The position numbers and the translations under genes were made by a program. 64,000 bases of DNA from Betaproteobacteria bacterium (lineage in GTDB: Bacteria > Pseudomonadota > Gammaproteobacteria > Burkholderiales > Rhodocyclaceae): the NCBI GenBank assembly GCA_020621405.1, contig JAHRYN010000001.1, positions 759,883-823,882 of the forward strand, in the 5' to 3' direction. Shown here piece by piece: positions 1-64,000 of this stretch (positions are counted from its first letter, which is position 1; the number at the start of each line of letters is the position of its first letter). The notes under the pieces were generated by a model. It made no database searches. It was not told where the DNA came from and saw only the letters and a program-made list of their open reading frames with translations.

Positions 1-221
1 CGACGCAGTCGCCTCGCCGGTTATGGCGTGGCCCGGAGTTTCCGATCCGGCCGGAATGCCGGCACGATCCCCACTTCCCCCGCCCAGGCGCCTGCGCCCC
101 GGGCTCGACATCCGCGTACGCCATCAGGCTGCGCGTCTTCGCGCCGGGTTTTCCGGAACCGATTTCCCCAGCCTGAACCGGCATGCCAGGCGGAAGTCCT
201 TACACAAAGAGCTTCGCATAC

Positions 222-1643
222 ATGTCGTTTGAAGACCTCGGGCTGATCCCCGAACTGCTGCGCGCTGTCGCAGACACTGGCTATACCGAACCCACGCCCA
301 TCCAGGCCCAGGCCATTCCGGTCGTGCTGGCCGGCCGCGACGTCATGGGCGGCGCCCAGACCGGCACCGGCAAGACCGCCAGCTTCACGCTGCCGCTGCT
401 GCAGAGACTGGCGCCGCACGCCAGCAGCTCGCCGTCGCCGGCGCGTCACCCGGTACGCGCGCTGATCGTCTGCCCGACGCGCGAACTGGCGATGCAGGTG
501 CATGAAAGCGTGCGTACCTATTCGAAGCACCTGCCGCTGCGCTCGGTCTGCATCTATGGCGGCGTAGACATGAAGGCACAGGTGGCGGAGCTGCGTCAGG
601 GACGCGAAATCGTCGTCGCCACGCCGGGCCGCCTGCTCGACCACGTCGAAGGCAAGTCGGTCAATCTGGGCCAGGTGCAGATGCTGGTACTCGACGAAGC
701 CGACCGCATGCTGGACATGGGTTTCATCCCGGACATCAAGCGCATCCTGGCGCTGCTGCCGACGCAGCGGCAGAGCCTGCTGTTCTCGGCCACCTTCTCC
801 GAAGAGATCAAGAAGCTGGCGCAGGCCATGCTGCGCGACCCGCAGCTGATCGAAGTGGCGCGCCGCAACGCGACCGCCGACACGATCACGCACCGCGTGC
901 ACGCCTGCTCGACCGATGACAAGCGTGCCCTGCTGACGCATCTGCTGACACAGGAAAGCTATGTGACGCGCCAGGCACTGGTGTTCGTGAACACCAAGTT
1001 CGGCGCCAGCCGGCTGGCCCATCATCTGGTGCGCCAGGGCATCGCCGCCGATGCCATCCATGGCGACAAGAGCCAGCAGCAGCGCACCGAAGCACTGGAA
1101 GCCTTCAAGAGCGGCGCCGTGCGCGTGCTGGTGGCGACCGACGTTGCCGCCCGCGGCCTGGACATCGAAGACCTTCCCTTCGTCATCAACTTCGAGTTGC
1201 CGCACAACGCCGAAGACTACGTGCACCGGATCGGCCGTACCGGCCGTGCCGGTCGCAGCGGCGAGGCCATTTCACTGATGGCACCGGAAGAACGCAGTCG
1301 CGTGGCCGACATCGAGAAGCTGATCCGCAAGACGATCGAGCCGGCGGTACCGGAAGGCTTCGATCCGACGGCGGCGCGCCAGCGCGAAACGCGCTCCAGC
1401 GAAGCACCCCGTCGCACGCCCCGTACGCGTGACAGCGCACGTGACAGCGAAGCGCCGCGCGCCGCGCGCCCTGCCCGCACGCCGGCACCGGCTGTCGCCG
1501 CCGATGGCTTCGACTTCAACAAGCCATACGAATCGCTGAAGCCGTCTGCAAATGCGGAAGGCGTCGACGCCGGCTCGACGGCGAACGGCAAGCGTCCGAA
1601 GCGTCAGGTCGCGGCACTGCTGGGCGGCAACGGCAAGCGCTGA
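222..1643 (+). CDS. rhlE: DEAD-box ATP-dependent RNA helicase, RhlE type
   Basis: Cytoplasmic RNA helicase that unwinds short RNA duplexes during ribosome assembly or mRNA turnover. The 473-residue product has the Q-motif (PTPIQ, about residues 25-29), Walker A AQTGTGKT (45-52), DEAD box (158-161), SAT (189-191) and the C-terminal helicase motifs ending HRIGRTGRAGR. A basic, Ala/Arg/Pro-rich tail follows, as in RhlE proteins, and probably binds RNA. I chose the ATG at 222 (MSFEDLGL) because family homology begins there; the frame stays open upstream and an in-frame ATG lies at 183, but no clear ribosome binding site decides between them. The gene stands alone, with no clear terminator after it. 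Confidence 0.9.
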   Translation: MSFEDLGLIPELLRAVADTGYTEPTPIQAQAIPVVLAGRDVMGGAQTGTGKTASFTLPLLQRLAPHASSSPSPARHPVRALIVCPTRELAMQVHESVRTYSKHLPLRSVCIYGGVDMKAQVAELRQGREIVVATPGRLLDHVEGKSVNLGQVQMLVLDEADRMLDMGFIPDIKRILALLPTQRQSLLFSATFSEEIKKLAQAMLRDPQLIEVARRNATADTITHRVHACSTDDKRALLTHLLTQESYVTRQALVFVNTKFGASRLAHHLVRQGIAADAIHGDKSQQQRTEALEAFKSGAVRVLVATDVAARGLDIEDLPFVINFELPHNAEDYVHRIGRTGRAGRSGEAISLMAPEERSRVADIEKLIRKTIEPAVPEGFDPTAARQRETRSSEAPRRTPRTRDSARDSEAPRAARPARTPAPAVAADGFDFNKPYESLKPSANAEGVDAGSTANGKRPKRQVAALLGGNGKR

Positions 1644-1887
1644 CGCCCCGATCGGGGCGCGTGCTGCAGCGGCCATCGCAGGGCACCGACCTATACGCAT
1701 ATCCATCCAGACCGAGCCGGCACCTCCATGCCGGCTTGCGGCTGCCCGCCCACGCCATCTCGGCAGCACGGTCGTAATAAATCAATTTTTTTGATCAATT
1801 ACGACTCGGCACGCTGACCATCCTCTCGTCAACCAATGTTTATAGTGAATTCACATTCACCCACATTGATGTTGAACGGAGGAAAGC

Positions 1888-2355
1888 ATGAATACCCGAC
1901 TGATCACTCGTATCACGGCAAGCAACGACGGCTACTCTGCACTGGCACTGCGCGCGCCACTCGGCCTGATATTCGCGGCACATGGCGCGCAGAAGCTGTT
2001 CGGCTGGTTCGGCGGATACGGACTGGCCGGCACCGGTGCCTGGATGGACTCCATCGGGCTGCATCCGGGCCCTCTGATGGCGCTGCTGGCCGGCAGCACG
2101 GAGTTCTTCGGCGGACTCGCGCTGCTGATCGGTCTGCTCGTGCGTCCGGCCGCCGCAGTCCTGGCATTCGCCATGCTGGTGGCCATCCTCAGCGTCCATA
2201 TCGGCAACGGCCTGTTCATGAGCAACAACGGCTACGAATTCGGCCTGGCACTGCTCGCGGCATCCGTGTCGCTCACGATCGGCGGTGCCGGACGACTGTC
2301 GCTCGACCGGGCAATCGCGGCCGGTGCCGTACCGGACGGCGCCCATCCGGACTGA
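1888..2355 (+). CDS. DoxX family membrane protein
   Basis: A 155-residue integral membrane protein of the DoxX family. It has the N-terminal LGLIFAAHGAQKLFGWFGG segment, a glycine-rich loop, and four predicted hydrophobic spans with an ELLALLAG-like second helix region. Family members are linked to quinone- or thiol-related redox functions, but the substrate of this one cannot be read from sequence. A good ribosome binding site (GGAGGAAAG) sits just before the ATG. It is monocistronic, and a long regulatory region for the alcohol dehydrogenase follows. Confidence 0.85.
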   Translation: MNTRLITRITASNDGYSALALRAPLGLIFAAHGAQKLFGWFGGYGLAGTGAWMDSIGLHPGPLMALLAGSTEFFGGLALLIGLLVRPAAAVLAFAMLVAILSVHIGNGLFMSNNGYEFGLALLAASVSLTIGGAGRLSLDRAIAAGAVPDGAHPD

Positions 2356-2594
2356 ACGCCGACGGGCCCCGTTTTCTGGTGCCGGACAGTGCCGCACTCC
2401 GGTTAAGAAACGTGTCTTCCATGTTCGAAATATGGACGAATGACAGACAGGCGGGGTCTGAAATCCGGACGGAATGAGAGATTTTCTGGTTGCAAAAAAC
2501 TCACGTCGCAAAAATTCCGGATATCACTTTCGGCGCATCGCCACCGCGATGTGCCCGATTTGCCGGAAGCGGCGAAACCCACAACCGAAAAGGG

Positions 2595-2624
2595 TTTCCG
2601 GCCATCCGCTCAGCCGCCCGGAAA
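2595..2624 (+). promoter_or_regulatory. Candidate upstream activator site for the alcohol dehydrogenase promoter
   Basis: An inverted repeat, TTTCCGG and CCGGAAA separated by 16 bases, lies about 85-115 bases upstream of the start site predicted for the sigma-54 promoter at 2683. That distance suits an enhancer for a sigma-54 activator. The repeat is seen directly; its role is inference. Confidence 0.35.
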
Positions 2625-2682
2625 CGACTTTCATGCCGAGCGGACAGCGGCGGCCGGCATTCCCGCCGTCATTGTTCGCAAA

Positions 2683-2698
2683 TGGCATGTGTCTTGCG
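2683..2698 (+). promoter_or_regulatory. Sigma-54 promoter of the quinoprotein alcohol dehydrogenase
   Basis: TGGCATGTGTCTTGCG matches the sigma-54 consensus (TGGCACG, four bases, TTGCW) with an exact 10-base spacing between the -24 GG and the -12 GC. Transcription would start near 2709, giving a leader of about 65 bases before the ATG at 2774. This is the only strong promoter signal I see in the 418-base gap after the DoxX gene. Confidence 0.65.
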
Positions 2699-2773
2699 TT
2701 CCACGCACGGTCAGGACGGTCATCACACCGGTGGCTGGTCATCACTGACCTCAGATCCAGAGGAGAAAATCTT

Positions 2774-4528
2774 ATGAAAAGATCGGCATTTGCCGCACTC
2801 ATCGTCGCGGCGCTGACGCAGAGCGGCATGACGCAAGCGGGCGTAACGGTAGCGGACATCGAAAATGACGCCAAAAGCACCGGCGACGTCCTGTCATGGG
2901 GTATGGGAACTGAAGGGCAGCGCTACAGCCCGCTTTCACAGATCAACACGAAGACCATCAAACGCCTGGTACCGGCCTGGTCCTATTCCTACGGCGCCGA
3001 GAAGCAGCGCGGCCAGGAAGCCCAGCCGCTGGTCGTCAACGGCAAGATGTTCATCACGGCTTCGTACTCGCGCCTGTTCGCGATCGACGCGAAGACCGGC
3101 AAGAAACTCTGGAGCTATGAGCACCGTCTTCCCGAAGGCCTGATGGCCTGTTGCGACGTGATCAACCGCGGCGCCGCCGTGTTCGACAATCTGGTGATCT
3201 TCGGCACGCTGGATGCACAGCTGGTCGCCCTCGACCAGAACACCGGCAAGGTCGTCTGGAAGGAAAAGATCGACGAATACACCGCCGGCTACTCGTTCTC
3301 CGCTGCGCCGATCATTGCCAACGGCCTGCTGCTGACCGGCGTGTCCGGTGGCGAGTTCGGCATCATCGGCCGCGTCGAGGCACGCGATCCGAAGACCGGC
3401 AAGATGGTGTGGATGCGTCCGACCGTCGAAGGCCACATGGGCTACAAGTACGACGCCGACGGCAACAAGACCGAAATCGGCATCAGCGGCACGGTCAATG
3501 CCAGCTGGCAGGGCGACCTGTGGAAGACCGGCGGCGCGGCAACGTGGCTCGGCGGCACCTACGACGCGAAGACCGGCTTGGCCTACTTCGGCACCGGCAA
3601 TCCGGCACCGTGGAACAGTCACACCCGCCCGGGCGACAACCTGTACTCCTGCTCGACCGTGGCGATTGACGTCAAGACCGGCCAGATCAAGTGGCACTTC
3701 CAGGGCACGCCGAACGACGGCTGGGATTACGACGGCGTCAACGAATTCGTGACCTTCGACGCAGACGGCAAGCACCTGGGTGCGAAGGCCGACCGCAACG
3801 GCTTCTTCTACGTGCTGGACGCCAACACCGGCAAGTTCCAGCGTGGCTTCCCCTTCGTGAAGTCGCTGACCTGGGCCAAGGGACTTGATTCCAACGGTCG
3901 CCCGATCTATGACCCGGCCAAGCGCCCGGGTGACCCGACGGCGAGCGCGGACGGCAAGAAGGGCGAAGCGGTATTCGTTTCGCCGTCCTTCCTCGGCGGC
4001 AAGAACCAGATGCCGATGGCTTACAGCCCGGATACCGGCCTGTTCTACGTGCCGTCGAACGAATGGGGCATGGAAATCTGGAACGAGCCGATCACCTACA
4101 AGAAGGGTGCGGCCTATCTGGGCGCCGGTTTCACGATCAAGACGCTGGACGCGAAGGAAATCGGCGGCGACTACATCGGTTCGATGCGCGCCATCAACCC
4201 GAAGACCGGCAAGGTCGTCTGGGAAGTCACCAACAATGCCCCGCTGTGGGGCGGCGCCATGGCAACCAAGGGTGGCCTGGTGTTCTGGGGCACGCCTGAG
4301 GGCTTCTTCAAGGCCGCCGATGCGAAGACCGGCAAGGAAGTGTGGTCGTTCCAGGTCGGTACCGGCATCGTCGCCCCCCCGATCACCTGGGAACAGGATG
4401 GCGAGCAGTACATCGCCATCACGACCGGCTGGGGTGGTGCAGTGCCGCTGTGGGGTGGCGACGTGGCCAAGAAGGTCAGCTACCTGAACCAGGGCGGTTC
4501 GATGTGGGTGTTCAAGCTGCTCAAGTAA
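2774..4528 (+). CDS. PQQ-dependent alcohol dehydrogenase, lanthanide-type active site (PedH/ExaF/XoxF-like)
   Basis: Periplasmic quinoprotein that oxidises a primary alcohol to the aldehyde and passes electrons to cytochrome c. The 584-residue product has a signal peptide (about residues 1-22), the adjacent cysteines of the PQQ disulfide (C126-C127) and repeated tryptophan-docking blades such as DAKTGKKLW. The active site reads WDYDG with catalytic Asp318 and a second acid, Asp320, two residues on. In characterised families that extra Asp marks lanthanide enzymes (XoxF, ExaF, PedH), while calcium enzymes carry Ala or Ser. The C-terminal half resembles ethanol dehydrogenases ([20 protein letters not shown]) more than MxaF. 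The ATG at 2774 follows AGAGGAGA, although the frame is open further upstream. No cytochrome or PQQ biosynthesis gene is adjacent. Confidence 0.9.
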
Positions 4529-4616
4529 GTTTCGTACGGCAGCCGGGCCTTGGTCCGGCTGCAACGAACGCAAGAACTCAAGTCTCCTCCTTGCGCCCCG
4601 AAATTGGGGCGGCCGC

Positions 4617-4646
4617 AACCGGTGCTTCACGCACCGGTTTTTTTTT
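4617..4646 (+). terminator. Rho-independent terminator after the alcohol dehydrogenase
   Basis: A perfect 9-bp stem (AACCGGTGC and its complement) with a 5-base loop runs directly into nine T residues. A second short hairpin (GCCCC-AAATT-type) sits just upstream. This separates the dehydrogenase from the binding protein gene; the rest of the gap to 4858 shows nothing else clear. Confidence 0.85.
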
Positions 4647-4858
4647 GCGGGTACGGAACGTTGACGGCAATCCGGCGTCTTTCGGCTCACGACCGTCGGG
4701 TGATCGACGGGAAGTCTTGCATCTGATTGCTAAACAACGCATCCGCTATTGCAGAGCAGAGCAACAAACCCGATCATGCGCGGCCCTGTCGGCAGCAACT
4801 TCAAAATATACTTAGCGCGTAAACCAAACAGGCCGGACGGGCCAACCCGGAGACTTTC

Positions 4859-5692
4859 ATGAAAATCAAATCCCTATCCATCTTCCTGTGTGCATTTCTG
4901 TGGCTGGGAAGCTTTGCCGGCAACGCCTGGGCGCAGGCCCGCGACCTGGATGACGTGGTCAAGCACGGGCAGCTCCGCGTCGCGCTGTACAAGGAATTCT
5001 CTCCCTTCTCCGACGATGGCAAGGGTGTCGACGTCGAGCTTGCCGGACTGCTGGCAGCCCGGCTGGGCGTCAAACTTGAAATACTGTGGTTCGATGCCGA
5101 CGAGAAAGTGGACGACGACATGCGCAACATGGTCTGGAAGGGCACCGTGCTCGGCTACGGCCCCGCTGACGTGATGCTGCACGTGCCGATCGACCAGACC
5201 TACACCGCACGCAACGGCAACGTGCTGTTCTTCGCCCCCTACTACCGCGAAAAATTCGCCATCGCCCGCAATGTCGAGAAGATCGAAAAGCTCGACACGA
5301 TGGATCCGATCCGGACGGCGCGCATCGGTGTCGAAATCGAGACCTATCCGGATACCGTGCTGCTGTCGGCCGACAGCGGCGCCTACAGATCCAGCATCGT
5401 GCATTTCAAGTCCGGGTCCGAAGCCGTGGATGCACTGAAGAAGGGTGATGTCGGTGCGGTCATGGCCATGCAGAGCGAACTCGAAGCCGGCCTCGCAGGC
5501 ACCACCGGCTTCGAAATATCGGAAGTGCCGCTGCCGCTGGTCAGTCGCCGCCAGTGGGTGATCGGAATGGCGGTCAAGGCCGGCCACGACAAACTGGCCC
5601 AGGAACTGCAGAAGGCGGTGAATGGCCTGGCGGAGAAAGGCGAGATCGCCGCCCTCTTCAAGCGCCACGGCATCGCATATCGCGCGCCCTGA
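4859..5692 (+). CDS. Quinoprotein dehydrogenase-associated periplasmic binding protein (MxaJ/XoxJ-like)
   Basis: A 277-residue exported protein of the family 3 solute-binding fold, with a signal peptide ending near AWAQA (about residue 26) and the usual start of the mature domain (LRVALYKEFSPFSDDG). There is no ABC transporter permease nearby. It follows a PQQ alcohol dehydrogenase, as MxaJ and XoxJ do in methylotrophs, where such proteins are thought to help activate or mature the dehydrogenase. The assignment to that group rests on fold, size and neighbour; an ordinary amino-acid binding protein is possible. A terminator lies between the two genes, so it may have its own promoter. Confidence 0.7.
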   Translation: MKIKSLSIFLCAFLWLGSFAGNAWAQARDLDDVVKHGQLRVALYKEFSPFSDDGKGVDVELAGLLAARLGVKLEILWFDADEKVDDDMRNMVWKGTVLGYGPADVMLHVPIDQTYTARNGNVLFFAPYYREKFAIARNVEKIEKLDTMDPIRTARIGVEIETYPDTVLLSADSGAYRSSIVHFKSGSEAVDALKKGDVGAVMAMQSELEAGLAGTTGFEISEVPLPLVSRRQWVIGMAVKAGHDKLAQELQKAVNGLAEKGEIAALFKRHGIAYRAP

Positions 5693-5738
5693 GCAGTTGA
5701 CCGAAGCGGTGGGCAAAACGACTGCTCACCGGCATGAA

Positions 5739-5773
5739 AAATGAAACGGCCCCGTGAAGAGGCCGTTTCATTT
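5739..5773. terminator. Bidirectional terminator between convergent genes
   Basis: A 13-bp perfect stem (AAATGAAACGGCC and its complement) with a 9-base loop separates the plus-strand binding protein gene from the minus-strand ene-reductase. The stem ends in A/T-rich tracts on both sides. Confidence 0.8.
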
Positions 5774-5881
5774 CCGAGAGTCGAGCACCTGCTCAACAGC
5801 CGGTGGGGCTCAAGGCAGCGGACCGGGGGTTACCGCAGAAGACGCCGTACGGCTGCCCCCGTATCCGCAGGCAGCAACCAT

Positions 5882-7021
5882 CTACGCTGCAGTGTTCTCG
5901 GTTTCCAGAACGCTCGAATAGCGCGGGAAATCGGTATAACCCTTCGCTCCGCCACCGTAGAAGACACTGTTGTCAGCGCTTGCCAGCGGCCAGCCATTGC
6001 GAATGCGCTCGACGAAATCCGGGTTGGCGATGAACGGCCTGCCGAAGGATGCAGCGCTCGCCCGGTTGCGCGCCACATAGTCGTTTGCCTTGTCTGCGGT
6101 CAGCGCACCGTTGGCGATATAGGCACCTTGCCACAGACCGTGGAAACGTTCGAACACGGCCAGTTGTTCACGGTCGGCAGGGGTACCGGAATCCATGTTG
6201 ATGTTGGCGAACGGAAACTCCTCGACCATGTGCAGATAGGCGAGACCCAGCGGGTTGAGCAGTTCGATCAGCGTGCCGAAGGTGTTTTCCGGGTCGCTGT
6301 CGCCCATGTCGCCGTAGGTGCCGAAGGGCGACAGCCGGATGCCGATGTTGCCGGCATCCCAGACTTCAGTCATCGCTTGAGCGATTTCCAGGGCAAAGCG
6401 GGCGCGGTTCCGGGCTGAACCGCCGTACTCGTCGCTTCGCTGATTGCTGCGGTCACGCAAGAACTGGTCAATCAGATAGCCGTTCGCCGCGTGAATCTCC
6501 ACGCCATCGAAACCGGCGATCCGGGCGTTTCTCGCGGCATTGGCGAACGCCGCCACGGTTTCGCGAATACCGGCCTGATCGAGCGCAACCGGCACGTCGC
6601 AGGGCTTCGGGCCGTTCGCGGTAAAGGAAATGGAATCCGCCTGGATTGCCGACGGAGCAACGGGTGCGGCCCCGCCCGGCAGCAGGTCGGCGTGGCTGCT
6701 GCGGCCGACATGCCACAGCTGCATGACGATCTTGCCACCGGCCTCGTGTACGGCGTCGGCCACCGCCGCCCAGGCGCGCACCTGCCCGTCGCTGTATATC
6801 GCCGGCGTGCCGACATAGCCCTTCGCCATGCGGCTGACCTGAGTGGCTTCCGTGACGATGAGGCCGGCACTCGCCCGCTGGCCGTAATACTCCGCCGCGA
6901 AAGGGGAAGGAACGTCGGTGCTGTCATCGGCACGGCTGCGAGTCAGCGGCGCCATCACGATGCGATTGGCGATTTCGATGCGACCGAGCCGGGTTGGCTG
7001 GAAAAGTGCGGAGAGAGACAT
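5882..7021 (-). CDS. Old yellow enzyme family ene-reductase (NemA-like)
   Basis: FMN-dependent, NADPH-using cytoplasmic reductase of activated alkenes, nitrate esters or quinones. The 379-residue product begins MSLSALFQPTRLGRIEIANR, the typical OYE start, and carries the substrate-binding and FMN motifs MQLWHVGR, VEIHAANGYLIDQF and SDEYGG, with the C-terminal RPFIANPD. The ATG at 7021 is preceded by AGGAGC. The gene diverges from the LysR-type regulator at 7220, which is the likely regulator, responding to an electrophile or quinone. Confidence 0.9.
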   Translation of the reverse strand: MSLSALFQPTRLGRIEIANRIVMAPLTRSRADDSTDVPSPFAAEYYGQRASAGLIVTEATQVSRMAKGYVGTPAIYSDGQVRAWAAVADAVHEAGGKIVMQLWHVGRSSHADLLPGGAAPVAPSAIQADSISFTANGPKPCDVPVALDQAGIRETVAAFANAARNARIAGFDGVEIHAANGYLIDQFLRDRSNQRSDEYGGSARNRARFALEIAQAMTEVWDAGNIGIRLSPFGTYGDMGDSDPENTFGTLIELLNPLGLAYLHMVEEFPFANINMDSGTPADREQLAVFERFHGLWQGAYIANGALTADKANDYVARNRASAASFGRPFIANPDFVERIRNGWPLASADNSVFYGGGAKGYTDFPRYSSVLETENTAA

Positions 7022-7162
7022 TTGGGAAGCTCCTGAAGACCGAATGCACAGACGGGCGCGCTTTTGCAGGCGCAGCGGTTGCACGAGCCATCCACGACGT
7101 GACAGGTGCGAAGTCCATGGCGGGGTAGCTCGGGGGCATGCGAAATTTCTTCTGCCGCTTGT

Positions 7163-7214
7163 TATCTTAAGAAGAACTCGATACCAAAAAAACAAAGAGT
7201 TTTTGTTTAAGATA
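7163..7214. promoter_or_regulatory. Inverted repeat in the ene-reductase/LysR divergent promoter region
   Basis: TATCTTAA at 7163-7170 and TTAAGATA at 7207-7214 form a perfect 8-bp inverted repeat with a 36-base AT-rich centre. The region is far less GC-rich than its neighbours. This is a plausible paired operator for the adjacent LysR-type regulator controlling both genes. The repeat is observed; the binding is inferred. Confidence 0.45.
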
Positions 7215-7219
7215 CAAAC

Positions 7220-8104
7220 ATGAAAAATATCGGTCGCCTGAACCTGAAGCAGCTGTCGGTTCTTCACGCGTTATTGCTTGACCCGAACCTGAGCCGGGTC
7301 GGCGAGCGCATAGGACTGACCCAGCAGGCGGTCAGCGCCAACCTTGCCGGCCTGCGGGAAATATTCGGTGATCCGCTGTTCATCCGCACAGGACACGGCG
7401 TGACGCCCACGCCGTTTGCCCTCGGGCTGGCGCCGGACGTGAACAACGCGATTTCCGCGCTGGAGCGCCTCGTCGACCGGGCGCCTTTCGATCCGGCCAC
7501 GACCCGGGCGACCATCACCCTGTCGACGACCGACTATGCGCAGCAGGTGGCCATCGTGCCGCGGCTGTCGCGGATGCGGGAGCAGGCGCCCGGACTGAAA
7601 CTGATCCTGAGCGACATCGAGGTGGACGCGGTGGCGGCCAGGATGGCCTCCGGTGAAATCGATCTGGTCATGTCGATCCCCGACTTCGTACCGGCGGAGT
7701 TTCCGCGCCTCACCCTGTTCCACGAGCACTACATCTGCGTCGCGTCACGCGACTCGGAATTTGCCGGGCGCAAACTCAGCCTTGGCGAACTGGCGGCCGC
7801 ACCGCACATCGTGGTATCGCCGGCACGTGCGAATCTTTCAGGTTCGGCCGATGCATGGCTGAAGCAAATGGATCTTTCGCGCAATGTGATCCTGTCCGTC
7901 CCCTACTTTTCGTTGGTACCCGCAGTACTGCAGGCAACCGGCGCACTGGCGTTTCTCCCGTCGAAGCTGCTGCCGGATCCCCGCCTGTGCGTCATTCCGC
8001 TGGAAGACGATCTGTCGCCGCCGGGCTTTGATCTCATATGCGCCTGGCACGCCCGTTCAGCGCACAGCCCGCTGATCGAGTGGATGCTGCTGCAACTGAA
8101 GTAA
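7220..8104 (+). CDS. LysR family transcriptional regulator
   Basis: A 294-residue DNA-binding regulator. The N-terminal winged helix is clear (LKQLSVLHALLLDPNLSRVGERIGLTQQAVSANLAGLREIFGDPLFIR, split here only for description, residues about 9-56), including the family hallmark FGDPLFIR. An effector-binding domain of LysR type follows (about 90-290). It is divergent from the ene-reductase gene and probably controls it and itself through the 7163-7214 repeat. No effector can be named. Confidence 0.9.
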   Translation: MKNIGRLNLKQLSVLHALLLDPNLSRVGERIGLTQQAVSANLAGLREIFGDPLFIRTGHGVTPTPFALGLAPDVNNAISALERLVDRAPFDPATTRATITLSTTDYAQQVAIVPRLSRMREQAPGLKLILSDIEVDAVAARMASGEIDLVMSIPDFVPAEFPRLTLFHEHYICVASRDSEFAGRKLSLGELAAAPHIVVSPARANLSGSADAWLKQMDLSRNVILSVPYFSLVPAVLQATGALAFLPSKLLPDPRLCVIPLEDDLSPPGFDLICAWHARSAHSPLIEWMLLQLK

Positions 8105-8209
8105 ATGCCGGGTGCGGACCTGGAGCCGGCGCCTTTGCGCAAGACTGCCTGTCGGCCACACCTCCAAGCGCCGGACTTTCAGGACCTCCTGATCGGTCGT
8201 CCGGGTACG

Positions 8210-8235
8210 AAAAAAGCCCGCTTCGAGAGCGGGCT
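8210..8235 (-). terminator. Intrinsic terminator, minus strand
   Basis: A 7-bp stem (AGCCCGC/GCGGGCT, 7-base loop) has six A residues on the left side, which makes a U-tract only for minus-strand transcripts. No minus-strand gene lies just before it apart from the tRNA, which has its own terminator at 8414. It may end an unannotated RNA from the 8240-8410 interval. Confidence 0.55.
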
Positions 8236-8413
8236 GAAATGAAGCGGCGTGAAGAGGGCGAGGAGGATCGCCCATTACCAGTACAGCATCACGCAAGCAC
8301 CCGCGTATGTAGGACAACAGGAGGTGGCGCCCGCATGCCCGACAGGCACTTTCGCTCATGCCGGTTCCGACCGGGCATCCTGTTCATGCGGTGACGGATT
8401 TGACGGATGCAAC

Positions 8414-8437
8414 AAAAAAGCGCCCCGAAAGGCGCTT
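8414..8437 (-). terminator. Terminator of the tRNA-Ser gene
   Basis: A 7-bp stem (AAGCGCC/GGCGCTT) with a 6-base loop and an adjoining A-tract lies 14 bases beyond the 3' end of the minus-strand tRNA and gives a U-tract on that strand. Confidence 0.75.
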
Positions 8438-8451
8438 GAATGCTGGGTGTC

Positions 8452-8541
8452 TGGCGGAGGCTGTGAGATTCGAACTCACGGAGGGGTCACCCCCTCGGCA
8501 GTTTTCAAGACTGCTGGTTTAAACCACTCACCCAAACCTCC
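8452..8541 (-). tRNA. tRNA-Ser (anticodon UGA)
   Basis: Read on the minus strand, the 90-base gene starts GGAGGTTTGGGTGAG, has an anticodon loop CTTGAAA with anticodon TGA, a long class II variable arm (GAGGGGG...CCCCTCC), a T-arm with GTTCGAATC and an encoded 3' CCA. The acceptor stem GGAGG pairs with CCTCC. The long variable arm and anticodon agree on serine, reading UCA-type codons. Confidence 0.96.
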
Positions 8542-8712
8542 GATTCGTCGGCAGATCAACTCGCCGGCAACAAAACCGCGCCCCGTGCTGTTTCGTCGTC
8601 TTTTCAGACACCGGACAAGGCGCGGCGCGCAGTCTAGCATGCGGGCGCGCCATTGAAACTTGTATCCCCGTCGGATAGTCTTACCCGCACGAATCACCTT
8701 GGGGAGACCCTG

Positions 8713-9402
8713 ATGCAACCGCAATTCCAGAGCATGCAGACCACCGGTTCGCTGTCCACCGGCCAGAACCGCGTGCTGCGCAACACCTATCTGATGCTGG
8801 CCGTATCCATGGTGCCGACGCTGCTCGGCGCACTGGTCGGCATCCAGATGCGTTTCTCGCTGTTTGCCGGCAGCCCGCTGATTTCCTTCCTGGTATTCAT
8901 GGGAATCGCCTGGGGCTTCATGTGGGGTATCGAGCGCAACAAGAGCAGCGGACTGGGCGTGGCCCTGCTGCTCGGCTTCACCTTCTTCATGGGACTGATG
9001 CTCAGCCGCGTGCTTCAGGTGGCGCTCGGCTTCTCGAACGGCGGTTCCATCATCGCGATGGCGGCTGGTGGCACCGCAGTGACCTTCTTCGTGCTGTCGT
9101 CGATCGCGTCCAGCACCAAACGCGATTTCTCGAACATGGGGACCTTCCTGACCGTCGGCATGGTCGTGATCCTGCTGGCCATCGTCGCCAACATCTTCCT
9201 CGAGATGCCCGGCCTGTCGCTGGCGATCTCGGCCGGCGTGGTACTGATTTCGGCAGCGTGGATGCTGTACGACGTGCAGCGCATCGTGCGCGGCGGCGAA
9301 ACCAACTATGTGTCGGCCTCGCTGTCGGTCTATCTGAACCTGTACAACATGTTCATCAGCCTGCTCAACCTGCTGATGGCCCTGACCGGCCAGCGCGACT
9401 GA
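8713..9402 (+). CDS. Bax inhibitor-1/YccA family membrane protein
   Basis: A 229-residue inner membrane protein with about seven hydrophobic spans, of the BI-1/YccA/YbhL family. The N-terminus is short and polar (QSMQTTGSLSTGQNRVLRNTYLML) and the C-terminal half has the conserved DVQRIVRGGETNYVSASLSVYLNLYNMF segment in pieces around residues 190-220. E. coli YccA modulates the FtsH protease, and other members form pH-sensitive calcium leaks; the role here is unknown. The ATG follows GGGGAGA. Confidence 0.88.
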   Translation: MQPQFQSMQTTGSLSTGQNRVLRNTYLMLAVSMVPTLLGALVGIQMRFSLFAGSPLISFLVFMGIAWGFMWGIERNKSSGLGVALLLGFTFFMGLMLSRVLQVALGFSNGGSIIAMAAGGTAVTFFVLSSIASSTKRDFSNMGTFLTVGMVVILLAIVANIFLEMPGLSLAISAGVVLISAAWMLYDVQRIVRGGETNYVSASLSVYLNLYNMFISLLNLLMALTGQRD

Positions 9403-9418
9403 TCAGAATGCGCGGTAC

Positions 9419-9447
9419 AAAAAAGGCGGCCTCGGCCGCCTTTTTTT
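9419..9447. terminator. Bidirectional terminator between the BI-1 gene and rlmD
   Basis: Stem AAAAAAGGCGGCC with its complement and a two-base loop forms a strong hairpin with a T-tract on both strands, between the convergent genes ending at 9402 (plus) and 9470 (minus). Confidence 0.9.
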
Positions 9448-9469
9448 GTTGCCTCCTGCTCCGGATGAA

Positions 9470-10789
9470 TCAGCGTTCGATCAGCGCGATCGACTCGACA
9501 TGCGAGGTCTGCGGGAACATGTTGGCGATGCCCGCACCGCGGAATCGATAGCCCTTGTCGTTGATCAACACCGCGAGGTCGCGCGCCAGCGTCGCTGGAT
9601 TGCACGACACATAGACGATGCGGCTCGGCGCAAGATCGTCCATCGAATGCGGAATCGACTTCACCAGTTCGATCGCCCCCTCGCGCGGCGGATCGATCAG
9701 CATCTTGTCGAAGCGTCCCATCGCAGCGAGATTTTCCGGGGTCGCGTTGAACAGGTTCGCCACGCGAAAGCTTGCGCGTGCCTGCAGGCCGTTGGCCTCG
9801 GCATTGCGGGCAGCGCGCGCGACCAGCGCGTCCGCGCCTTCGACACCGACCACCTCGGCGCCGAGTGCGGCGATCGGCAGCGAAAAATTGCCGAGCCCGC
9901 AGAACATGTCAGCGATGCGCTCGCCCGGTTGCGGCGCCAGCATCGACATCGAGCGGCGCAGCAGCGAACGGTTGATGCCGTGGTTGACCTGGGTGAATTC
10001 GGTCGGCGCAAACGCCAGTCGCACACCGAAATCCGGCAGCGAGTAGGACAGCTCGGGCATCGGGATCGGCCAGAACGGCACCATCGACTCCGGGCCGCGC
10101 GGCTGCACATAGACGTACATGCGATGCAGGTCGGCGAACGCCCGCAGCGCGGCTTCGTCCTGCGCGGTCAGCGGCTCGAGGATGCGGAACACCAGCACGG
10201 TCATCTGCTGTTCGTGCTCGCCGCCGATCGCCACCTCGATCTGCGGCAGCCGTTCGCGGATCGACAGGCCGTCGATCAGCGCACGCAGCGGCATCAGCAG
10301 CGCCGACATGTGCGGCGGCAGCACCTCGCAGGAATCCATATTGGTCACGTAGCTCGACTTGCGCTCGCGGAATCCGACCAGAACGCCTCCCTTGCGCGAC
10401 ACGTAGCGCACCGACAGCCGCGCCCGGTAGCGATAGCCCCAGCCCGGGCCGACCAGCGGCGCAAACACCGTTTCCGGCTTGACGCGCCCGACGTGCCACA
10501 GCGCATCTTCGAGCACACGCTGCTTCACTGACGCCTGGGCTGCCAGATCGAGGTGCTGCATGCTGCAGCCGCCGCATTTGCCGAAATGGCGGCAGCCCGG
10601 CGTGACACGCTGCGGACTGGCGCGCACGATGCGGCTGATCTGCGCCAGTTCGTAGGACGGCTTGCGCTGGTAGGGCGAGAAATCGACGATTTCGCCCGGC
10701 AGCGCACCATCGACGAAGATCACCTTGCCGTCGGCGTGGGTGACGCCGCGACCTTCGTGGTCCAGCGATTCGATACGGGCAACCGGCAT
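9470..10789 (-). CDS. rlmD: 23S rRNA (uracil-1939-C5) methyltransferase RlmD
   Basis: SAM-dependent enzyme that makes m5U1939 in 23S rRNA. The 439-residue product starts with a TRAM-like domain (VARIESLDHEGRGV, KVIFVDGALPGEIVDF), then the iron-sulfur cysteines of the CGGCSMQHLD region, and a C-terminal methyltransferase domain with DMFCGLGNFSLP and IDPPREGA, ending in the VSCNPATLARD catalytic cysteine motif. The start at 10789 (MPVARIES) is where homology begins; the frame extends further upstream over the divergent promoter. It faces roxA head to head, so two translation-related enzymes share an upstream region. Confidence 0.92.
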   Translation of the reverse strand: MPVARIESLDHEGRGVTHADGKVIFVDGALPGEIVDFSPYQRKPSYELAQISRIVRASPQRVTPGCRHFGKCGGCSMQHLDLAAQASVKQRVLEDALWHVGRVKPETVFAPLVGPGWGYRYRARLSVRYVSRKGGVLVGFRERKSSYVTNMDSCEVLPPHMSALLMPLRALIDGLSIRERLPQIEVAIGGEHEQQMTVLVFRILEPLTAQDEAALRAFADLHRMYVYVQPRGPESMVPFWPIPMPELSYSLPDFGVRLAFAPTEFTQVNHGINRSLLRRSMSMLAPQPGERIADMFCGLGNFSLPIAALGAEVVGVEGADALVARAARNAEANGLQARASFRVANLFNATPENLAAMGRFDKMLIDPPREGAIELVKSIPHSMDDLAPSRIVYVSCNPATLARDLAVLINDKGYRFRGAGIANMFPQTSHVESIALIER

Positions 10790-10871
10790 GACACAACCCT
10801 GCATTGCGAAAGGGAGCGAGATTTTACCTGCTGAACGCGCCGCCTCCCCGTCATCGGGGATAATCCGTGCC

Positions 10872-11999
10872 ATGGACAAGACACTGCTCGGCGGGCTCAG
10901 CCCGCGTACCTTCCTGCGCGACTACTGGCAGAAGAAACCGCTGCTGATACGCGGCGCCATTCCCGGATTCAACGGCCTGCTCGAACGCGACGCCCTGCTC
11001 GCGCTGGCGCGCGACGAGTCGGTCGAATCCCGCTTCGTCGCCCAGGACGGCCAGCGCTGGCAACTGGAGCGCGGGCCCCTGCCCGCCAGTCTGCTCAAGC
11101 GCCCGAAATCGAAGGCCTGGACGGTGCTCATCCAGGGTCTGAACATGCAACTGCCGCAGGCCGATGCGCTGATGCGCCGCTTTTCCTTCATTCCCTATGC
11201 GCGGCTGGACGACGTCATGGTGAGCTACGCCACCGATGGTGGCGGCGTCGGGCCGCATTTCGATTCCTACGACGTCTTCCTGCTGCAGGGCACCGGCACG
11301 CGGCGCTGGCGAATCAGTACCCAGAAGGACCTGTCGCTGGTCGAGGGCGCGCCGCTGCGCATCCTGCGCAACTTCGTGCCGGAGCAGGAATGGCTGCTCG
11401 AACCGGGCGACATGCTCTACCTGCCGCCGCACTGCGCGCACGACGGCATCGCCGAAGGCGAATGCACCACCTACTCGATCGGTTTCCGCACCCCGTCGGT
11501 GCAGGAACTGGGCACCGCCTTCGTCGACTACCTGCGCGACAACCTGTGCCTGGAAGGCATGTACGCCGACCCGGACCTGGCGCTGCAGGCCGATCCGGCA
11601 CAGCTGCCGGCGGCGATGATAGAGCGCGTCGAGCAGATGCTGACGGCGATACGCTGGTCGCGCAGTGACGTCGAACAGTTCCTCGGCGGCTATCTGACCG
11701 AACCCAAGCCGCACATCTTCTTCGATCCGCCGGACGAGCCGGTGAGCGTAAAGCGCTTCGCGCAGCAGGCGAAACGTTCGGGCGTGCGGCTCGACGCCCG
11801 CACGCTGCTGTTGCGTAGCGGCCGTTATTTCTGGATCAACGGCGAGGATGTCGACCTGCCGTCCGATGCCGCATCGTCGCTGCGTACGCTGGCCAGCGAA
11901 CGCACGCTGACGGCAGTGCCCGATGACGAAGAGCTGCTGGAACTGCTCTACGGCTGGTACTGCGACGGCTTCCTCCACGCCGGAGCCAAGGGTGACTGA
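10872..11999 (+). CDS. roxA: 50S ribosomal protein L16 arginine hydroxylase (JmjC/cupin, RoxA/YcfD)
   Basis: Iron(II)- and 2-oxoglutarate-dependent oxygenase that in E. coli hydroxylates an arginine of ribosomal protein L16. The 375-residue length matches. The cupin iron ligands are visible as H129 and D131 (GPHFDSYD) with a distal histidine near residue 190 in the PPHCAHDGI segment. A C-terminal winged-helix-like dimerisation region follows. Its stop overlaps the GTG start of the next gene (GTGACTGA), so the two are translationally coupled. Confidence 0.9.
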   Translation: MDKTLLGGLSPRTFLRDYWQKKPLLIRGAIPGFNGLLERDALLALARDESVESRFVAQDGQRWQLERGPLPASLLKRPKSKAWTVLIQGLNMQLPQADALMRRFSFIPYARLDDVMVSYATDGGGVGPHFDSYDVFLLQGTGTRRWRISTQKDLSLVEGAPLRILRNFVPEQEWLLEPGDMLYLPPHCAHDGIAEGECTTYSIGFRTPSVQELGTAFVDYLRDNLCLEGMYADPDLALQADPAQLPAAMIERVEQMLTAIRWSRSDVEQFLGGYLTEPKPHIFFDPPDEPVSVKRFAQQAKRSGVRLDARTLLLRSGRYFWINGEDVDLPSDAASSLRTLASERTLTAVPDDEELLELLYGWYCDGFLHAGAKGD

Positions 12000-12480
12000 C
12001 GCGGAGTGCGTGCTGCGCTTTTCCGAGCGCAGCAGCTATCAGGATGCCGTGGGGGAACTGCTCGCCCACGTCTCGCGCACGCTGGACATCTTCGATACCG
12101 ATCTGACCGGCACGGGGCTCGCGCATTCGCAACGCGTGGCACAACTGTCGGATGCGCTGGCCGCAGACGCACGCGCCAGCGTGAGGATGGCGCTGCACGA
12201 CCCTTCGGCACTGCAGCACCACATGCCTCGACTGTGGGATTTGTGCAGCGCACAGTCGCACCGGATACAGATCCGGCAGACGCCGCTCCAGCTGCGCCAC
12301 CTGAGCGAAACATTCATGCTGACGGCCGGTGGATATGCGCTGATACGCACGCACAGCGCGCACTGGCGCGGCAAGTTCGTGCGCGGCGACGCGACCGAAA
12401 GCGCCGGCTACGCGGGACGTTTTGCCGAACTGTGGGATGCCTGCTCATGTTGCATCAGCACAACAAAACTTGGCCTCTAA
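11992..12480 (+). CDS. Uncharacterised 162-residue protein coupled to roxA (DUF7931-like)
   Basis: The start is a GTG inside the end of roxA, giving an 8-base overlap. The product (VTDAECVLRFSERSSYQD...) has no membrane segment and no catalytic motif that I can recognise. The central LDIFDTDLTGTG resembles the start of the PLD-like fold found in proteins often annotated in betaproteobacteria as a small domain of unknown function. No activity is assigned. Its coupling to roxA suggests a shared physiological context only. Confidence 0.7.
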   Translation: MTDAECVLRFSERSSYQDAVGELLAHVSRTLDIFDTDLTGTGLAHSQRVAQLSDALAADARASVRMALHDPSALQHHMPRLWDLCSAQSHRIQIRQTPLQLRHLSETFMLTAGGYALIRTHSAHWRGKFVRGDATESAGYAGRFAELWDACSCCISTTKLGL

Positions 12481-12503
12481 GGACATGTTTCCCGCAGCAC
12501 TAC

Positions 12504-12532
12504 TTGATTCGGGGCGCTCATGCTACTATTTT
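12504..12532 (+). promoter_or_regulatory. Possible sigma-70 promoter of the small lipoprotein gene
   Basis: TTGATT and TATTTT are separated by 17 bases, about 75 bases before the ATG of the small lipoprotein. The -10 match is weak, so this is only a candidate. Confidence 0.3.
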
Positions 12533-12605
12533 GGGCTGATCGAGGTCACTAGCTCGATCGGGTTAGACCGAATTCATGTAGTAGCCAACAGCCAAGGAAA
12601 CCAAA

Positions 12606-12830
12606 ATGAAACAATCTCTCCTCCTCGCCGCCCTGCTCGCCGCCACTCTCGCTGCCTGCTCGAAGCCGCAAGAAGCTCCGGCTCCGGCCCCGGCTCCGGC
12701 TCCCGAAGCCGCTCCCGCTCCGGCTGCTGCTCCGGCCGCTCCGGCTCCTGAAGCTGCTGCTCCGGCCGCTGCCCCGGCTGCTGAAGCTCCGGCTGCTCCG
12801 GCTGCTGCCCCGGCTGAAGAGAAGAAGTAA
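12606..12830 (+). CDS. Small Ala/Pro-rich lipoprotein
   Basis: A 74-residue precursor with a lipoprotein signal (MKQSLLLAALLAATLAAC, lipobox LAAC with Cys18). The mature part is almost entirely Ala, Pro and Glu (repeats of AP, APE and AAP) and ends EEKK, so it is probably an extended, unstructured periplasmic tether. The DNA is correspondingly repetitive (GCTCCGGCT units), so length may vary between strains. It is preceded by CCAAGGAAACC. Function is unknown. Confidence 0.75.
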   Translation: MKQSLLLAALLAATLAACSKPQEAPAPAPAPAPEAAPAPAAAPAAPAPEAAAPAAAPAAEAPAAPAAAPAEEKK

Positions 12831-12841
12831 TTGCTTCACGC

Positions 12842-12875
12842 ATGAAAAAAGCCGGCTCACGCCGGCTTTTTTCAT
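12842..12875. terminator. Bidirectional terminator between the lipoprotein gene and the ccm operon
   Basis: A 15-bp stem (ATGAAAAAAGCCGGC and its complement) with a TCAC loop has T-tracts on both strands. It lies after the plus-strand lipoprotein gene and beyond the end of ccmI on the minus strand. Confidence 0.9.
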
Positions 12876-12953
12876 TTGTGCGCCCGGAACACTCAATGCT
12901 GTGCCGGGCACCACCTGCCACTCCCGCGCCCCGTTCGGAACGCTCAGCCCGCA

Positions 12954-13796
12954 CTAACCGGCTGGCTTCGCATCCAGATGGTCCAGCGTTTCCCTGATCG
13001 GCTCGACCAGCGGCGAATCCGGGGGCAGCAGCGTCAACAGCTTTTCCCAGTGTTTGCGAGCCGTTGCGCGATCTCCGCGCTGCGCCGCTGCGCTGCCGGC
13101 AAGCGCCAGCGCCTTCGGGTTCTGCGGATCCAGTTCCAGTGCATGCACCAGCATCTTTTCGGGCTCGCCGATCAGATTGCGCCCCTGCTTCATGGCCAGT
13201 ACGTCGGCGTAATCGGTCCACACCTGGGCATCGTCGCCCACCAGCTTCACCAGCTTCGCGTAGGCGTCGGCCGCTTCGTCGAAACGCTGCAGGTTTGCGT
13301 ATGAACGCGCCAGCATGCGCCAGCCATCCACGTTGTCCGGCTCGCTTTTCATGCGTTCCGCCAGCTGCGCCACCATGGCCTTGATCCGCTCCGGCGTCAC
13401 TTCAGGCTGCTCGGCCACCGGCGTGTTGCGCGGTGCATCGACCGCCAGCGGCTGCCCGAGCGCCAGATATACCGGCACGGCCAGCACCGGCACGACCAGC
13501 GCAGCGGCGACGGCCACCCAGCGGCCGCTGGTGCGTGCTGCAGGAGCCGGCGCGCCACCGGCTTCGTCGAGCACGCGCCGTTCCAGCTCCGAGCACGCAA
13601 TGCGGTACTGAGCGTCGTCGATCAGCCCGGCCGCCAGATCGCGGTCCAGTTCGGCCAGCGCGTCACGGTGAATCGCCAGCGTCAGCGCACGCTGCGCTTC
13701 GGGTTCGACGGAGCGACGGCCGCGCAGCAGCGGCAGAAGTACGAAAGCGAGGGCGATGACGAGCATCAGTCCCGCGCCGATGATGAAAGTGGTCAA
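12954..13796 (-). CDS. ccmI: Cytochrome c maturation protein CcmI
   Basis: Apocytochrome c chaperone that presents the CXXCH-bearing polypeptide to the CcmFH haem lyase. The 280-residue product has two membrane spans (about residues 3-22 and 93-115) flanking a cytoplasmic leucine-zipper-like loop (IHRDALAELDRDLAAGLID), then a periplasmic TPR domain (RMLARSYANLQRFDEAADAYAK). It is the last gene of the ccm operon and overlaps ccmH by 4 bases. Confidence 0.9.
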   Translation of the reverse strand: MTTFIIGAGLMLVIALAFVLLPLLRGRRSVEPEAQRALTLAIHRDALAELDRDLAAGLIDDAQYRIACSELERRVLDEAGGAPAPAARTSGRWVAVAAALVVPVLAVPVYLALGQPLAVDAPRNTPVAEQPEVTPERIKAMVAQLAERMKSEPDNVDGWRMLARSYANLQRFDEAADAYAKLVKLVGDDAQVWTDYADVLAMKQGRNLIGEPEKMLVHALELDPQNPKALALAGSAAAQRGDRATARKHWEKLLTLLPPDSPLVEPIRETLDHLDAKPAG

Positions 13797-14266
13797 GCCT
13801 TGTTCTCCTCGCCGGCGAGCAGCGCGCGCGCGCGCTCATGCTCCTCCGCATTCAGTGTGTTGGCGGTGGCGGCCTGTACCGTGCGACGGCGCAGGCGTCG
13901 CGCCAGCGCGATGACCGCGATCAGCAGCAGCGCGAAGGGGCCTGCCCAGAGCAGCGCCGTGGTGGTTTTCAGCGGCGGCCGGTAGAGCACGAAATCACCG
14001 TAGCGCTCGACCATGTAGTCGAGGATTTCGCGGTCACTGCGGCCGCTGCTCACCTGCTCGCGCAGCTGCTTTTTCAGGTCCATCGCGAGATCCGCATGCG
14101 AGTCGGCGATGTTCTGGTTCTGGCAGACCAGGCAGCGCAGTTCCTCGCCCAGTTTCTGCACGCGTTCCTCGACCACCGGATCGTCAGCCAGCGTCTTCGC
14201 CTCGTCGGCATGGACGCCCGACACCGACAGCGCGCTCAGCGCCAGTACGACAGCAAAGCGGCGCAT
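13793..14266 (-). CDS. ccmH: Cytochrome c maturation protein CcmH
   Basis: Membrane-anchored thiol oxidoreductase of the haem lyase complex, which reduces the apocytochrome cysteines. The 157-residue product has a signal peptide, the signature LRCLVCQNQNIADS with the redox pair in CLVC, and one C-terminal transmembrane helix followed by a basic tail. It is short, as in organisms where CcmI is separate. The ATG at 14266 (MRRFAVV) fits the signal peptide better than the longer open frame. Confidence 0.92.
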   Translation of the reverse strand: MRRFAVVLALSALSVSGVHADEAKTLADDPVVEERVQKLGEELRCLVCQNQNIADSHADLAMDLKKQLREQVSSGRSDREILDYMVERYGDFVLYRPPLKTTTALLWAGPFALLLIAVIALARRLRRRTVQAATANTLNAEEHERARALLAGEENKA

Positions 14267-14267
14267 G

Positions 14268-14795
14268 TCAGGAAGCCTCGAGTTTCTTGACCAGCGGCAG
14301 CACATCGTCGCGCAGCAGCTGCGGCGTCAGCGGGCCGGTGTACTTGTGGCGGATGATGCCCTGACGGTCGATGACGAAGGTTTCCGGCACGCCATAGACG
14401 CCGAAATCGATGCCGACCCGTCCGTCACGGTCCTGTGCCGACAGCACATAGGGATTGCCGTGCTCGGCCAGCCACTTCAGGCCGGCGTCCGGTTCGTCCT
14501 TGTACTGCAGGCCGACCAGCGGCACGGCGCCGCTGCGGCCCAGATCCACCAGCACCGGATGCTCCTGCCGGCAGGCCACGCACCACGACGCCCACACGTT
14601 GAGCAGCCAAACCTTGCCCTTCATGTCGGCCGGAGCGAAGGTCTTGCCGGCCTCGCCCAGCTGGCTGACGCTGAACGCCGGCGCCGGCTTGCCGATCAGC
14701 GGGCTCGGCACCTCGCGCGGATTCAGCGACAGGCCGACGAACAGGAAACCGATCAGTACGACGAACAGGCCGAGCGGCCACAGATAGCGGCTCAT
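14268..14795 (-). CDS. ccmG: Thiol:disulfide interchange protein CcmG (DsbE)
   Basis: Periplasmic, membrane-anchored thioredoxin-fold reductase of cytochrome c maturation. The 175-residue product has an N-terminal anchor (residues about 7-23), the active site WCVAC (ASWCVACRQEHP) and the family YGVPETFVID motif with the cis-proline. It overlaps the ccmF end by 4 bases. Confidence 0.94.
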   Translation of the reverse strand: MSRYLWPLGLFVVLIGFLFVGLSLNPREVPSPLIGKPAPAFSVSQLGEAGKTFAPADMKGKVWLLNVWASWCVACRQEHPVLVDLGRSGAVPLVGLQYKDEPDAGLKWLAEHGNPYVLSAQDRDGRVGIDFGVYGVPETFVIDRQGIIRHKYTGPLTPQLLRDDVLPLVKKLEAS

Positions 14796-16801
14796 GCGCG
14801 CGCCTCCTGCGCCTGACCGGCGGGCGTCGCCGCTGCCGTATCGACCAGCCGGCCGTCACGCTGCGCGAGCTTGCGGTAGCGCCGGTCGGCGGCGGCGATC
14901 GCACCGCCGATCGCCATGATCAACGCACCCATCCAGATCCACTTGACGAAGGGCTTGTAGAAGATGCGCACGATCCAGGCGTCGCCACCGGGCAGCGGCT
15001 CGCCCATCGAAACGTAGATGTCGCGCGTGAAGCCGGATTCGATCGCCGCCTCGGTCATCGGCATCTTGGACACGCGGTACATGCGCTTTTCCGGCTCCAT
15101 CAGCGCAACCGGCTGACCGTCGCGGGTGACCACGATGCGGCCGCGCGCCGCGTCGTAATTCGGTCCGTTGTGCTCGAACGCACCGTCGAAGCGGAAGGTG
15201 TAGCCCGCCAGATGTGCGGTCTGGCCCGGCGCCATCTTCATGTCGGCGTTCTGTTCGAAGCCCTTGACCAGCGTGATGCCGACAATGCTGACCGCCAGAC
15301 CCAGATGCGCCAGCCACATGCCCCACCAGCCGCCGGGCAGCGCGCGCGCGCGCGACAGCCAGCTGCCGCGGTCGCTGCGGCCACGCACACGGTCGAGCAG
15401 ATGCTGCACGCTGGTGGCGACGATCCACACCACGATGAAGCTGCCCAGACCCAGCATCGCGTCGAAGCGACCGGACATGAACATCATCAGCGCGGTACTG
15501 ACCACGCTGACGACGAAAGCCCAGCGCAGCCTGCGCGTCAGGCCGGCTGCCTCGTCCTTCTTCCAGCGCACGAAGGGACCGATCGCCATCAGAAAGGCCA
15601 CCGGCGTCATCAGCGGCACGAACACCGCGTTGAAGTACGGCGCACCGACCGAAATCTTGCCCATGCCCAGCGCGTCGAGGAACAGCGGATACAGCGTGCC
15701 GAGCAGCACCGCCGAGGTCGCCACCGCCAGCAGCACGTTGTTCGACAGCAGTGCGGTCTCGCGCGACAGCAGCCCGAAACCGCCGCCCAGCCCGACCGAC
15801 GGCGCGCGGATGGCGAACAGCAGCAGCGAGCCGCCGATCACGAACACCAGCAGGGCGAGGATGAACACGCCGCGTTCCGGATCGGTGGCGAAGGCATGCA
15901 CCGAGGTCAGCACGCCGGAGCGCACCAGGAAGGTACCGAGCAGCGACAGCGAAAACGCAAAGATCGCCAGCAGCACGGTCCAGCTCTTGAAGGCGCCGCG
16001 CTTTTCGGTGACCGCCAGCGAGTGGATCAGCGCCGTACCGACCAGCCAGGGCATGAAGGACGCATTCTCGACCGGATCCCAGAACCACCAGCCGCCCCAG
16101 CCCAGTTCGTAGTACGCCCAGTAGCTGCCGAGCGCGATGCCCAGCGTCAGGAACATCCAGGCCACCGTGGTCCACGGACGCGACCAGCGCGCCCAGGCGG
16201 CGTCGAGCCGGCCGCCGATCAGTGCCGCGATGGCGAACGCGAAGGCGACCGAAAAGCCGACATAGCCCATGTAGAGCATGGGCGGGTGGAAGATCATGCC
16301 CGGATCCTGCAGCAGCGGATTCAGGTCGCGGCCGTCGGCGGCGGCGGGCAGCAGCCGGTCGAACGGGTTGGAACTGGCCAGCATGAAGGTAAGGAAGCCA
16401 ACCGCCACCCAGCCGAGCACCGCCAGCACGCGCGCCACCATGTCGGGCGGCAGGCGGCGCGAGAACACGCTGACCGCCAGCGCCCACACCGACAGCATGA
16501 ACACCCACAGCAGCATCGAACCTTCGTGACTGCCCCACGAGGCGGCGACCCGGTACTGCAGCGGCAGCGTCGAATTGGAGTTGGTCGCGACGTTCAGCAC
16601 CGAAAAGTCGTTCAGCACGAAGGACTGAATCTGGCAGAACAGCGCGAACGCGATGAACACGAACATGCCCTGGGTCAGCGGCCGCGCCGCCGACATCAGG
16701 CGCGCGTCACCGCGCTGCGCGCCGAACAGCGGAATCACGCCGAGCAGCAGCGCCAGCGCCAGCGCAATGGAAAGGGAAAAATTGCCGAGTTCGGGAAACA
16801 T
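14792..16801 (-). CDS. ccmF: Haem lyase subunit CcmF
   Basis: Large integral membrane subunit of the haem lyase that attaches haem to apocytochrome c. The 669-residue product has about 15 transmembrane helices. The tryptophan-rich WWD domain (WGGWWFWDPVENASFMPW) and the conserved haem-ligand histidine regions (SHEGSMLLWV, IFHPPMLYMGY) are present. A 69-base gap separates it from ccmE. Confidence 0.95.
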   Translation of the reverse strand: MFPELGNFSLSIALALALLLGVIPLFGAQRGDARLMSAARPLTQGMFVFIAFALFCQIQSFVLNDFSVLNVATNSNSTLPLQYRVAASWGSHEGSMLLWVFMLSVWALAVSVFSRRLPPDMVARVLAVLGWVAVGFLTFMLASSNPFDRLLPAAADGRDLNPLLQDPGMIFHPPMLYMGYVGFSVAFAFAIAALIGGRLDAAWARWSRPWTTVAWMFLTLGIALGSYWAYYELGWGGWWFWDPVENASFMPWLVGTALIHSLAVTEKRGAFKSWTVLLAIFAFSLSLLGTFLVRSGVLTSVHAFATDPERGVFILALLVFVIGGSLLLFAIRAPSVGLGGGFGLLSRETALLSNNVLLAVATSAVLLGTLYPLFLDALGMGKISVGAPYFNAVFVPLMTPVAFLMAIGPFVRWKKDEAAGLTRRLRWAFVVSVVSTALMMFMSGRFDAMLGLGSFIVVWIVATSVQHLLDRVRGRSDRGSWLSRARALPGGWWGMWLAHLGLAVSIVGITLVKGFEQNADMKMAPGQTAHLAGYTFRFDGAFEHNGPNYDAARGRIVVTRDGQPVALMEPEKRMYRVSKMPMTEAAIESGFTRDIYVSMGEPLPGGDAWIVRIFYKPFVKWIWMGALIMAIGGAIAAADRRYRKLAQRDGRLVDTAAATPAGQAQEARA

Positions 16802-16870
16802 CGTTCGGAATACCTCTGGCGCGTCACCGCCGGCACGCCCTCGCGGACGGCTGACGGCAGCGCATGGACT

Positions 16871-17317
16871 TCAATGGACGACGGTCGCCTGCGCCTTCTT
16901 CGCCTGTTCCAGCGCGTGCGCGGCCTCGGGTGGCATGTAGTTCTCGTCGTGCTTGGCCAGCACCTCGCTGGCCGCGAACACGCCGTCCTCGCCCAGACGG
17001 CCCTGGGCCACGACGCCCTTGCCCTCCTTGAACAGGTCGGGCAGCGCGCCCTTGTAGGTCACCGGAATGCGGTGGACCGTGTCGGTGACCAGGAATTTCA
17101 CCGAGGTACCGTCGGCACCGCGCTCCAGGCTGCCACTCTCCACCATGCCGCCGATGCGGAAGGTGCGGCCCTGCGGCGCCTCGTGCGACGCGACCTGGGT
17201 GGGACTGAAGAAGAACACCATATTGTCCTGGAACTGCGTGAGCACCAGTGCCACGGCGCCGGCCAGGGCGGCCACGCCGGCGGCGATCAGTGCGAAGCGT
17301 TTGTGCCTTGCCTTCAT
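16871..17317 (-). CDS. ccmE: Haem chaperone CcmE
   Basis: Periplasmic haem carrier that binds haem covalently through a histidine before delivery to CcmF. The 148-residue product has an N-terminal signal anchor and the beta-barrel domain with [11 protein letters not shown] and [11 protein letters not shown]. The expected C-terminal [13 protein letters not shown] motif carries the haem-binding His and the following Tyr. It overlaps ccmD by 4 bases. Confidence 0.94.
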
Positions 17318-17511
17318 GCGCGCCCCCGCTTGCTGGCATCCATGCGCTCGAGCGCGAGGTCGCGCGCTGCCAGCGCACGCGCGCGACGCATCCGGCGCGA
17401 CACGGCAACCAGTTCGGCCGCGACCAGCGCGGCCGTCACTGCGTACGAACTCCAGACGAAGAAGCCATAGCCGCCCATGGCCCAGAATTGGCCGGCGCTT
17501 TCCCAGTTCAT
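17314..17511 (-). CDS. ccmD: Haem exporter accessory protein CcmD
   Basis: A 65-residue membrane protein ([20 protein letters not shown]...) with one transmembrane helix and a basic cytoplasmic tail, matching CcmD, which helps release holo-CcmE from CcmABC. It is easily missed because it lies inside a longer open frame. It overlaps both ccmC and ccmE by 4 bases. Confidence 0.88.
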
Positions 17512-18305
17512 GCGTTCATGTCTCCGTTGCTTCCTGCTTGCGAGAGCTGGCGCACCCAGTCGGTGTGCCGTTCGCGTTCGATCATGATGGCGCGCACACG
17601 CACCAGCGCCACGCCTATGGTGTAGGCCCAGGCAGCCAGCGCCATCAGCAGCATGCCGGTCAGCATCGTGGTCGCCATCGTCGGCGACTGCGTCATGCTC
17701 ACAGACGATCCCTGATGCAGGGTGTTCCACCATTTCACGGAAAAATAGATGATCGGCACGTTGATCGCGCCGACGATGGCGATCAGCGCACCCGCGCGGT
17801 CGGCCCGGCGCGGATCGTCGATCGCCGCCTGCAGCGCCATGTAGCCGCAGTACAGGAAGAACAGGATCAGTTCCGAGGTCAGTCGCGCATCCCACACCCA
17901 GTAGGTGCCCCAGGTCGGCTTGCCCCACAGCGCGCCGGTCCACAAGGCAATGAAGGCCCACAGCGCACCGGTCGGCGCCAGCGCGCTCGACATCATGAAG
18001 GACAGCCGCGTGTTGAACACCAGTCCGACCGCGCACCAGAAGGCCATCGCCATGTAGATCACCATCGACATCCACGCCGCCGGCACGTGGATGAAGATGA
18101 TGCGGTAGCTGTCGCCCTGGGTGGCGTCGGTCGGCGCCACGAAGAAGGCGGTGTACAGCCCGGCCACGGTCAGCAGCAGCGCCGCGATCCAGCACGGCCA
18201 CAGCAGCTTGCCGGCGAGCGGGAAGAAGGTCTGCGGACTGGCGTAATGGAACAGGCTGAAGCCGGCGGACGGCACGCGCGCTGCGGAAAGCGGTGAGTCA
18301 GACAT
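17508..18305 (-). CDS. ccmC: Haem exporter/handling protein CcmC
   Basis: Inner membrane WWD-domain protein that loads haem onto CcmE. The 265-residue product has six membrane spans and the signature [17 protein letters not shown], plus conserved histidines ([12 protein letters not shown]). The ATG at 18305 opens the frame. There is a 147-base gap to ccmB, larger than elsewhere in the operon, and no clear promoter or terminator is visible in it. Confidence 0.94.
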
Positions 18306-18452
18306 CAGCGGAATGTGGGCTAGCCTAAGGTCAGGTTACTCGGCGGCACGGCGGTCGTTCTGTGCATCGCTGAAACGGTTGAAGCCACGGCCCGGAGGAC
18401 CAACAAGTGCGGCAGTTTATACGACTCGCCGACCGGCCCGGACTGCGTCAGA

Positions 18453-19121
18453 TCAATCCTGCGCAATCCGCAGCGCGGCCGCGCTGGCCAGCGGGCACAC
18501 GGCAAAAGCCACGAGCAGACAGGCGCCCAGCAGGGCCAGATGCGACTGCACACCCAGACCGGCACGCCAGGCATCGACCGCCCCGGCGCCGAAGATCAGC
18601 AGCGGCACGTAGAGCGGCAGCACCAGCAGCGCGATCAGTGCGCCACCACCGCGCAGGCCCAGCGTCAGCGACGCGCCGACCGCACCGAGCAGCGACAGCG
18701 TCGGCGTGCCGATCAGCAGCGTCGCGCACACGATCAGCGTTTCGTCCGGCGACAGGTTGAACTGCAGCGCGATCAGCGGTGCGATCACCACCAGCGGCAG
18801 CCCGGTCAGCAACCAGTAGGCGCACACCTTGGCCAGCACGATCACTGCCAGAGGCTCCACGGACAGCAACATCTGCTCGAGGGTTCCGTCGGCCTCGTCG
18901 GATTCGAACAGCCGCTGCACCGACAGCAGGGTCGCCAGCAGCGCGGCGACCCACATCACACCGGCCGCGATGCGGCTCAACTGGTCGGGTTCGGGTCCGA
19001 CACCGAGCGGGAACAGGCTGGTCACCAGCAGGAAGAAGCCGAGCGCGGTCAGCACGTCCGACCGCCTGCGCCAGGCCAGCAGCAGGTCGCGCCGCACCAC
19101 CGAAACGAATACGCTCAGCAT
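18453..19121 (-). CDS. ccmB: Haem exporter permease CcmB
   Basis: Membrane subunit of the CcmAB ABC complex. The 222-residue product starts MLSVFVSVVRRDLLLAWRRR and has six hydrophobic spans with the conserved VQRLFESDEADGTLEQMLLS region. It overlaps ccmA by 7 bases. The start at 19121 is where family similarity begins; the frame is open further upstream inside ccmA. Confidence 0.93.
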   Translation of the reverse strand: MLSVFVSVVRRDLLLAWRRRSDVLTALGFFLLVTSLFPLGVGPEPDQLSRIAAGVMWVAALLATLLSVQRLFESDEADGTLEQMLLSVEPLAVIVLAKVCAYWLLTGLPLVVIAPLIALQFNLSPDETLIVCATLLIGTPTLSLLGAVGASLTLGLRGGGALIALLVLPLYVPLLIFGAGAVDAWRAGLGVQSHLALLGACLLVAFAVCPLASAAALRIAQD

Positions 19122-19765
19122 GAGAAATCGTCCAGATTCAGCGTCTGTCGACGCAGCGCATCGATGTCGACCGGCTGATGCGTGGTGTAAATGATGGAAC
19201 CGCCGCGCGCCAGGTGCGCCGACATCGCACCGGCCAGCGTGGCGACCGCGCGCACGTCGAGCGCGGTGAAGGGCTCGTCCAGAATCCACAGCGCGCTGCG
19301 CGAGTCGGCCAGCAGCCGCGCCAGCGCCACGCGTCGGCGCTGTCCCTGCGACAGGCTGCGCGCCGGCACGTCGAGCCGCGCCCCCAGGCCGATATCGACC
19401 AGCGCCCGCAGCAGCGTGTCCTCCGGGGTGGTTTCGCCGGCGATGGCGGCGCTGGCGCGCAGGTTTTCCAGCGGCGTGAAATCGTCCTTCACCGCATTGC
19501 GGTGACCGAGATAGAGCAGGCCGTCGCGCCAGTCGTCAGACACGCGCCGGGCCGGCTCGCCACGCCAGCGCACCTCTCCCGATTCGGGTTCGGACAGTCC
19601 GCACAGAATGCGCAGCAGGCTGGTCTTGCCACTGCCGTTCGCACCGGCCACATGCATCAGTTCGCCGGGCGCCAGGGCGAAGTCGAGCCCGGAAAACAGG
19701 CGTGCACGGCCGCGCACGCAGGCAAGCGCACGCGCTTCGATCAGCGCAACGGCGGGTTCGGTCAT
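19115..19765 (-). CDS. ccmA: Haem exporter ATP-binding protein CcmA
   Basis: ATPase of the CcmAB complex that drives release of haem-loaded CcmE. The 216-residue product has Walker A (GANGSGKTS), the ABC signature (LSQGQRRRVALARLL) and Walker B (LWILDEPFTALD). It is the first gene of the ccmABCDEFGHI operon. The ATG at 19765 (MTEPAVAL) suits the family; the frame is open further upstream through a predicted small RNA terminator. Confidence 0.94.
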   Translation of the reverse strand: MTEPAVALIEARALACVRGRARLFSGLDFALAPGELMHVAGANGSGKTSLLRILCGLSEPESGEVRWRGEPARRVSDDWRDGLLYLGHRNAVKDDFTPLENLRASAAIAGETTPEDTLLRALVDIGLGARLDVPARSLSQGQRRRVALARLLADSRSALWILDEPFTALDVRAVATLAGAMSAHLARGGSIIYTTHQPVDIDALRRQTLNLDDFSC

Positions 19766-19859
19766 GCGGTGGCACGCAGGCGGGACAAGGCCGCGAATTA
19801 TCCTTGAAAGCGCCGGCCGGCGCAGCGCATCCGCAGGAAGCAAGGGATCGCTGCGCGAC

Positions 19860-19891
19860 AAAAAAGCGGCTCGCGATTGCTCGCGAGCCGC
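19860..19891 (-). terminator. Intrinsic terminator of the predicted small RNA
   Basis: A perfect 11-bp stem (GCGGCTCGCGA and its complement) with a 4-base loop gives six U residues on the minus strand only. No protein-coding gene on that strand lies upstream of it, which is what drew attention to the RNA. Confidence 0.8.
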
Positions 19892-19994
19892 CAAAAGAGC
19901 CGGTGCTGTCCGCTAGGCATGACCGGCTTCCCCATTGCAACCCTCTCGCAGCGGTGATCGAGGAGCCACCGAAACCACCGCTGCAGAGCTGGCA
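19860..19994 (-). ncRNA. Predicted sigma-54-dependent structured small RNA
   Basis: About 135 bases on the minus strand between a sigma-54 promoter (20005-20020) and an intrinsic terminator (19860-19891). The RNA would fold into three stems. The first is GCAGCGGTG with CACCGCTGC, whose loop exposes CUCCUC, complementary to ribosome binding sites. The second is AGCCGGU with ACCGGCU, and its loop contains a GGA. The third is the 11-bp terminator stem. No convincing protein is encoded. It diverges from an NtrC-type two-component system, recalling the CbrAB-CrcZ arrangement of pseudomonads, but I do not recognise the RNA sequence. It might instead be an attenuated leader of ccmA, whose start lies 95 bases beyond. 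Confidence 0.6.
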
Positions 19995-20004
19995 TGGAAT
20001 TCCT

Positions 20005-20020
20005 AGCAGGGCTTGTGCCA
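20005..20020 (-). promoter_or_regulatory. Sigma-54 promoter, minus strand
   Basis: On the minus strand the site reads TGGCACAAGCCCTGCT, with a perfect TGGCAC -24 element, a CTGCT -12 element and exactly 10 bases between GG and GC. Transcription would start near 19994. Confidence 0.65.
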
Positions 20021-20180
20021 ATCTCGAAAACAAAATACAAACCATTGATTACAAGATGCTTTACATTCCAGCATCAGCGCAAGCAGACGCTCGGCGTTGC
20101 AGCTTGCATCGCAATAGCTTGCATTCCGATTCCGAAATGCCGAATACCCGCATCAGCCATGCATTGACGCGATTGCGCCT

Positions 20181-20201
20181 TGCGTTGAAATCGGCAACGC
20201 A
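20181..20201. promoter_or_regulatory. Candidate activator-binding inverted repeat
   Basis: TGCGTTG and CAACGCA form a perfect inverted repeat with 7 bases between. It lies about 190 bases upstream of the predicted small RNA start and just before the kinase gene. Related half-sites (CGTTGCA, CCGTTGCAAC) occur around it. It could be the enhancer of the adjacent NtrC-type regulator, although it might lie within coding sequence if the kinase starts upstream at 20137. Confidence 0.35.
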
Positions 20202-20220
20202 CCGTTGCAACATGCAATTC

Positions 20221-21648
20221 ATGAAGCTGCTTCCGCGTTCCCTTCACGCCAAGATCCTGCTCGGCTACATCGTGCTCGGCGGCCTGTTCGTGCTGCTGGT
20301 GTTCGCTGCGCTGGAACAGGTGCGCAACCTGCTGTCGCGGGTCGACGACGAACATCACGTCACCAGCATGCACGACGTAATGCGCGAAGCACGACGGTTC
20401 GAGAAGAACTATCTGCTGCTGCGCAAGCCGTCGGAGCTGAAATCCGCGGTCGGCAAGGCGGACGAAGCGCTCGAAATGTTCACCCGTGACCGCGAACTGA
20501 TGCGCCGTGCCGCGCCCGGCTTCGCGCTCGACGAACTGGAGCAGTCGCTGTCCGACTGGCGCGACCTGCTGGAAGACCGCCTGCAGCGGCGCATCGAACC
20601 GACGGACCCGATTTCGCCGCTGGAAGAGCGCATGGCCGAGGTCGGCAAGCAGGCCTTCGAGGACAGCGAGCGGCTGTCGGACCAGGCGCGCGAGGCGATG
20701 CGGGGTGCGCTGTCCGGTCAGGAGTCGCGCCTGTACGCCATCATGCTCACCGCCATCGTGCTGGTACTGGGCATCGGCCAGCTGGTGACCCGACGCGTCG
20801 TGGCGCCGCTGCGTGAAATCGAAAGCGATCTGGCGCGGGTCGGCACCGGCAATCTGGCCCGCCTGACACCGCGCGACCGCGACGACGAGATCGCCGCATT
20901 GGTCGGCGCCTTCAACCGCGCGCTCGGCGACCTTGAAGAACGCCAGCTGGCGGTGCTGCGCAGCGCGCGGCTGGCGTCGCTCGGCACCATGCTGTCCGGC
21001 GTCGCGCACGAGCTGAACAATCCGCTTTCCAATATTTCGCTGAACGCCCAGCTGCTGCTCGAAGAGCCCGAGCGCGCCGATCCGGCGCAGCTCAATGCCT
21101 TCGTCGAACAGATCGACGATCAGGTGCAGCGCGCGCAGCGCATCGTGCGCACCCTGCTCGCCTTCGCGCGCGACAGCCATTTCGCGCTGGTGCGCCAGCC
21201 GGTGCGTCCGCTGGTCGAGGAAACCGTTGCGCTGCTGCGTGCCGAACAGCCGGACGTCGGCGAATCGGTGACGCTGCGCATCCCGCCCGATCTGGACATC
21301 CACGCCGACGGACAGCGCATGCAGCAGGCGCTGCTGAACCTCATCCGCAACGCGCTCGAGGCCTGCGCCGAGACGTCCACGAAGCCGCGCATCGTGGTGA
21401 GCGGTGCCATGCGCGACCGTGGCACGGTGATCGAGGTCAGCGACAACGGACCGGGCATCGCGCCGCGCAACCTGCAGCGCGTGTTCGACCCCTTCTTCAC
21501 CACCAAGCCGGTCGGCAAGGGCTCCGGGCTCGGGCTGTTCGTGGTGCATGAAATCACCGCCGAACATGGCGGACGGGTGAGCATAGACAACGGACCGGAC
21601 GGCGGGACACGCGTCACGCTGTGGATACCGGCGGAGGAGGAAGCATGA
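20221..21648 (+). CDS. Membrane sensor histidine kinase, HAMP type, partner of the NtrC-family regulator
   Basis: A 475-residue inner membrane kinase. Residues about 9-31 form the first membrane span, then an all-alpha periplasmic domain (about 32-175), a second span (about 178-197), a HAMP linker (RRVVAPLREIESDLARVGTGNLARL), the dimerisation domain with phosphate acceptor His263 (GVAHELNNPLSN) and an ATPase domain (NALEA, DNGPGIAP, GKGSGLGL). The start is uncertain: ATGs at 20137, 20212 and 20221 are all in frame and none has a good ribosome binding site. It overlaps the regulator gene by 4 bases. Confidence 0.88.
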   Translation: MKLLPRSLHAKILLGYIVLGGLFVLLVFAALEQVRNLLSRVDDEHHVTSMHDVMREARRFEKNYLLLRKPSELKSAVGKADEALEMFTRDRELMRRAAPGFALDELEQSLSDWRDLLEDRLQRRIEPTDPISPLEERMAEVGKQAFEDSERLSDQAREAMRGALSGQESRLYAIMLTAIVLVLGIGQLVTRRVVAPLREIESDLARVGTGNLARLTPRDRDDEIAALVGAFNRALGDLEERQLAVLRSARLASLGTMLSGVAHELNNPLSNISLNAQLLLEEPERADPAQLNAFVEQIDDQVQRAQRIVRTLLAFARDSHFALVRQPVRPLVEETVALLRAEQPDVGESVTLRIPPDLDIHADGQRMQQALLNLIRNALEACAETSTKPRIVVSGAMRDRGTVIEVSDNGPGIAPRNLQRVFDPFFTTKPVGKGSGLGLFVVHEITAEHGGRVSIDNGPDGGTRVTLWIPAEEEA

Positions 21649-23057
21649 GCGCACTGCACGTTCTGCTCGTCGACGACGAGGCGGTCGCCCGCGAGGGGCT
21701 GGCCACCGCGCTCCGGCGCGACGGCTTCGAGGTCACCACCGCCGACAACGGCGAAGCGGCGCTGGACCTGCTGCGCCAGCGCGAATTCGAGGTACTGCTG
21801 ACCGACGTGCGCATGCCCGGCATGGACGGCCTGGAACTGCTGCGCCGGGCGCGCGAGGCCTGGCCCGACATGGAGGTGCTGGTGGTGACCGGTTTCGCCA
21901 CCACCGAATCGGCGGTCGAGGCGATGCGTGCCGGCGCCTTCTACTACGTATCCAAGCCGTTCCGGCTGGGCGAGGTGCGCAAGCTGGTGCGCGAAGCCGC
22001 CGACAAGGCGCAGCTGCGCGCCGAGAACCACCGGCTGCGCCAGCTGGTCGAGCAGGCGGCCGAGGAACGCATCATCACGCGCGACGACGGCATGCGCGCC
22101 ATCCTGGACATCGCACGCGGCGTCGCCCCGACCGACTGCAATGTGCTCATCGTCGGTGAAACCGGCACCGGCAAGGAACTGCTGGCGCGCCACCTGCACG
22201 CGCACAGCCGGCGCGCCGGCGGCCCCTTCGTCGCGGTCAACTGCGGCGCGCTGACCGAAGAACTGCTGGCCAACGAACTGTTCGGCCACGAAAAGGGCGC
22301 CTACACCGGCGCACAGCAGGCGCGCGGCGGCCTGGTCGAGGCGGCACAGTGCGGCACGCTGTTCCTCGACGAAGTGACCGAAATGTCAGCCGCGATGCAG
22401 GTCAAGCTGCTGCGCCTGCTGCAGGAGCGCGAGTACCTGCGCGTCGGCGGCACCGAACCGGTACGCGCCGACGTGCGCTTCCTCGCCGCCACCAACCGCG
22501 AACCGCGCGCCGCGGTGGAAGCCGGCCAATTCAGACAGGACATCTATTTCCGGCTCAACGTGGTCACGCTGCAGTTGCCACCGCTGCGCGAGCGGCGCGA
22601 CGACATTCCGCTGCTGGCACAGCAGTTCCTGCGCCGCGCCGCACTCGCGATGGGCAAGGACGTCACCGCCATCGCCCCGCCGGCGATGGCAAAGCTGCGC
22701 GCCTATGACTATCCGGGCAATGTGCGCGAACTGGAAAACCTGATCGAACGCGGCGTCGCACTGGCTGGCGGCCCGATGCTGGGCGAAGCCGACCTGCCGC
22801 CGGGACTGTCGACGGCCGGCTCCGGCCGCGATGCATCGGGGCGCACCGGCGGCGAAATCCGCACGCTGGAAAACGTGGAACGCTCCTACATCCTCGACGT
22901 GCTGGCCGAAGTCGGCGGCAACCGCGCGCTGGCCGCCCGCCTGCTCGGCATCGACCGCGTGTCGCTGTGGCGCAAGCTGCGCCGCTACGAGGAGCAAGGG
23001 CTGATCGAAACCAGCGACACCGACGGCGCACTGCGCGCGCGCGACGTACCGGCCTGA
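21645..23057 (+). CDS. NtrC-family sigma-54-dependent response regulator
   Basis: A 470-residue activator with a receiver domain (phospho-acceptor Asp54 in LLTDVRMPGMDG, conserved Lys in VSKPF), a central AAA+ domain (Walker A GETGTGKE, sigma-54 contact loop GAYTGA, Walker B LFLDE) and a C-terminal Fis-type helix-turn-helix (NRALAARLLGIDRVSLWRKL). The GAYTGA loop shows that it can activate sigma-54 RNA polymerase. A strong ribosome binding site (GGAGGAGG) sits before an ATG overlapping the kinase stop. Likely targets in view are the divergent small RNA promoter and possibly those at 2683 and 23159. Confidence 0.95.
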   Translation: MSALHVLLVDDEAVAREGLATALRRDGFEVTTADNGEAALDLLRQREFEVLLTDVRMPGMDGLELLRRAREAWPDMEVLVVTGFATTESAVEAMRAGAFYYVSKPFRLGEVRKLVREAADKAQLRAENHRLRQLVEQAAEERIITRDDGMRAILDIARGVAPTDCNVLIVGETGTGKELLARHLHAHSRRAGGPFVAVNCGALTEELLANELFGHEKGAYTGAQQARGGLVEAAQCGTLFLDEVTEMSAAMQVKLLRLLQEREYLRVGGTEPVRADVRFLAATNREPRAAVEAGQFRQDIYFRLNVVTLQLPPLRERRDDIPLLAQQFLRRAALAMGKDVTAIAPPAMAKLRAYDYPGNVRELENLIERGVALAGGPMLGEADLPPGLSTAGSGRDASGRTGGEIRTLENVERSYILDVLAEVGGNRALAARLLGIDRVSLWRKLRRYEEQGLIETSDTDGALRARDVPA

Positions 23058-23158
23058 ATGCACCGCATCGGAGCGCACGCCGCAGCAGCCCTCATACCCA
23101 GCATCCGCAGAACCGCAGCCGGATGCGGACTGCGGGCGCAAGCAAGAACCCGCGGTTC

Positions 23159-23174
23159 TGGCATGCTTGATGCA
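23159..23174 (+). promoter_or_regulatory. Sigma-54-like promoter before the HAD phosphatase gene
   Basis: TGGCATGCTTGATGCA has the GG-10-GC spacing and 10 of 12 consensus positions. The predicted start (near 23185) leaves only about four bases before the ATG at 23189, so either the mRNA is nearly leaderless or the match is fortuitous. Confidence 0.35.
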
Positions 23175-23188
23175 AAAGACCCCTCACC

Positions 23189-23959
23189 ATGCAGCTGCCC
23201 ACCACACCCAAAGCCCTGCTGATCGATCTCGCCGGCGTACTGCACGTCGGCGACCAGATCGTTCCCGGCGCGGCTGACGCGCTGGCCCGGCTGCGCGCGG
23301 CCGGCCTGCCGCTGCTGTTCCTGACCAACACCACGCGCACGCCGCGCCGCGTGCTGTGCGCAAAGATGAATGCGCTCGGGCTGGTCATGCGCGACGACGA
23401 ACTGCTCACCGCCCCCGGCGCGACGATGAATCTGGTGCGTGCCCGCGGCCTGCATCCGTACTACATCGTGCATCCGGACCTGCGCGGGGAAACCGGGCCC
23501 GACGCCGCATCGCCCGACGCCGTGGTGCTGGGCGACGCCGGCCACTTCTTCGACTACGCACAGCTCAACACCGCTTTCCGGCTGATCATGCAGGGCCTGC
23601 CCTTCATCGCGATGGCGCGCAATCGCTACTTCAAGGAGGAGGACGGCCTGTCGCTCGACATGGGCGCCTTCGTCGCCGGGCTGGAATACAGCACCGGCAC
23701 GCAGGCCGAAATCACCGGCAAACCGGCCGCCCCCTTCTTCCAGGCCGCGCTCGACATGCTGGGCGTCGCTGCGGCCGATGCCGTCATGATCGGCGACGAC
23801 CTGCGCGACGACATCGGCGGCGCCCAGGCCCTCGGCATCCCGTCGGTACTGGTACGCACCGGCAAATACGCGCCCGCCGACGAACACCATCCCGACATCC
23901 GCCCGGCCGCCATCGCCGACGACTTCGCCACCTTCACATCACGCCACCTGCACCTGTAG
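23189..23959 (+). CDS. HAD superfamily (class IIA) phosphatase, LHPP-like
   Basis: A 256-residue cytoplasmic hydrolase. Motif I is DLAGVL (Asp13 nucleophile region), motif II is the LTNTTRTP segment, and the C-terminal part has the ITGKPA lysine motif and VMIGDDLRDDIGGAQ, all typical of class IIA HAD enzymes related to phospholysine/phosphohistidine pyrophosphatases. In motif I the usual second Asp (DxDGVL) is replaced: the sequence reads DLAGVL, so it may be less active as a phosphatase. The TAG stop is the second to fourth base of a repeat element (GTAGGAGC). Confidence 0.85.
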   Translation: MQLPTTPKALLIDLAGVLHVGDQIVPGAADALARLRAAGLPLLFLTNTTRTPRRVLCAKMNALGLVMRDDELLTAPGATMNLVRARGLHPYYIVHPDLRGETGPDAASPDAVVLGDAGHFFDYAQLNTAFRLIMQGLPFIAMARNRYFKEEDGLSLDMGAFVAGLEYSTGTQAEITGKPAAPFFQAALDMLGVAAADAVMIGDDLRDDIGGAQALGIPSVLVRTGKYAPADEHHPDIRPAAIADDFATFTSRHLHL

Positions 23960-24265
23960 GAGCGAGCCATGCTCGCGAAAACCCACGTTGATCATCGTCC
24001 CGCGCTGCCCCACGACCACATCGCGACCGTGGGTCGCTCCTACAGAACAGCGCAGTACGTCCCCTGTAGGAGCGACCCATGGTCGCGAAAACCCACGTTG
24101 ATCATCGTCCCGCGCTGCCCCGCGACCGCATCGCGACCACGGGTCGCTCCTACGGAAACAGCGCCGCCTCCTCCTGTAGGAGCGAGCCATGCTCGCGAAA
24201 ACCCACGTTGATCATTGTCCAGCGCTGCCCCGCGACCGCATCGCGACCACGGCTCGCTCCTGCAG
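23956..24265. repeat. REP/BIME-like repeat array A (three units)
   Basis: Three units of about 90 bases (23956-24045, 24066-24154, 24176-24265), spaced about 110 apart. Each begins GTAGGAGCGA(G/C)CCATG(G/C)TCGCGA, has a conserved middle with CCCACGTTGATCAT, and ends in the inverted sequence (GGGTCGCTCCTAC or close). The 5' end forms the stop codon of the HAD gene. Related arrays are at 28473, 33651 and 40298. The terminal motif resembles pseudomonad REP sequences. No REP-associated transposase is in the window. Confidence 0.9.
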
Positions 24266-24332
24266 GCCGGATGCAACGCCCCCGCCCACCCCCTCACCTG
24301 CTCCACCCTCACCCCATCCAAAGGAGAACTGC

Positions 24333-24776
24333 ATGAAACGCGAAGACGTCTCCGACCTCATCGTCGAACGCAAGGTTGCCAAGGGCCTGAAGTGGGCCGA
24401 CATCGCCAGCGCCGTCGGCCTCAGCAAGGAATGGGTCACCGCCGGCCTGCTCGGCCAAATGACCTTCACCGCCGAACAGGCCGCCCTCATCGGCAAGATG
24501 CTCGACCTGCCACCAGAGGCCGTCACGCAACTGCAAGTCGTGCCCTACAAGGGCTCGCTGCCCACATCCGTCCCGACCGACCCACTGATCTACCGCTTCT
24601 ACGAACTGATCAACGTGTACGGCACCACCTTCAAGGCCCTCATCCACGAAGAATTCGGCGACGGCATCATGAGCGCAATCGATTTCAAGATGGATCTGGC
24701 GCGCGAACCGAACCCGGCGGGCGACCGGGTGAGCATCACGATGAGCGGGAAATTCCTGCCGTACAAGACCTACTGA
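24333..24776 (+). CDS. cynS: Cyanate hydratase (cyanase)
   Basis: Converts cyanate and bicarbonate to ammonia and carbon dioxide. The 147-residue product has the N-terminal helical domain and the catalytic C-terminal domain with Arg88, Glu91 and Ser114, equivalent to Arg96, Glu99 and Ser122 of the E. coli enzyme with an offset of eight (YRFYELINVYG, GIMSAIDF). The ATG follows AAGGAGA. No cyanate transporter or carbonic anhydrase gene is adjacent. It is isolated between a repeat array and its own terminator. Confidence 0.96.
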   Translation: MKREDVSDLIVERKVAKGLKWADIASAVGLSKEWVTAGLLGQMTFTAEQAALIGKMLDLPPEAVTQLQVVPYKGSLPTSVPTDPLIYRFYELINVYGTTFKALIHEEFGDGIMSAIDFKMDLAREPNPAGDRVSITMSGKFLPYKTY

Positions 24777-24819
24777 TGCGAAATGCTTGACCGGTGCAGC
24801 AAGCACTGGTCATATTGAG

Positions 24820-24853
24820 GCCGCATAATCCCGATGGGCATGCGGCTTTTTTT
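24820..24853 (+). terminator. Terminator of cynS
   Basis: A 7-bp stem (GCCGCAT/ATGCGGC) with a 13-base loop is followed by seven T residues, 44 bases after the cynS stop. Confidence 0.8.
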
Positions 24854-25236
24854 CTTGGCTATGGCGCCGTGTGGCCCCCAAAAAGCTCAATGTCGATGCA
24901 GTAACCGCGGTCCGTTCCGGATTTTTTGTTCGCTTCAGCGGCCTCGGCACCTGCCCGCCTGTGGTCTCTTTCTGAAAGGTGTCCGGTTTCATGGATTATT
25001 TCGTACTGCATATAAACACGGCCATAGGCAAAAAACGCCGTGTATGCGCGAAGAATTGGATGTCCGGTTTGTCGGTCATTGCGGACACCAGGTCTTCTTA
25101 CTGGACGTTTATGACGCCGATTTCACGTTAGAGGGCATATGTCTTGCTCCTGCCCAGCCCTGGGTGAAGTCGAAAAGACTGAGCTGACAAATATTTTTCT
25201 ACGGCGTCGTTAGGCGCCCCGGTCATAGGACTCAAC
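24854..25236. other. Gap at the edge of the AT-rich island
   Basis: No gene can be supported here. A 117-codon plus-strand frame (24834-25187) runs across it but has no recognisable domain, overlaps the cynS terminator and lacks a ribosome binding site. GC content falls through this stretch into the island. A TTAGGC-containing motif near 25208 resembles an integron attachment core but has no partner. Confidence 0.5.
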
Positions 25237-25815
25237 ATGTCATTCACGAACATTTCCACCCTAATTCTTTCGCTTCTCGTTCTTTCAGCCTGCTCAAGCA
25301 TCAAATCGTCCCACGATCCATTTTTGTGGGAAGTCCGCGCTTTTGAGTTTCCCAAGGATGATCTGTCATGCAATGGGAGGCAATTTGTTCAATTTAACGA
25401 CAGGTACGGAAAGTATGTCGGCATAACTCAGTGTAACGACGGGGACGAATTTAGAATATATATGTCGTCCATTGACAGTGGCCGATTCCTCCCTGTAACG
25501 GACACAGCTGGGCACGGCCAAGATCACTGCGAACTGATAAACAAGAACTTTGCATTGCCAAACGAAGACAGCATAAAGAGTGGTGGTTGCACCTCATGCG
25601 ACACATCTCGAAATTTGCCGCTAGAAAATGTCGATACATGGTCAAGGTCAAGGCTTGGAACTCAGTTCCTGCTCAAGCATAGCGGCACTTGGTCTTATCA
25701 GACATCGCGCCTCAAGTGCGGCGTGGTATTCGAAAACTGCGGAGCATTGACTCGATTGCATCTAAATACTGTTTGCGATGCTCGGGTCATTGACGGGAAG
25801 CGACAAGAACAATAG
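25237..25815 (+). CDS. Uncharacterised lipoprotein of the AT-rich island
   Basis: A 192-residue precursor with a lipoprotein signal (ISTLILSLLVLSAC, lipobox LSAC with Cys19). The mature region has several cysteines (CNGRQF, GGCTSCDTS, LKCGVVFENCG), suggesting disulfides in the periplasm. I recognise no family. Base composition is clearly lower in GC than the flanking genes, which indicates acquisition by transfer. The TAG stop lies within the left arm of the palindrome at 25811, so the C-terminus may have been altered by that insertion. Confidence 0.65.
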   Translation: MSFTNISTLILSLLVLSACSSIKSSHDPFLWEVRAFEFPKDDLSCNGRQFVQFNDRYGKYVGITQCNDGDEFRIYMSSIDSGRFLPVTDTAGHGQDHCELINKNFALPNEDSIKSGGCTSCDTSRNLPLENVDTWSRSRLGTQFLLKHSGTWSYQTSRLKCGVVFENCGALTRLHLNTVCDARVIDGKRQEQ

Positions 25816-25873
25816 GGGACAGACCACGTTTTCCGCTTACTGTCGAAGTGGGAAACGTGGTCTGTCCCCTATT
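25811..25873. repeat. Long palindrome of a GGGGACAG-type repeat
   Basis: Two arms of 24 and 23 bases pair almost perfectly (one extra T on the left), with a 16-base loop. Each arm carries ATAGGGGACAGACCACGTT. It sits exactly between the two island genes and provides the stop codon of the first. A degenerate half copy is at 27576. The sequence type resembles dispersed repeats known in several proteobacteria; that link is from memory. As RNA it would form a strong hairpin. Confidence 0.8.
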
Positions 25874-25890
25874 GGTCTTCTAGTTTGACA

Positions 25891-27513
25891 ATGAAAGTTA
25901 TCATGCGTCCTTCATCGATAAGCCGTTTTCTTGTTTGTTTATTTTTTCTTCCGTGCAATAGCATGGCTGACGAGACCCCAGTAATTGATGCTTTTGTGAC
26001 AAACAATCTAATCACGGCTCGCGCCAAAAACACATTTTGCTCCCCCCTTGTAGCCAACGTATTTCTACAAGAAATGATTCAAGAAAATGGAGGGAAGGGT
26101 AGCGGGAGCTTTCGCCAATTTTCAGATGCGGAGCTAAAAGACCTTATTGCCGAGTATGACCGGATTGAGAGCGACTACTGCAAGTACGTTGGCGACTTGA
26201 TTTCATCGGAAAATCAAGCTGTAAGACAAAGCTTCAATAAGTCATTTTTTGGTGCTCCAACAGACGATGAGAGTCAAGTCTTCTTTCAAAGAAAAGACGT
26301 GCTTGATTGGGTAAAGAAAAACGGGGAATTTATTTATAACACCTTGCCGATCAGCACTTATGCCAGCATCACCAGATACATTTCACCGGATAGACATACC
26401 ACCCTATCTCAAGAAGACGCAAAGAAACTGGAAGTAATGGCAGGAGGCATGATAAACGCTCAAAATCTATACTACATAACCGAGGCTATTCGCTCAGAAA
26501 ATATTAAACCAATATTGCCATCGAGATTTGACCTTCCCCGTTTGCAAGACGAGGCAAAAAGTCTTACCGAGGAAGCGCACTTGCTCTTCAGGATGCCCGA
26601 GGCAATCAAATACCACGCGAGAGTCAAAAGAGCATTGAACGAAGCCACTCTAGTACTTCATAAAGAAATACGTGCATATCTCTCCCCACGGACTGCCGTT
26701 ACCCGAGAAAGGCTGAAGCAACTAGCCATCCGCTCTGTTAGACGTACAGAACCAGTGGCAGCGCCTGTTTCGTTGAACAATTCTGTCGCTTTGTATGAAA
26801 GTTCGGTTCTATCTGTGAAAGAATACGTAACTCTTTTGCTAGATAGCCCTAAGACATATGGTGGAGACATCGACTCTGCAATTAATAAGGTCATCAAGAA
26901 TACAGACAAAGAAAACCCAAAATCCCAAGCAAATCTTGGTATTGCATTGGCTGGGATAAAATACTTCCAGGGTGCAATTCAAGTACTAAGCCAAGCCACA
27001 AGATTAGATCCATCAAACGTTTCCGCCTATGAATCTCTAGGACTTTCTAGTTATGTCACTGAAGATTGCACCGGCGCGTTATCGGCTTATGAAAAAGCTC
27101 TTGAATTAGCTCCGAATAACGCAAAGGCAGGAGTTTGGCACGAATACATCGGACGCTGCTACACACACCTCAAGAACTACGCTGAAGCGGAGCCACATTG
27201 CGCAAGTTCCGTGTCACTTCGCCACACTGATCCCCTCGCCAAAATTTGCTTAGGGAAAGTTCAGTTCAATTTAAAGAAATACGAATCGGCCACCGAAAGC
27301 TTTCTTGGCGCTTATAAGCTAGCCACAGACCCTCTGAACAAATCCGAGTCTCGAAGCGGAGTTTTAGCAAGCTTGGCGCGTCTGAACAAGCTGGCTTCCG
27401 CTCCTGATCTGTTGGGACTTTCGCTTCGTGAGTTGACGTTGGCGCGAGACATAAGGGAGGCGGCTGAAAATGCAGCTCAAAGCATTGAGCGCGGTGAGCG
27501 CTGGCAATACTAA
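25891..27513 (+). CDS. Exported TPR-repeat protein of the AT-rich island
   Basis: A 540-residue protein with an N-terminal hydrophobic signal (about residues 10-28, ending NSMADE) and a long helical middle of no known family. The C-terminal third contains TPR units (about residues 340-470: SQANLGIALAGIKYFQGAIQ, SAYEKALELAPNNAKAG, YAEAEPHCASS). TPR proteins usually scaffold other proteins. Codon use is AT-rich, like the preceding lipoprotein. ATGs at 25891 and 25903 are both possible, and neither has a strong ribosome binding site. No partner gene apart from the lipoprotein is evident. Confidence 0.7.
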   Translation: MKVIMRPSSISRFLVCLFFLPCNSMADETPVIDAFVTNNLITARAKNTFCSPLVANVFLQEMIQENGGKGSGSFRQFSDAELKDLIAEYDRIESDYCKYVGDLISSENQAVRQSFNKSFFGAPTDDESQVFFQRKDVLDWVKKNGEFIYNTLPISTYASITRYISPDRHTTLSQEDAKKLEVMAGGMINAQNLYYITEAIRSENIKPILPSRFDLPRLQDEAKSLTEEAHLLFRMPEAIKYHARVKRALNEATLVLHKEIRAYLSPRTAVTRERLKQLAIRSVRRTEPVAAPVSLNNSVALYESSVLSVKEYVTLLLDSPKTYGGDIDSAINKVIKNTDKENPKSQANLGIALAGIKYFQGAIQVLSQATRLDPSNVSAYESLGLSSYVTEDCTGALSAYEKALELAPNNAKAGVWHEYIGRCYTHLKNYAEAEPHCASSVSLRHTDPLAKICLGKVQFNLKKYESATESFLGAYKLATDPLNKSESRSGVLASLARLNKLASAPDLLGLSLRELTLARDIREAAENAAQSIERGERWQY

Positions 27514-27575
27514 TCATTTGTCATGTACAGACTCGTTCACTCTCTCACGGAAGAACCTAGAAATAACAATAGTAA

Positions 27576-27592
27576 CGATAGGGGACAGCCCA
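27576..27592. repeat. Half copy of the GGGGACAG repeat
   Basis: GATAGGGGACAGCCCAC matches the first part of the palindrome arm at 25811 with a change near the end and has no inverted partner. With the full palindrome it brackets the TPR gene. Confidence 0.5.
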
Positions 27593-27680
27593 CTCACCGG
27601 ACGGCCAGATGAAGTCTGCTTGCCCCGCCCCACTTCGCTGACTACCATACACACAGTCACGTACACACAAAGAGGTACCC

Positions 27681-27944
27681 ATGGAAACACTGACCACACG
27701 GGTATTCAACAACGGCAACAGTCAGGCGGTGCGTATTCCGGCCGAGTTCCGGCTGGACACCGACCAGGTCAGCATTTCGCGCAATGAAGCGGGCGACCTG
27801 ATCATTCACCCGCTCGGAGCAAGGCGCGGCACTGCACTGATGCAGGCCTTGCAGGCCCTGAGCGAGGTGGATGCAGCGTTTGTCGCGGCGCTTGGAGCAG
27901 ATCGTGAGTCGCCCCTGCCGGTACAGGAACGCGAAGACCTGTGA
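27681..27944 (+). CDS. vapB: VapB-type antitoxin
   Basis: An 87-residue protein with an N-terminal AbrB/MazE-like swapped-hairpin DNA-binding domain (TRVFNNGNSQAVRIPAEFRL) and a C-terminal tail expected to bind the toxin. Such antitoxins repress their own operon. A ribosome binding site (AAAGAGG) precedes the ATG. The stop overlaps the GTG of vapC. Confidence 0.9.
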   Translation: METLTTRVFNNGNSQAVRIPAEFRLDTDQVSISRNEAGDLIIHPLGARRGTALMQALQALSEVDAAFVAALGADRESPLPVQEREDL

Positions 27945-28360
27945 TCTACCTGCTCGACACCAATATCCTGATCTATCTGATCAAACAGCAGCCGCCCGCC
28001 ATCGCGCAGCGCATCGATGCGCTGCCTGCGGACGACAGCCTTTGCATGTCCTTCGTCACATGGGCCGAACTGCTCAAGGGTGCCGAGCGCAGCACGCGCA
28101 AGGCCGAAGTGGTACGCCGGCTCGAAATGCTGGCGCTGCAGGCGCCGGTGCGCTATCCCGCCAATGCAGCCATCTGCCGGCACTATGCCGAGCAGGCAAC
28201 GCGGCTCAAGGATGCGGGCACGCCGATCGGTGCGAACGATTTGTGGATCGCCTGTCACGCCCTGGCTGAAGGCGCCACGCTGGTGACCCACAACACACGG
28301 GAATTCACGCGCGTGACAGGTCTGCGGATCGAGGACTGGGTGACTGCTGCCGGCGCTTGA
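27941..28360 (+). CDS. vapC: VapC-type PIN-domain ribonuclease toxin
   Basis: A 139-residue PIN-domain endoribonuclease. The acidic active-site residues are visible: Asp6 in LLDTNI, the Glu of TWAELLKG, the Asp of ANDLWIACHA, and the following acid/threonine region TLVTHNTREF. The GTG start overlaps the vapB stop by 4 bases, giving coupled translation. GC content is back to the genome level, so the pair does not look part of the AT-rich island. Confidence 0.92.
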   Translation: MIYLLDTNILIYLIKQQPPAIAQRIDALPADDSLCMSFVTWAELLKGAERSTRKAEVVRRLEMLALQAPVRYPANAAICRHYAEQATRLKDAGTPIGANDLWIACHALAEGATLVTHNTREFTRVTGLRIEDWVTAAGA

Positions 28361-28472
28361 ATTCGCCGATGTGCCGCAGTTCGCTCGCCGATGACCTCCG
28401 GTTCGCGGCCCGGCAGTGCGTCCGGCCTTTCGGTTCGATGGGTGGCATCGCCCCGGGAATCATTACGCCCCT

Positions 28473-28620
28473 GCAGGAACGAGCACCGCTTGCGATCCAC
28501 GCTTGAATCTTCGACCTCGCGCTGCCCGGCGACCGGATCGCGACCATGGGTCGCTCCTACAAAATCGTGCCGTACCCCCTTTGCAGGAGCGAGCACCGCT
28601 CGCGATCAACCCAGGTTGAA
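28473..28620. repeat. REP/BIME-like repeat array B (one unit plus a half)
   Basis: One diverged unit (28473-28560, starting CTGCAGGAACGAGCACCG and ending GGGTCGCTCCTAC) is followed by a half unit beginning near 28582 (GCAGGAGCGAGCACCGCTCGCGA). These are the most diverged copies in the window. They lie between vapC and the convergent helicase gene. Confidence 0.75.
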
Positions 28621-28655
28621 TCCTCACCGCACTCGCTGTCCAGCGCAGCCGGCTG

Positions 28656-30602
28656 TCAGCCGCCCAGACTTTCGAGAAAGCTCACCACGACGTCCTCGCT
28701 GCGGGTGCGGCGCATCGGCGGGAGGCTGCGCCAGATGGTCTTGCCGTAGTGCTTTTCGATCAGGCGCGGGTCGCACACCATCAGCACGCCGTGGTCCTGT
28801 TCGTCGCGGATCAGCCGGCCGGCGCCCTGCTTCATGCTGATCACCGCATGCGGCAGCTGGTAGTCCATGAAGGCGTTGCGGCCTTCGCGCTTCATGTGTT
28901 CGATGCGCGCCGACAGCACCGGATCGTCGGGCGGTGCGAACGGCAGCTTGTCGATGATGACCAGCTGCAGCGCGTCGCCGCGCACGTCCACGCCTTCCCA
29001 GAAGCTCTGGCTGGCGACCAGCACCGCGTTGCCGGCGGCGCGATGCCGTTCCAGCAGCTCGCTGCGCGTGGCCTGGCCCTGGATCAGCAGCGGCCGTTCC
29101 GGGTCGTACGCCGACAGCTTGTCCTCGATCAGTTCGTGGATGCGCTTCATCGCGCGCAGCGAGGTGCACAGTACGAACACCCCGCCGCGGCAGGCCTTGA
29201 TCAGCGGCCAGGCTGCGCGTGCGACGGCTTCGGCATAGGTCGGCGCCGACGGCTCCGGCATGTTTTCCGGTGCGTACAGCAGCGCCTGCTGTTCGTAGTT
29301 GAAGGGGCTGCCCCACTGCGCGGTTTCGGCCGTGGTCAGACCCAGCTCGCCGCAGTAGTGACCGAAGTCGCCGCCGACCGCCAGCGTGGCCGACGTGAAG
29401 ATCCAGGCGCGCGGGTTGTCTTCCATCTGACGGCGGAAGATGTCGGCCACCGACAGCGGTGTGGCGTTGAGCGACAGCGCCTGCGTGTACACCTCTGCCC
29501 AGCGCACGCGGTCGGCCTGCTCCGCCTGCTTCTTGTCGCCGTCCTTCCAGCGCTCGATGCGCGCCACCAGATCGAGTGCGCGCTGCCAGCACTTTTCCAG
29601 CCCCTCGCTGCGTGCGGCCTGGGTTTCCAGCACGGATGCCAGCTCGCGCAGCGCGTCGAGCACGGTGGCCAGCGCCGGCGCGAAGGCCGGACGTTCGTCG
29701 ATCTGCGCCGCCGACAGCCGCACGTTCTCTTCGCGGAACACCAGCCGCAGGTCGCGCACGGTCTTGGCCATGCGCTCGGCGGTGTCCGGCAACTGCTTGA
29801 AATCCTTCGCGCTGACCACCGCCTCGGCCCGCGTGTCGCGCGCCAGCTCCAGCAGCTGCGAGGTGGATACCGACTCGCCGAAGAACAGGCTGGCGGTTTC
29901 GGCAAGCTGGTGCGCCTCGTCGAACACCACCGCATTGCAGGCCGGCAGCAGTTCGGCCACGCCTTCGTCGCGCAGCATCAGGTCGGCGAAGAACAGGTGG
30001 TGATTCACCACCACCACGTCGGCTTCCATCGCCTCGCGCCGCGCCGCGGTCACGAAGCACTCCTTGGCGTTCGGGCAGTCCTGCCCGAGGCAGTTGTCGC
30101 GTGTCGAGGTCGCCAGCGACCAGGCGCCGGATTCTTCCGGCACCTCGGTGCACTGCGCCTTGTCGCCGCTGCTGGTCACCTTGGCCCAGCGCGCGATCGC
30201 CTGCAGGTGGCCGGCTTCCTCGCGCGAGCCGAGGCGGCCGTCGTGCAGCGAACGCTCCAGGTGGTAGTAGCAAAGGTAGTTGGCGCGCCCCTTGAGCAGC
30301 GCGATGGACACCGGCACGCCCAGCGCGCCGCGCACGGTCGGCAGATCGCGCTGGAACAGCTGGTCCTGCAGCGTCTTGGTGCCGGTCGACACGATCACCT
30401 TGGTGCCCGACAGCAGCGCCGGCACCAGATATGCGTAGGTCTTGCCGGTGCCGGTGCCCGCCTCGACCACCAGCACGCTGCGCTGTTCGATGGCGCCGGC
30501 GACGCGCGCGGCCATTTCGGTCTGCTGCGCGCGCGGCGTGAAACCGTTGATGGCGCGGGCCAGCGGGCCGTCGTCGGCGAAGGTCGAAGGAATGTCGGAC
30601 AC
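28656..30602 (-). CDS. ATP-dependent DNA helicase, DinG/YoaA family
   Basis: An XPD-like superfamily 2 helicase with an iron-sulfur cluster, active in repair or replication restart. The product is 648 residues if the GTG at 30602 (VSDIPSTF) is used, close to E. coli YoaA (636). It has Walker A (EAGTGTGKTYAYL), the four cluster cysteines (NYLCYY, DNCLGQDCPN, KECF), the DEAH box (VFDEAH) and the C-terminal QGAGRLIR motif. The frame extends to 30737, but that part looks non-coding. No ribosome binding site stands out, so the start is uncertain. Confidence 0.88.
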   Translation of the reverse strand: MSDIPSTFADDGPLARAINGFTPRAQQTEMAARVAGAIEQRSVLVVEAGTGTGKTYAYLVPALLSGTKVIVSTGTKTLQDQLFQRDLPTVRGALGVPVSIALLKGRANYLCYYHLERSLHDGRLGSREEAGHLQAIARWAKVTSSGDKAQCTEVPEESGAWSLATSTRDNCLGQDCPNAKECFVTAARREAMEADVVVVNHHLFFADLMLRDEGVAELLPACNAVVFDEAHQLAETASLFFGESVSTSQLLELARDTRAEAVVSAKDFKQLPDTAERMAKTVRDLRLVFREENVRLSAAQIDERPAFAPALATVLDALRELASVLETQAARSEGLEKCWQRALDLVARIERWKDGDKKQAEQADRVRWAEVYTQALSLNATPLSVADIFRRQMEDNPRAWIFTSATLAVGGDFGHYCGELGLTTAETAQWGSPFNYEQQALLYAPENMPEPSAPTYAEAVARAAWPLIKACRGGVFVLCTSLRAMKRIHELIEDKLSAYDPERPLLIQGQATRSELLERHRAAGNAVLVASQSFWEGVDVRGDALQLVIIDKLPFAPPDDPVLSARIEHMKREGRNAFMDYQLPHAVISMKQGAGRLIRDEQDHGVLMVCDPRLIEKHYGKTIWRSLPPMRRTRSEDVVVSFLESLGG

Positions 30603-30804
30603 GGAAAGGAAGGCTGCGGGGGAACGGCCGGAAGTGTACAGCACCGGCAACGTGCGGCAGCACCCCGGCGGCGCCGGGCGTGTCATGCCCGTGCCAGTGA
30701 CTGTCGCAGGCTCCAGCATGCCGCCCGCTCGGACCAACCATTCGTATTAGGATGCGGGGCTTGTTTTCAGCCGCCGGAGACGCGGCACAGGAAGGACGCT
30801 TCGC

Positions 30805-31098
30805 ATGACGCTCGAACCCACCCCGGTTTCCGCCGCGCTGGCCGGCGCATTTTCGGCTGTGGCCTGGCCGTGGCTATGGCCCTATTTCGACGGGCAGAGC
30901 ACGTCGGGCAGCCTGGGCTTCATGATCTGCACCCTGCTCGTCCTTGCCCTGCCCGCCCACGCATTCGTGCTCGGTTTCGGGTGGAAGCGGCCCACCGGAC
31001 CACGTGCTGTCGACACCGCCCTGCTGCTGCGCATCGGCATGTGGCTGGCGGCCGCCACCGTGACTGCGGTGCTGGCGGCGATCTATCGCGCGCAGTGA
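30805..31098 (+). CDS. Small uncharacterised membrane protein
   Basis: A 97-residue protein with three hydrophobic stretches (about residues 9-27, 35-58 and 73-94). No family is recognised. A GGAAGGA ribosome binding site precedes the ATG. It is divergent from the helicase gene. Confidence 0.65.
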   Translation: MTLEPTPVSAALAGAFSAVAWPWLWPYFDGQSTSGSLGFMICTLLVLALPAHAFVLGFGWKRPTGPRAVDTALLLRIGMWLAAATVTAVLAAIYRAQ

Positions 31099-31174
31099 CG
31101 CGCCACCCTCATTCCGCCTGAGCCTGTTCGGAAAAGTACGGACGCAGGCCCGACACCCCATCAAGGATTCTTGA

Positions 31175-32020
31175 ATGACCGCGCAATCCGAAGCAAACCT
31201 CGACGGGCAGATCCTGACCCGCCTCGACAACGGCGTCGCCACGCTGACCATTTCCCGCCCGGCCCGCCGCAACGCCTACACCACGGCGATGATGCAGGCA
31301 CTGAAGGCGGCGGTCGAAGGTGTGCTGGCCGACCCGGCCTGCCAGGTACTGGTGCTGCGCGGCGACGGTGCGAGTTTCAGCGCCGGTGGCGACGTGCGCG
31401 AGTTCGCGCAGAGCCTGCATCTGGATGCGCCGGCGCGGCTGGCCTCCTTCGAGTCGCTGGTGACCCGCTGGGTGAATCCGGTGATCCTCGCGCTGCGTGC
31501 TGCGCATCAGCCGGTGATTGCGGCGGTGCGCGGCGACTGCGTGGGCTACGGTTTTTCGCTGATGCTGGCGTCCGACCTCGCGATCGCGGCGGACGACGCG
31601 GTGTTCAGCACCGCCGGCATCGGTCTGGCACAGCCGGGCGCCGGCGGACAGTCGGCCTTCCTGGTGCGCACGCTCGGCGAGCGCCGGGCGCGCGAGCTGA
31701 TGTGGAGCGGCCGCCGCTTCGACGCGCACGAAGCGAAGTCGCTCGGCCTGATCGAATGCGTGGTGCCGGTGGCCGACTTCGATGCAGCAGTCGAGGCCGA
31801 AATCGCCCGTCTCGCCCGCGGCCCGCGCCATGCCTACGGTGAAATCAAGCGCCTGCTGACGGCGTCCGCCGAAGCGGCGACGGGTCGGCCACAGACCAAT
31901 AAACTCGCCGATCAGCTGGCGGCCGAAGCCGCGGCATTCGGGCGCTGCGCCGCCACCAAGGACTTCGCCGAAGCGGTCGAGTCCTTCATCGCCCGGCGCA
32001 AGCCGCAGTTCGGCAGGTAA
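31175..32020 (+). CDS. Crotonase-fold protein (enoyl-CoA hydratase/isomerase family) lacking both catalytic glutamates
   Basis: A 281-residue cytoplasmic protein with the crotonase fold. The CoA/oxyanion-hole segments are present (FSAGGDVREF; GDCVGYGFSL; PGAGGQSAF). Compared with rat enoyl-CoA hydratase, the position of Glu144 (GCEL) reads GFSL, with Ser, and the Glu164 position (QPEILL) reads TAGIGL, with Gly. Simple hydratase activity is therefore unlikely; an isomerase, thioesterase-like or other crotonase reaction is more plausible. No neighbouring beta-oxidation gene is present to indicate the substrate. Confidence 0.82.
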   Translation: MTAQSEANLDGQILTRLDNGVATLTISRPARRNAYTTAMMQALKAAVEGVLADPACQVLVLRGDGASFSAGGDVREFAQSLHLDAPARLASFESLVTRWVNPVILALRAAHQPVIAAVRGDCVGYGFSLMLASDLAIAADDAVFSTAGIGLAQPGAGGQSAFLVRTLGERRARELMWSGRRFDAHEAKSLGLIECVVPVADFDAAVEAEIARLARGPRHAYGEIKRLLTASAEAATGRPQTNKLADQLAAEAAAFGRCAATKDFAEAVESFIARRKPQFGR

Positions 32021-32142
32021 TCAGGGAGAGGCGCCGTCACAGTGTCGGACCGCCACGAAGCGCCTGTATATTGCAGGGCGTCAGGCGCTGCCCCTGGATT
32101 TGGCAGGACTCCCCCCGCCCTCATTGCACCCGGTGTTTCCCG

Positions 32143-32784
32143 ATGTCCCAGATATTCCTTCGTGCATCAGCCACCCTGCTGCCCTTCCTGCTGGCCGCCT
32201 GCTCGATGTTCGGCGACAAGCCGGACAAGGAGGAGCAGGAGGGCATTGTCGTGTTTTCCGTATCGCACGACCTGAATGGCGGCCCGCGCGACCAGGCCGT
32301 CATCTACCTCGACGGCGGAGCACCCGGCGGACCGGAAGGAACGAACTTCCTGTCGTCCGAGCGCAGCTTCCTGGATGAAGTGCGGGACAGCGACTTCAGC
32401 AACGCGGTCGGCTATGTGCACGCGGTGACACTCCCGGCCGGCCGGCACAGCTTCACCAACTGGCAGATCCTGAACGGAACGGGTCATCGCATCTCGCCGG
32501 ACCAGCCGCCGGAGGCGCTCGAGTTCACGGTGCAGCCGGGCCGTGTGACCTACCTCGGCGCTTTCCACGCCGAACTGGTGCGTGGCAAGAACGCTTTCGG
32601 CACCGTCGTCACCCGTGGCGGGCGGCTGATCGTGCGCGACGAGCGCGAACGCGACACGGCGGTGTTGCTGGCACGCCATCCTGACTACCGCGACAAGATC
32701 ATCCGTCAGCCGCTTGCGACCGGACCGTGGAGCGCGGGCGCCGTGGAACCCGTGCAAGCGGTGCCGGACCGGCCGCTACGCTAG
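32143..32784 (+). CDS. Uncharacterised lipoprotein
   Basis: A 213-residue precursor with a lipoprotein signal (SATLLPFLLAACS, lipobox LAAC with Cys20). The mature domain looks beta-rich, with a conserved-looking VYLHAVTLPAGRHSFTNW-type segment (actual residues about 88-105) and a LEFTVQPGRVTYLGAFHAEL strand pair, a pattern seen in small periplasmic carbohydrate-binding-like or DUF2846-like folds. No function can be named. The ATG at 32143 places the signal peptide at the N-terminus. Confidence 0.72.
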   Translation: MSQIFLRASATLLPFLLAACSMFGDKPDKEEQEGIVVFSVSHDLNGGPRDQAVIYLDGGAPGGPEGTNFLSSERSFLDEVRDSDFSNAVGYVHAVTLPAGRHSFTNWQILNGTGHRISPDQPPEALEFTVQPGRVTYLGAFHAELVRGKNAFGTVVTRGGRLIVRDERERDTAVLLARHPDYRDKIIRQPLATGPWSAGAVEPVQAVPDRPLR

Positions 32785-32804
32785 CCTCGCCGAGAGAAGA
32801 ATCG

Positions 32805-33233
32805 ATGAAGCGCCTTACCCGCTGCCTGACCCTGCTGCTTGCGGCCTGCCCGCCCGCCTACGCGGTCGCCACCGACGTACCGCCGCCACCCGGCCCCATC
32901 GTCGGCAAATGGACATGGACGCGCAGCGACAACAACTGCACCGAGGTCTATGACTATCGCGCGGACGGCACGCTGCATGTCGTCAGCGGGGAAGAGGAAT
33001 CCGATAGCACCTACCGCCTGTCCGTAAAGCCGGACGCCAGCGGCTTCCATGAACTGAAGGGCCAGCCGGTGCGCACCAACGGCCGGCAGGACTGCTCGGA
33101 CAGCCCGCCGACCGGCGATCTTTCACCCTATGTCGTCTACGTCATCTTCCACACGCGCGAACCGAAGATGCTGGTCTGCCAGACACCGACACTGGACCAG
33201 TGCTTCGGCCCGCTGCGACGGATGGATCCATGA
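32805..33233 (+). CDS. Small exported protein of unknown function
   Basis: A 142-residue protein with a signal peptide (cleavage near AYAVA) and a single domain (IVGKWTWTRSDNNCTEVYDY) that resembles lipocalin-like stress or fit-for-export domains starting with a GKW motif. Four cysteines suggest two disulfides. It follows the lipoprotein gene by 20 bases, with AGAGAAGAA as a weak ribosome binding site, so the two are probably co-transcribed. Confidence 0.7.
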   Translation: MKRLTRCLTLLLAACPPAYAVATDVPPPPGPIVGKWTWTRSDNNCTEVYDYRADGTLHVVSGEEESDSTYRLSVKPDASGFHELKGQPVRTNGRQDCSDSPPTGDLSPYVVYVIFHTREPKMLVCQTPTLDQCFGPLRRMDP

Positions 33234-33267
33234 CCTGTACCCCTTCACCGGCCGCCGGCGCTGTCGC

Positions 33268-33654
33268 ATGGTCGTTCGCATCGTAAGGCTGGGCAGCGAA
33301 CGCGCCGCCGACGAGGGGCTGCGCATCGGCACCGTCCGGCGTCCGCCGCGCGGCGTGCCGAAGGCGGAATTCGCGTCGCAGGACTGGTACGACCTGTGGT
33401 TCCCCAGTCTGGCACCGAGCGCCGACACGCTGAAGCAGTGGCTGGCAGACCCGGTGCCCGACCAGTGGCCCGCCTTCGTCAGGCGCTACCGCAGCGAGAT
33501 GGCAACGCCCGACAAGGTCCATGCGATCGCGCTGCTGGCCGCACTGTCGCACCAGACCAATTTCTCGGTCGGCTGCTACTGCGCCGACGAGACGCACTGT
33601 CATCGTTCGCTGCTGCGGAACCTGCTGGCCGAACAGGGCGCACGGCTGGCGTAG
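33268..33654 (+). CDS. DUF488 family protein
   Basis: A 128-residue cytoplasmic protein with the DUF488 hallmarks: LGSERAADEGLRIGTVRRPPRGVPK at the start (residues about 8-32) and the cysteine/histidine motif GCYCADETHCHRSLL near the C-terminus. The biochemical role is unknown. The ATG at 33268 is where similarity begins. The TAG stop is supplied by the first bases of repeat array C. Confidence 0.85.
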   Translation: MVVRIVRLGSERAADEGLRIGTVRRPPRGVPKAEFASQDWYDLWFPSLAPSADTLKQWLADPVPDQWPAFVRRYRSEMATPDKVHAIALLAALSHQTNFSVGCYCADETHCHRSLLRNLLAEQGARLA

Positions 33655-34075
33655 GAGCGACCCATGGTCGCGATGCGGTCGTCGGGCCACGGCGGGCGAT
33701 GATCAACGTGCGTTATCGCGAGCATGGCTCGCTCCTACAGAAAACCTCGCGCCGCTGCCCCCGTAGGAGCGACCCATGGTCGCGATTCCGGTCGTCGGAC
33801 CACGGCGGGCGATGATCAACGTGGGTTTTCGCGAGCATGGCTCGCTCCTACAGAAAACCTCGCGCCGCGCCCCCGTAGGAGCGACCCATGGTCGCGATAC
33901 GGTCGTCGAACCACGGCGGGCGATGATCAACGTGCGTTATCGCGAGCATGGCTCGCTCCTACAGAAAACCTCGCGACGCGGCCCCCGTAGGAGCGACCCA
34001 TGGTCGCGATGCGGTCGTCGGGCAACGGCGGGCGATGATCAACGTGCGTTATCGCGAGCATGGCTCTCTCCTACA
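33651..34075. repeat. REP/BIME-like repeat array C (four units)
   Basis: Four units of about 90 bases (33651-33740, 33763-33853, 33875-33964, 33987-34075) with a period of about 112. Compared with array A the middle segment is inverted (GCGATGATCAACGTG). Each unit starts GTAGGAGCGACCCATGG and ends CATGGCTCGCTCCTAC, so it can fold into a long hairpin. It fills most of the gap between the DUF488 gene and rnfA. Confidence 0.92.
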
Positions 34076-34249
34076 AAAGCCCTCGCCCGGCATCGGCGTT
34101 TCATCCAGATCAAATTTCCGGTACTCCGGTGCGCCCGGCCGTTCATGGCCGCTTGAGCGCAGGGCCGCGCTGCCTGATAATCCACTGCCCGCGCGAGGCG
34201 TCGCGCTTCGCGGATTCCGGATGAATTCCGGCGACCTTTTCAGCCCTAC

Positions 34250-34828
34250 ATGACCAGCTACCTGTTCATCCTGCTCAGCACCGCACTGGTCAACAACGTG
34301 GTGCTGGTGCGCATCCTCGGCCTGTGCCCTTTCATGGGCGTGTCGAAAAAGCTCGAGACCGCCATCGGCATGGGGCTGGCGACCATGTTCGTGCTGACGC
34401 TGGGCTGCGGCAGCAGCTATCTGATCGACGCCTGGCTGCTGCGGCCGTTCGACCTCGGCTATCTGTCCACGCTGAGCTTCATCGTGGTGATCGCCGCCAT
34501 CGTGCAGCTGACCGAACTGGTGCTGCAGAAGACCAGCCCGCTGCTGCATCAGGTGCTCGGCATCTACCTGCCGCTGATCACCACCAACTGCGCGGTGCTC
34601 GGCATCCCGCTGCTCAATGTGGCCGCGCGCCACAACCTGATGCAATCGCTGCTGTTCGGCTTCGGGTCGGCGGCCGGCTTCGTGCTGGCGCTGGTGCTGT
34701 TCGCCAGCATCCGCGAGCGGCTCGACGGCGCCGACATTCCGGCCCCGTTCCGCGGCAACGCCATCGCGATGATCACGGCCGGACTGATGAGCCTCGCCTT
34801 CATGGGCTTTGCGGGGCTCGACAAGTGA
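34250..34828 (+). CDS. rnfA: Rnf complex subunit RnfA
   Basis: Integral membrane subunit (192 residues, six spans) of the Rnf/Rsx ion-translocating ferredoxin:NAD oxidoreductase. It begins with the typical [20 protein letters not shown] and contains the membrane cluster cysteines ([15 protein letters not shown]). First gene of rnfABCDGE-nth. It overlaps rnfB by 4 bases. Confidence 0.95.
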
Positions 34829-35406
34829 TCCAGGCCCTGCTCGTGATGGCCGGACTGGCGCTCGCACTGGGCGCAGCGCTGGGGGCGGCTTCGGTCATCT
34901 TCCGTACCCAGGGCGATCCGCTGGTCGACAAGATCGACGCCATCCTGCCGCAGACGCAGTGCGGCCAGTGCGGCTTTCCGGGCTGCAAGCCCTACGCCAC
35001 GGCGATTGCCGGCGGCGAGGCCGACATCAACCAGTGTCCGCCCGGCGGTGACGAAGGCGTACGCAAGCTGGCCGACCTGCTGGGCCGCGAATTCAAGCCG
35101 CTGAACGCCGAGCACGGCGTCGAGAAGCCGAAATCGGTGGCCTTCATCGACGAGGCGACCTGCATCGGCTGCACGCTGTGCATACAGGCCTGCCCGGTGG
35201 ATGCCATCGTCGGCGCCGCCAAGCAGATGCACACCATCGTGGCCGGCCTGTGCACCGGCTGCGAGCTGTGCATCGCGCCCTGCCCGGCCGACTGCATCAC
35301 GATGGAGCCGGTACGGGAGACCGTGGAAAGCTGGAAATGGCGCTACCCGGTGTTTGAACTGAAGGTCGAGCCGCCAGTGACGGCACCGGCCAGGGAAGCG
35401 GCCTGA
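34825..35406 (+). CDS. rnfB: Rnf complex iron-sulfur subunit RnfB
   Basis: Membrane-anchored ferredoxin-type subunit of 193 residues. It has an N-terminal hydrophobic anchor, a cysteine-rich domain ([14 protein letters not shown]) and two 4Fe-4S motifs ([24 protein letters not shown]). It takes electrons from ferredoxin into the complex. The GTG start at 34825 overlaps the rnfA stop. Confidence 0.95.
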
Positions 35407-35407
35407 C

Positions 35408-37072
35408 ATGCTGCCACGGCTGTTTTCCTTCAACGGTGGCGTCAAGCCCGATCCGAACAAGGGCGACTCGACGCGCGAGCCGATCGCCCGCCTGCCGCTG
35501 CCGCCGCAACTGGTGGTGCCGCTGCACCAGCACATCGGCGGCACGCCGCGACCGCTGGTCGGCGTCGGCGAGCGCGTGCTGCGCGGGCAGCGCGTCGGCG
35601 GCGCCGACGGCAATGTATCCAGCGCGGTGCATGCGCCCACCTCGGGCCGCGTGATCGCGGTGGAGTCGCGCCTGATGCCGCACGCCTCCGGCCTGTCGGC
35701 ACCCGCCATCGTCATCGAACCGGACGGCGAGGATCGTCATGTCGAGCGCGAAGCCTTCGACTGGCACGCAGCCAGTCCGGGCGAAGTGCGCGACTTCCTG
35801 CGCGACGCCGGCGTGGTCGGTCTGGGCGGCGCGGTGTTTCCTAGCCATCTGAAGCTGAATCCGGGCAAGGCCGGGCACACCGACACGCTGGTGCTCAACG
35901 GCGCCGAATGCGAACCCTTCATCACCTGCGACGACATGCTGATGCGCACCGAGCCGGAAGGCATCCTGCGCGGCGCGCTGATCATGAAGAAGATGCTGGC
36001 GGCCAGACAGGTGCTGGTCGGCATCGAGGACAACAAGCCGGAAGCCGCCGCCGCGTTGAAAGCCGCTGCCGCAGCGCTGGGCGACACGTCGCTCGAAGTG
36101 GTGGTGGTGCCGACGCGCTACCCGGCCGGTGGCGCCAAGCAGCTGATACGCGTGCTGACCGGCATCGAGGTGCCGCACGGCAGCCGTTCGACCGACTACG
36201 GCGTGCAGTGCTTCAACGTCGCCACCTCGCTGGCCGTGTTCCAGGCGCTGGAACAGGGCGAACCGCTGATCCGCCGCATCGTCACCGTGGCCGGCAACGT
36301 CGAACGGCCGCGCAACTTCGAGGTCGCCATCGGCACGCCGATCGGCTTCGTGTTCGCGCACGCCGGCCTCAAGCCGGACACCGACAAGCTGATCATGGGC
36401 GGGCCGATGATGGGCATGCCACTACCCGGCGTCGATGCCCCGGTGGTCAAGGCGACGAACTGCCTGCTCGCCTCGTCCGCCGCGCTGTTCCCGCCGCCGG
36501 AACCGGAACTGCCGTGCATACGCTGTGGCGAATGCGCCCGCGCCTGCCCGGCCGACCTGCAGCCGTTCGAACTGTACTGGCACTCGCGCTCGCGCAATTT
36601 CGGCCGGGCGCAGGAATACCACCTGTTCGACTGCATCGAGTGCGGCTGCTGCGCCTATGTGTGCCCGTCGCACATACCGCTGGTCGATTACTACCGTTAC
36701 GCCAAGAGCGAGATCTGGGCGCGCGAGCGCGACAAGGACGCCGCAGATTCGGCGCGCGAGCGCTTCGAATTCCGCAACTGGCGCGCCGAGCGGGAAAAGG
36801 AAGAGAAGGCGGCACGGCTTGCCGCGCGCAGCGCGGCGAAGCCGGCTGCAGCACCCGCCGCCACGGACGGGGCGGCCCCGACCGCCGACGCTGCGGTCGA
36901 TCCGAAGAAGGCGCTGATCGAGGCCGCGATGGCGCGAGCGAAAGCGCAGAAGGAAGCCGTCGCGGCGAAGAACACGGCCGAACCGGACGCGGCGCAGCAG
37001 GCGCAGATCGACGAGGCGGACGCCCGCCGGGCACGCGCCGCAGCGACGCCGGACAGCGAACGGACCGAATGA
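35408..37072 (+). CDS. rnfC: Rnf complex NADH-binding subunit RnfC
   Basis: A 554-residue peripheral subunit with the NADH/FMN domain (GLGGAVFPSHLKL, LVLNGAECEP), an SLBB-like region and two 4Fe-4S motifs (CIRCGECARACP, CIECGCCAYVCP). The C-terminus is an Ala/Lys/Glu-rich extension (about residues 455-554), as in many proteobacterial RnfC proteins. It follows rnfB by one base. Confidence 0.95.
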   Translation: MLPRLFSFNGGVKPDPNKGDSTREPIARLPLPPQLVVPLHQHIGGTPRPLVGVGERVLRGQRVGGADGNVSSAVHAPTSGRVIAVESRLMPHASGLSAPAIVIEPDGEDRHVEREAFDWHAASPGEVRDFLRDAGVVGLGGAVFPSHLKLNPGKAGHTDTLVLNGAECEPFITCDDMLMRTEPEGILRGALIMKKMLAARQVLVGIEDNKPEAAAALKAAAAALGDTSLEVVVVPTRYPAGGAKQLIRVLTGIEVPHGSRSTDYGVQCFNVATSLAVFQALEQGEPLIRRIVTVAGNVERPRNFEVAIGTPIGFVFAHAGLKPDTDKLIMGGPMMGMPLPGVDAPVVKATNCLLASSAALFPPPEPELPCIRCGECARACPADLQPFELYWHSRSRNFGRAQEYHLFDCIECGCCAYVCPSHIPLVDYYRYAKSEIWARERDKDAADSARERFEFRNWRAEREKEEKAARLAARSAAKPAAAPAATDGAAPTADAAVDPKKALIEAAMARAKAQKEAVAAKNTAEPDAAQQAQIDEADARRARAAATPDSERTE

Positions 37073-37124
37073 TCCGCCACTCACCCCACCACGCCGTCAG
37101 TACGGCACACCGGCACTGAACCGG

Positions 37125-38153
37125 ATGTACAACTCACCTTTCCTCCGTCAGAAAGCCAGCGTGCGCCGCGTCATGGTCACCGTGCTGGTCGCCATGCTGC
37201 CCGCCATCGCCGTGCAGGTCTGGCTGTTCGGCATCGGCCTGCTGCTGCAGCTCGCCATCGCCAGCGCGGTCGCTCTGGCCTGCGAAGCCGGCATGCTGGC
37301 GCTGCGCCGCCGTCCGGTCGCACGCGCGCTCGGTGACGGCAGCGCGCTGGTCACCGCCTGGCTGATCGCGGTCTGCCTGCCGCCGCTGCTGCCCTGGTGG
37401 ATGATCGTGCTCGGCACCGCGTTCGCCATCGTCATCGGCAAACATCTGTACGGCGGCCTCGGCCAGAATCCGTTCAATCCGGCGATGCTGGCCTACTGCG
37501 TGCTGATCGTCAGCTTCCCGGCGCTGATGTCGCAATGGCCCGGGCTGCATGGCGGTGACGCCGCGGCGCAGCTGCACTGGATCGCCGGCGGCGAACGCAC
37601 GCTCGACGCGATGACCGGCGCCACGCCGCTGGACGCGCTGCGCACCGGCCTGCACGGTGGCGGCGAAGTCGCCTCGGTCATGCAGTCTGCCGCCGTCGGG
37701 CCGGCGTTCGGCCATGTCGCCGGCGCCGGCTGGGAATGGGTGGCGCTGGCCTGGGCGGCCGGCGGCCTGCTGCTGCTGGCCATGCGCATCATCACCTGGC
37801 ACATCCCGGTCGCCTTCCTCGGCACGCTGGCAGCCATCGCCGGTCTGGCCAGCGCCATCGACGGCGCACATTTCGCCGGTCCGGCCTTCCATCTGCTGGC
37901 GGGCGGCAGCATGCTGGGCGCCTTCTTCATCGCGACCGACCCGGTGTCGGGTGCGACCACGCCGCGCGGCAAATTGATATTCGCCGCCGGCATCGCACTG
38001 ATCGCCTGGCTGATCCGCAGCTTCGGCGCCTACCCGGACGGCATTGCGTTCGCCGTGCTGCTGATGAACATCTGCGTGCCGCTGATCGACCAGAAAACCC
38101 AGCCGCCGGTATTCGGCCACAAGCTGGGCAAGCCGGACGGAGGCGCGAAATGA
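37125..38153 (+). CDS. rnfD: Rnf complex subunit RnfD
   Basis: A 342-residue membrane subunit with about nine spans and the conserved covalent-FMN threonine region (TDPVSGATTPRGK, SGAT). It carries one flavin of the sodium- or proton-pumping path. It overlaps rnfG by 4 bases. Confidence 0.95.
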   Translation: MYNSPFLRQKASVRRVMVTVLVAMLPAIAVQVWLFGIGLLLQLAIASAVALACEAGMLALRRRPVARALGDGSALVTAWLIAVCLPPLLPWWMIVLGTAFAIVIGKHLYGGLGQNPFNPAMLAYCVLIVSFPALMSQWPGLHGGDAAAQLHWIAGGERTLDAMTGATPLDALRTGLHGGGEVASVMQSAAVGPAFGHVAGAGWEWVALAWAAGGLLLLAMRIITWHIPVAFLGTLAAIAGLASAIDGAHFAGPAFHLLAGGSMLGAFFIATDPVSGATTPRGKLIFAAGIALIAWLIRSFGAYPDGIAFAVLLMNICVPLIDQKTQPPVFGHKLGKPDGGAK

Positions 38154-38923
38154 GCGACGCCACACCCGACACGCAGCCGGGCGACGTGCCGGCGCAGGCC
38201 CTGCCGCCGGCCCCCGGTGCCGCTGGCACCGCGATGCGCTCCGCCGTGCTGCTGGGGCTGTTTACCGTGGCCTTTACCGCGCTGATGGCGGTCACCTACG
38301 AGGCCGCGCGCGAACCGATACGGCTGTCGGTCGAGGCACGCCGGCTGGAACTGATCGGCCAGGTGCTGCCGCCCGCCGACTACGACAACGCGCTGCTCGA
38401 AGATACCGTGCAGCTGCCGGCGCTCGGTGCGCTCGGCATCGACGGGCCGGTCACGCTGCACCGCGCACGGCGCGCCGGCGAACCGGTGGCGCTGGTGTTC
38501 GAGGCGCAGGCGCCGGATGGCTACAGCGGTGCGATCCGGCTGCTGATCGCGCTGCGCGCCAGCGGCGAAGTGGCCGGCGTGCGCGTGATCGCGCACCGTG
38601 AAACGCCGGGCCTGGGCGACTACATCGATCCGGCCAAGGATCGCGCCAACCCGCCGTGGATCACCCAGTTCGCGGGTCGTGACACCTCTCCGGCGACGCG
38701 CTGGAAGGTACGCAAGGACGGCGGCGATTTCGCCTACATGAGCGGCGCCACCATTTCGGCACGCGCCGTCGTACACGCGGTCGGCCGGGCCGCGGCCGCC
38801 ATCGCGCCGGCGCGCGATGCCCTGTTCGGACTGCCGGCCGGTGCTGCGGCGGACGAGGCGTTCAAGACGTCACCCGCGGCGCCTGACGCACACGGCGACG
38901 CATCGAGGAGCACACCGCAATGA
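38150..38923 (+). CDS. rnfG: Rnf complex flavoprotein subunit RnfG
   Basis: A 257-residue subunit with one N-terminal membrane span (about residues 30-50) and a periplasmic FMN-binding domain. The covalent FMN site SGATISARAV is present (Thr of SGAT). It has a longer N-terminal Pro/Ala-rich leader and C-terminal tail than E. coli RsxG. It overlaps rnfE by 4 bases. Confidence 0.94.
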   Translation: MSDATPDTQPGDVPAQALPPAPGAAGTAMRSAVLLGLFTVAFTALMAVTYEAAREPIRLSVEARRLELIGQVLPPADYDNALLEDTVQLPALGALGIDGPVTLHRARRAGEPVALVFEAQAPDGYSGAIRLLIALRASGEVAGVRVIAHRETPGLGDYIDPAKDRANPPWITQFAGRDTSPATRWKVRKDGGDFAYMSGATISARAVVHAVGRAAAAIAPARDALFGLPAGAAADEAFKTSPAAPDAHGDASRSTPQ

Positions 38924-39612
38924 ATCCCGAAGAACGCGCCGCGCTCGGCGACATCGGCCGCAAGGGCCTGTGGGAGAACAACACCGCGCTGGTGCAGCTG
39001 CTCGGCATGTGCCCGCTGCTCGCGGTCAGCACCAGCTTCGTCAATGCGGTCAGCCTGTCGCTGGCCACGGTGCTGGTGATGGCGCTGTCCGGCGGCGTGG
39101 TGGCGGCACTGCGCACGCTGATTCCGCACGAAATCCGCATCCCGGTGTTCATCCTGATCATCGCCGCGCTGGTCACCTGCCTCGACCTCGCGTTCAACGC
39201 CTGGCTGCACGAGCTGTATCTGGTGCTCGGCATCTTCATACCGTTGATCGTCACCAACTGCATCGTGCTGGCGCGGGTCGAAGCCTTCGCCGCCAAGAAC
39301 TCGCCGCTGGCCGCAACCTGGGACGGCGCGGCCATGGGCCTGGGCCTGCTGTGGGTGCTGGCGCTGCTCGGCAGCGCACGCGAACTGATCGGCTCGGGCA
39401 CGCTGTTCTCGGGCATCCAGATGATCCTGCCGGGCGCCCACCCGCTGCAGTTGCTGGGTGAGGACTACCGCGGCCTGCTGATCGCCATCCTGCCGCCGGG
39501 CGCGTTTATTTTGCTCGGCCTGCTGATCGCCACGCGCAATGCCTGGATGGCGCACGTGGCCAAAGTGCGTGCGGCCGCGCCGCACGCGCCGACCGACGTG
39601 GCATCGGCCTGA
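38920..39612 (+). CDS. rnfE: Rnf complex subunit RnfE
   Basis: A 230-residue membrane subunit related to RnfA. It has the NNTALVQLLGMCPLLAVS start and the LIVTNCIVLAR cysteine motif of the membrane cluster. Its stop shares one base with the ATG of nth. Confidence 0.95.
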   Translation: MNPEERAALGDIGRKGLWENNTALVQLLGMCPLLAVSTSFVNAVSLSLATVLVMALSGGVVAALRTLIPHEIRIPVFILIIAALVTCLDLAFNAWLHELYLVLGIFIPLIVTNCIVLARVEAFAAKNSPLAATWDGAAMGLGLLWVLALLGSARELIGSGTLFSGIQMILPGAHPLQLLGEDYRGLLIAILPPGAFILLGLLIATRNAWMAHVAKVRAAAPHAPTDVASA

Positions 39613-40268
39613 TGGCGCGTACCAGCCGGCTCACGCGCGACGAAGTCCGCACGATGTTCGAGCGGCTGCGCGCCGCGAATCCGGCCCCGAAAAGCGACCT
39701 CGAATACGGCTCGCCCTACCAGCTTCTGGTGGCGGTGGTGCTGTCGGCGCAGGCCACCGACAAGGGCGTCAATGTCGCCACGCGCAAGCTGTTCCCGGTC
39801 GCACCGACGCCGGAGGCGATGGTGAGTCTCGGCGTCGAAGGCGTGGAGGACTACATCAAGACCATAGGCCTGTTCCGCGCCAAGGCGAAGAATGTGGTGG
39901 CACTGTCGCACCAGCTGCTGGAGAAGCACGGCGGCGAGGTGCCACGCGACCGCGCCGCGCTCGAAGCCCTGCCCGGCGTCGGCCGCAAGACCGCCAACGT
40001 GGTGCTGAACATCGTGTTCGGCGAGCCGGTGATGGCAGTCGACACGCACATCTTCCGCATATCGAACCGCATGGGTCTGGCCCCCGGCAAGGACGTGCTG
40101 GCGGTCGAACACGCACTGCTCAAGGTGGTGCCGGCCGAATTCATGCTGCACGCCCACCACTGGCTCATCCTGCACGGCCGCTACACCTGCACCGCACGCA
40201 AGCCGCTGTGCGGCCAGTGCGGCCTGACCGACCTGTGCCGCTTCCGCGACAAGACCATCGCCACCTGA
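39612..40268 (+). CDS. nth: Endonuclease III
   Basis: DNA glycosylase/AP lyase that removes oxidised pyrimidines. The 218-residue product has the helix-hairpin-helix with catalytic Lys126 (PGVGRKTANV), Asp144 (VDTH) and the 4Fe-4S cysteines C193, C200, C203 and C209. The rnf-nth order is the same as the rsx-nth operon of E. coli, where the link is genetic rather than biochemical. Confidence 0.96.
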   Translation: MARTSRLTRDEVRTMFERLRAANPAPKSDLEYGSPYQLLVAVVLSAQATDKGVNVATRKLFPVAPTPEAMVSLGVEGVEDYIKTIGLFRAKAKNVVALSHQLLEKHGGEVPRDRAALEALPGVGRKTANVVLNIVFGEPVMAVDTHIFRISNRMGLAPGKDVLAVEHALLKVVPAEFMLHAHHWLILHGRYTCTARKPLCGQCGLTDLCRFRDKTIAT

Positions 40269-40297
40269 CCGGTCAGGCAGAGGCGAAGCGCGGTCTT

Positions 40298-40560
40298 CGC
40301 AAGAGCGAGCGTTGCTCGCGAAATCCCACATCGATCACCACCCACCGCCGCCCGACGACCGCATCGCGACCATGGGTCGCTCCTGCAGGGCGCACAGCAC
40401 GGCGGTTTTCGTAGGAGCGAGCCATGCTCGCGAAACCCCACGTCGATCACCGACCATCGCCACCCGACGACCGCATCGCGACCATGGGTCGCTCCTGCAA
40501 AACCATGACGCCGCATCCCCTGTAGGAGCGAGCCATGCTCGCGATTCCCAACGTCGACGC
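40298..40560. repeat. REP/BIME-like repeat array D (two units plus a half)
   Basis: Units at about 40298-40388 and 40411-40499 and a half unit at 40521-40560, with the same ends as the other arrays (GTAGGAGCGAGCCATGCTCGCGA-type, split into AGGAGCGAGC and CATGCTCGCG) and a middle with CATCGATCACC. It fills the gap between the convergent nth and c-di-GMP genes, whose 3' ends face each other. Confidence 0.9.
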
Positions 40561-40574
40561 CGTGCGGGGATCGT

Positions 40575-43500
40575 TCAGTCGATCAGGAAACGCGCGGTGA
40601 ATTCATCGGCCGGCAGCGGTTTGCTGAACAGATAACCCTGCCAGGCATCGCACTGCTGTTCCTTCAGGAAGGCCAGCTGCTCCGGCGTTTCGACGCCTTC
40701 GGCCACGACGCGCAACTTGAGCGTGTGCGCCATCGCGATGATGGTGGCGGCGATTTCCATGTCATTCCGGTCCTGCGGGATGTCGCGCACGAAGCTCTGG
40801 TCGATCTTGAGCACGTCGATCGGGAAGCGCTTCAGATAGGCCAGCGACGAATACCCGGTACCGAAGTCGTCGATCGACAGCGTGATGCCGAGCGCCTTGA
40901 GCGCGCGCAGCCGCATTTCGGTCGATACGTGGTCACCGGCCAGCGTGGATTCGGTCAGTTCGATCTCCAGCCAGTCGGGGCCGACGCCCGCTTCGGCCAT
41001 CAGCGCGGCGACACGCTGCGGCAGGTCGGCCTGCTGCAGCTGCCGGGCCGACAGATTGACCGCGATCGTGAAGTGATGACCGGCGTCCTGCCACTTGCGC
41101 GCCTGGGCGCAGGCGGTACGCAGCACCCATTCGCCGATCGGCACGATCAGTCCGGTTTCCTCGGCTACCGGTATGAAGCGGGCCGGTGAAATCAGGCCCT
41201 CGTCCGGATCGCGCCAGCGCACCAGCGCCTCGGTACCGATCAGACGGCCGGTCGCCATGTCGATCTGCGGCTGGAAATGCAACGCGAAATCGCCGTGCTC
41301 CAGCGCGCGGCGCAGACGGGTGTCCAGATGCAGCTTGTCCTGCGCGGCGCGGCTCATGGCCTCGGTGTAGAAGCGGAAGGCACCGCGTCCGGATTCCTTG
41401 GCCTGGTACATCGCGACGTCGGAGTGCTGGATCAGTTCGGTGACCGTCGTGCCATCTTCCGGAAATACTGAAATGCCGATGCTGGCGCCTATGTAGATCT
41501 CGCGCCCCCCGGCCAGCACGAATGGCGCATGCAGCAGATCGAGCAGCATCCGTGCGACTCGGGCGGCATCGTCCGGCGTCTCCATCTCCTCGATCAGCAG
41601 CACGAACTCGTCGCCACCCAGCCGTGCCAGCGTATCGACTTCACGCAGCCGCGCACGCAGGCGCTGCGCGATGGCGGCCAGCAGTTCGTCGCCGACCGGA
41701 TGGCCCAGGCTGTCGTTGACGTTCTTGAACCGGTCCAGATCGATGAACAGCAGCGCAGCGCGTGCCTTGTTGCGTGCCGCCTTGTCTATCGCATGCTGGA
41801 CACGCGACTGCAGCAGCAGGCGGTTCGGCAGGTCGGTCAGCGGATCGTGATGGGCAAGATAGTCGAGCTGCGCTTCCGACCGCTTGAGCTGGCTGACGTC
41901 GGTCATTACCGCAACGTAATGGCTGGGCTTGCCGGCATCATCCTGCACCGTGCTGATGGTCAGCAGCTGCTGATACAGCTCGCCGTTCTTGCGCCGGTTC
42001 CACACTTCGCCCTGCCAGTGACCGCAGCCGAGCACGGCCGCCCACATGGTCTGGTAGAACTCAAGCTCGTGCCGCCCCGACTGCAGGATGCGCGGCGTCT
42101 TGCCCAATGCCTCGAACTCGCTGTATCCGCTGATCTCGGTGAACGCGCGGTTGAGCGCCACGATGCGCGCGTCGAGATCGGTGATGAACACGCCGTCGCG
42201 CGTACTTTCGAACACCGCCGCCGCCTGCCGCAGCGCCGTGGCGGCGCGCACCTTCTGTACCGCCAGCCCGGTGATGCGGCTGAAATCGTTGATCAGCCCG
42301 AACTGCGAGGCATCGGGCAGGCAGGGGAAGTCGTGATAGACGGCGAAGGTGCCCAGCACGTGGCCGTCGTCGTTCTTGAACGGAACCGACCAGCAGGAAC
42401 GGAAACCTGCGCGGCGGACCACATCGACATAATTCGTCCAGTACGGGTGATCGAGCACGTCCTCGGCCAGCACCGGTTCGCCGGTGAATGCAGCCGTCCC
42501 GCAGCAGCCGGCCCCCACTTCGGGCAACAGCCCCTCGACCGCGGCGTTGTAGAAACCGGGCAGTGACGGCGCCGCGCCGTTGATCAGACGACCGCTCGAC
42601 TCGTCCAGCAGCAGGATCGATACGCGCATCGCCGGCTCGATCGACTGCATGCGCAGCGCGATGGCTTCGAGTATGTGGCCGAGCGGTTCGGATGCGACGA
42701 TGCGGTCGAGCACTTCGGCGCGCGCATCACCGATCAGCGCTGCCCGCTTGTCGGCCGTGATGTCGGTCCACGATCCGACGAAATCGGCCGTGTCGGCGTG
42801 CGGCGTGCCGACCCGCCGCAGTTCGTCACGCACCCATATCTCACTGCCGTCCTGGCGGCGGAAGCGGTATTCGTGATTCAGATAGCCGTCAGCCAGCAGC
42901 CGGGAGGTGCGTGCGACCGCGTCGTCGCGGTCCAGCGGATTCACGCCCGCCAGCCACCAGTCCGGTTCGAGCGCCTCGCCGACCTCGTAGCCCAGAATGC
43001 GTTTCACGTTCTCGCTGACCCAGGTCGACCGGACCTCGCCCGCCTGGATGCGCAGGCTGTACACAATGGTCGGACTGGACGCGAGCAGCTGCGCCATGCG
43101 CTGGTTGGTGTCGCGCAGGCGTTGTTCCTCGCGTGCCAGTTCGGCGCGCCGATGCACTTTTTCCAGCGTTGCCGGCAGCTCGAACAGATAGCCCTGATGC
43201 TTGACCAGATAGTCGTCCACACCGAGATGCAGCGCACTGGATGCCAGCTGCTCGCTGTCCTGCCCGGCGATCATGACCACCGGGGTCTGCAGCAGGCGTT
43301 CCAGCCGGATCAGCCGGACCAGCTCCAGTCCCCGGGTGCCCTGCATGCGGGCATCGATCAGCAGCACGTCGAAGCCCGCTTCCTCGTCAGGACCGGTCGG
43401 CAGGCGTGCGACCACCTCGGCGAATCCGTTCACCGCCTCGAGCTTGATCTGCGGCGCCTGCCTGAGCAGATGCCGGCGCATCAGGTCGAGGTCGAACGCG

Positions 43501-43922
43501 TTCGAGTCGGCGCACAGCACGCGTATCGGCCGGTCACGCCGTGCCGACATGCTGCGGAAGCGGAGCAGCGCCGCGTCAAGCACGCGCGGAAGACGTTCGA
43601 GATACTGATCGCGCTTGATCAGGTAATCGTCGGCCCCGGCCTTCAGTGCCGCAATGGCCGCGTCGCCGTCGCCGGAGCCGGTCAGCACCACCACCGCAAG
43701 CGGATAGCCCAGCTCGCGCACATGCGCCAGCAGCTCCAGCCCGGTACCGTCGGGCAGCTTGAGGTCGGTCAGCAGCAGGTCGAACGCCTGCCCGGCCAGC
43801 AGGCGATGGGCTTCCGCCAGCGACGTGGCAAGTTCGACCTGCGACCCGTGACCGCTGCGCGACAGCGCGCGCTGCATCAGGTCGGCATCGACTGCGGAAT
43901 CTTCGGCGTAGAGGATGCGCAT
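40575..43922 (-). CDS. REC-REC-PAS-GAF-PAS-GGDEF-EAL c-di-GMP turnover protein
   Basis: A 1115-residue cytoplasmic protein. In order it has two receiver domains (LLLTDLKLPDG, about residues 1-120; VLLIDARMQG, about 130-255), a PAS domain (about 275-395), a GAF domain (about 400-560), a PAS domain (about 565-685), a diguanylate cyclase domain with intact GGDEF (RLGGDEFVLL) and the RxxD inhibition site five residues before it (REVD), and an EAL phosphodiesterase domain with EALVRW, DDFGTGYSS and the KIDQSF motif. Both output domains appear catalytically complete. Its ATG overlaps the stop of the receiver gene (TGATG). Last gene of a six-gene signalling operon. Confidence 0.94.
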   Translation of the reverse strand: MRILYAEDSAVDADLMQRALSRSGHGSQVELATSLAEAHRLLAGQAFDLLLTDLKLPDGTGLELLAHVRELGYPLAVVVLTGSGDGDAAIAALKAGADDYLIKRDQYLERLPRVLDAALLRFRSMSARRDRPIRVLCADSNAFDLDLMRRHLLRQAPQIKLEAVNGFAEVVARLPTGPDEEAGFDVLLIDARMQGTRGLELVRLIRLERLLQTPVVMIAGQDSEQLASSALHLGVDDYLVKHQGYLFELPATLEKVHRRAELAREEQRLRDTNQRMAQLLASSPTIVYSLRIQAGEVRSTWVSENVKRILGYEVGEALEPDWWLAGVNPLDRDDAVARTSRLLADGYLNHEYRFRRQDGSEIWVRDELRRVGTPHADTADFVGSWTDITADKRAALIGDARAEVLDRIVASEPLGHILEAIALRMQSIEPAMRVSILLLDESSGRLINGAAPSLPGFYNAAVEGLLPEVGAGCCGTAAFTGEPVLAEDVLDHPYWTNYVDVVRRAGFRSCWSVPFKNDDGHVLGTFAVYHDFPCLPDASQFGLINDFSRITGLAVQKVRAATALRQAAAVFESTRDGVFITDLDARIVALNRAFTEISGYSEFEALGKTPRILQSGRHELEFYQTMWAAVLGCGHWQGEVWNRRKNGELYQQLLTISTVQDDAGKPSHYVAVMTDVSQLKRSEAQLDYLAHHDPLTDLPNRLLLQSRVQHAIDKAARNKARAALLFIDLDRFKNVNDSLGHPVGDELLAAIAQRLRARLREVDTLARLGGDEFVLLIEEMETPDDAARVARMLLDLLHAPFVLAGGREIYIGASIGISVFPEDGTTVTELIQHSDVAMYQAKESGRGAFRFYTEAMSRAAQDKLHLDTRLRRALEHGDFALHFQPQIDMATGRLIGTEALVRWRDPDEGLISPARFIPVAEETGLIVPIGEWVLRTACAQARKWQDAGHHFTIAVNLSARQLQQADLPQRVAALMAEAGVGPDWLEIELTESTLAGDHVSTEMRLRALKALGITLSIDDFGTGYSSLAYLKRFPIDVLKIDQSFVRDIPQDRNDMEIAATIIAMAHTLKLRVVAEGVETPEQLAFLKEQQCDAWQGYLFSKPLPADEFTARFLID

Positions 43923-44365
43923 CACGTCGGGTGCTGGTTCAGCTCGCCCCAGTAGCGCTCGATATGTCCCGCCGCTTCGACGAAACGATCGTAGTCCACC
44001 GGCTTGACGATGTAGGAATTGACGCCCAGCGTGTAAGCGTCCGCCAGATCACGGTCTTCCGACGACGAGCTGAGCATGATGACCGGAATGCACCGGTACT
44101 TCGGATGCGCCTTGAGCTGCCGGAGCACCTCGATGCCGTTGACGCGCGGCAGATTGATGTCGAGCAGTATCAGCGACGGCGGTCGCTCCCCGGCATCCCA
44201 GCGCGGAATCATGCCGAGCGCCTGTTCGCCGTCGTGCGCCACGCTGATCGGACCGAGCGACCGGCTGCGCGCGAACGCGCGGCGGGTCAGGTCGATGTCG
44301 ACCGGATTGTCCTCGACCAGCAGGATGGGCCGGACCGCCGGCTGCGGACGGGCGACACTCATCAT
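43922..44365 (-). CDS. Single-domain response regulator
   Basis: A 147-residue stand-alone receiver of the type found after bacteriophytochrome-like kinases. The phospho-acceptor Asp lies in LILLDINLPRVNG, the Thr/Ser switch in VIMLSSSSE and the Lys in YIVKPVDY. With no output domain it probably passes phosphate or a conformational signal onward. It is translationally coupled to both neighbours (ATGA with the kinase, TGATG with the GGDEF-EAL gene). Confidence 0.93.
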   Translation of the reverse strand: MMSVARPQPAVRPILLVEDNPVDIDLTRRAFARSRSLGPISVAHDGEQALGMIPRWDAGERPPSLILLDINLPRVNGIEVLRQLKAHPKYRCIPVIMLSSSSEDRDLADAYTLGVNSYIVKPVDYDRFVEAAGHIERYWGELNQHPT

Positions 44366-47300
44366 GCCGGGAACTCCAGATGGAAGCAGGCGCCCTCGCC
44401 CGGAGCGCTGTCCGCCCACACCCGCCCGCCCATGCGCTGCATGGCCTTGCGCACCAGCGCCAGACCGACGCCGGTGCCGGCAAACTCCTCGCTGCGATGC
44501 AGGCGCTGAAAGATTTCGAAGATCCGCTCGTGATATTTCATGTCGAACCCTATTCCGTTGTCGCGTATCGAGAGCAGGACACGTCCCTGCTCGACGCTTG
44601 CTTCCAGCGTGATTATCGGCGGCCGGGCGTCACGACTGAACTTGAGTGCGTTGTCGAGCAGGTTGCGCAGCACCATTTCCACGCCCTGCCGGTCGGCGCG
44701 GACCACGATGGACGGCACACCGCCGACGATGCGGGCCGATGCGGCGGCGAACTCGTCGGCACGACGTTCCAGCAGCCCCTGCACCAGTTCGCCCAGATCG
44801 ACCCGGCTGGCTTCGATCGACCGGCGCTCCATGCGCGAATAGGCAAGCAGATCCTCGATCAGCGCATGCATCTGCCCGGCGCCGTTGCGGATGTTGTTCA
44901 GGAAGCGTTGCGCGGTCTCGTCCAGCACGTCGCCATAGTCCTCGAGCAGGATCTTGCTGTAACCGTCGATGCCGCGCAATGGTGCCTTCAGATCGTGCGA
45001 GACCGCGTAGGAGAAGGATTCGAGCTCCTTTATCGCCTCCGACAGGGCCTGGGTGCGGTCGGCCACCCGCTGTTCGAGTTCCTGGTTCAGCCGGCTCAGG
45101 CTGTCCTGCGTGCTGCGCAGTTCGGTGATGTCGCGCGCGATGCCGAGCACACCGATCAGCTCGCCGGCCGCATTGCGCATCGGCGTCTTGATGGTCTGCA
45201 GCAACAGGTGCTCGCCGGTGTCGGCCAGCGTCACCCACTCCTCGTTGGTACTCCGGCATCCGGCCCGTATCGCCCGCTCGTCGTGCGCGCGGAAATAGTC
45301 GGCCGTGTCCCTGGGGAACAGGTCGTAGTCGGTCCTGCCGAGCAGTTCGGCCTCACGCAGCCCGACCAGGCGCTCGAACATGCGATTGCAGGACAGATAG
45401 AGGCCATCCGGCGATTTCAGCCACACCATGTCGGGCAGCGAGGCGAACAGCGTCTGCAGGTGCGTGCGTTCCTGTTCCACCGCCTGCTCGGCATGACGTC
45501 GTGCGGTGACGTCGATGTCCATGCACACGAAGATGTGCTCGCCCCGCTCACCCGGGATGCGGAAGGTCGCCGACTCGACATGCTTCTGCTCGCCGCTGCG
45601 GGTGCGCACCCGGTACTCGTACGGCCCCACGCTGACTCCGGTCCGCTCTACGCTGGCCAGCATGCGGACGAAACGGTCGGCATCGTCGTCCAGCAGCATC
45701 AGCTGGGCGGCCGTGCGCCCGATCGCCTCGTCCGGACTCCAGCCATAGAGCCGGGTCGATGCACGGTTCCAGTAGAGCACGCAGCCCGAAGCATCGAACC
45801 ACTGCACCGCGACGTTCGGTGCCTGCTCGAGTGTTGCCCGCAGCCGTTCCTCGGATTCCCTGACCGCTCTTTCCGCAGCGACGATGTCGCTCACGTCGAG
45901 CAGGGTGCCGGCGTACTTGACCAGACCTCCGACCGGATCCGGCACGCGTTGTATCGACGGCTGCAGATGGCGCACCGGGCCGCGCGCCGGGTCGGTACGG
46001 AACACCTCCACCGAATCGAGATTGCTGTCGCCCATCCGCGCCAGCACGTCACGCATGCGCGGACGGTCATCGGGGTGCATGCACGCCAGGTAGGTTTCGT
46101 TGTCCGGCATGCCCTGGTCCGGGTCCAGGCCGAAGAAATCGAACATCTGATGCGACCACCAGCGGCGCCCCAGCGCGGGATAGAACTCCCAGCTGCCCAG
46201 GCGCGCGATGCGCTCGGCCTCGCGCAGCCGGTTGCGTTCGAGCCTGAGCGCCTGTTCGGCTTCCCGCCTCGCCGTGATGTCCTGGATCACCGCAAGATGG
46301 AAATCCGGTTCGTCGCCCGGCGCCCACAGTGGCGACACGCTCAACGTCACCCACACTGTCCGTCCGTCCTTGTGGAACAGGCGCTTGTCCATCGAGAATT
46401 CGCGGATCTGCCCGTTCCGGAGCCCGTCCATCTGCTGCAGATCGGCGGCCAGATCGTCAGGGTGGGTGAGGCGCATGAAATCCAGCGCATGCATTTCGTC
46501 GGCGCTGTAACCGACGATGTCGCAGTACTTGCGATTGAGCTCGACGAAGCGCCCGGCACGGGTGTCGATGCGCGCCACGCCGACAGCGGCCTGTTCGAAC
46601 ATCACGCGGAAATGCCGTTCGCTGTCGCGCAGTGCCATGTGCTGCGCCTGCAGACGCTCGGCCATGTCATTGAACGCATTGCCGATTTCCGCCAGTTCGT
46701 CGCTTCCGCCAAGGCTGACGCGGGTATCGAGACGACCGCGGCCAAAAGCACGCGCCGCTTCGGTCAGTCGCGCCGCGCGGCGGAACCAGATCAGGTGCAG
46801 GAAGACCGACAGCACGAACGACCAGCACAGGATGGTGGCGGCATGCCGCCACAGTTCGGAGCGGCTGCGGTGCAGGCGCTGCGCCAGCGGCAAGGTGAGG
46901 TCGGAACGCACCAGCAGCCGGTAGCCGGATCCGAGCGGGAGCACGCCGATCAGCGCCGTACGTCCGGCATCGACTTCGATGTGCAGCGGACGCTCCGGTG
47001 ACTGCACCGCACCAGCCAGTGCGGCGCCGGCCTGTCCATCCGCAGCGAGTACGTCGGCCAGCGGACGGCCGGCATCGGCCCGCGCCAGCGAGCCGACGAT
47101 CCGGTCGCCCGTGTCGGTCAGATAGGCATGGGTCAGGTGCGGTCGCAACGCCAACTCGGCCACCATGCGCCGCAGCTGCAGCGGGTTGTCCTGTTCGATC
47201 TGCTGTTCGAAGCGCGACTGTTCGACACTGAGGCGCTCGATCAGCGAAAGCGACTGTTCCTCCTCGACCAGCATGCGGTACTCGCGCAGCTGCAAGGAAT

Positions 47301-47391
47301 GATTGAAGACGACGATCAGCAGCGCGACCAACGTGATCAGCACCGGCACCAGCGTGCGCGCCGGCAGTCCGAACCGGCTGCGCGCCGTCAC
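44362..47391 (-). CDS. Membrane sensor histidine kinase with HAMP and four PAS domains
   Basis: A 1009-residue kinase. Two membrane spans (about residues 13-32 and 186-205) flank a periplasmic sensor of about 150 residues. A HAMP linker, four PAS domains (about 265-375, 385-500, 510-625, 640-755), the phosphate-acceptor helix (SYAVSHDLKAPLRGIDGYSK) and an ATPase domain (NLLDNALKFS, DNGIGFDM, GTGVGLALV) follow. The start overlaps the stop of the binding lipoprotein gene by 4 bases, suggesting that the binding protein feeds the periplasmic domain. Confidence 0.93.
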   Translation of the reverse strand: MTARSRFGLPARTLVPVLITLVALLIVVFNHSLQLREYRMLVEEEQSLSLIERLSVEQSRFEQQIEQDNPLQLRRMVAELALRPHLTHAYLTDTGDRIVGSLARADAGRPLADVLAADGQAGAALAGAVQSPERPLHIEVDAGRTALIGVLPLGSGYRLLVRSDLTLPLAQRLHRSRSELWRHAATILCWSFVLSVFLHLIWFRRAARLTEAARAFGRGRLDTRVSLGGSDELAEIGNAFNDMAERLQAQHMALRDSERHFRVMFEQAAVGVARIDTRAGRFVELNRKYCDIVGYSADEMHALDFMRLTHPDDLAADLQQMDGLRNGQIREFSMDKRLFHKDGRTVWVTLSVSPLWAPGDEPDFHLAVIQDITARREAEQALRLERNRLREAERIARLGSWEFYPALGRRWWSHQMFDFFGLDPDQGMPDNETYLACMHPDDRPRMRDVLARMGDSNLDSVEVFRTDPARGPVRHLQPSIQRVPDPVGGLVKYAGTLLDVSDIVAAERAVRESEERLRATLEQAPNVAVQWFDASGCVLYWNRASTRLYGWSPDEAIGRTAAQLMLLDDDADRFVRMLASVERTGVSVGPYEYRVRTRSGEQKHVESATFRIPGERGEHIFVCMDIDVTARRHAEQAVEQERTHLQTLFASLPDMVWLKSPDGLYLSCNRMFERLVGLREAELLGRTDYDLFPRDTADYFRAHDERAIRAGCRSTNEEWVTLADTGEHLLLQTIKTPMRNAAGELIGVLGIARDITELRSTQDSLSRLNQELEQRVADRTQALSEAIKELESFSYAVSHDLKAPLRGIDGYSKILLEDYGDVLDETAQRFLNNIRNGAGQMHALIEDLLAYSRMERRSIEASRVDLGELVQGLLERRADEFAAASARIVGGVPSIVVRADRQGVEMVLRNLLDNALKFSRDARPPIITLEASVEQGRVLLSIRDNGIGFDMKYHERIFEIFQRLHRSEEFAGTGVGLALVRKAMQRMGGRVWADSAPGEGACFHLEFPA

Positions 47392-48386
47392 CGCGACTGC
47401 CCCGCGGCCACGATGCCGCCGGCGACGCCGGCATCGAACAGCAACGACCAGTCAGGCCGGGACGGCACGCGCCGACTGGCACGCAGGTCGTCGGCCAGCC
47501 GCTGCAGCGCGAGTGCCGGCGCATCCGGCACCTGGTGCAGCATGGTCGCGCTCTCCTGCAGCGAGAACAGGTGCAGGCGGCCCAGCGCCAGCAGATATTC
47601 CTGCGTGTTCAGATCGGTGCCGGCAGCCAGCATGCGGGCCGACTCCTGCGGTCGCGCCAGCATCGCCACCCGCCCCTGCTCGAATGCTTCCAGCAGTGCC
47701 CGCGCCTGCTGCGGATGGGCAGCCAGTGCATCCGAACGGATCACCAGCACATCCACCACCTCTCCCGGCAGGTGACTGGTATCGAGCATCACCTCATAGC
47801 CGGCCGCTTCGAGCCGGGATACGACCGGCTCGAACGTGACGACCGCATCGACCTGCCCGCGGCGCAATGCGGACTCGTGTTCGACCACCGACAGGGTGAC
47901 CACCTCGACGTCGTCACGGCTCAGGCCGCCCGCCTCGAGCAGATGCTGCAGCATGATGTCGGCAAGCGCACTGTTTTCCATGCCGATGCGCATGCCCCTG
48001 AGCGCGGCCGGCGCCGCAAGGCCGGACCGGACGACGACCGCGTCGGCGCCCTTCGACAGGCTGAGCAGGCTGATCACCTTGAGATCAACACCGGCGGCGG
48101 CCAGTTCGACGGCCTCCACCAGCGTCAGGCCGGCCGCCTCCAGCAGGCCGTTGCGCAACTGGCGTGCACTTTCGCCACTGGATTCCAGTTCGACCACGCG
48201 CACCTCGTTCGCATCCAGCATCTTGCTCTCGCGCGCCAGCACCAGCGGGTCATAGCCCACCCACGGATTGACGCCGACACGCAGCGGCAGCCCGGGCGGC
48301 GCACTGCACGCCGGCAGCAGGACACAGCAGGCGAGCGCCAGCAGGCAGATGCCACGAAACGGGTACCGCGCTGGCTGTGTCGTCAT
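47388..48386 (-). CDS. Periplasmic binding lipoprotein (NitT/TauT-like) within a signalling operon
   Basis: A 332-residue precursor with a lipoprotein signal (LLALACCVLLPAC). The mature domain has the fold of ABC substrate-binding proteins for sulfonates, nitrate or thiamine precursors (LRVGVNPWVGYDPLVLARE, LTLVEAVELAAAGVDLKVI, RRGQVDAVVTFEPV). No permease or ATPase gene is nearby. It is coupled to the downstream sensor kinase and so is more likely a ligand receptor than a transporter component. The ligand is unknown. Confidence 0.85.
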   Translation of the reverse strand: MTTQPARYPFRGICLLALACCVLLPACSAPPGLPLRVGVNPWVGYDPLVLARESKMLDANEVRVVELESSGESARQLRNGLLEAAGLTLVEAVELAAAGVDLKVISLLSLSKGADAVVVRSGLAAPAALRGMRIGMENSALADIMLQHLLEAGGLSRDDVEVVTLSVVEHESALRRGQVDAVVTFEPVVSRLEAAGYEVMLDTSHLPGEVVDVLVIRSDALAAHPQQARALLEAFEQGRVAMLARPQESARMLAAGTDLNTQEYLLALGRLHLFSLQESATMLHQVPDAPALALQRLADDLRASRRVPSRPDWSLLFDAGVAGGIVAAGQSR

Positions 48387-48413
48387 GGTCGCAGGCCGGA
48401 CGGGTGAGTCCGT

Positions 48414-51400
48414 CTAGTTCCCGACCAGCTGACCGAGACCGCGCGCGGTCAGCAGGGCCGATTCGTAATCGAAGGCAGCCATTTCCCGCAGGAAACGCCG
48501 GCCGGGTTCGCCCAGCGCCTCGAACGCACCGCCCGCCTCGCGCACCAGCGCACCCGCACTGGTGTCGCCAGCCTCGAGCAGTGGCACCAGGCGTCCGAGC
48601 AGTTCGCGCAGCGCCTCGGATGTCAGGCCGCTTGCTTCGGCCTGGATCTGCGGCAAACGACCATTGCGATTGAGCCAGCGCAGCAGCAGATTGTAGAAAG
48701 TGGCCGGATCGGCCGGCTTGGAAATGAAGTCGTTCATGCCGGCTTGCATGCAGGCTCGCCGGTCCTCGTCGAAGGCATTCGCGGTCATCGCCAGGATGGG
48801 CACGGTTTCCCAGCCGGCGATGCGGCGCAGCTGGCGCGTCGCCTCCAGCCCGTCCATGCGCGGCATCTGCACGTCCATCAGCACGAGATCGTAGTGCGTT
48901 CCGGCCACCCGCTCGAGCGCCTCGACGCCATCGGCGGCGATATCGGCGTTCAGGCCCGCCTCCGCGAGCAGCGCCAGTGCGACCTCGCGATTGATCGGAT
49001 TGTCTTCCACCAGCAGCAGCCTGGCGCCGGCAAACTCGTCGCGCAACCTGGCCACCGCACCCTGCGCCGTACCCTGAGTCAGCACCGGCGTCAGCTCGCT
49101 GGCACCTATGGCCAGCCGCGCGCTGAACCAGAACGTGCTGCCGCTTCCCGGCGTGCTGGTCGCACCGGCATCGCCCCCCATCAGTTGCGCCAGACGGCGG
49201 GTGATCGCCAGACCCAATCCGCTGCCACCGTACTTGCGCGTGGTCGACGCATCCGCCTGCTCGAAACTGACGAACAGGCGCGCCAGATCGGTCGGTGCGA
49301 TACCGACGCCGGTATCCCGTACCTCGAAATGGACCAGCACGCTGTCGCCGACCTGATCGCCGGTCTTCTCGACCAGGCGCGCACTCAGCGTGATGCCGCC
49401 ATGCTCGGTAAACTTGACCGCATTGCTCAGGTAATTGAGCAGTGCCTGCCGCAGACGGGTGACATCGCCGCACAACACCGGCGGCACGCCTTCATGGCTG
49501 GTATGCAGGTACAGGCCGCGTTCGCGCGCGCGTTCGAGCATCATCGAGTAGGTCTGATCGAACAGGGCCTCGATCGAGAAGTTGACCTTTTCGATCGACA
49601 CCTTGTCGGCCTCGATCTTCGACAGGTCGAGTACGTCGTCGAGGATGTTCTGCAGGTGCCCGGCCGCATCCACGATCTTCCTGAGCCGCTCCCGCTGTGC
49701 CGCATCCAGCGCGGTCTGGGACAGCAGATGCGTCAGGCCGACGATGGCATTCATCGGCGTCCGGATTTCATGGCTCATGTTGGCCAGGAACGCGCTCTTG
49801 GAACGGCTGGCCGATTCGGCGCTCTCCTTGGCGACCGCCAGTTCCGACGTTCGGGTCTGCACCTGCTCCTCAAGCCTGTCGCGGTGGCGCTGCAGTTCCT
49901 CCTCCATGCGCTTGCGCTCGGAAATGTCCTGCACGACGGTCACGAAGTGCGTGATCAGGCCGTCCGGCTGGCGGATCGGCGTCATGCCCAGAAATTCGAG
50001 CGATTCCCGACCATTGCCACGCAATCCGACGAATTCGCCCTGCCAGGCGCGCCCTTCATCGAATGCGAGCCACATCTGCTGCGTCCGCCCGGCAGGCGGA
50101 TACAGAAAGCGCAGGTCGCTGCCGATCAGCGCGGGCTTTGCGCGCCCCGACAGGAGTACGAAGGCATCGTTGGCGTAACTGATGTGCCCTGTCCGGTCGG
50201 TGATGACGACACCGGCCGGACTTTGTTCCACTGCACGCGACAGCATCCGTATCGATTGCTCGGCCAGCTTGCGTTCGGTCACGTCCTGCAGCGCGGCGCG
50301 CAGGCGGATCACCTGGCCCGCCTCGCCGACCGCTGAACCCACAACCCTGACCCACTTCCGGTTTCCGCGGGCAGTCATGATTTCAAGTTCGAGGTCGTAG
50401 GGTTCGGCGTGTTCGGTCGCCGCCTTCAACGCCGCTTCAAAGCGCGCACGACTGTCGTCCAGATAGAGCGCCAGACGCTCGCCGAGCGGAACCGTGCGCT
50501 GCGGTTCGGTCTCGTAGATGCGATCGACCTCTTCGGTAGCGGTCAGCAACCCTGTCCGCACATCGAGTTCGCAAGCACCGATATGCGCCATTTCGCCCAT
50601 TTCACGCAGCACGGTTTCGCGTTCCTGCACTGCCACGGCGGCGGCCGTGCGCTCGGTGATGTCGGCCAGGACGCAGTGGGTACGCATGAACTTGCCCTGC
50701 GCGTCCGACTGCACGCGCCCGACTGCCCACACGACGATTTCATGACCGTCGCGGTGCTGCAGCCGTACTTCGCCCTGCAGCGTGAGATTGCGCTTGTAGC
50801 ATTCGAAGGTTGCAGGGAAGGCACTGCGCAGGTGCGGCATCCAGACATCGCTGAAACTGCGCCCGAGCAATTCGCCCTCCTCGTAGCCGAGCATCTGGCA
50901 CAGCACCGGATTGACATGCAGGAAGCGCCCCTGTTCATCCAGCGACTGGTAGGCCACCGGGAAATTCTCGAACAGCATGCGGAAACGCAGTTCGCTGTCG
51001 CGCAGCGCCTCTTCCGACTGTATCCGCTCGGTGATGTCGCGTGCGATGCCGTAGGTGCCGAGCAGATTGCCTTCGGCATCGCGCAGCGGTCCCTTCGTAC
51101 TCAGGTACACCCGCTCGCCGTCGGCGGTTGGCAGTCTTTCCTCGAAACGGACGACCTGGCCGCCTTCGATCACCTCGCGGTCATTGGCCATGACCTGTGC
51201 CGCGCCGGCAGGCGGATGAACCGCATGGTCATCCTTGCCCAGCACATCCGCCGCGCGCTTTCCCGTCAATCGGCACGATTCGGGATTGAACAGCAGGTAG
51301 CGGCCTTCCACATCCTTGGCGAACATCGGATCGGACGAACTGTTCACGAACGAATCGAGCAGCGCCACTGCGCGGGTGCGCTCCGCCTGCGCCGCTTCCT

Positions 51401-51680
51401 GACGCGTAAGCGCATCGAGCAGCCGGGCGACCTGCCCGCTCATCAGCAGATACAGCCCGACGGCCGTGACAGAAACGAAAAACCAGCCCTTGTATATGCT
51501 CAGCCGGGTGTGAAGTTCGGGCGGCGACGGCACCAGTCGGTCAAGCGCCTGGTCCGACAGCAGTATCCACAGCGCCGAAACCAGCACGTAACCGGCGGTG
51601 ACGAGAAACACGCACCTCCTTGACCGGCGCCGCGTCGCGGCGAGATCGGGCGCCTTCACGGTGTCAGCGGACGTCGGCAT
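48414..51680 (-). CDS. Hybrid sensor histidine kinase with four PAS domains and receiver
   Basis: A 1088-residue membrane protein. Two spans near the N-terminus (about residues 23-42 and 63-85) are followed by four PAS domains (about 105-225, 235-350, 360-470, 480-600), a kinase core with [18 protein letters not shown], an ATPase domain ([29 protein letters not shown]) and a receiver ([19 protein letters not shown]). The last 100 residues are in the position of a phosphotransfer domain but show no clear acceptor histidine. The ATG at 51680 overlaps the end of the HD-GYP gene by 17 bases; the open frame extends further upstream. Confidence 0.93.
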
Positions 51681-52773
51681 GCTGTCTCGCGATCTCGACG
51701 AAATTTTCGTAACAGGCGACGAAGGCATCGACCACGTCTGGATCGAAGTGCGTGCCACGCTTGCCGAGTATGTCGTTCCTGACGTCCTCGGCCGCAAGGG
51801 CGCACTTGTAGACGCGCTGCGACATCATCGCGTCGAATACGTCGGCCAGCGCCATCAGACGCGCCGACAGCGGAATTGCGTCACCTGCCAGCGCATCCGG
51901 ATAGCCGGTTCCGTCCCAGTGCTCGTGATGCCAGTGCGCGATTTCCTTGGCCAGTGCCAGGAAGGCGACCGGCGTGCCGTTGTCGCGCTCGGCGAATTCG
52001 ATGGCGCGCGCACCGAGTTCGGCATGGGTCTTCATGATGTCCCACTCGGCCCCGTCGAGCTTCCCCGATTTGTGCAGGATCTGATCGGGAATGCCCACCT
52101 TGCCGATGTCGTGCAGCGGTGCGGATCGCGCCAGCAGGTCGATGTATTCCTGCGTGAGCGTCGCCGCAAAGCGCGGATGCGTGCGGAGTTCTTCGGCCAG
52201 CATGCGCACATAGGTCTGCGTGCGCAGGATGTGCGCGCCGGTCTCGCGGTCCCGCGTTTCGGCGAGGCTGGCCAGGGCACGGATGCTGACCGCCTGGATG
52301 CGGTCGTTTTCGGCCATGCGGCGGGCGACCTCGCTTTCCAGCCAGGCGTTCTGGTCACGCAGCAGATCGCGCGCCAGTTTGGCCTGCAGCTGGGTGCGCA
52401 CGCGCGCCAGCACGATCGCGGGCTTCAGCGGCTTGGTGATGTAGTCGACCGCGCCTTGCGCCAGTCCGGCTTCCTCGTCACGGACCTCGGCCAGCGCGGT
52501 GACGAAGATGACCGGTATGTCGCAGGTGGCCGGATCGTCACGCAACTGATCCAGTACCGCATAGCCATCCATGCCCGGCATCATCACGTCCAGCAGCACC
52601 AGCGACGGCCTGTCGCCTTCGCGGGCGAGGCGCAATGCCGTTCGGCCGTTGTTGGCGGCCTTCACCCGGTAGCCGGCGCCACGCAGCAGACCGTCCAGAA
52701 CCTCCAGGTTCTCCGGCATGTCATCAACGATCAGAACGGTGGCAGCCGTGGCGGCGGGTGCGGGGTTACGCAT
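51664..52773 (-). CDS. Response regulator with HD-GYP phosphodiesterase domain
   Basis: A 369-residue protein with a receiver (LVLLDVMMPGMDG, ITKPLKP) joined to an HD-GYP domain (APLHDIGKVGIP, HHEHWDGTGYP), which degrades c-di-GMP. It is the first gene of the minus-strand signalling operon, upstream of the hybrid kinase that probably phosphorylates it. Confidence 0.95.
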   Translation of the reverse strand: MRNPAPAATAATVLIVDDMPENLEVLDGLLRGAGYRVKAANNGRTALRLAREGDRPSLVLLDVMMPGMDGYAVLDQLRDDPATCDIPVIFVTALAEVRDEEAGLAQGAVDYITKPLKPAIVLARVRTQLQAKLARDLLRDQNAWLESEVARRMAENDRIQAVSIRALASLAETRDRETGAHILRTQTYVRMLAEELRTHPRFAATLTQEYIDLLARSAPLHDIGKVGIPDQILHKSGKLDGAEWDIMKTHAELGARAIEFAERDNGTPVAFLALAKEIAHWHHEHWDGTGYPDALAGDAIPLSARLMALADVFDAMMSQRVYKCALAAEDVRNDILGKRGTHFDPDVVDAFVACYENFVEIARQHADVR

Positions 52774-53281
52774 TATCTGGGCGAATTCCCTGAGCGGTGG
52801 GTGGACCTTGCACCAGTCAGGCCGGCGCAGCAGTGTCGTTATTGGCGGACAGTCACACGAACCGGCGGATTTTACAGTGATTGGTCCTCAACGCCGGCCA
52901 GCGGACGGACGGTGCAGGCTTCGACATCATCTGGCGTATCCGCGCCAGGCTCGCATGGCGAGAACGGGAAAAATCGCGGTCGCTGTGGCCGCACCCACAC
53001 CAGCCAGACCCATGACCGGATCAGGCCGCTTCGCACTTTACGAGAGCAGTGCCGACCGGCATTTGACGTACGACAACGCAGCGCGAGCGCGCTGCCGGAA
53101 AGTCGGACCACAGACGGTGGACGACAAAAAAGGATCGATCCCCAAACCGTACACATCGACGGCACAGCTGCCGTCAGAGCACAGGAAAGCCGTTGCGGGG
53201 ATCGATCAGGACAACAGGCCACGAAAACGCGCCGGCCGGAGCAGCGTCACCGCCACCCCGTCCCGGCGCGGATACGCCGGG
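52774..53281. other. 508-base gap between the PEP-CTERM operon and the signalling operon
   Basis: No coding region is supported. It holds a nested hairpin at 53126-53207 and the leader of the HD-GYP gene. The plus-strand open frame that crosses it also crosses the PEP-CTERM genes and is a composition artefact. Confidence 0.6.
53126..53207 (-). terminator. Nested hairpin with U-tract, possible terminator of the PEP-CTERM operon
   Basis: On the minus strand GATCGATCCCC pairs with GGGGATCGATC (11 bp) across 53 bases that contain an inner hairpin (GACGGCA-CAGC-loop-TGCCGTC). The outer stem is followed by one base and six U residues. It lies 75 bases past the last PEP-CTERM gene. The two-tier fold is more elaborate than an ordinary terminator. 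Confidence 0.55.
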
Positions 53282-53911
53282 TCAGACCTGACTGCGGCGA
53301 CGCGCCGCTGCGCCCATCAGCCCCAGGCCGGCCAGCATCAGCGCCCAGGATTCGGGTTCCGGCACCGCTGCCACGGCCGAAACGCCGTCGACATAGGCGA
53401 AGTGGAGATTGGGATTCTGGGTATTGGTGAAGCGCAGCGTGGTCGTTGCACCCGTCGCCTGGAACCTCAGACTGACCGGCGTCCACGCGGTATGGGCGGT
53501 GTGGTTGACCAGGTCATAGCCGGTGCTGCTGCCTGCGACAGTGACGTCGATGTGCGCGGTGCCGTCACGGCCGTAGCCCGCCAGAGTGCCGAGGCTGAAC
53601 GCGAGGTCATAGGTCCGGCCGACCTCGGTGGCGAAGGTCTGCTCGATGCCGCCGCCACTCAGGTAGGTGTAGTTGGCCAGATCCACGATCATGACGCCGT
53701 CGGCGGCACCGCCGTAGGGTGCTGCATTGAACCACTCGACACCGCTCAGCACGGTTTTCCAGCCGGTGATGGCGCTGCTGTTGCCGAGCAGGGCGACATA
53801 GCTGTTGCCGGGCGGCAGTTCGAAGCCCGGATTGACCAGCAGGTTGTCGGCGCGGGCGGCCCCGGATGCCAGCATGGCGACCAGCGAGAGCGGGAAAAGA
53901 ATGGATTTCAT
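53282..53911 (-). CDS. PEP-CTERM protein with DUF642-like domain
   Basis: A 209-residue exported protein. It has a signal peptide (to about ARAD), a beta-sandwich domain beginning NLLVNPGFELPPGNSY as in DUF642 proteins, and a C-terminal sorting tail: VPEPESWALMLAGLGL followed by RRR. Such tails are recognised by exosortase, which anchors or releases the protein at the envelope. It is the last of three closely spaced genes (18-base gap). Confidence 0.9.
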   Translation of the reverse strand: MKSILFPLSLVAMLASGAARADNLLVNPGFELPPGNSYVALLGNSSAITGWKTVLSGVEWFNAAPYGGAADGVMIVDLANYTYLSGGGIEQTFATEVGRTYDLAFSLGTLAGYGRDGTAHIDVTVAGSSTGYDLVNHTAHTAWTPVSLRFQATGATTTLRFTNTQNPNLHFAYVDGVSAVAAVPEPESWALMLAGLGLMGAAARRRSQV

Positions 53912-53929
53912 GAGGACCCCGGGGAAAGT

Positions 53930-54667
53930 TCAGGTGGAAAGACGGCGGCGGGCGATCAGACCCGTCACGCCAAGACCGGCCAGCATCAGCGCGTAGCTGT
54001 CCGGCTCGGGCACAGCGGCGGTGAAGGCCAGGTGATCGACCACCCAGGCGTCGTAGATGGTTCCATCGAGCTTCATCGAGGTGATGGGTGCCGACAGGCC
54101 GGAGGCATCGATGCGGAAGTAACCGGTACGACCGCCACCGCCGCCGCCGATGGCGGTGAACAGGCTGCCGTTCAGATAGACGTTCACCGTGTGTTCGTTC
54201 TGCTGCAGGCTGAAACCGATCTGCTTCACGCCACCGGCAAAGGTGAAGGTCAGGTCGCCCCACGCGCTGGTGCTGCCGTACCAGGCCGACTGGTTGTTGC
54301 CGGTATTGATCAGCGCATGCGTGCCGTCCCAGCGGCTGGAACAGCCGGCATTGCCGCAGGGATAGGTGCTGAAGGCGTTGCCGTTGGGGTCGGCGAACGG
54401 ATCGAACACCGCCGGCAGGGTCGACGTCGGACCGTAGCTGCCGCTGCTCGAGGCACTGACCTGTATCTTCAGGCCGGCAGCGAGCTCCGTGTCCTCGAAA
54501 TCCTCGATCGTGCTGCCGACGTTCAGGCCCAGTGCGGCATCGGAACTGCCCCATGCCGCGGGACCGAACCCGGTGATGGTCCAGGCCGCCTGTACCGGCG
54601 CGGACAGCAGGGCGATGGCACCGGCTGCGGACAGCAGGGAAACAAGGGAAAGAGGTCTGGTTTTCAT
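53930..54667 (-). CDS. PEP-CTERM protein with adhesin-like beta domain
   Basis: A 245-residue exported protein with a signal peptide (to about VQA), a beta-rich body with SSSGSYGPTSTLPAVFDPFADP and a glycine run (GGGGGG), and the tail VPEPDSYALMLAGLGV followed by RRR. The ATG at 54667 follows AAGGAATCC. Second gene of the PEP-CTERM operon. Confidence 0.88.
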   Translation of the reverse strand: MKTRPLSLVSLLSAAGAIALLSAPVQAAWTITGFGPAAWGSSDAALGLNVGSTIEDFEDTELAAGLKIQVSASSSGSYGPTSTLPAVFDPFADPNGNAFSTYPCGNAGCSSRWDGTHALINTGNNQSAWYGSTSAWGDLTFTFAGGVKQIGFSLQQNEHTVNVYLNGSLFTAIGGGGGGRTGYFRIDASGLSAPITSMKLDGTIYDAWVVDHLAFTAAVPEPDSYALMLAGLGVTGLIARRRLST

Positions 54668-54706
54668 CGAGGATTCCTTTTTGTTGTCTTCAGAGATCGG
54701 CACGAA

Positions 54707-55369
54707 TCAGCTGCGGACGCCGCGGCGCGCCATCAGGCCGATCACGCCCAGACCGGCCAGCATCAGTGCGGCGGCTTCGGGTTCGGGAACGGGTACCGCG
54801 CTGAACACGACCTTGTCCAGCAGGATGCCGGCGTTGTTGCTCAGGCTGCCGTTGGCCACACCGAGGAAGGTGATGCGTGCGCTCGCCGCATCGGCTATCC
54901 AGTCCATCGACTTCGATTCCCACTCGAATCCGCTCGGATCGGCGTTGACGACATTGGTGAACAGCACCGGGGCGCCATCGTTGATGCTGACGCTGACGGT
55001 CGAACTGCCGAAACCCGGCGCGATGACGTTACCGAGATCGAAGCTCAGCCGGTAGGTGCGGCCCACCACGGTCTGCATCACGTCGGACCGGAGCCCCTTG
55101 TCATAGCCGTAGATGCCAGTGAGATCGACACACTGGTTGCCGTCGGTACAGGTCGGGTGATAGGACAGTTGCGTCTCGCCCGGACCGATCGCCGTCCAGC
55201 CGGTGATGTCGGTCGAACCCGACGGAAAGAAGTGATCGCCGATCGAGGAATAGGACGGCATCTCGAAGGAGCCGTTGACCAGCAGATTGACAGGCGTGGG
55301 ACTGACGGCATGGGCGCCACCGGCAGACAGGCTGGCGGCGACGGCCAGCGCAAGGCTGAAACGTTTCAT
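54707..55369 (-). CDS. PEP-CTERM protein with DUF642-like domain
   Basis: A 220-residue exported protein with a signal peptide (to about AHA), the DUF642-type start NLLVNGSFEMPSYSSIGDH, two cysteines in the CTDGNQCVDL loop and the tail VPEPEAAALMLAGLGV followed by RRG. First gene of the three-gene PEP-CTERM operon. Confidence 0.88.
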   Translation of the reverse strand: MKRFSLALAVAASLSAGGAHAVSPTPVNLLVNGSFEMPSYSSIGDHFFPSGSTDITGWTAIGPGETQLSYHPTCTDGNQCVDLTGIYGYDKGLRSDVMQTVVGRTYRLSFDLGNVIAPGFGSSTVSVSINDGAPVLFTNVVNADPSGFEWESKSMDWIADAASARITFLGVANGSLSNNAGILLDKVVFSAVPVPEPEAAALMLAGLGVIGLMARRGVRS

Positions 55370-55564
55370 CTCTGACCTCTTTCTTATCGGGTAACCACGA
55401 CGGATGCAGGCAGGCATAGCCATGTCGGCAATCCGGGAGGTACCGGAGTTCGATTATTTTTTGATTCAGGTATTGCCGTGCTGCATATTCATTCACCATC
55501 AACTGCCTGCAGCGTGCATTTTTCGAACGGGTTCCGCGATTTCACAAACTGCATCAAATCCGCT

Positions 55565-56161
55565 TCATCGGCGTCTTGCGGCAACGCCGATCAGGCCGAG
55601 ACCGGCCAGCAGCAAGGCCCAGGTTTCCGGTTCGGGGACCGCGGGTGCGGCTGCGACGGGCAGATGACCGGTGACTTCCAGTTCGCCCAGATACGCCCAC
55701 TGCGGACCGGAACTCTGGCCATAGCGCAGATAGCGGCCGGTCGGCGCACCGGCGGCGGCGAAGTCGACTGCCGCACCGAACTTTCTCGAACCCGACAGCG
55801 CGCTCTCGTTGTGATACGTACCGCTTGCGATGACGCTCCAGGCCGTACCGTCCAGACTCGCCAGAACCTGGAAGTTGTTGACGTAGCCGGGATTGCCGTA
55901 GAGCTCGATGCGATCGAACACGTAGGCCGCGCCGAAATCCACCTGCACGTAATCGGCGTAGGCGCCGCCATTCCAGTAGGTGTCGAAATTGTTGTCGAGG
56001 ATAAGGTCCTTGGGACCATTCGAGGACGAGAAGAAATACGGGTTGGGCGTGCTGATCGCGACGCCCGGCAGCGTGGTCAGGTCGATCGCCATCGCCGCGG
56101 CAGGCACCGCTCCGAGCGAAATTGAAATCAGTGCGGCGAGACAGGGCTTGCTGAGATTCAT
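55565..56161 (-). CDS. PEP-CTERM protein with discoidin-like (F5/8 type C) domain
   Basis: A 198-residue exported protein. After a signal peptide (to about AMA) comes a domain with LILDNNFDTYWNGG, YVQVDFGAAYVFDRIELYG and NNFQVLASLDG, characteristic of discoidin/galactose-binding folds, then the tail VPEPETWALLLAGLGL followed by RRR. The gap to the next PEP-CTERM gene is 195 bases, so it may be transcribed separately. A weak sigma-54-like sequence lies just before its ATG. Confidence 0.88.
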   Translation of the reverse strand: MNLSKPCLAALISISLGAVPAAAMAIDLTTLPGVAISTPNPYFFSSSNGPKDLILDNNFDTYWNGGAYADYVQVDFGAAYVFDRIELYGNPGYVNNFQVLASLDGTAWSVIASGTYHNESALSGSRKFGAAVDFAAAGAPTGRYLRYGQSSGPQWAYLGELEVTGHLPVAAAPAVPEPETWALLLAGLGLIGVAARRR

Positions 56162-56249
56162 GGCTTCATCCTTGCGGTAAAACGGATGCAGCCAGACTAC
56201 CGGCGCGTGACGGCGGAGGGCATCCCCTGCCCGGGGGTGTCGACGCTGC

Positions 56250-56879
56250 TTACACCAGACCCATGTTGCGCGCGGTCACGGCGGCCTCGGCGCGCGAGCA
56301 CACATTGAGCTTGCGGTAGATTTCCTTGACGTATGACGGCACGGTATTGGCGCTGATGCCCAGCAGTCGTGCCACCTCGACCGTGGTCAGGCCCTTGGCG
56401 ATCAGGCGCAGCACCTCGGTTTCCCGCTCGGTCAATACCGGCATCGACAGCGCAGGCTCGACCCGGAAATGCGACAGCATCTTGCGGGCGACGGCCGGCG
56501 ACAGCGGCGGCCGGCCGCCGATGATGCCCTTGAGCAGTTCGGCAATCGCATCCTGCCCCTGATCCTTCAGCAGATAACCCTGGGCGCCGGCGCGCAGCGC
56601 CGGGAAGACGTGTTGATCGTCATCGTAGATGCTGGCCACCACGCACACGGTATCGGGCGAGCGCAGGTTCAGCTCCGCGATCAGGTCCACGCCATTGCCG
56701 TCCGGTAGCCCCAGATCGATCAGCGCCAGATCAGGTGCCGGATGCGCCGCCAGCCAGGCTCGTGCCTCGGCCAGACTGGCCACCGGACAGACCTCGACCC
56801 CCGGAAAACTGGCGCGCACAGCCTGCGCCAGCCATTCGGCGGCCTCCAGAACATCTTCCACAAGCAGACAATTTTTCAC
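56250..56879 (-). CDS. NarL/FixJ-family response regulator
   Basis: A 209-residue regulator with a receiver (LALIDLGLPDGNG; Lys in LLKDQG) and a LuxR-type helix-turn-helix (LTERETEVLRLIAKGLTTVEVARLLGISANTVPSYVKEIYRKL, described by its ends, residues about 150-193). Its likely partner is the HisKA_3-type kinase at 58163, encoded on the same strand beyond the outer-membrane protein gene. Confidence 0.93.
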   Translation of the reverse strand: MKNCLLVEDVLEAAEWLAQAVRASFPGVEVCPVASLAEARAWLAAHPAPDLALIDLGLPDGNGVDLIAELNLRSPDTVCVVASIYDDDQHVFPALRAGAQGYLLKDQGQDAIAELLKGIIGGRPPLSPAVARKMLSHFRVEPALSMPVLTERETEVLRLIAKGLTTVEVARLLGISANTVPSYVKEIYRKLNVCSRAEAAVTARNMGLV

Positions 56880-56927
56880 AATTCACCCTCTTGACCGCAA
56901 AATAGCGGCTTTTGCAGCAGACCGACA

Positions 56928-56943
56928 CCCCCATTCAGGGGGG
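56928..56943. promoter_or_regulatory. Palindrome between the regulator and outer-membrane protein genes
   Basis: CCCCC-ATTCA-GGGGGG lies in the 80-base divergent region, 17 bases before the ATG of the outer-membrane protein gene. It could be the operator of the adjacent LuxR-type regulator. Its position close to the start favours repression or autoregulation. Confidence 0.35.
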
Positions 56944-56959
56944 ATAAAAAGGAAAAACG

Positions 56960-58150
56960 ATGTTTCGGTTTTGGTTTGCCCCGCGCTCTTTTTGCCGGGG
57001 CGTTGTGCTGGCGTCATGTCTTGGCTTTTTCGTCATTCCCGCGGTACAGGCACAGGAACTGGCTGCTCCCGGCGCACTTGGCGCCGACATGCTGCCCAAG
57101 GGGCGGTCTGCAGTGCGTCTGGAAACGCGCCGCATCTGGGCCAAGGACGAATTCGATTCCCACGGTGACCGGCAGGCGCTGCTGTCGGAATACAACGGAC
57201 TCAAGCTCAACGCATCGATCTTTCCCGCGCTCGGCTTTTTCGGCCCGGGCGCCAGCCTGGGCACGACCGACCTGTCGGCGCGCATGACCGGCACGCAGGC
57301 CCGGCTGACCGTCGGCTACGGTCTGACCGAGGACATCACGGTCGGCTTCCAGATCGGCCATGGCGAGACGCACAACCGGGTCCGTGCATCGGTGCGGCCA
57401 GGCACCGTCCCGCCCGGCATGGTCGTGCCCGGCGCCACCACCGCCACCCAGGCGGTCCAGGGCCTGCTGACCAATGTCTATGGCTACAAGCCCATCCGTT
57501 CGAGCGACTGGGAAAGCGATCTTGACCCGCTGATCGGTCTGCGCTGGCGCTTCGACAAGGGCGAGAACCACGCCACCGTCTTCGCGCCGACCGTGCGCAT
57601 CGGCGTCGCCCGGCAGGCCGATCCCAACGATCTGATGCAGATGGTGATGGCCGACGGCACCGACGACCTGCTGCTGGGTCTGCTGCATACCCGCAAGCTC
57701 ACGCCGCAGTGGGACCTGCTGCTGTCCGCCCAGTACACGCTGCAGACCTCGGATCACGTGAGGGCGCGCGCGCGCAGCGCCAATGAACTACTGGTGCCGG
57801 CCAGCCGGCTGGAACGGCTGACGCGCAACCGTACCAACCCGTTCGAGGTGACCACCGAAACCGGTTACACGCTGGGCAGCTGGCGCGTGTCGGGCCGGCT
57901 GGAATACGCCCATGGCGGCAAGGACCACTACTCGTCGCCATCCGGACAGGATGTATCGGGACTCGAAGCGGGTTCCGATTTCCACTTCCTGCTCGGCTAT
58001 GTCGGCCTGACCTGGAACGGCATCCCCGGCTATCTGCGCAAGGAGCACAGCTTCCCCGGCTTCGTGTCGCTGGTCGGCGCCACGACACTGAAGGCGAAGA
58101 ACACGGCGGCACCGAACACGCTCTACCTGACCGTGACAACGGTGTTCTGA
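56960..58150 (+). CDS. Predicted outer-membrane beta-barrel protein
   Basis: A 396-residue exported protein with a signal peptide (to about VQAQ). Alternating hydrophobic strands (ARLTVGYGLTEDITVGFQIG, WDLLLSAQYTLQ, WRVSGRLEYAHGG) and a C-terminal phenylalanine are typical of outer-membrane barrels. It resembles the transporter/MetA-pathway channel proteins of proteobacteria in general pattern only. The ribosome binding site is AAAGGAAAAA. It is enclosed by the kinase and regulator genes, both on the other strand. Confidence 0.78.
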   Translation: MFRFWFAPRSFCRGVVLASCLGFFVIPAVQAQELAAPGALGADMLPKGRSAVRLETRRIWAKDEFDSHGDRQALLSEYNGLKLNASIFPALGFFGPGASLGTTDLSARMTGTQARLTVGYGLTEDITVGFQIGHGETHNRVRASVRPGTVPPGMVVPGATTATQAVQGLLTNVYGYKPIRSSDWESDLDPLIGLRWRFDKGENHATVFAPTVRIGVARQADPNDLMQMVMADGTDDLLLGLLHTRKLTPQWDLLLSAQYTLQTSDHVRARARSANELLVPASRLERLTRNRTNPFEVTTETGYTLGSWRVSGRLEYAHGGKDHYSSPSGQDVSGLEAGSDFHFLLGYVGLTWNGIPGYLRKEHSFPGFVSLVGATTLKAKNTAAPNTLYLTVTTVF

Positions 58151-58162
58151 GGTCGGCCCGAT

Positions 58163-59998
58163 CTACGATTTCTGCCCGTCCGGCTGCAGCGCAGCAGGAA
58201 ACTCGAACATCACCAGACAGCCCTGCCCTTCCCAGGTCCAGTCGATGGAACCGTTCAGCTGGGCCGCGCGCGCCATCATGTTGCGCATGCCCCGGCCCGG
58301 CGTGCGCGGCTTGCCGTTGCCGTCGTCCTCCACCGATATCCGGTAATGCCCGCGCGAGAAGCGGATGCCGATCGACAGGCAGCGCGCACCGGCGTGGCGC
58401 AGCACGTTGGACACCGACTCGCGCAGGATGCGGCAGAGGTTGAGCGCCTCCGCAGCCGTCATGGTGCGCTCCGGCAGATCGTCCGACTGATCCCATACCA
58501 GGCGCACGCCAGCCGCCGAGCAGCGGCTTTCCATTTCGGCACGGCAATCGGCCAGCAGGTCGGTCAGCGGTGCATCCGGCCGCGATGATCGTGACACGAC
58601 GTCGCGCAGATCCTGCAGCGCCGACCGCGCGATATCGGCATCCCCGGCATTTTTGGCGCGTATGGTCAGCGACAGCAGCTTGGCGCCGATGTCGTCATGC
58701 AGGTCGCGATAGATGCGCTCGCGCTCTTCGGACGTCGCCGATTCCCGCTCCAGCAGTGCGCGGCGTTCGTAGCTGGCGGCCAGTTCCCTGGCACTGGCCG
58801 CCACCCGTGATTCCAGTTCGAGGTTGAGCGTTTCGGCATCGGTCAGCGCCGCGGCGAAGCGCCGCCCCAGATGACCGGTCAGGAACAGCAATACCACCGG
58901 CGCCGCCAGATACAGCAGGATGAAATGGTATTTCAGGCGGATGCGCGCCAGCCCCTCCGGCAGGCCATGCAGCGGCGCGGCCAGCAGCAGGTCGTGCAGG
59001 CCGGCCAGCAGCAAGGCACCCAGCGCGATGCCCAGCAGCGAATGCTCGCGCCAGCGGCCATTGCGCCAGCGGCCATACACGCGCACCGCCTGCCAGGCGA
59101 TGATCAGGAAGGTAAGGCCGTGCGACAGCGCAAAGGCGTAGCCCTGCCACAGCACGGCCGGCATCGCCGACAGCAGGCCGGCGGCCGGCACGACCAGCGC
59201 CAGCACCCGTTCCGCGCGCGGCTGGCGGATGCCGAGATAGCGGTTGACGAACAGGGCCATGCAGACCGCCCAGGCGTCCAGCGCCAGATGCGAGGTCCAG
59301 CGGAACACCGCGCCGGACACCGGTGGATCGCGCACCACCAGATAGGTCGAGAACAGGCCCCACATCAGACAGGCCAGCCCGAACCAGAAGTACTGCGGGT
59401 CATGGCGCCGGCGCCACCACACGACCAGCACCAGCGCAGCCGCGACCAGCAGCGTGATGGTCAGGCCGCGCGCCAGATCCACCTGCAGGAAGCTGCGCCA
59501 CTCGTAATCCGGCCGCAGCCGTGACACCGGCCCGACCTCAAGCGGCGACAGCAGGCCCCAGCCCGGATCGCTGCGGATGCGGATCAGGATTTCGTTGTCG
59601 CCCGGCTGCCACAGCCGCGCCGGCAGCACGAAGAAGAAGGGCCGGTTCCAGTTGCGCGAGATCGGTTCCGAGAACCGTCCGCCGTCGCCCAGGAATTCGC
59701 CGTTGAAATAGAAGGCGCCGTTGAGGTTGAGCCACCACAGGTAGAGACCGAGCGGTTCGGCCGTCCCGGCCGGTGCCCGGACGCGGAAGCGGAACCAGCC
59801 ACCGGTGCCCTGCGGTGCCTCGTCGTGCAGCGCGTGCGGCAGCGTCACGCTGCGCCAGCCCGGATCGTCGGCACGCGGCAGCGCTGCACTGTCGACGGCC
59901 AGGAAATCCGCCCGCCAGTATTCGTCGGACGGGTCGGCGAGGCACGGCGTCGAGAAGAGCCAGGCAAGGATGAGGAAAAGTCGCAGCATCGCGCCCAT
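58163..59998 (-). CDS. Sensor histidine kinase with 7TM receptor and HisKA_3 core
   Basis: A 611-residue membrane kinase. It has a signal peptide, a periplasmic beta-sandwich domain (about residues 25-175, with [23 protein letters not shown]-type carbohydrate-binding-like features, here given only by position), seven predicted membrane spans (about 185-400), a coiled linker and a NarX-type core ([18 protein letters not shown]; ATPase motifs [20 protein letters not shown]). The start at 59998 (MGAMLRLF) gives a proper signal peptide. Partner of the NarL-type regulator at 56250. Confidence 0.9.
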
Positions 59999-60283
59999 TG
60001 TTCCGCATCGCTCCCGCCGCGGGTATCCCTTGATCGTGGGAGTTTCGCCGGCGGGTCGCCCGGTGCGCCACCTCACGGCGATGCTCGAGGCCGGAAGACT
60101 CACCGTGACGTCCCCTTTCCCTTGCGCCTGCAATCCTTTGCATTTCATGTTGTTTCGTCAGCGCGGCACCGGACGTATAAAGTATTGGCCTCAAGCAGGG
60201 CGTGCCGACCGGCATGGCGGGCCTGCCCCCCGCGCATCCTGACCGCCTTTCCATCCTTACCCGTTCGTCGAAGGAGAACTTCC

Positions 60284-61264
<981 letters not shown>

Positions 61265-61288
61265 GCCGGCGCGACCGCGCAGACTGGC

Positions 61289-61310
61289 GGATGCCCGGCC
61301 GCGGGCATCC
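61289..61310 (+). terminator. GC-rich hairpin after cysK
   Basis: A perfect 9-bp stem (GGATGCCCG/CGGGCATCC) with a 4-base loop lies 24 bases after the cysK stop. No T-tract follows, so it may only stabilise the 3' end. Confidence 0.35.
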
Positions 61311-61470
61311 GGTCAACCTGAACGCTGCCGGGAGGTTCAACGGCGTCGGCGACCGGCGGAACAGCACGCATGGGATTAACGGCCGCAGGGGCATCCGCGA
61401 CGCACAAGATCGGACGCCACGGTTCCCGCCCACGGCAATGTGTGAAGCCTTCCGCCCGGGCGGGCCGTCG

Positions 61471-62502
61471 TCACGCCGACGAGGGCGGCAACAGCAGTCC
61501 CTCGTGCAGCGCCACCTGTTCCAGAACTGCCTCGAAGCGCACGCGGGCGTCGGCGGCCGCCCGCCCCAGACAGGCATGCAGTTCGGCATCGGCCGGGCTG
61601 CGGTGTGCGCATTGCGCGCTGTAGGCCTCGAACCGAGACAGTTGCGTCAACAGTTCGGCCACGTGCCGCGGGCACTCGCAGGCCACGGTCGTCGACAGGG
61701 CCGCAAAGTCGGCCAGCGCGGCATCGTCCCATCGCCGCGGCGCAACGGCATCGCCAGCAGAACCGATGGTGACGGATGGCCCGGGTGACGACACCGCCGA
61801 GGCCCCGGCCCAGCGGCGCAGCCACTGCGCCAGCACCACGTCGGGCTGGGGCTCGCGCAGCAGCGCCACGCCGCTCGCCGCCAGGTCCTCGCACACTGCG
61901 TCGGCGGCAAAGCCGTAGAGCACCGCCTTGGGCACTTGCGCCTGCGCGGGCGCCACGGCATCGATGACAGCCAGCCAGCCGGCGGCAAGCTGCGGTTCGT
62001 GCAGCAGCCAGGCATCGGCAGGCCGGCCATCCGCCAGCGCGGCAGCAGCCTGTGCCACGTCGACAAACGGCCCCAGCATCTCCAACGGTCTGCCCAGCTG
62101 CCGCAACAGTGCCGGCCGCTGCAGGCGCGCGCCCAGTGTCCTGCCGACCACCACCAGGCGCCAGGCCTGGATATCCCGCGCCGGGGTCTCGGTCGCAGCT
62201 CGCCCGGTCTGCGTGGCGATCAGCGTTCGTGCATGTGTCGACGCCACGCGCTGAAGCTGCGCCATGTCCAGCGACGCCAGACTGCCGATGGCGTGGCCGA
62301 GATCGACCAGCTGTTTGAGCTGCGCCAGGCGACGTACGTCTTCGGCCGAATACAGGCGCTGGCCGCCGGGCGACAGGGCGGTGTCCGTCAAGGCATAGCG
62401 GCGCTCCCAGACACGCAGCGTCGCCACCGGGATGCGCAGCATGCGCGCCACCGCACCGCTGCGGTAAAGCGATGCTTTCGATGAATCCGCAGTTTTGCTC
62501 AT
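61471..62502 (-). CDS. MerR-family regulator, LitR/CarH-like but without a cobalamin motif
   Basis: A 343-residue regulator with an N-terminal MerR helix-turn-helix (RSGAVARMLRIPVATLRVWE) and a C-terminal domain laid out like the cobalamin-binding domain of light-responsive LitR/CarH proteins. The DxHxxG cobalamin motif is absent, so it should not sense light through B12. It is divergent from a DUF2256 and photolyase/cryptochrome gene pair, as LitR-type regulators often are. The start is uncertain: the frame is open to an ATG at 62568, but that extra part is AT-rich and promoter-like, so I prefer 62502. Neither start has a good ribosome binding site. Confidence 0.8.
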   Translation of the reverse strand: MSKTADSSKASLYRSGAVARMLRIPVATLRVWERRYALTDTALSPGGQRLYSAEDVRRLAQLKQLVDLGHAIGSLASLDMAQLQRVASTHARTLIATQTGRAATETPARDIQAWRLVVVGRTLGARLQRPALLRQLGRPLEMLGPFVDVAQAAAALADGRPADAWLLHEPQLAAGWLAVIDAVAPAQAQVPKAVLYGFAADAVCEDLAASGVALLREPQPDVVLAQWLRRWAGASAVSSPGPSVTIGSAGDAVAPRRWDDAALADFAALSTTVACECPRHVAELLTQLSRFEAYSAQCAHRSPADAELHACLGRAAADARVRFEAVLEQVALHEGLLLPPSSA

Positions 62503-62584
62503 GTCGGGGCTCGAAGCCCGCCGCCTCTCTTTTGAATCCGAATTGACTCGTATTTTATCGAAATTCATGGAGCAAACTCACTAG

Positions 62585-62602
62585 TTGAAACGATATTGAA
62601 AC
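62585..62602. promoter_or_regulatory. Direct repeat in the MerR/photolyase divergent region
   Basis: Two copies of TTGAAAC spaced by GATA (11-base period, one helical turn) lie in an AT-rich stretch between the divergent genes. A plausible binding site for the MerR-type regulator, or a pair of promoter elements; no direct evidence. Confidence 0.3.
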
Positions 62603-62668
62603 CGGTCTGGGTAACATGAGTCATCAACCATCCTGCAGCACTACCAACGCAAACCGGATGCATCGCCG

Positions 62669-62836
62669 ATGACACCACCCGCCCACGCATTCCGCGGCAA
62701 CAAGGCCGCCCTGCCCTGCAAGCCCTGCGCGGCATGTGGCCGGCCGATGACCTGGCGCCGGCGCTGGGCGCGTACCTGGGACGAAGTGAAGTTCTGCTCC
62801 GACGCCTGCCGGCGTGCCAGGGCTGGCCGTGGCTGA
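62669..62836 (+). CDS. DUF2256 small zinc-ribbon-like protein
   Basis: A 55-residue protein with LPCKPCAACGRPMTWRRRW and KFCSDACRR, the conserved cysteine pattern of DUF2256. This family is typically found just before photolyase/cryptochrome genes of the FeS-BCP type. Its TGA overlaps the GTG of the following gene by 8 bases, giving translational coupling. It is too short to appear in ordinary gene calls. Confidence 0.85.
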   Translation: MTPPAHAFRGNKAALPCKPCAACGRPMTWRRRWARTWDEVKFCSDACRRARAGRG

Positions 62837-64000
62837 GCTGCACCAGCTGGTGCTCGTGCTGGGCGACCAGCTCGACCTCGACGCCGCCGCCTTCGATGGT
62901 TTCGATGCGGCACGGGACGCGGTCTGGATGGCCGAAGTGGCCGATGAATCGACGCACGTATGGTCGAGCAAGCCGCGCACGGTGATGTTCCTGGCCGCGA
63001 TGCGCCACTTCGCGCAAGCGCTGCGCGCGGCCGGCCGCACGCCGCACTACACCCGGCTCGATGATTCCGCCAACCGGGGCAGTCTGCAGGCGCAACTGCA
63101 TGCCGACGTCGAACGCCTGCGCCCCGCACGGCTGGTGATGACCGCCCCGGGCGACTGGCGGGTACTGCAGGCGATCAGGGAGGTGGCTCAGGCGCACGGG
63201 CTGCCGCTGGACATCCGCGACGACCGCCATTTCTACTGCAGCGTGCGCGACTTCGCGGCACACGCGCAAGGCCGCAAGTCGCTGCGCATGGAGTTCTTCT
63301 ATCGCGAGATGCGCAGGCGTCACGGCATCCTGATGCAGGGCGATCAGCCCGAAGGCGGTCAGTGGAACTTCGATGCCGACAACCGCGAAGCGTTTGGCGC
63401 CTCCGGCCCCGGCGCGGTCCCGCCACGCACGGTGTTCGAACCCGACGCGCTCACGCGCGAGGTCATCGCGCTGGTCGAGGCGCGCTTCGCCAGCCACCCC
63501 GGCCGGCTCGACGGCTTCGCCTGGCCGGTGACGCGCGAACAGGCGCTCGTTGCGTTGCAGCGTTTCATCTCCGAACGCCTGCCGCTGTTCGGCCGCTACC
63601 AGGACGCGATGTGGCCGGGCGAGCCCTGGCTGTACCACGCGCAGCTGGCGGCAGCGCTGAATCTGAAGCTGCTGAATCCGCGCGAAGTGGTGGCTGCAGC
63701 CGTGGCGGCATACCGCGCGGGCGCGGCACCGCTGGCCGGCGTCGAAGGCTTCGTGCGGCAGATCCTCGGCTGGCGCGAGTATGTGCGCGGCATCTACTGG
63801 ACCCGCATGCCCGGCTATGCCGCGCTCAACGCACTCGACGCCCACGAAGACCTGCCGGCCTGGTACTGGACCGGCGCCACCGACATGGCCTGCCTGCGCG
63901 ATGCGATCGCACAGACGCTGCAGCACGGCTACGCCCACCACATCCAGCGCCTGATGGTCACCGGCCTGTTCGCGCTGATGTATGGCGTGCAGCCACAGCA
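62829..64000 (+). CDS. FeS-BCP type photolyase/cryptochrome (3' end beyond the window)
   Basis: The frame opens with a GTG (VAELHQLVLVLGDQL) and stays open to the window end (390 codons). It matches the prokaryotic (6-4) photolyase/cryptochrome group that uses FAD, a lumazine-type antenna and a C-terminal iron-sulfur cluster (PhrB/CryB). Recognised parts are ALRAAGRTPHYTRLDD, GRKSLRMEFFYREMRRR, QWNFDADNREAF, VEGFVRQILGWREYVRGIYW and HHIQRLMVTG. The cluster cysteines would lie past 64000 and cannot be checked. It repairs DNA or signals in blue light. It forms a unit with DUF2256. Confidence 0.92.
   Translation, partial: MAELHQLVLVLGDQLDLDAAAFDGFDAARDAVWMAEVADESTHVWSSKPRTVMFLAAMRHFAQALRAAGRTPHYTRLDDSANRGSLQAQLHADVERLRPARLVMTAPGDWRVLQAIREVAQAHGLPLDIRDDRHFYCSVRDFAAHAQGRKSLRMEFFYREMRRRHGILMQGDQPEGGQWNFDADNREAFGASGPGAVPPRTVFEPDALTREVIALVEARFASHPGRLDGFAWPVTREQALVALQRFISERLPLFGRYQDAMWPGEPWLYHAQLAAALNLKLLNPREVVAAAVAAYRAGAAPLAGVEGFVRQILGWREYVRGIYWTRMPGYAALNALDAHEDLPAWYWTGATDMACLRDAIAQTLQHGYAHHIQRLMVTGLFALMYGVQPQ

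Follow-up and report, generated by a model that had tools for sequence, protein, structure and literature searches.

The window, the whole stretch of 64,000 nucleotides of DNA that was analysed, contains on its minus strand a sigma-54 small RNA gene that is conserved and has apparently not been described before; judging from its sequence and surroundings, it is paired with its likely activator, the regulator of a divergently transcribed two-component system. In the genus to which the window belongs, the short structured RNA is probably the conserved neighbouring output of this two-component system and acts in trans. That it is a regulated, stand-alone RNA is the part of this reading that may be considered quite likely. 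The proposed RNA, of about 135 nt, extends on the minus strand from 19994 to 19860, from its predicted start to a U tract, and is recognised by its fold and its conservation. The gene downstream of it on the same strand, ccmA (19115-19765, minus strand; TIGR01189 and PRK13538 above cut-off), probably lies outside the RNA unit.

When 61 genomes were searched at the DNA level, the region was recovered from 12 of the 13 genus genomes, with 74-100% identity, and the covariance search that the initial annotation had proposed gave the same result for the RNA, with promoter, fold and loop conserved. The sequence of the thirteenth genome (G009) includes no more than the end of the kinase gene, and the contig stops there. 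Non-conservation, which had been named beforehand as evidence against a regulator-RNA pair, was not observed: both promoter and stems are conserved in the genus. Two weak DNA-search matches outside the genus were inspected and looked like chance.

Control region and regulatory genes

The minus-strand sigma-54 promoter claimed by the initial annotation was located at 20020-20005, where TGGCACAAGCCCTGCT matches the -24/-12 consensus; TGGCACAN4CTGCT is conserved at all 12 genus loci. Nowhere else in the window is TGGCAYRNNNNYTGCW matched exactly, with 0.25 matches expected, but at least one such match is found in 24 of 100 shuffles of the window, so the pattern match by itself is not decisive. 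Mean pairwise identity in the genus is 88% in the promoter and 58% in the spacer just upstream of it. The start of the RNA at about 19994 is predicted from the spacing of the -24/-12 elements.

Enhancer-like sites are conserved upstream of the promoter, and binding to them is predicted. The distal site, TTGCATGTTGCAA (20205-20217, minus strand), adjoins the start of the kinase gene and matches TTGCANNNTGCAA at ten of ten positions, and the proximal site, ATGCAAGCTGCAA (20097-20109, minus strand), recognised by the same pattern, matches it at nine of ten; their mean pairwise identities in the genus are 86% and 82%, respectively. With at most one mismatch, TTGCANNNTGCAA has three matches in the whole window versus 2.0 expected, so the motif is persuasive only by its position and conservation. 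Between the proximal enhancer and the promoter, AATCAATGGTTTG (20038-20050, minus strand) is a perfect match to the IHF consensus. An IHF site is predicted at 11 of the 12 genus loci and in 0.6% of mononucleotide shuffles; outside the genus it is rare (5 of 46 loci). A search of the genus for one pattern of enhancer-promoter spacing gave 28 matches, compared with seven for the reversed control; twelve are the present site, once per genome in 12 of the 13 genomes, and the other 16 are spread over nine genus genomes and include two recurring sequences (in three and two genomes) that are inside long open frames.

Both genes of the divergent two-component system are on the plus strand, and the domains expected from the initial annotation, a kinase and a regulator with GAYTGA, were confirmed. 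The sensor histidine kinase (20221-21648) has HAMP, HisKA and HATPase_c domains, with HELNNP at residue 263. The response regulator (21648-23057), of NtrC type, has 469 residues that form receiver, AAA+ and Fis-type domains (Response_reg, Sigma54_activat, HTH_8), with GAYTGA at residue 217. It falls below the curated cut-offs of the AtoC, NtrC, ZraR, GlrR and LuxO models, and is therefore described as an NtrC-type regulator without a named subfamily; the solved structures related to it include NtrC-type regulators and LuxO. Elsewhere in the window, at 23942-24265, a 104-nt repeat occurs three times in tandem with a spacing of 110, its copies being 85-89% identical to the first; it is rich in inverted repeats and is flanked by genes for a HAD-type hydrolase and for a protein that by eye is cyanase-like.

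In the circuit proposed for these elements, the kinase would phosphorylate the regulator, the phosphorylated regulator would bind the two TTGCANNNTGCAA enhancer sites, IHF would bend the DNA at its predicted site, and sigma-54 polymerase would initiate at about 19994, with termination at the hairpin freeing an RNA of about 135 nt.

Fold, conservation and predicted action of the RNA

Three hairpins with the same layout are predicted in the folds of all 12 genus loci: a stem-loop 1 domain that includes a closing helix (19936-19994), hairpin 2 (19894-19933) and an intrinsic terminator made up of the third hairpin and the U tract (19860-19892), all on the minus strand. The structured RNA of about 135 bases ending in a terminator that the initial annotation had proposed is borne out, as a 137-nt stretch has a folding energy of -74.3 kcal/mol (z -4.46) that none of 200 shuffles equalled and the terminator was detected at all 12 genus loci. 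The accompanying description of three strong stems followed by a terminator has to be amended, because the terminator stem is itself the third. This stem comprises 12 pairs at 19892-19865, followed by TTTTT, and is the one terminator-like site in a scan of 19700-20240; since shuffles average 0.9 such sites, the site alone is no evidence. Loop 1 contains GGCUCC (19962-19967, minus strand), a candidate seed that is invariant at all 12 genus loci, and overlapping it CUCCUC (19965-19960, minus strand), which had been thought to be exposed. CUCCUC does sit in loop 1, but its last two bases are weakly paired in the consensus fold, in which GGCUCC is open. GGCUCC is unpaired in the folds of 11 of the 12 loci, and in the best fold of the window itself its last two C are paired with two G.

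In a covariation alignment of ten distinct rows, 99.5% of the alignment cells are paired and both-side changes occur at seven pairs, versus 3.3 in shuffles; all seven pairs fall within the main helix of stem 1. When the partners were slid as a control, paired cells dropped to 34-50% and changed pairs to 1-4. There is hardly any variation in hairpin 2 or in the terminator, so the covariation test does not touch them. Mean pairwise identity is 72% in the stem-1 domain, 89% in the linker and hairpin 2, and 89% in the terminator; right past the terminator it is 36%. The statement that no protein is encoded on the RNA strand holds with a qualification: open frames exist there, but not one of them stays in frame throughout the genus. 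A hidden peptide was considered on account of a conserved ATG at +59 to +61 and rejected, as indels shift the frame between two subclades and the genus loci have no common stop codon. Given the covariation, the sharp edges of identity and the shifting frame, the unit is most likely under selection as a non-coding RNA.

The RNA would most likely be trans-acting, probably by pairing with mRNA through its stem-1 loop, in which GGCUCC is invariant; on its own, such base pairing through loop 1 is a possibility a little short of even. Target sites were sought as the 9-mer CGAGGAGCC, which is complementary to loop 1, ahead of start codons in six genomes. The search gave 42 rows (of which 30 were examined) versus 32 for the reversed control, and no conserved target in the six genomes. 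Open frames of at least 60 codons common to genomes formed two groups, both of which extend in frame upstream, placing the site inside the gene. Possible true gene starts follow CGAGGAGCC at three loci (L254, L271 and L273), each in one genome only. The last of these, L273, belongs to the genome of the window itself (near 23648 of contig C9), and there CGAGGAGCC lies right before the start of what by eye resembles a PilZ-type protein. Thus, of the unrecognised regulator-RNA pair put forward in the initial annotation, the structured and apparently non-coding RNA and its conserved sigma-54 promoter stand, joined by the enhancer and IHF sites, which that annotation had left unmentioned, but the idea that CUCCUC pairs with ribosome binding sites finds no support, the loop being conserved without a conserved target in six genomes.

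An action as a protein decoy like GlmY would be less likely than base pairing. The strong structure of the RNA, with its several hairpins, would suit a protein-binding decoy, either of RapZ in the manner of GlmY or of CsrA in the manner of CsrA-titrating RNAs, but such a function is considered unlikely. Titration of CsrA was rejected because motifs are too few: each of the 12 RNAs has just two or three GGA and zero ANGGA, the CsrA-binding motif.

Related kinase loci in other genera

Relatives of the sensor region of the kinase were found in 35 of 199 family genomes (E ≤1e-8) and in 27 of 399 order genomes (E ≤1e-12); of the 63 distinct places found, 57 kinase loci from 26 genera were examined. 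A kinase search of genome contigs gave at most 41% identity among the matches listed (80 loci), all matches in a plasmid search with the kinase were below 60% identity, and a phage search with the RNA found nothing. In Thauera sp. MAG.443 (L080) the matches were either partial, at about 70% identity, or short, and the RNA had none. A divergent sigma-54 site scoring at least 13 is present at 52 of the 57 loci (25 genera) and in 6% of mononucleotide shuffles. With a score of at least 14 it is present at 49 of 57 loci and in 0.9% of mononucleotide shuffles, and the kinase strand has none (0 of 57). An enhancer matching at nine or ten of ten positions is present at 55 of 57 loci (26 genera) and in 0.8% of shuffles. 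The five loci without the promoter (L134, L136, L138, L139 and L142) all belong to genus g182, whose kinase relatives retain the enhancer site; their output may lie elsewhere.

After the promoter, a short RNA-like stretch with a hairpin and a T-rich run is found in five genera: the present genus (six loci), g174 (two), g162 (two), g188 (three) and g5 (one). The RNA end at L133 was called by eye, as the terminator rule of the script did not flag it, and a possible terminator at L204 was left out of the RNA loci because hallmarks of UspA-like and SulP proteins come after it. Where the promoter is present without an RNA, coding hallmarks follow at 35 of 38 loci, by motifs that were defined after some of the scored loci had been seen: a sulfate permease at 20, an AFANVGN-like small protein at 17, a UspA-like protein at 11 and DUF599 at six. 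In Pfam, single examples of the permease and of DUF599 match PF00916 and PF04654, respectively; one small-protein example and one UspA-like example have no match, "UspA-like" being a descriptive name given in this analysis and not one based on Pfam. AFANVGN-like small proteins are directly after the divergent promoter at L147, L153, L198, L207, L211, L216, L217, L218, L220 and others.

The RNAs of the different genera may belong to separate families. Those of g188 and g162 are about 70-75 nt long and share the core UCGGYGCGGACAACMAGGAGAUUC and a terminator (L141:2410-2485, L143:1216-1291, L144:2409-2484, L137:1191-1263 and L140:2461-2536). In the present genus, GCGGACAGC or its U variant GCGGACAGU occurs at seven of the 12 loci, and the remainder have other versions. 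Of two RNA models, R1 built from the present genus and R2 from the five loci of g188 and g162, neither recognises the RNAs of the other group above noise, which is why the RNAs may not be one family. In 300 order genomes (E ≤0.1), R1 found its own RNAs and 15 weak matches, with matches in about 30 genomes expected by chance; in 199 family genomes (E ≤0.05) it found six genus genomes and seven weak matches, with about ten expected by chance. R2 recovered its five source loci with E of 1.4e-15 or better, and in the 199 family genomes (E ≤0.05) it matched 43 genomes, weak matches included, versus about ten expected, the E-values being rough.

Taken together, the loci raise the possibility that the sensor, sigma-54 promoter and enhancer sites of an old two-component system have been kept in many genera of this order and that its output has been swapped from a protein operon (with small-protein, UspA-like, SulP or DUF599 genes) to a small regulatory RNA, possibly repeatedly and with unrelated RNAs; this is offered as speculation, with the chances somewhat against it. 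A comparison of the genera that have RNAs with those that have transporter operons could show RNAs taking over an existing circuit. The coding hallmarks at 35 of the 38 other loci that lack an RNA would also fit a non-functional remnant, in which a former coding operon was lost and its promoter and terminator were left behind. Such a remnant is very improbable for the present RNA, as the covariation and the sharp edges of conservation mark the RNA itself as the object of selection.

The neighbours of the RNAs bear on another explanation, which the initial annotation had regarded as the main alternative: an attenuated leader of the ccm genes, in which a sigma-54 transcript normally terminates and reads into ccmA upon a signal. 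Read-through into ccmA is possible because ccmA lies downstream on the same strand at all 12 genus loci; a weak scan found no sigma-70 promoter between the terminator and ccmA; and the RNA of g162 also precedes a same-strand gene, which starts 120 nt (L137) or 177 nt (L140) past the predicted RNA start. However, a long antiterminator was not found, as no upstream segment pairs over more than eight consecutive base pairs, G-T included, with either arm of the terminator at any of the 12 loci, and the stretch from terminator to ccmA is the least conserved (36-43% identity). In addition, tblastn found ccmA absent from all eight loci of other genera with a comparable RNA (with downstream sequence of about 1.2-1.3 kb at each). 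In these genera the neighbour at L133 is a convergent tRNA-Arg and the one at L137 a Na/H exchanger (PF00999 in Pfam). Inspection by eye suggests such an exchanger at L140 as well, a RuvB-like gene in convergent orientation at L141 and L143, and an OmpA-like gene at L145. Since comparable RNAs elsewhere have other neighbours, a ccm leader is distinctly unlikely, and a stand-alone RNA under the control of the divergent two-component system is the preferred reading.

Comparison with known systems

Rfam, which includes the Qrr, CrcZ and GlmY families, has no match to the RNA at gathering score, and none of these three families is among its matches with E up to 1. Membership in a known RNA family was rejected, as all Rfam matches are sub-threshold. 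One of these, to BjrC68 (RF02353), covers hairpin 2 and the terminator with 27.1 bits, and a similar match was obtained at two of four genus loci searched, but the gathering score of 39 is not reached and the alignments are judged to share mainly the shape of hairpin and terminator. No report of this RNA was found in a literature search that covered open-licence papers and consisted partly of searches on named known systems.

The initial annotation had drawn a comparison with CbrAB and CrcZ. The likeness is of the regulator-RNA pair, in that the same kind of regulator activates a neighbouring sigma-54 RNA (PMC6292655), but CrcZ is an analogue only, with no match to its family. The crcZ gene is downstream of cbrB, whereas the present RNA is divergent from the kinase. 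The CA-rich motif of CrcZ, AAYAAYAA, is absent from all 12 present RNAs, as the initial annotation had remarked of the one in the window.

LuxO-Qrr1 and QseEF-GlmY are closer analogues than CbrAB-CrcZ. QseE/QseF and GlmY resemble the present system in having an adjacent two-component system, a structured sigma-54 RNA, and upstream sites together with IHF, but the enterobacterial enhancer consensus is different (TGTN12ACA; both from PMC6075780). The glmY gene precedes qseE, with which it shares an operon in Proteus (PMC8745638), and is not divergent from it. The present regulator scores 351 versus a cut-off of 763 with the GlrR model. The layout recalls glmY beside qseEGF (PMC6075780), and GlmY is a decoy for RapZ (PMC7073468), but the absence of GlmY from the Rfam matches mentioned above weighs against a decoy of this type.

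LuxO and Qrr1 share with the present system an NtrC-type regulator and a neighbouring sigma-54 RNA gene. According to PMC10162802 and PMC11443567, each qrr gene of Vibrio has one or two enhancer sites, and the enhancer (LuxO box) is TTGCAW3TGCAA, which resembles the present enhancer sites except that their central three bases are not always A or T. Unlike LuxO, the present regulator falls short of the LuxO model (NF041946; 322.4 versus a cut-off of 800), and unlike in the LuxO-Qrr1 system, a HAMP kinase adjoins the regulator in the present locus. Among sigma-54 RNAs that are wired to neighbouring regulators, of which these are examples, the present RNA would add a family without a name, in an arrangement that offers a ready genetic test.
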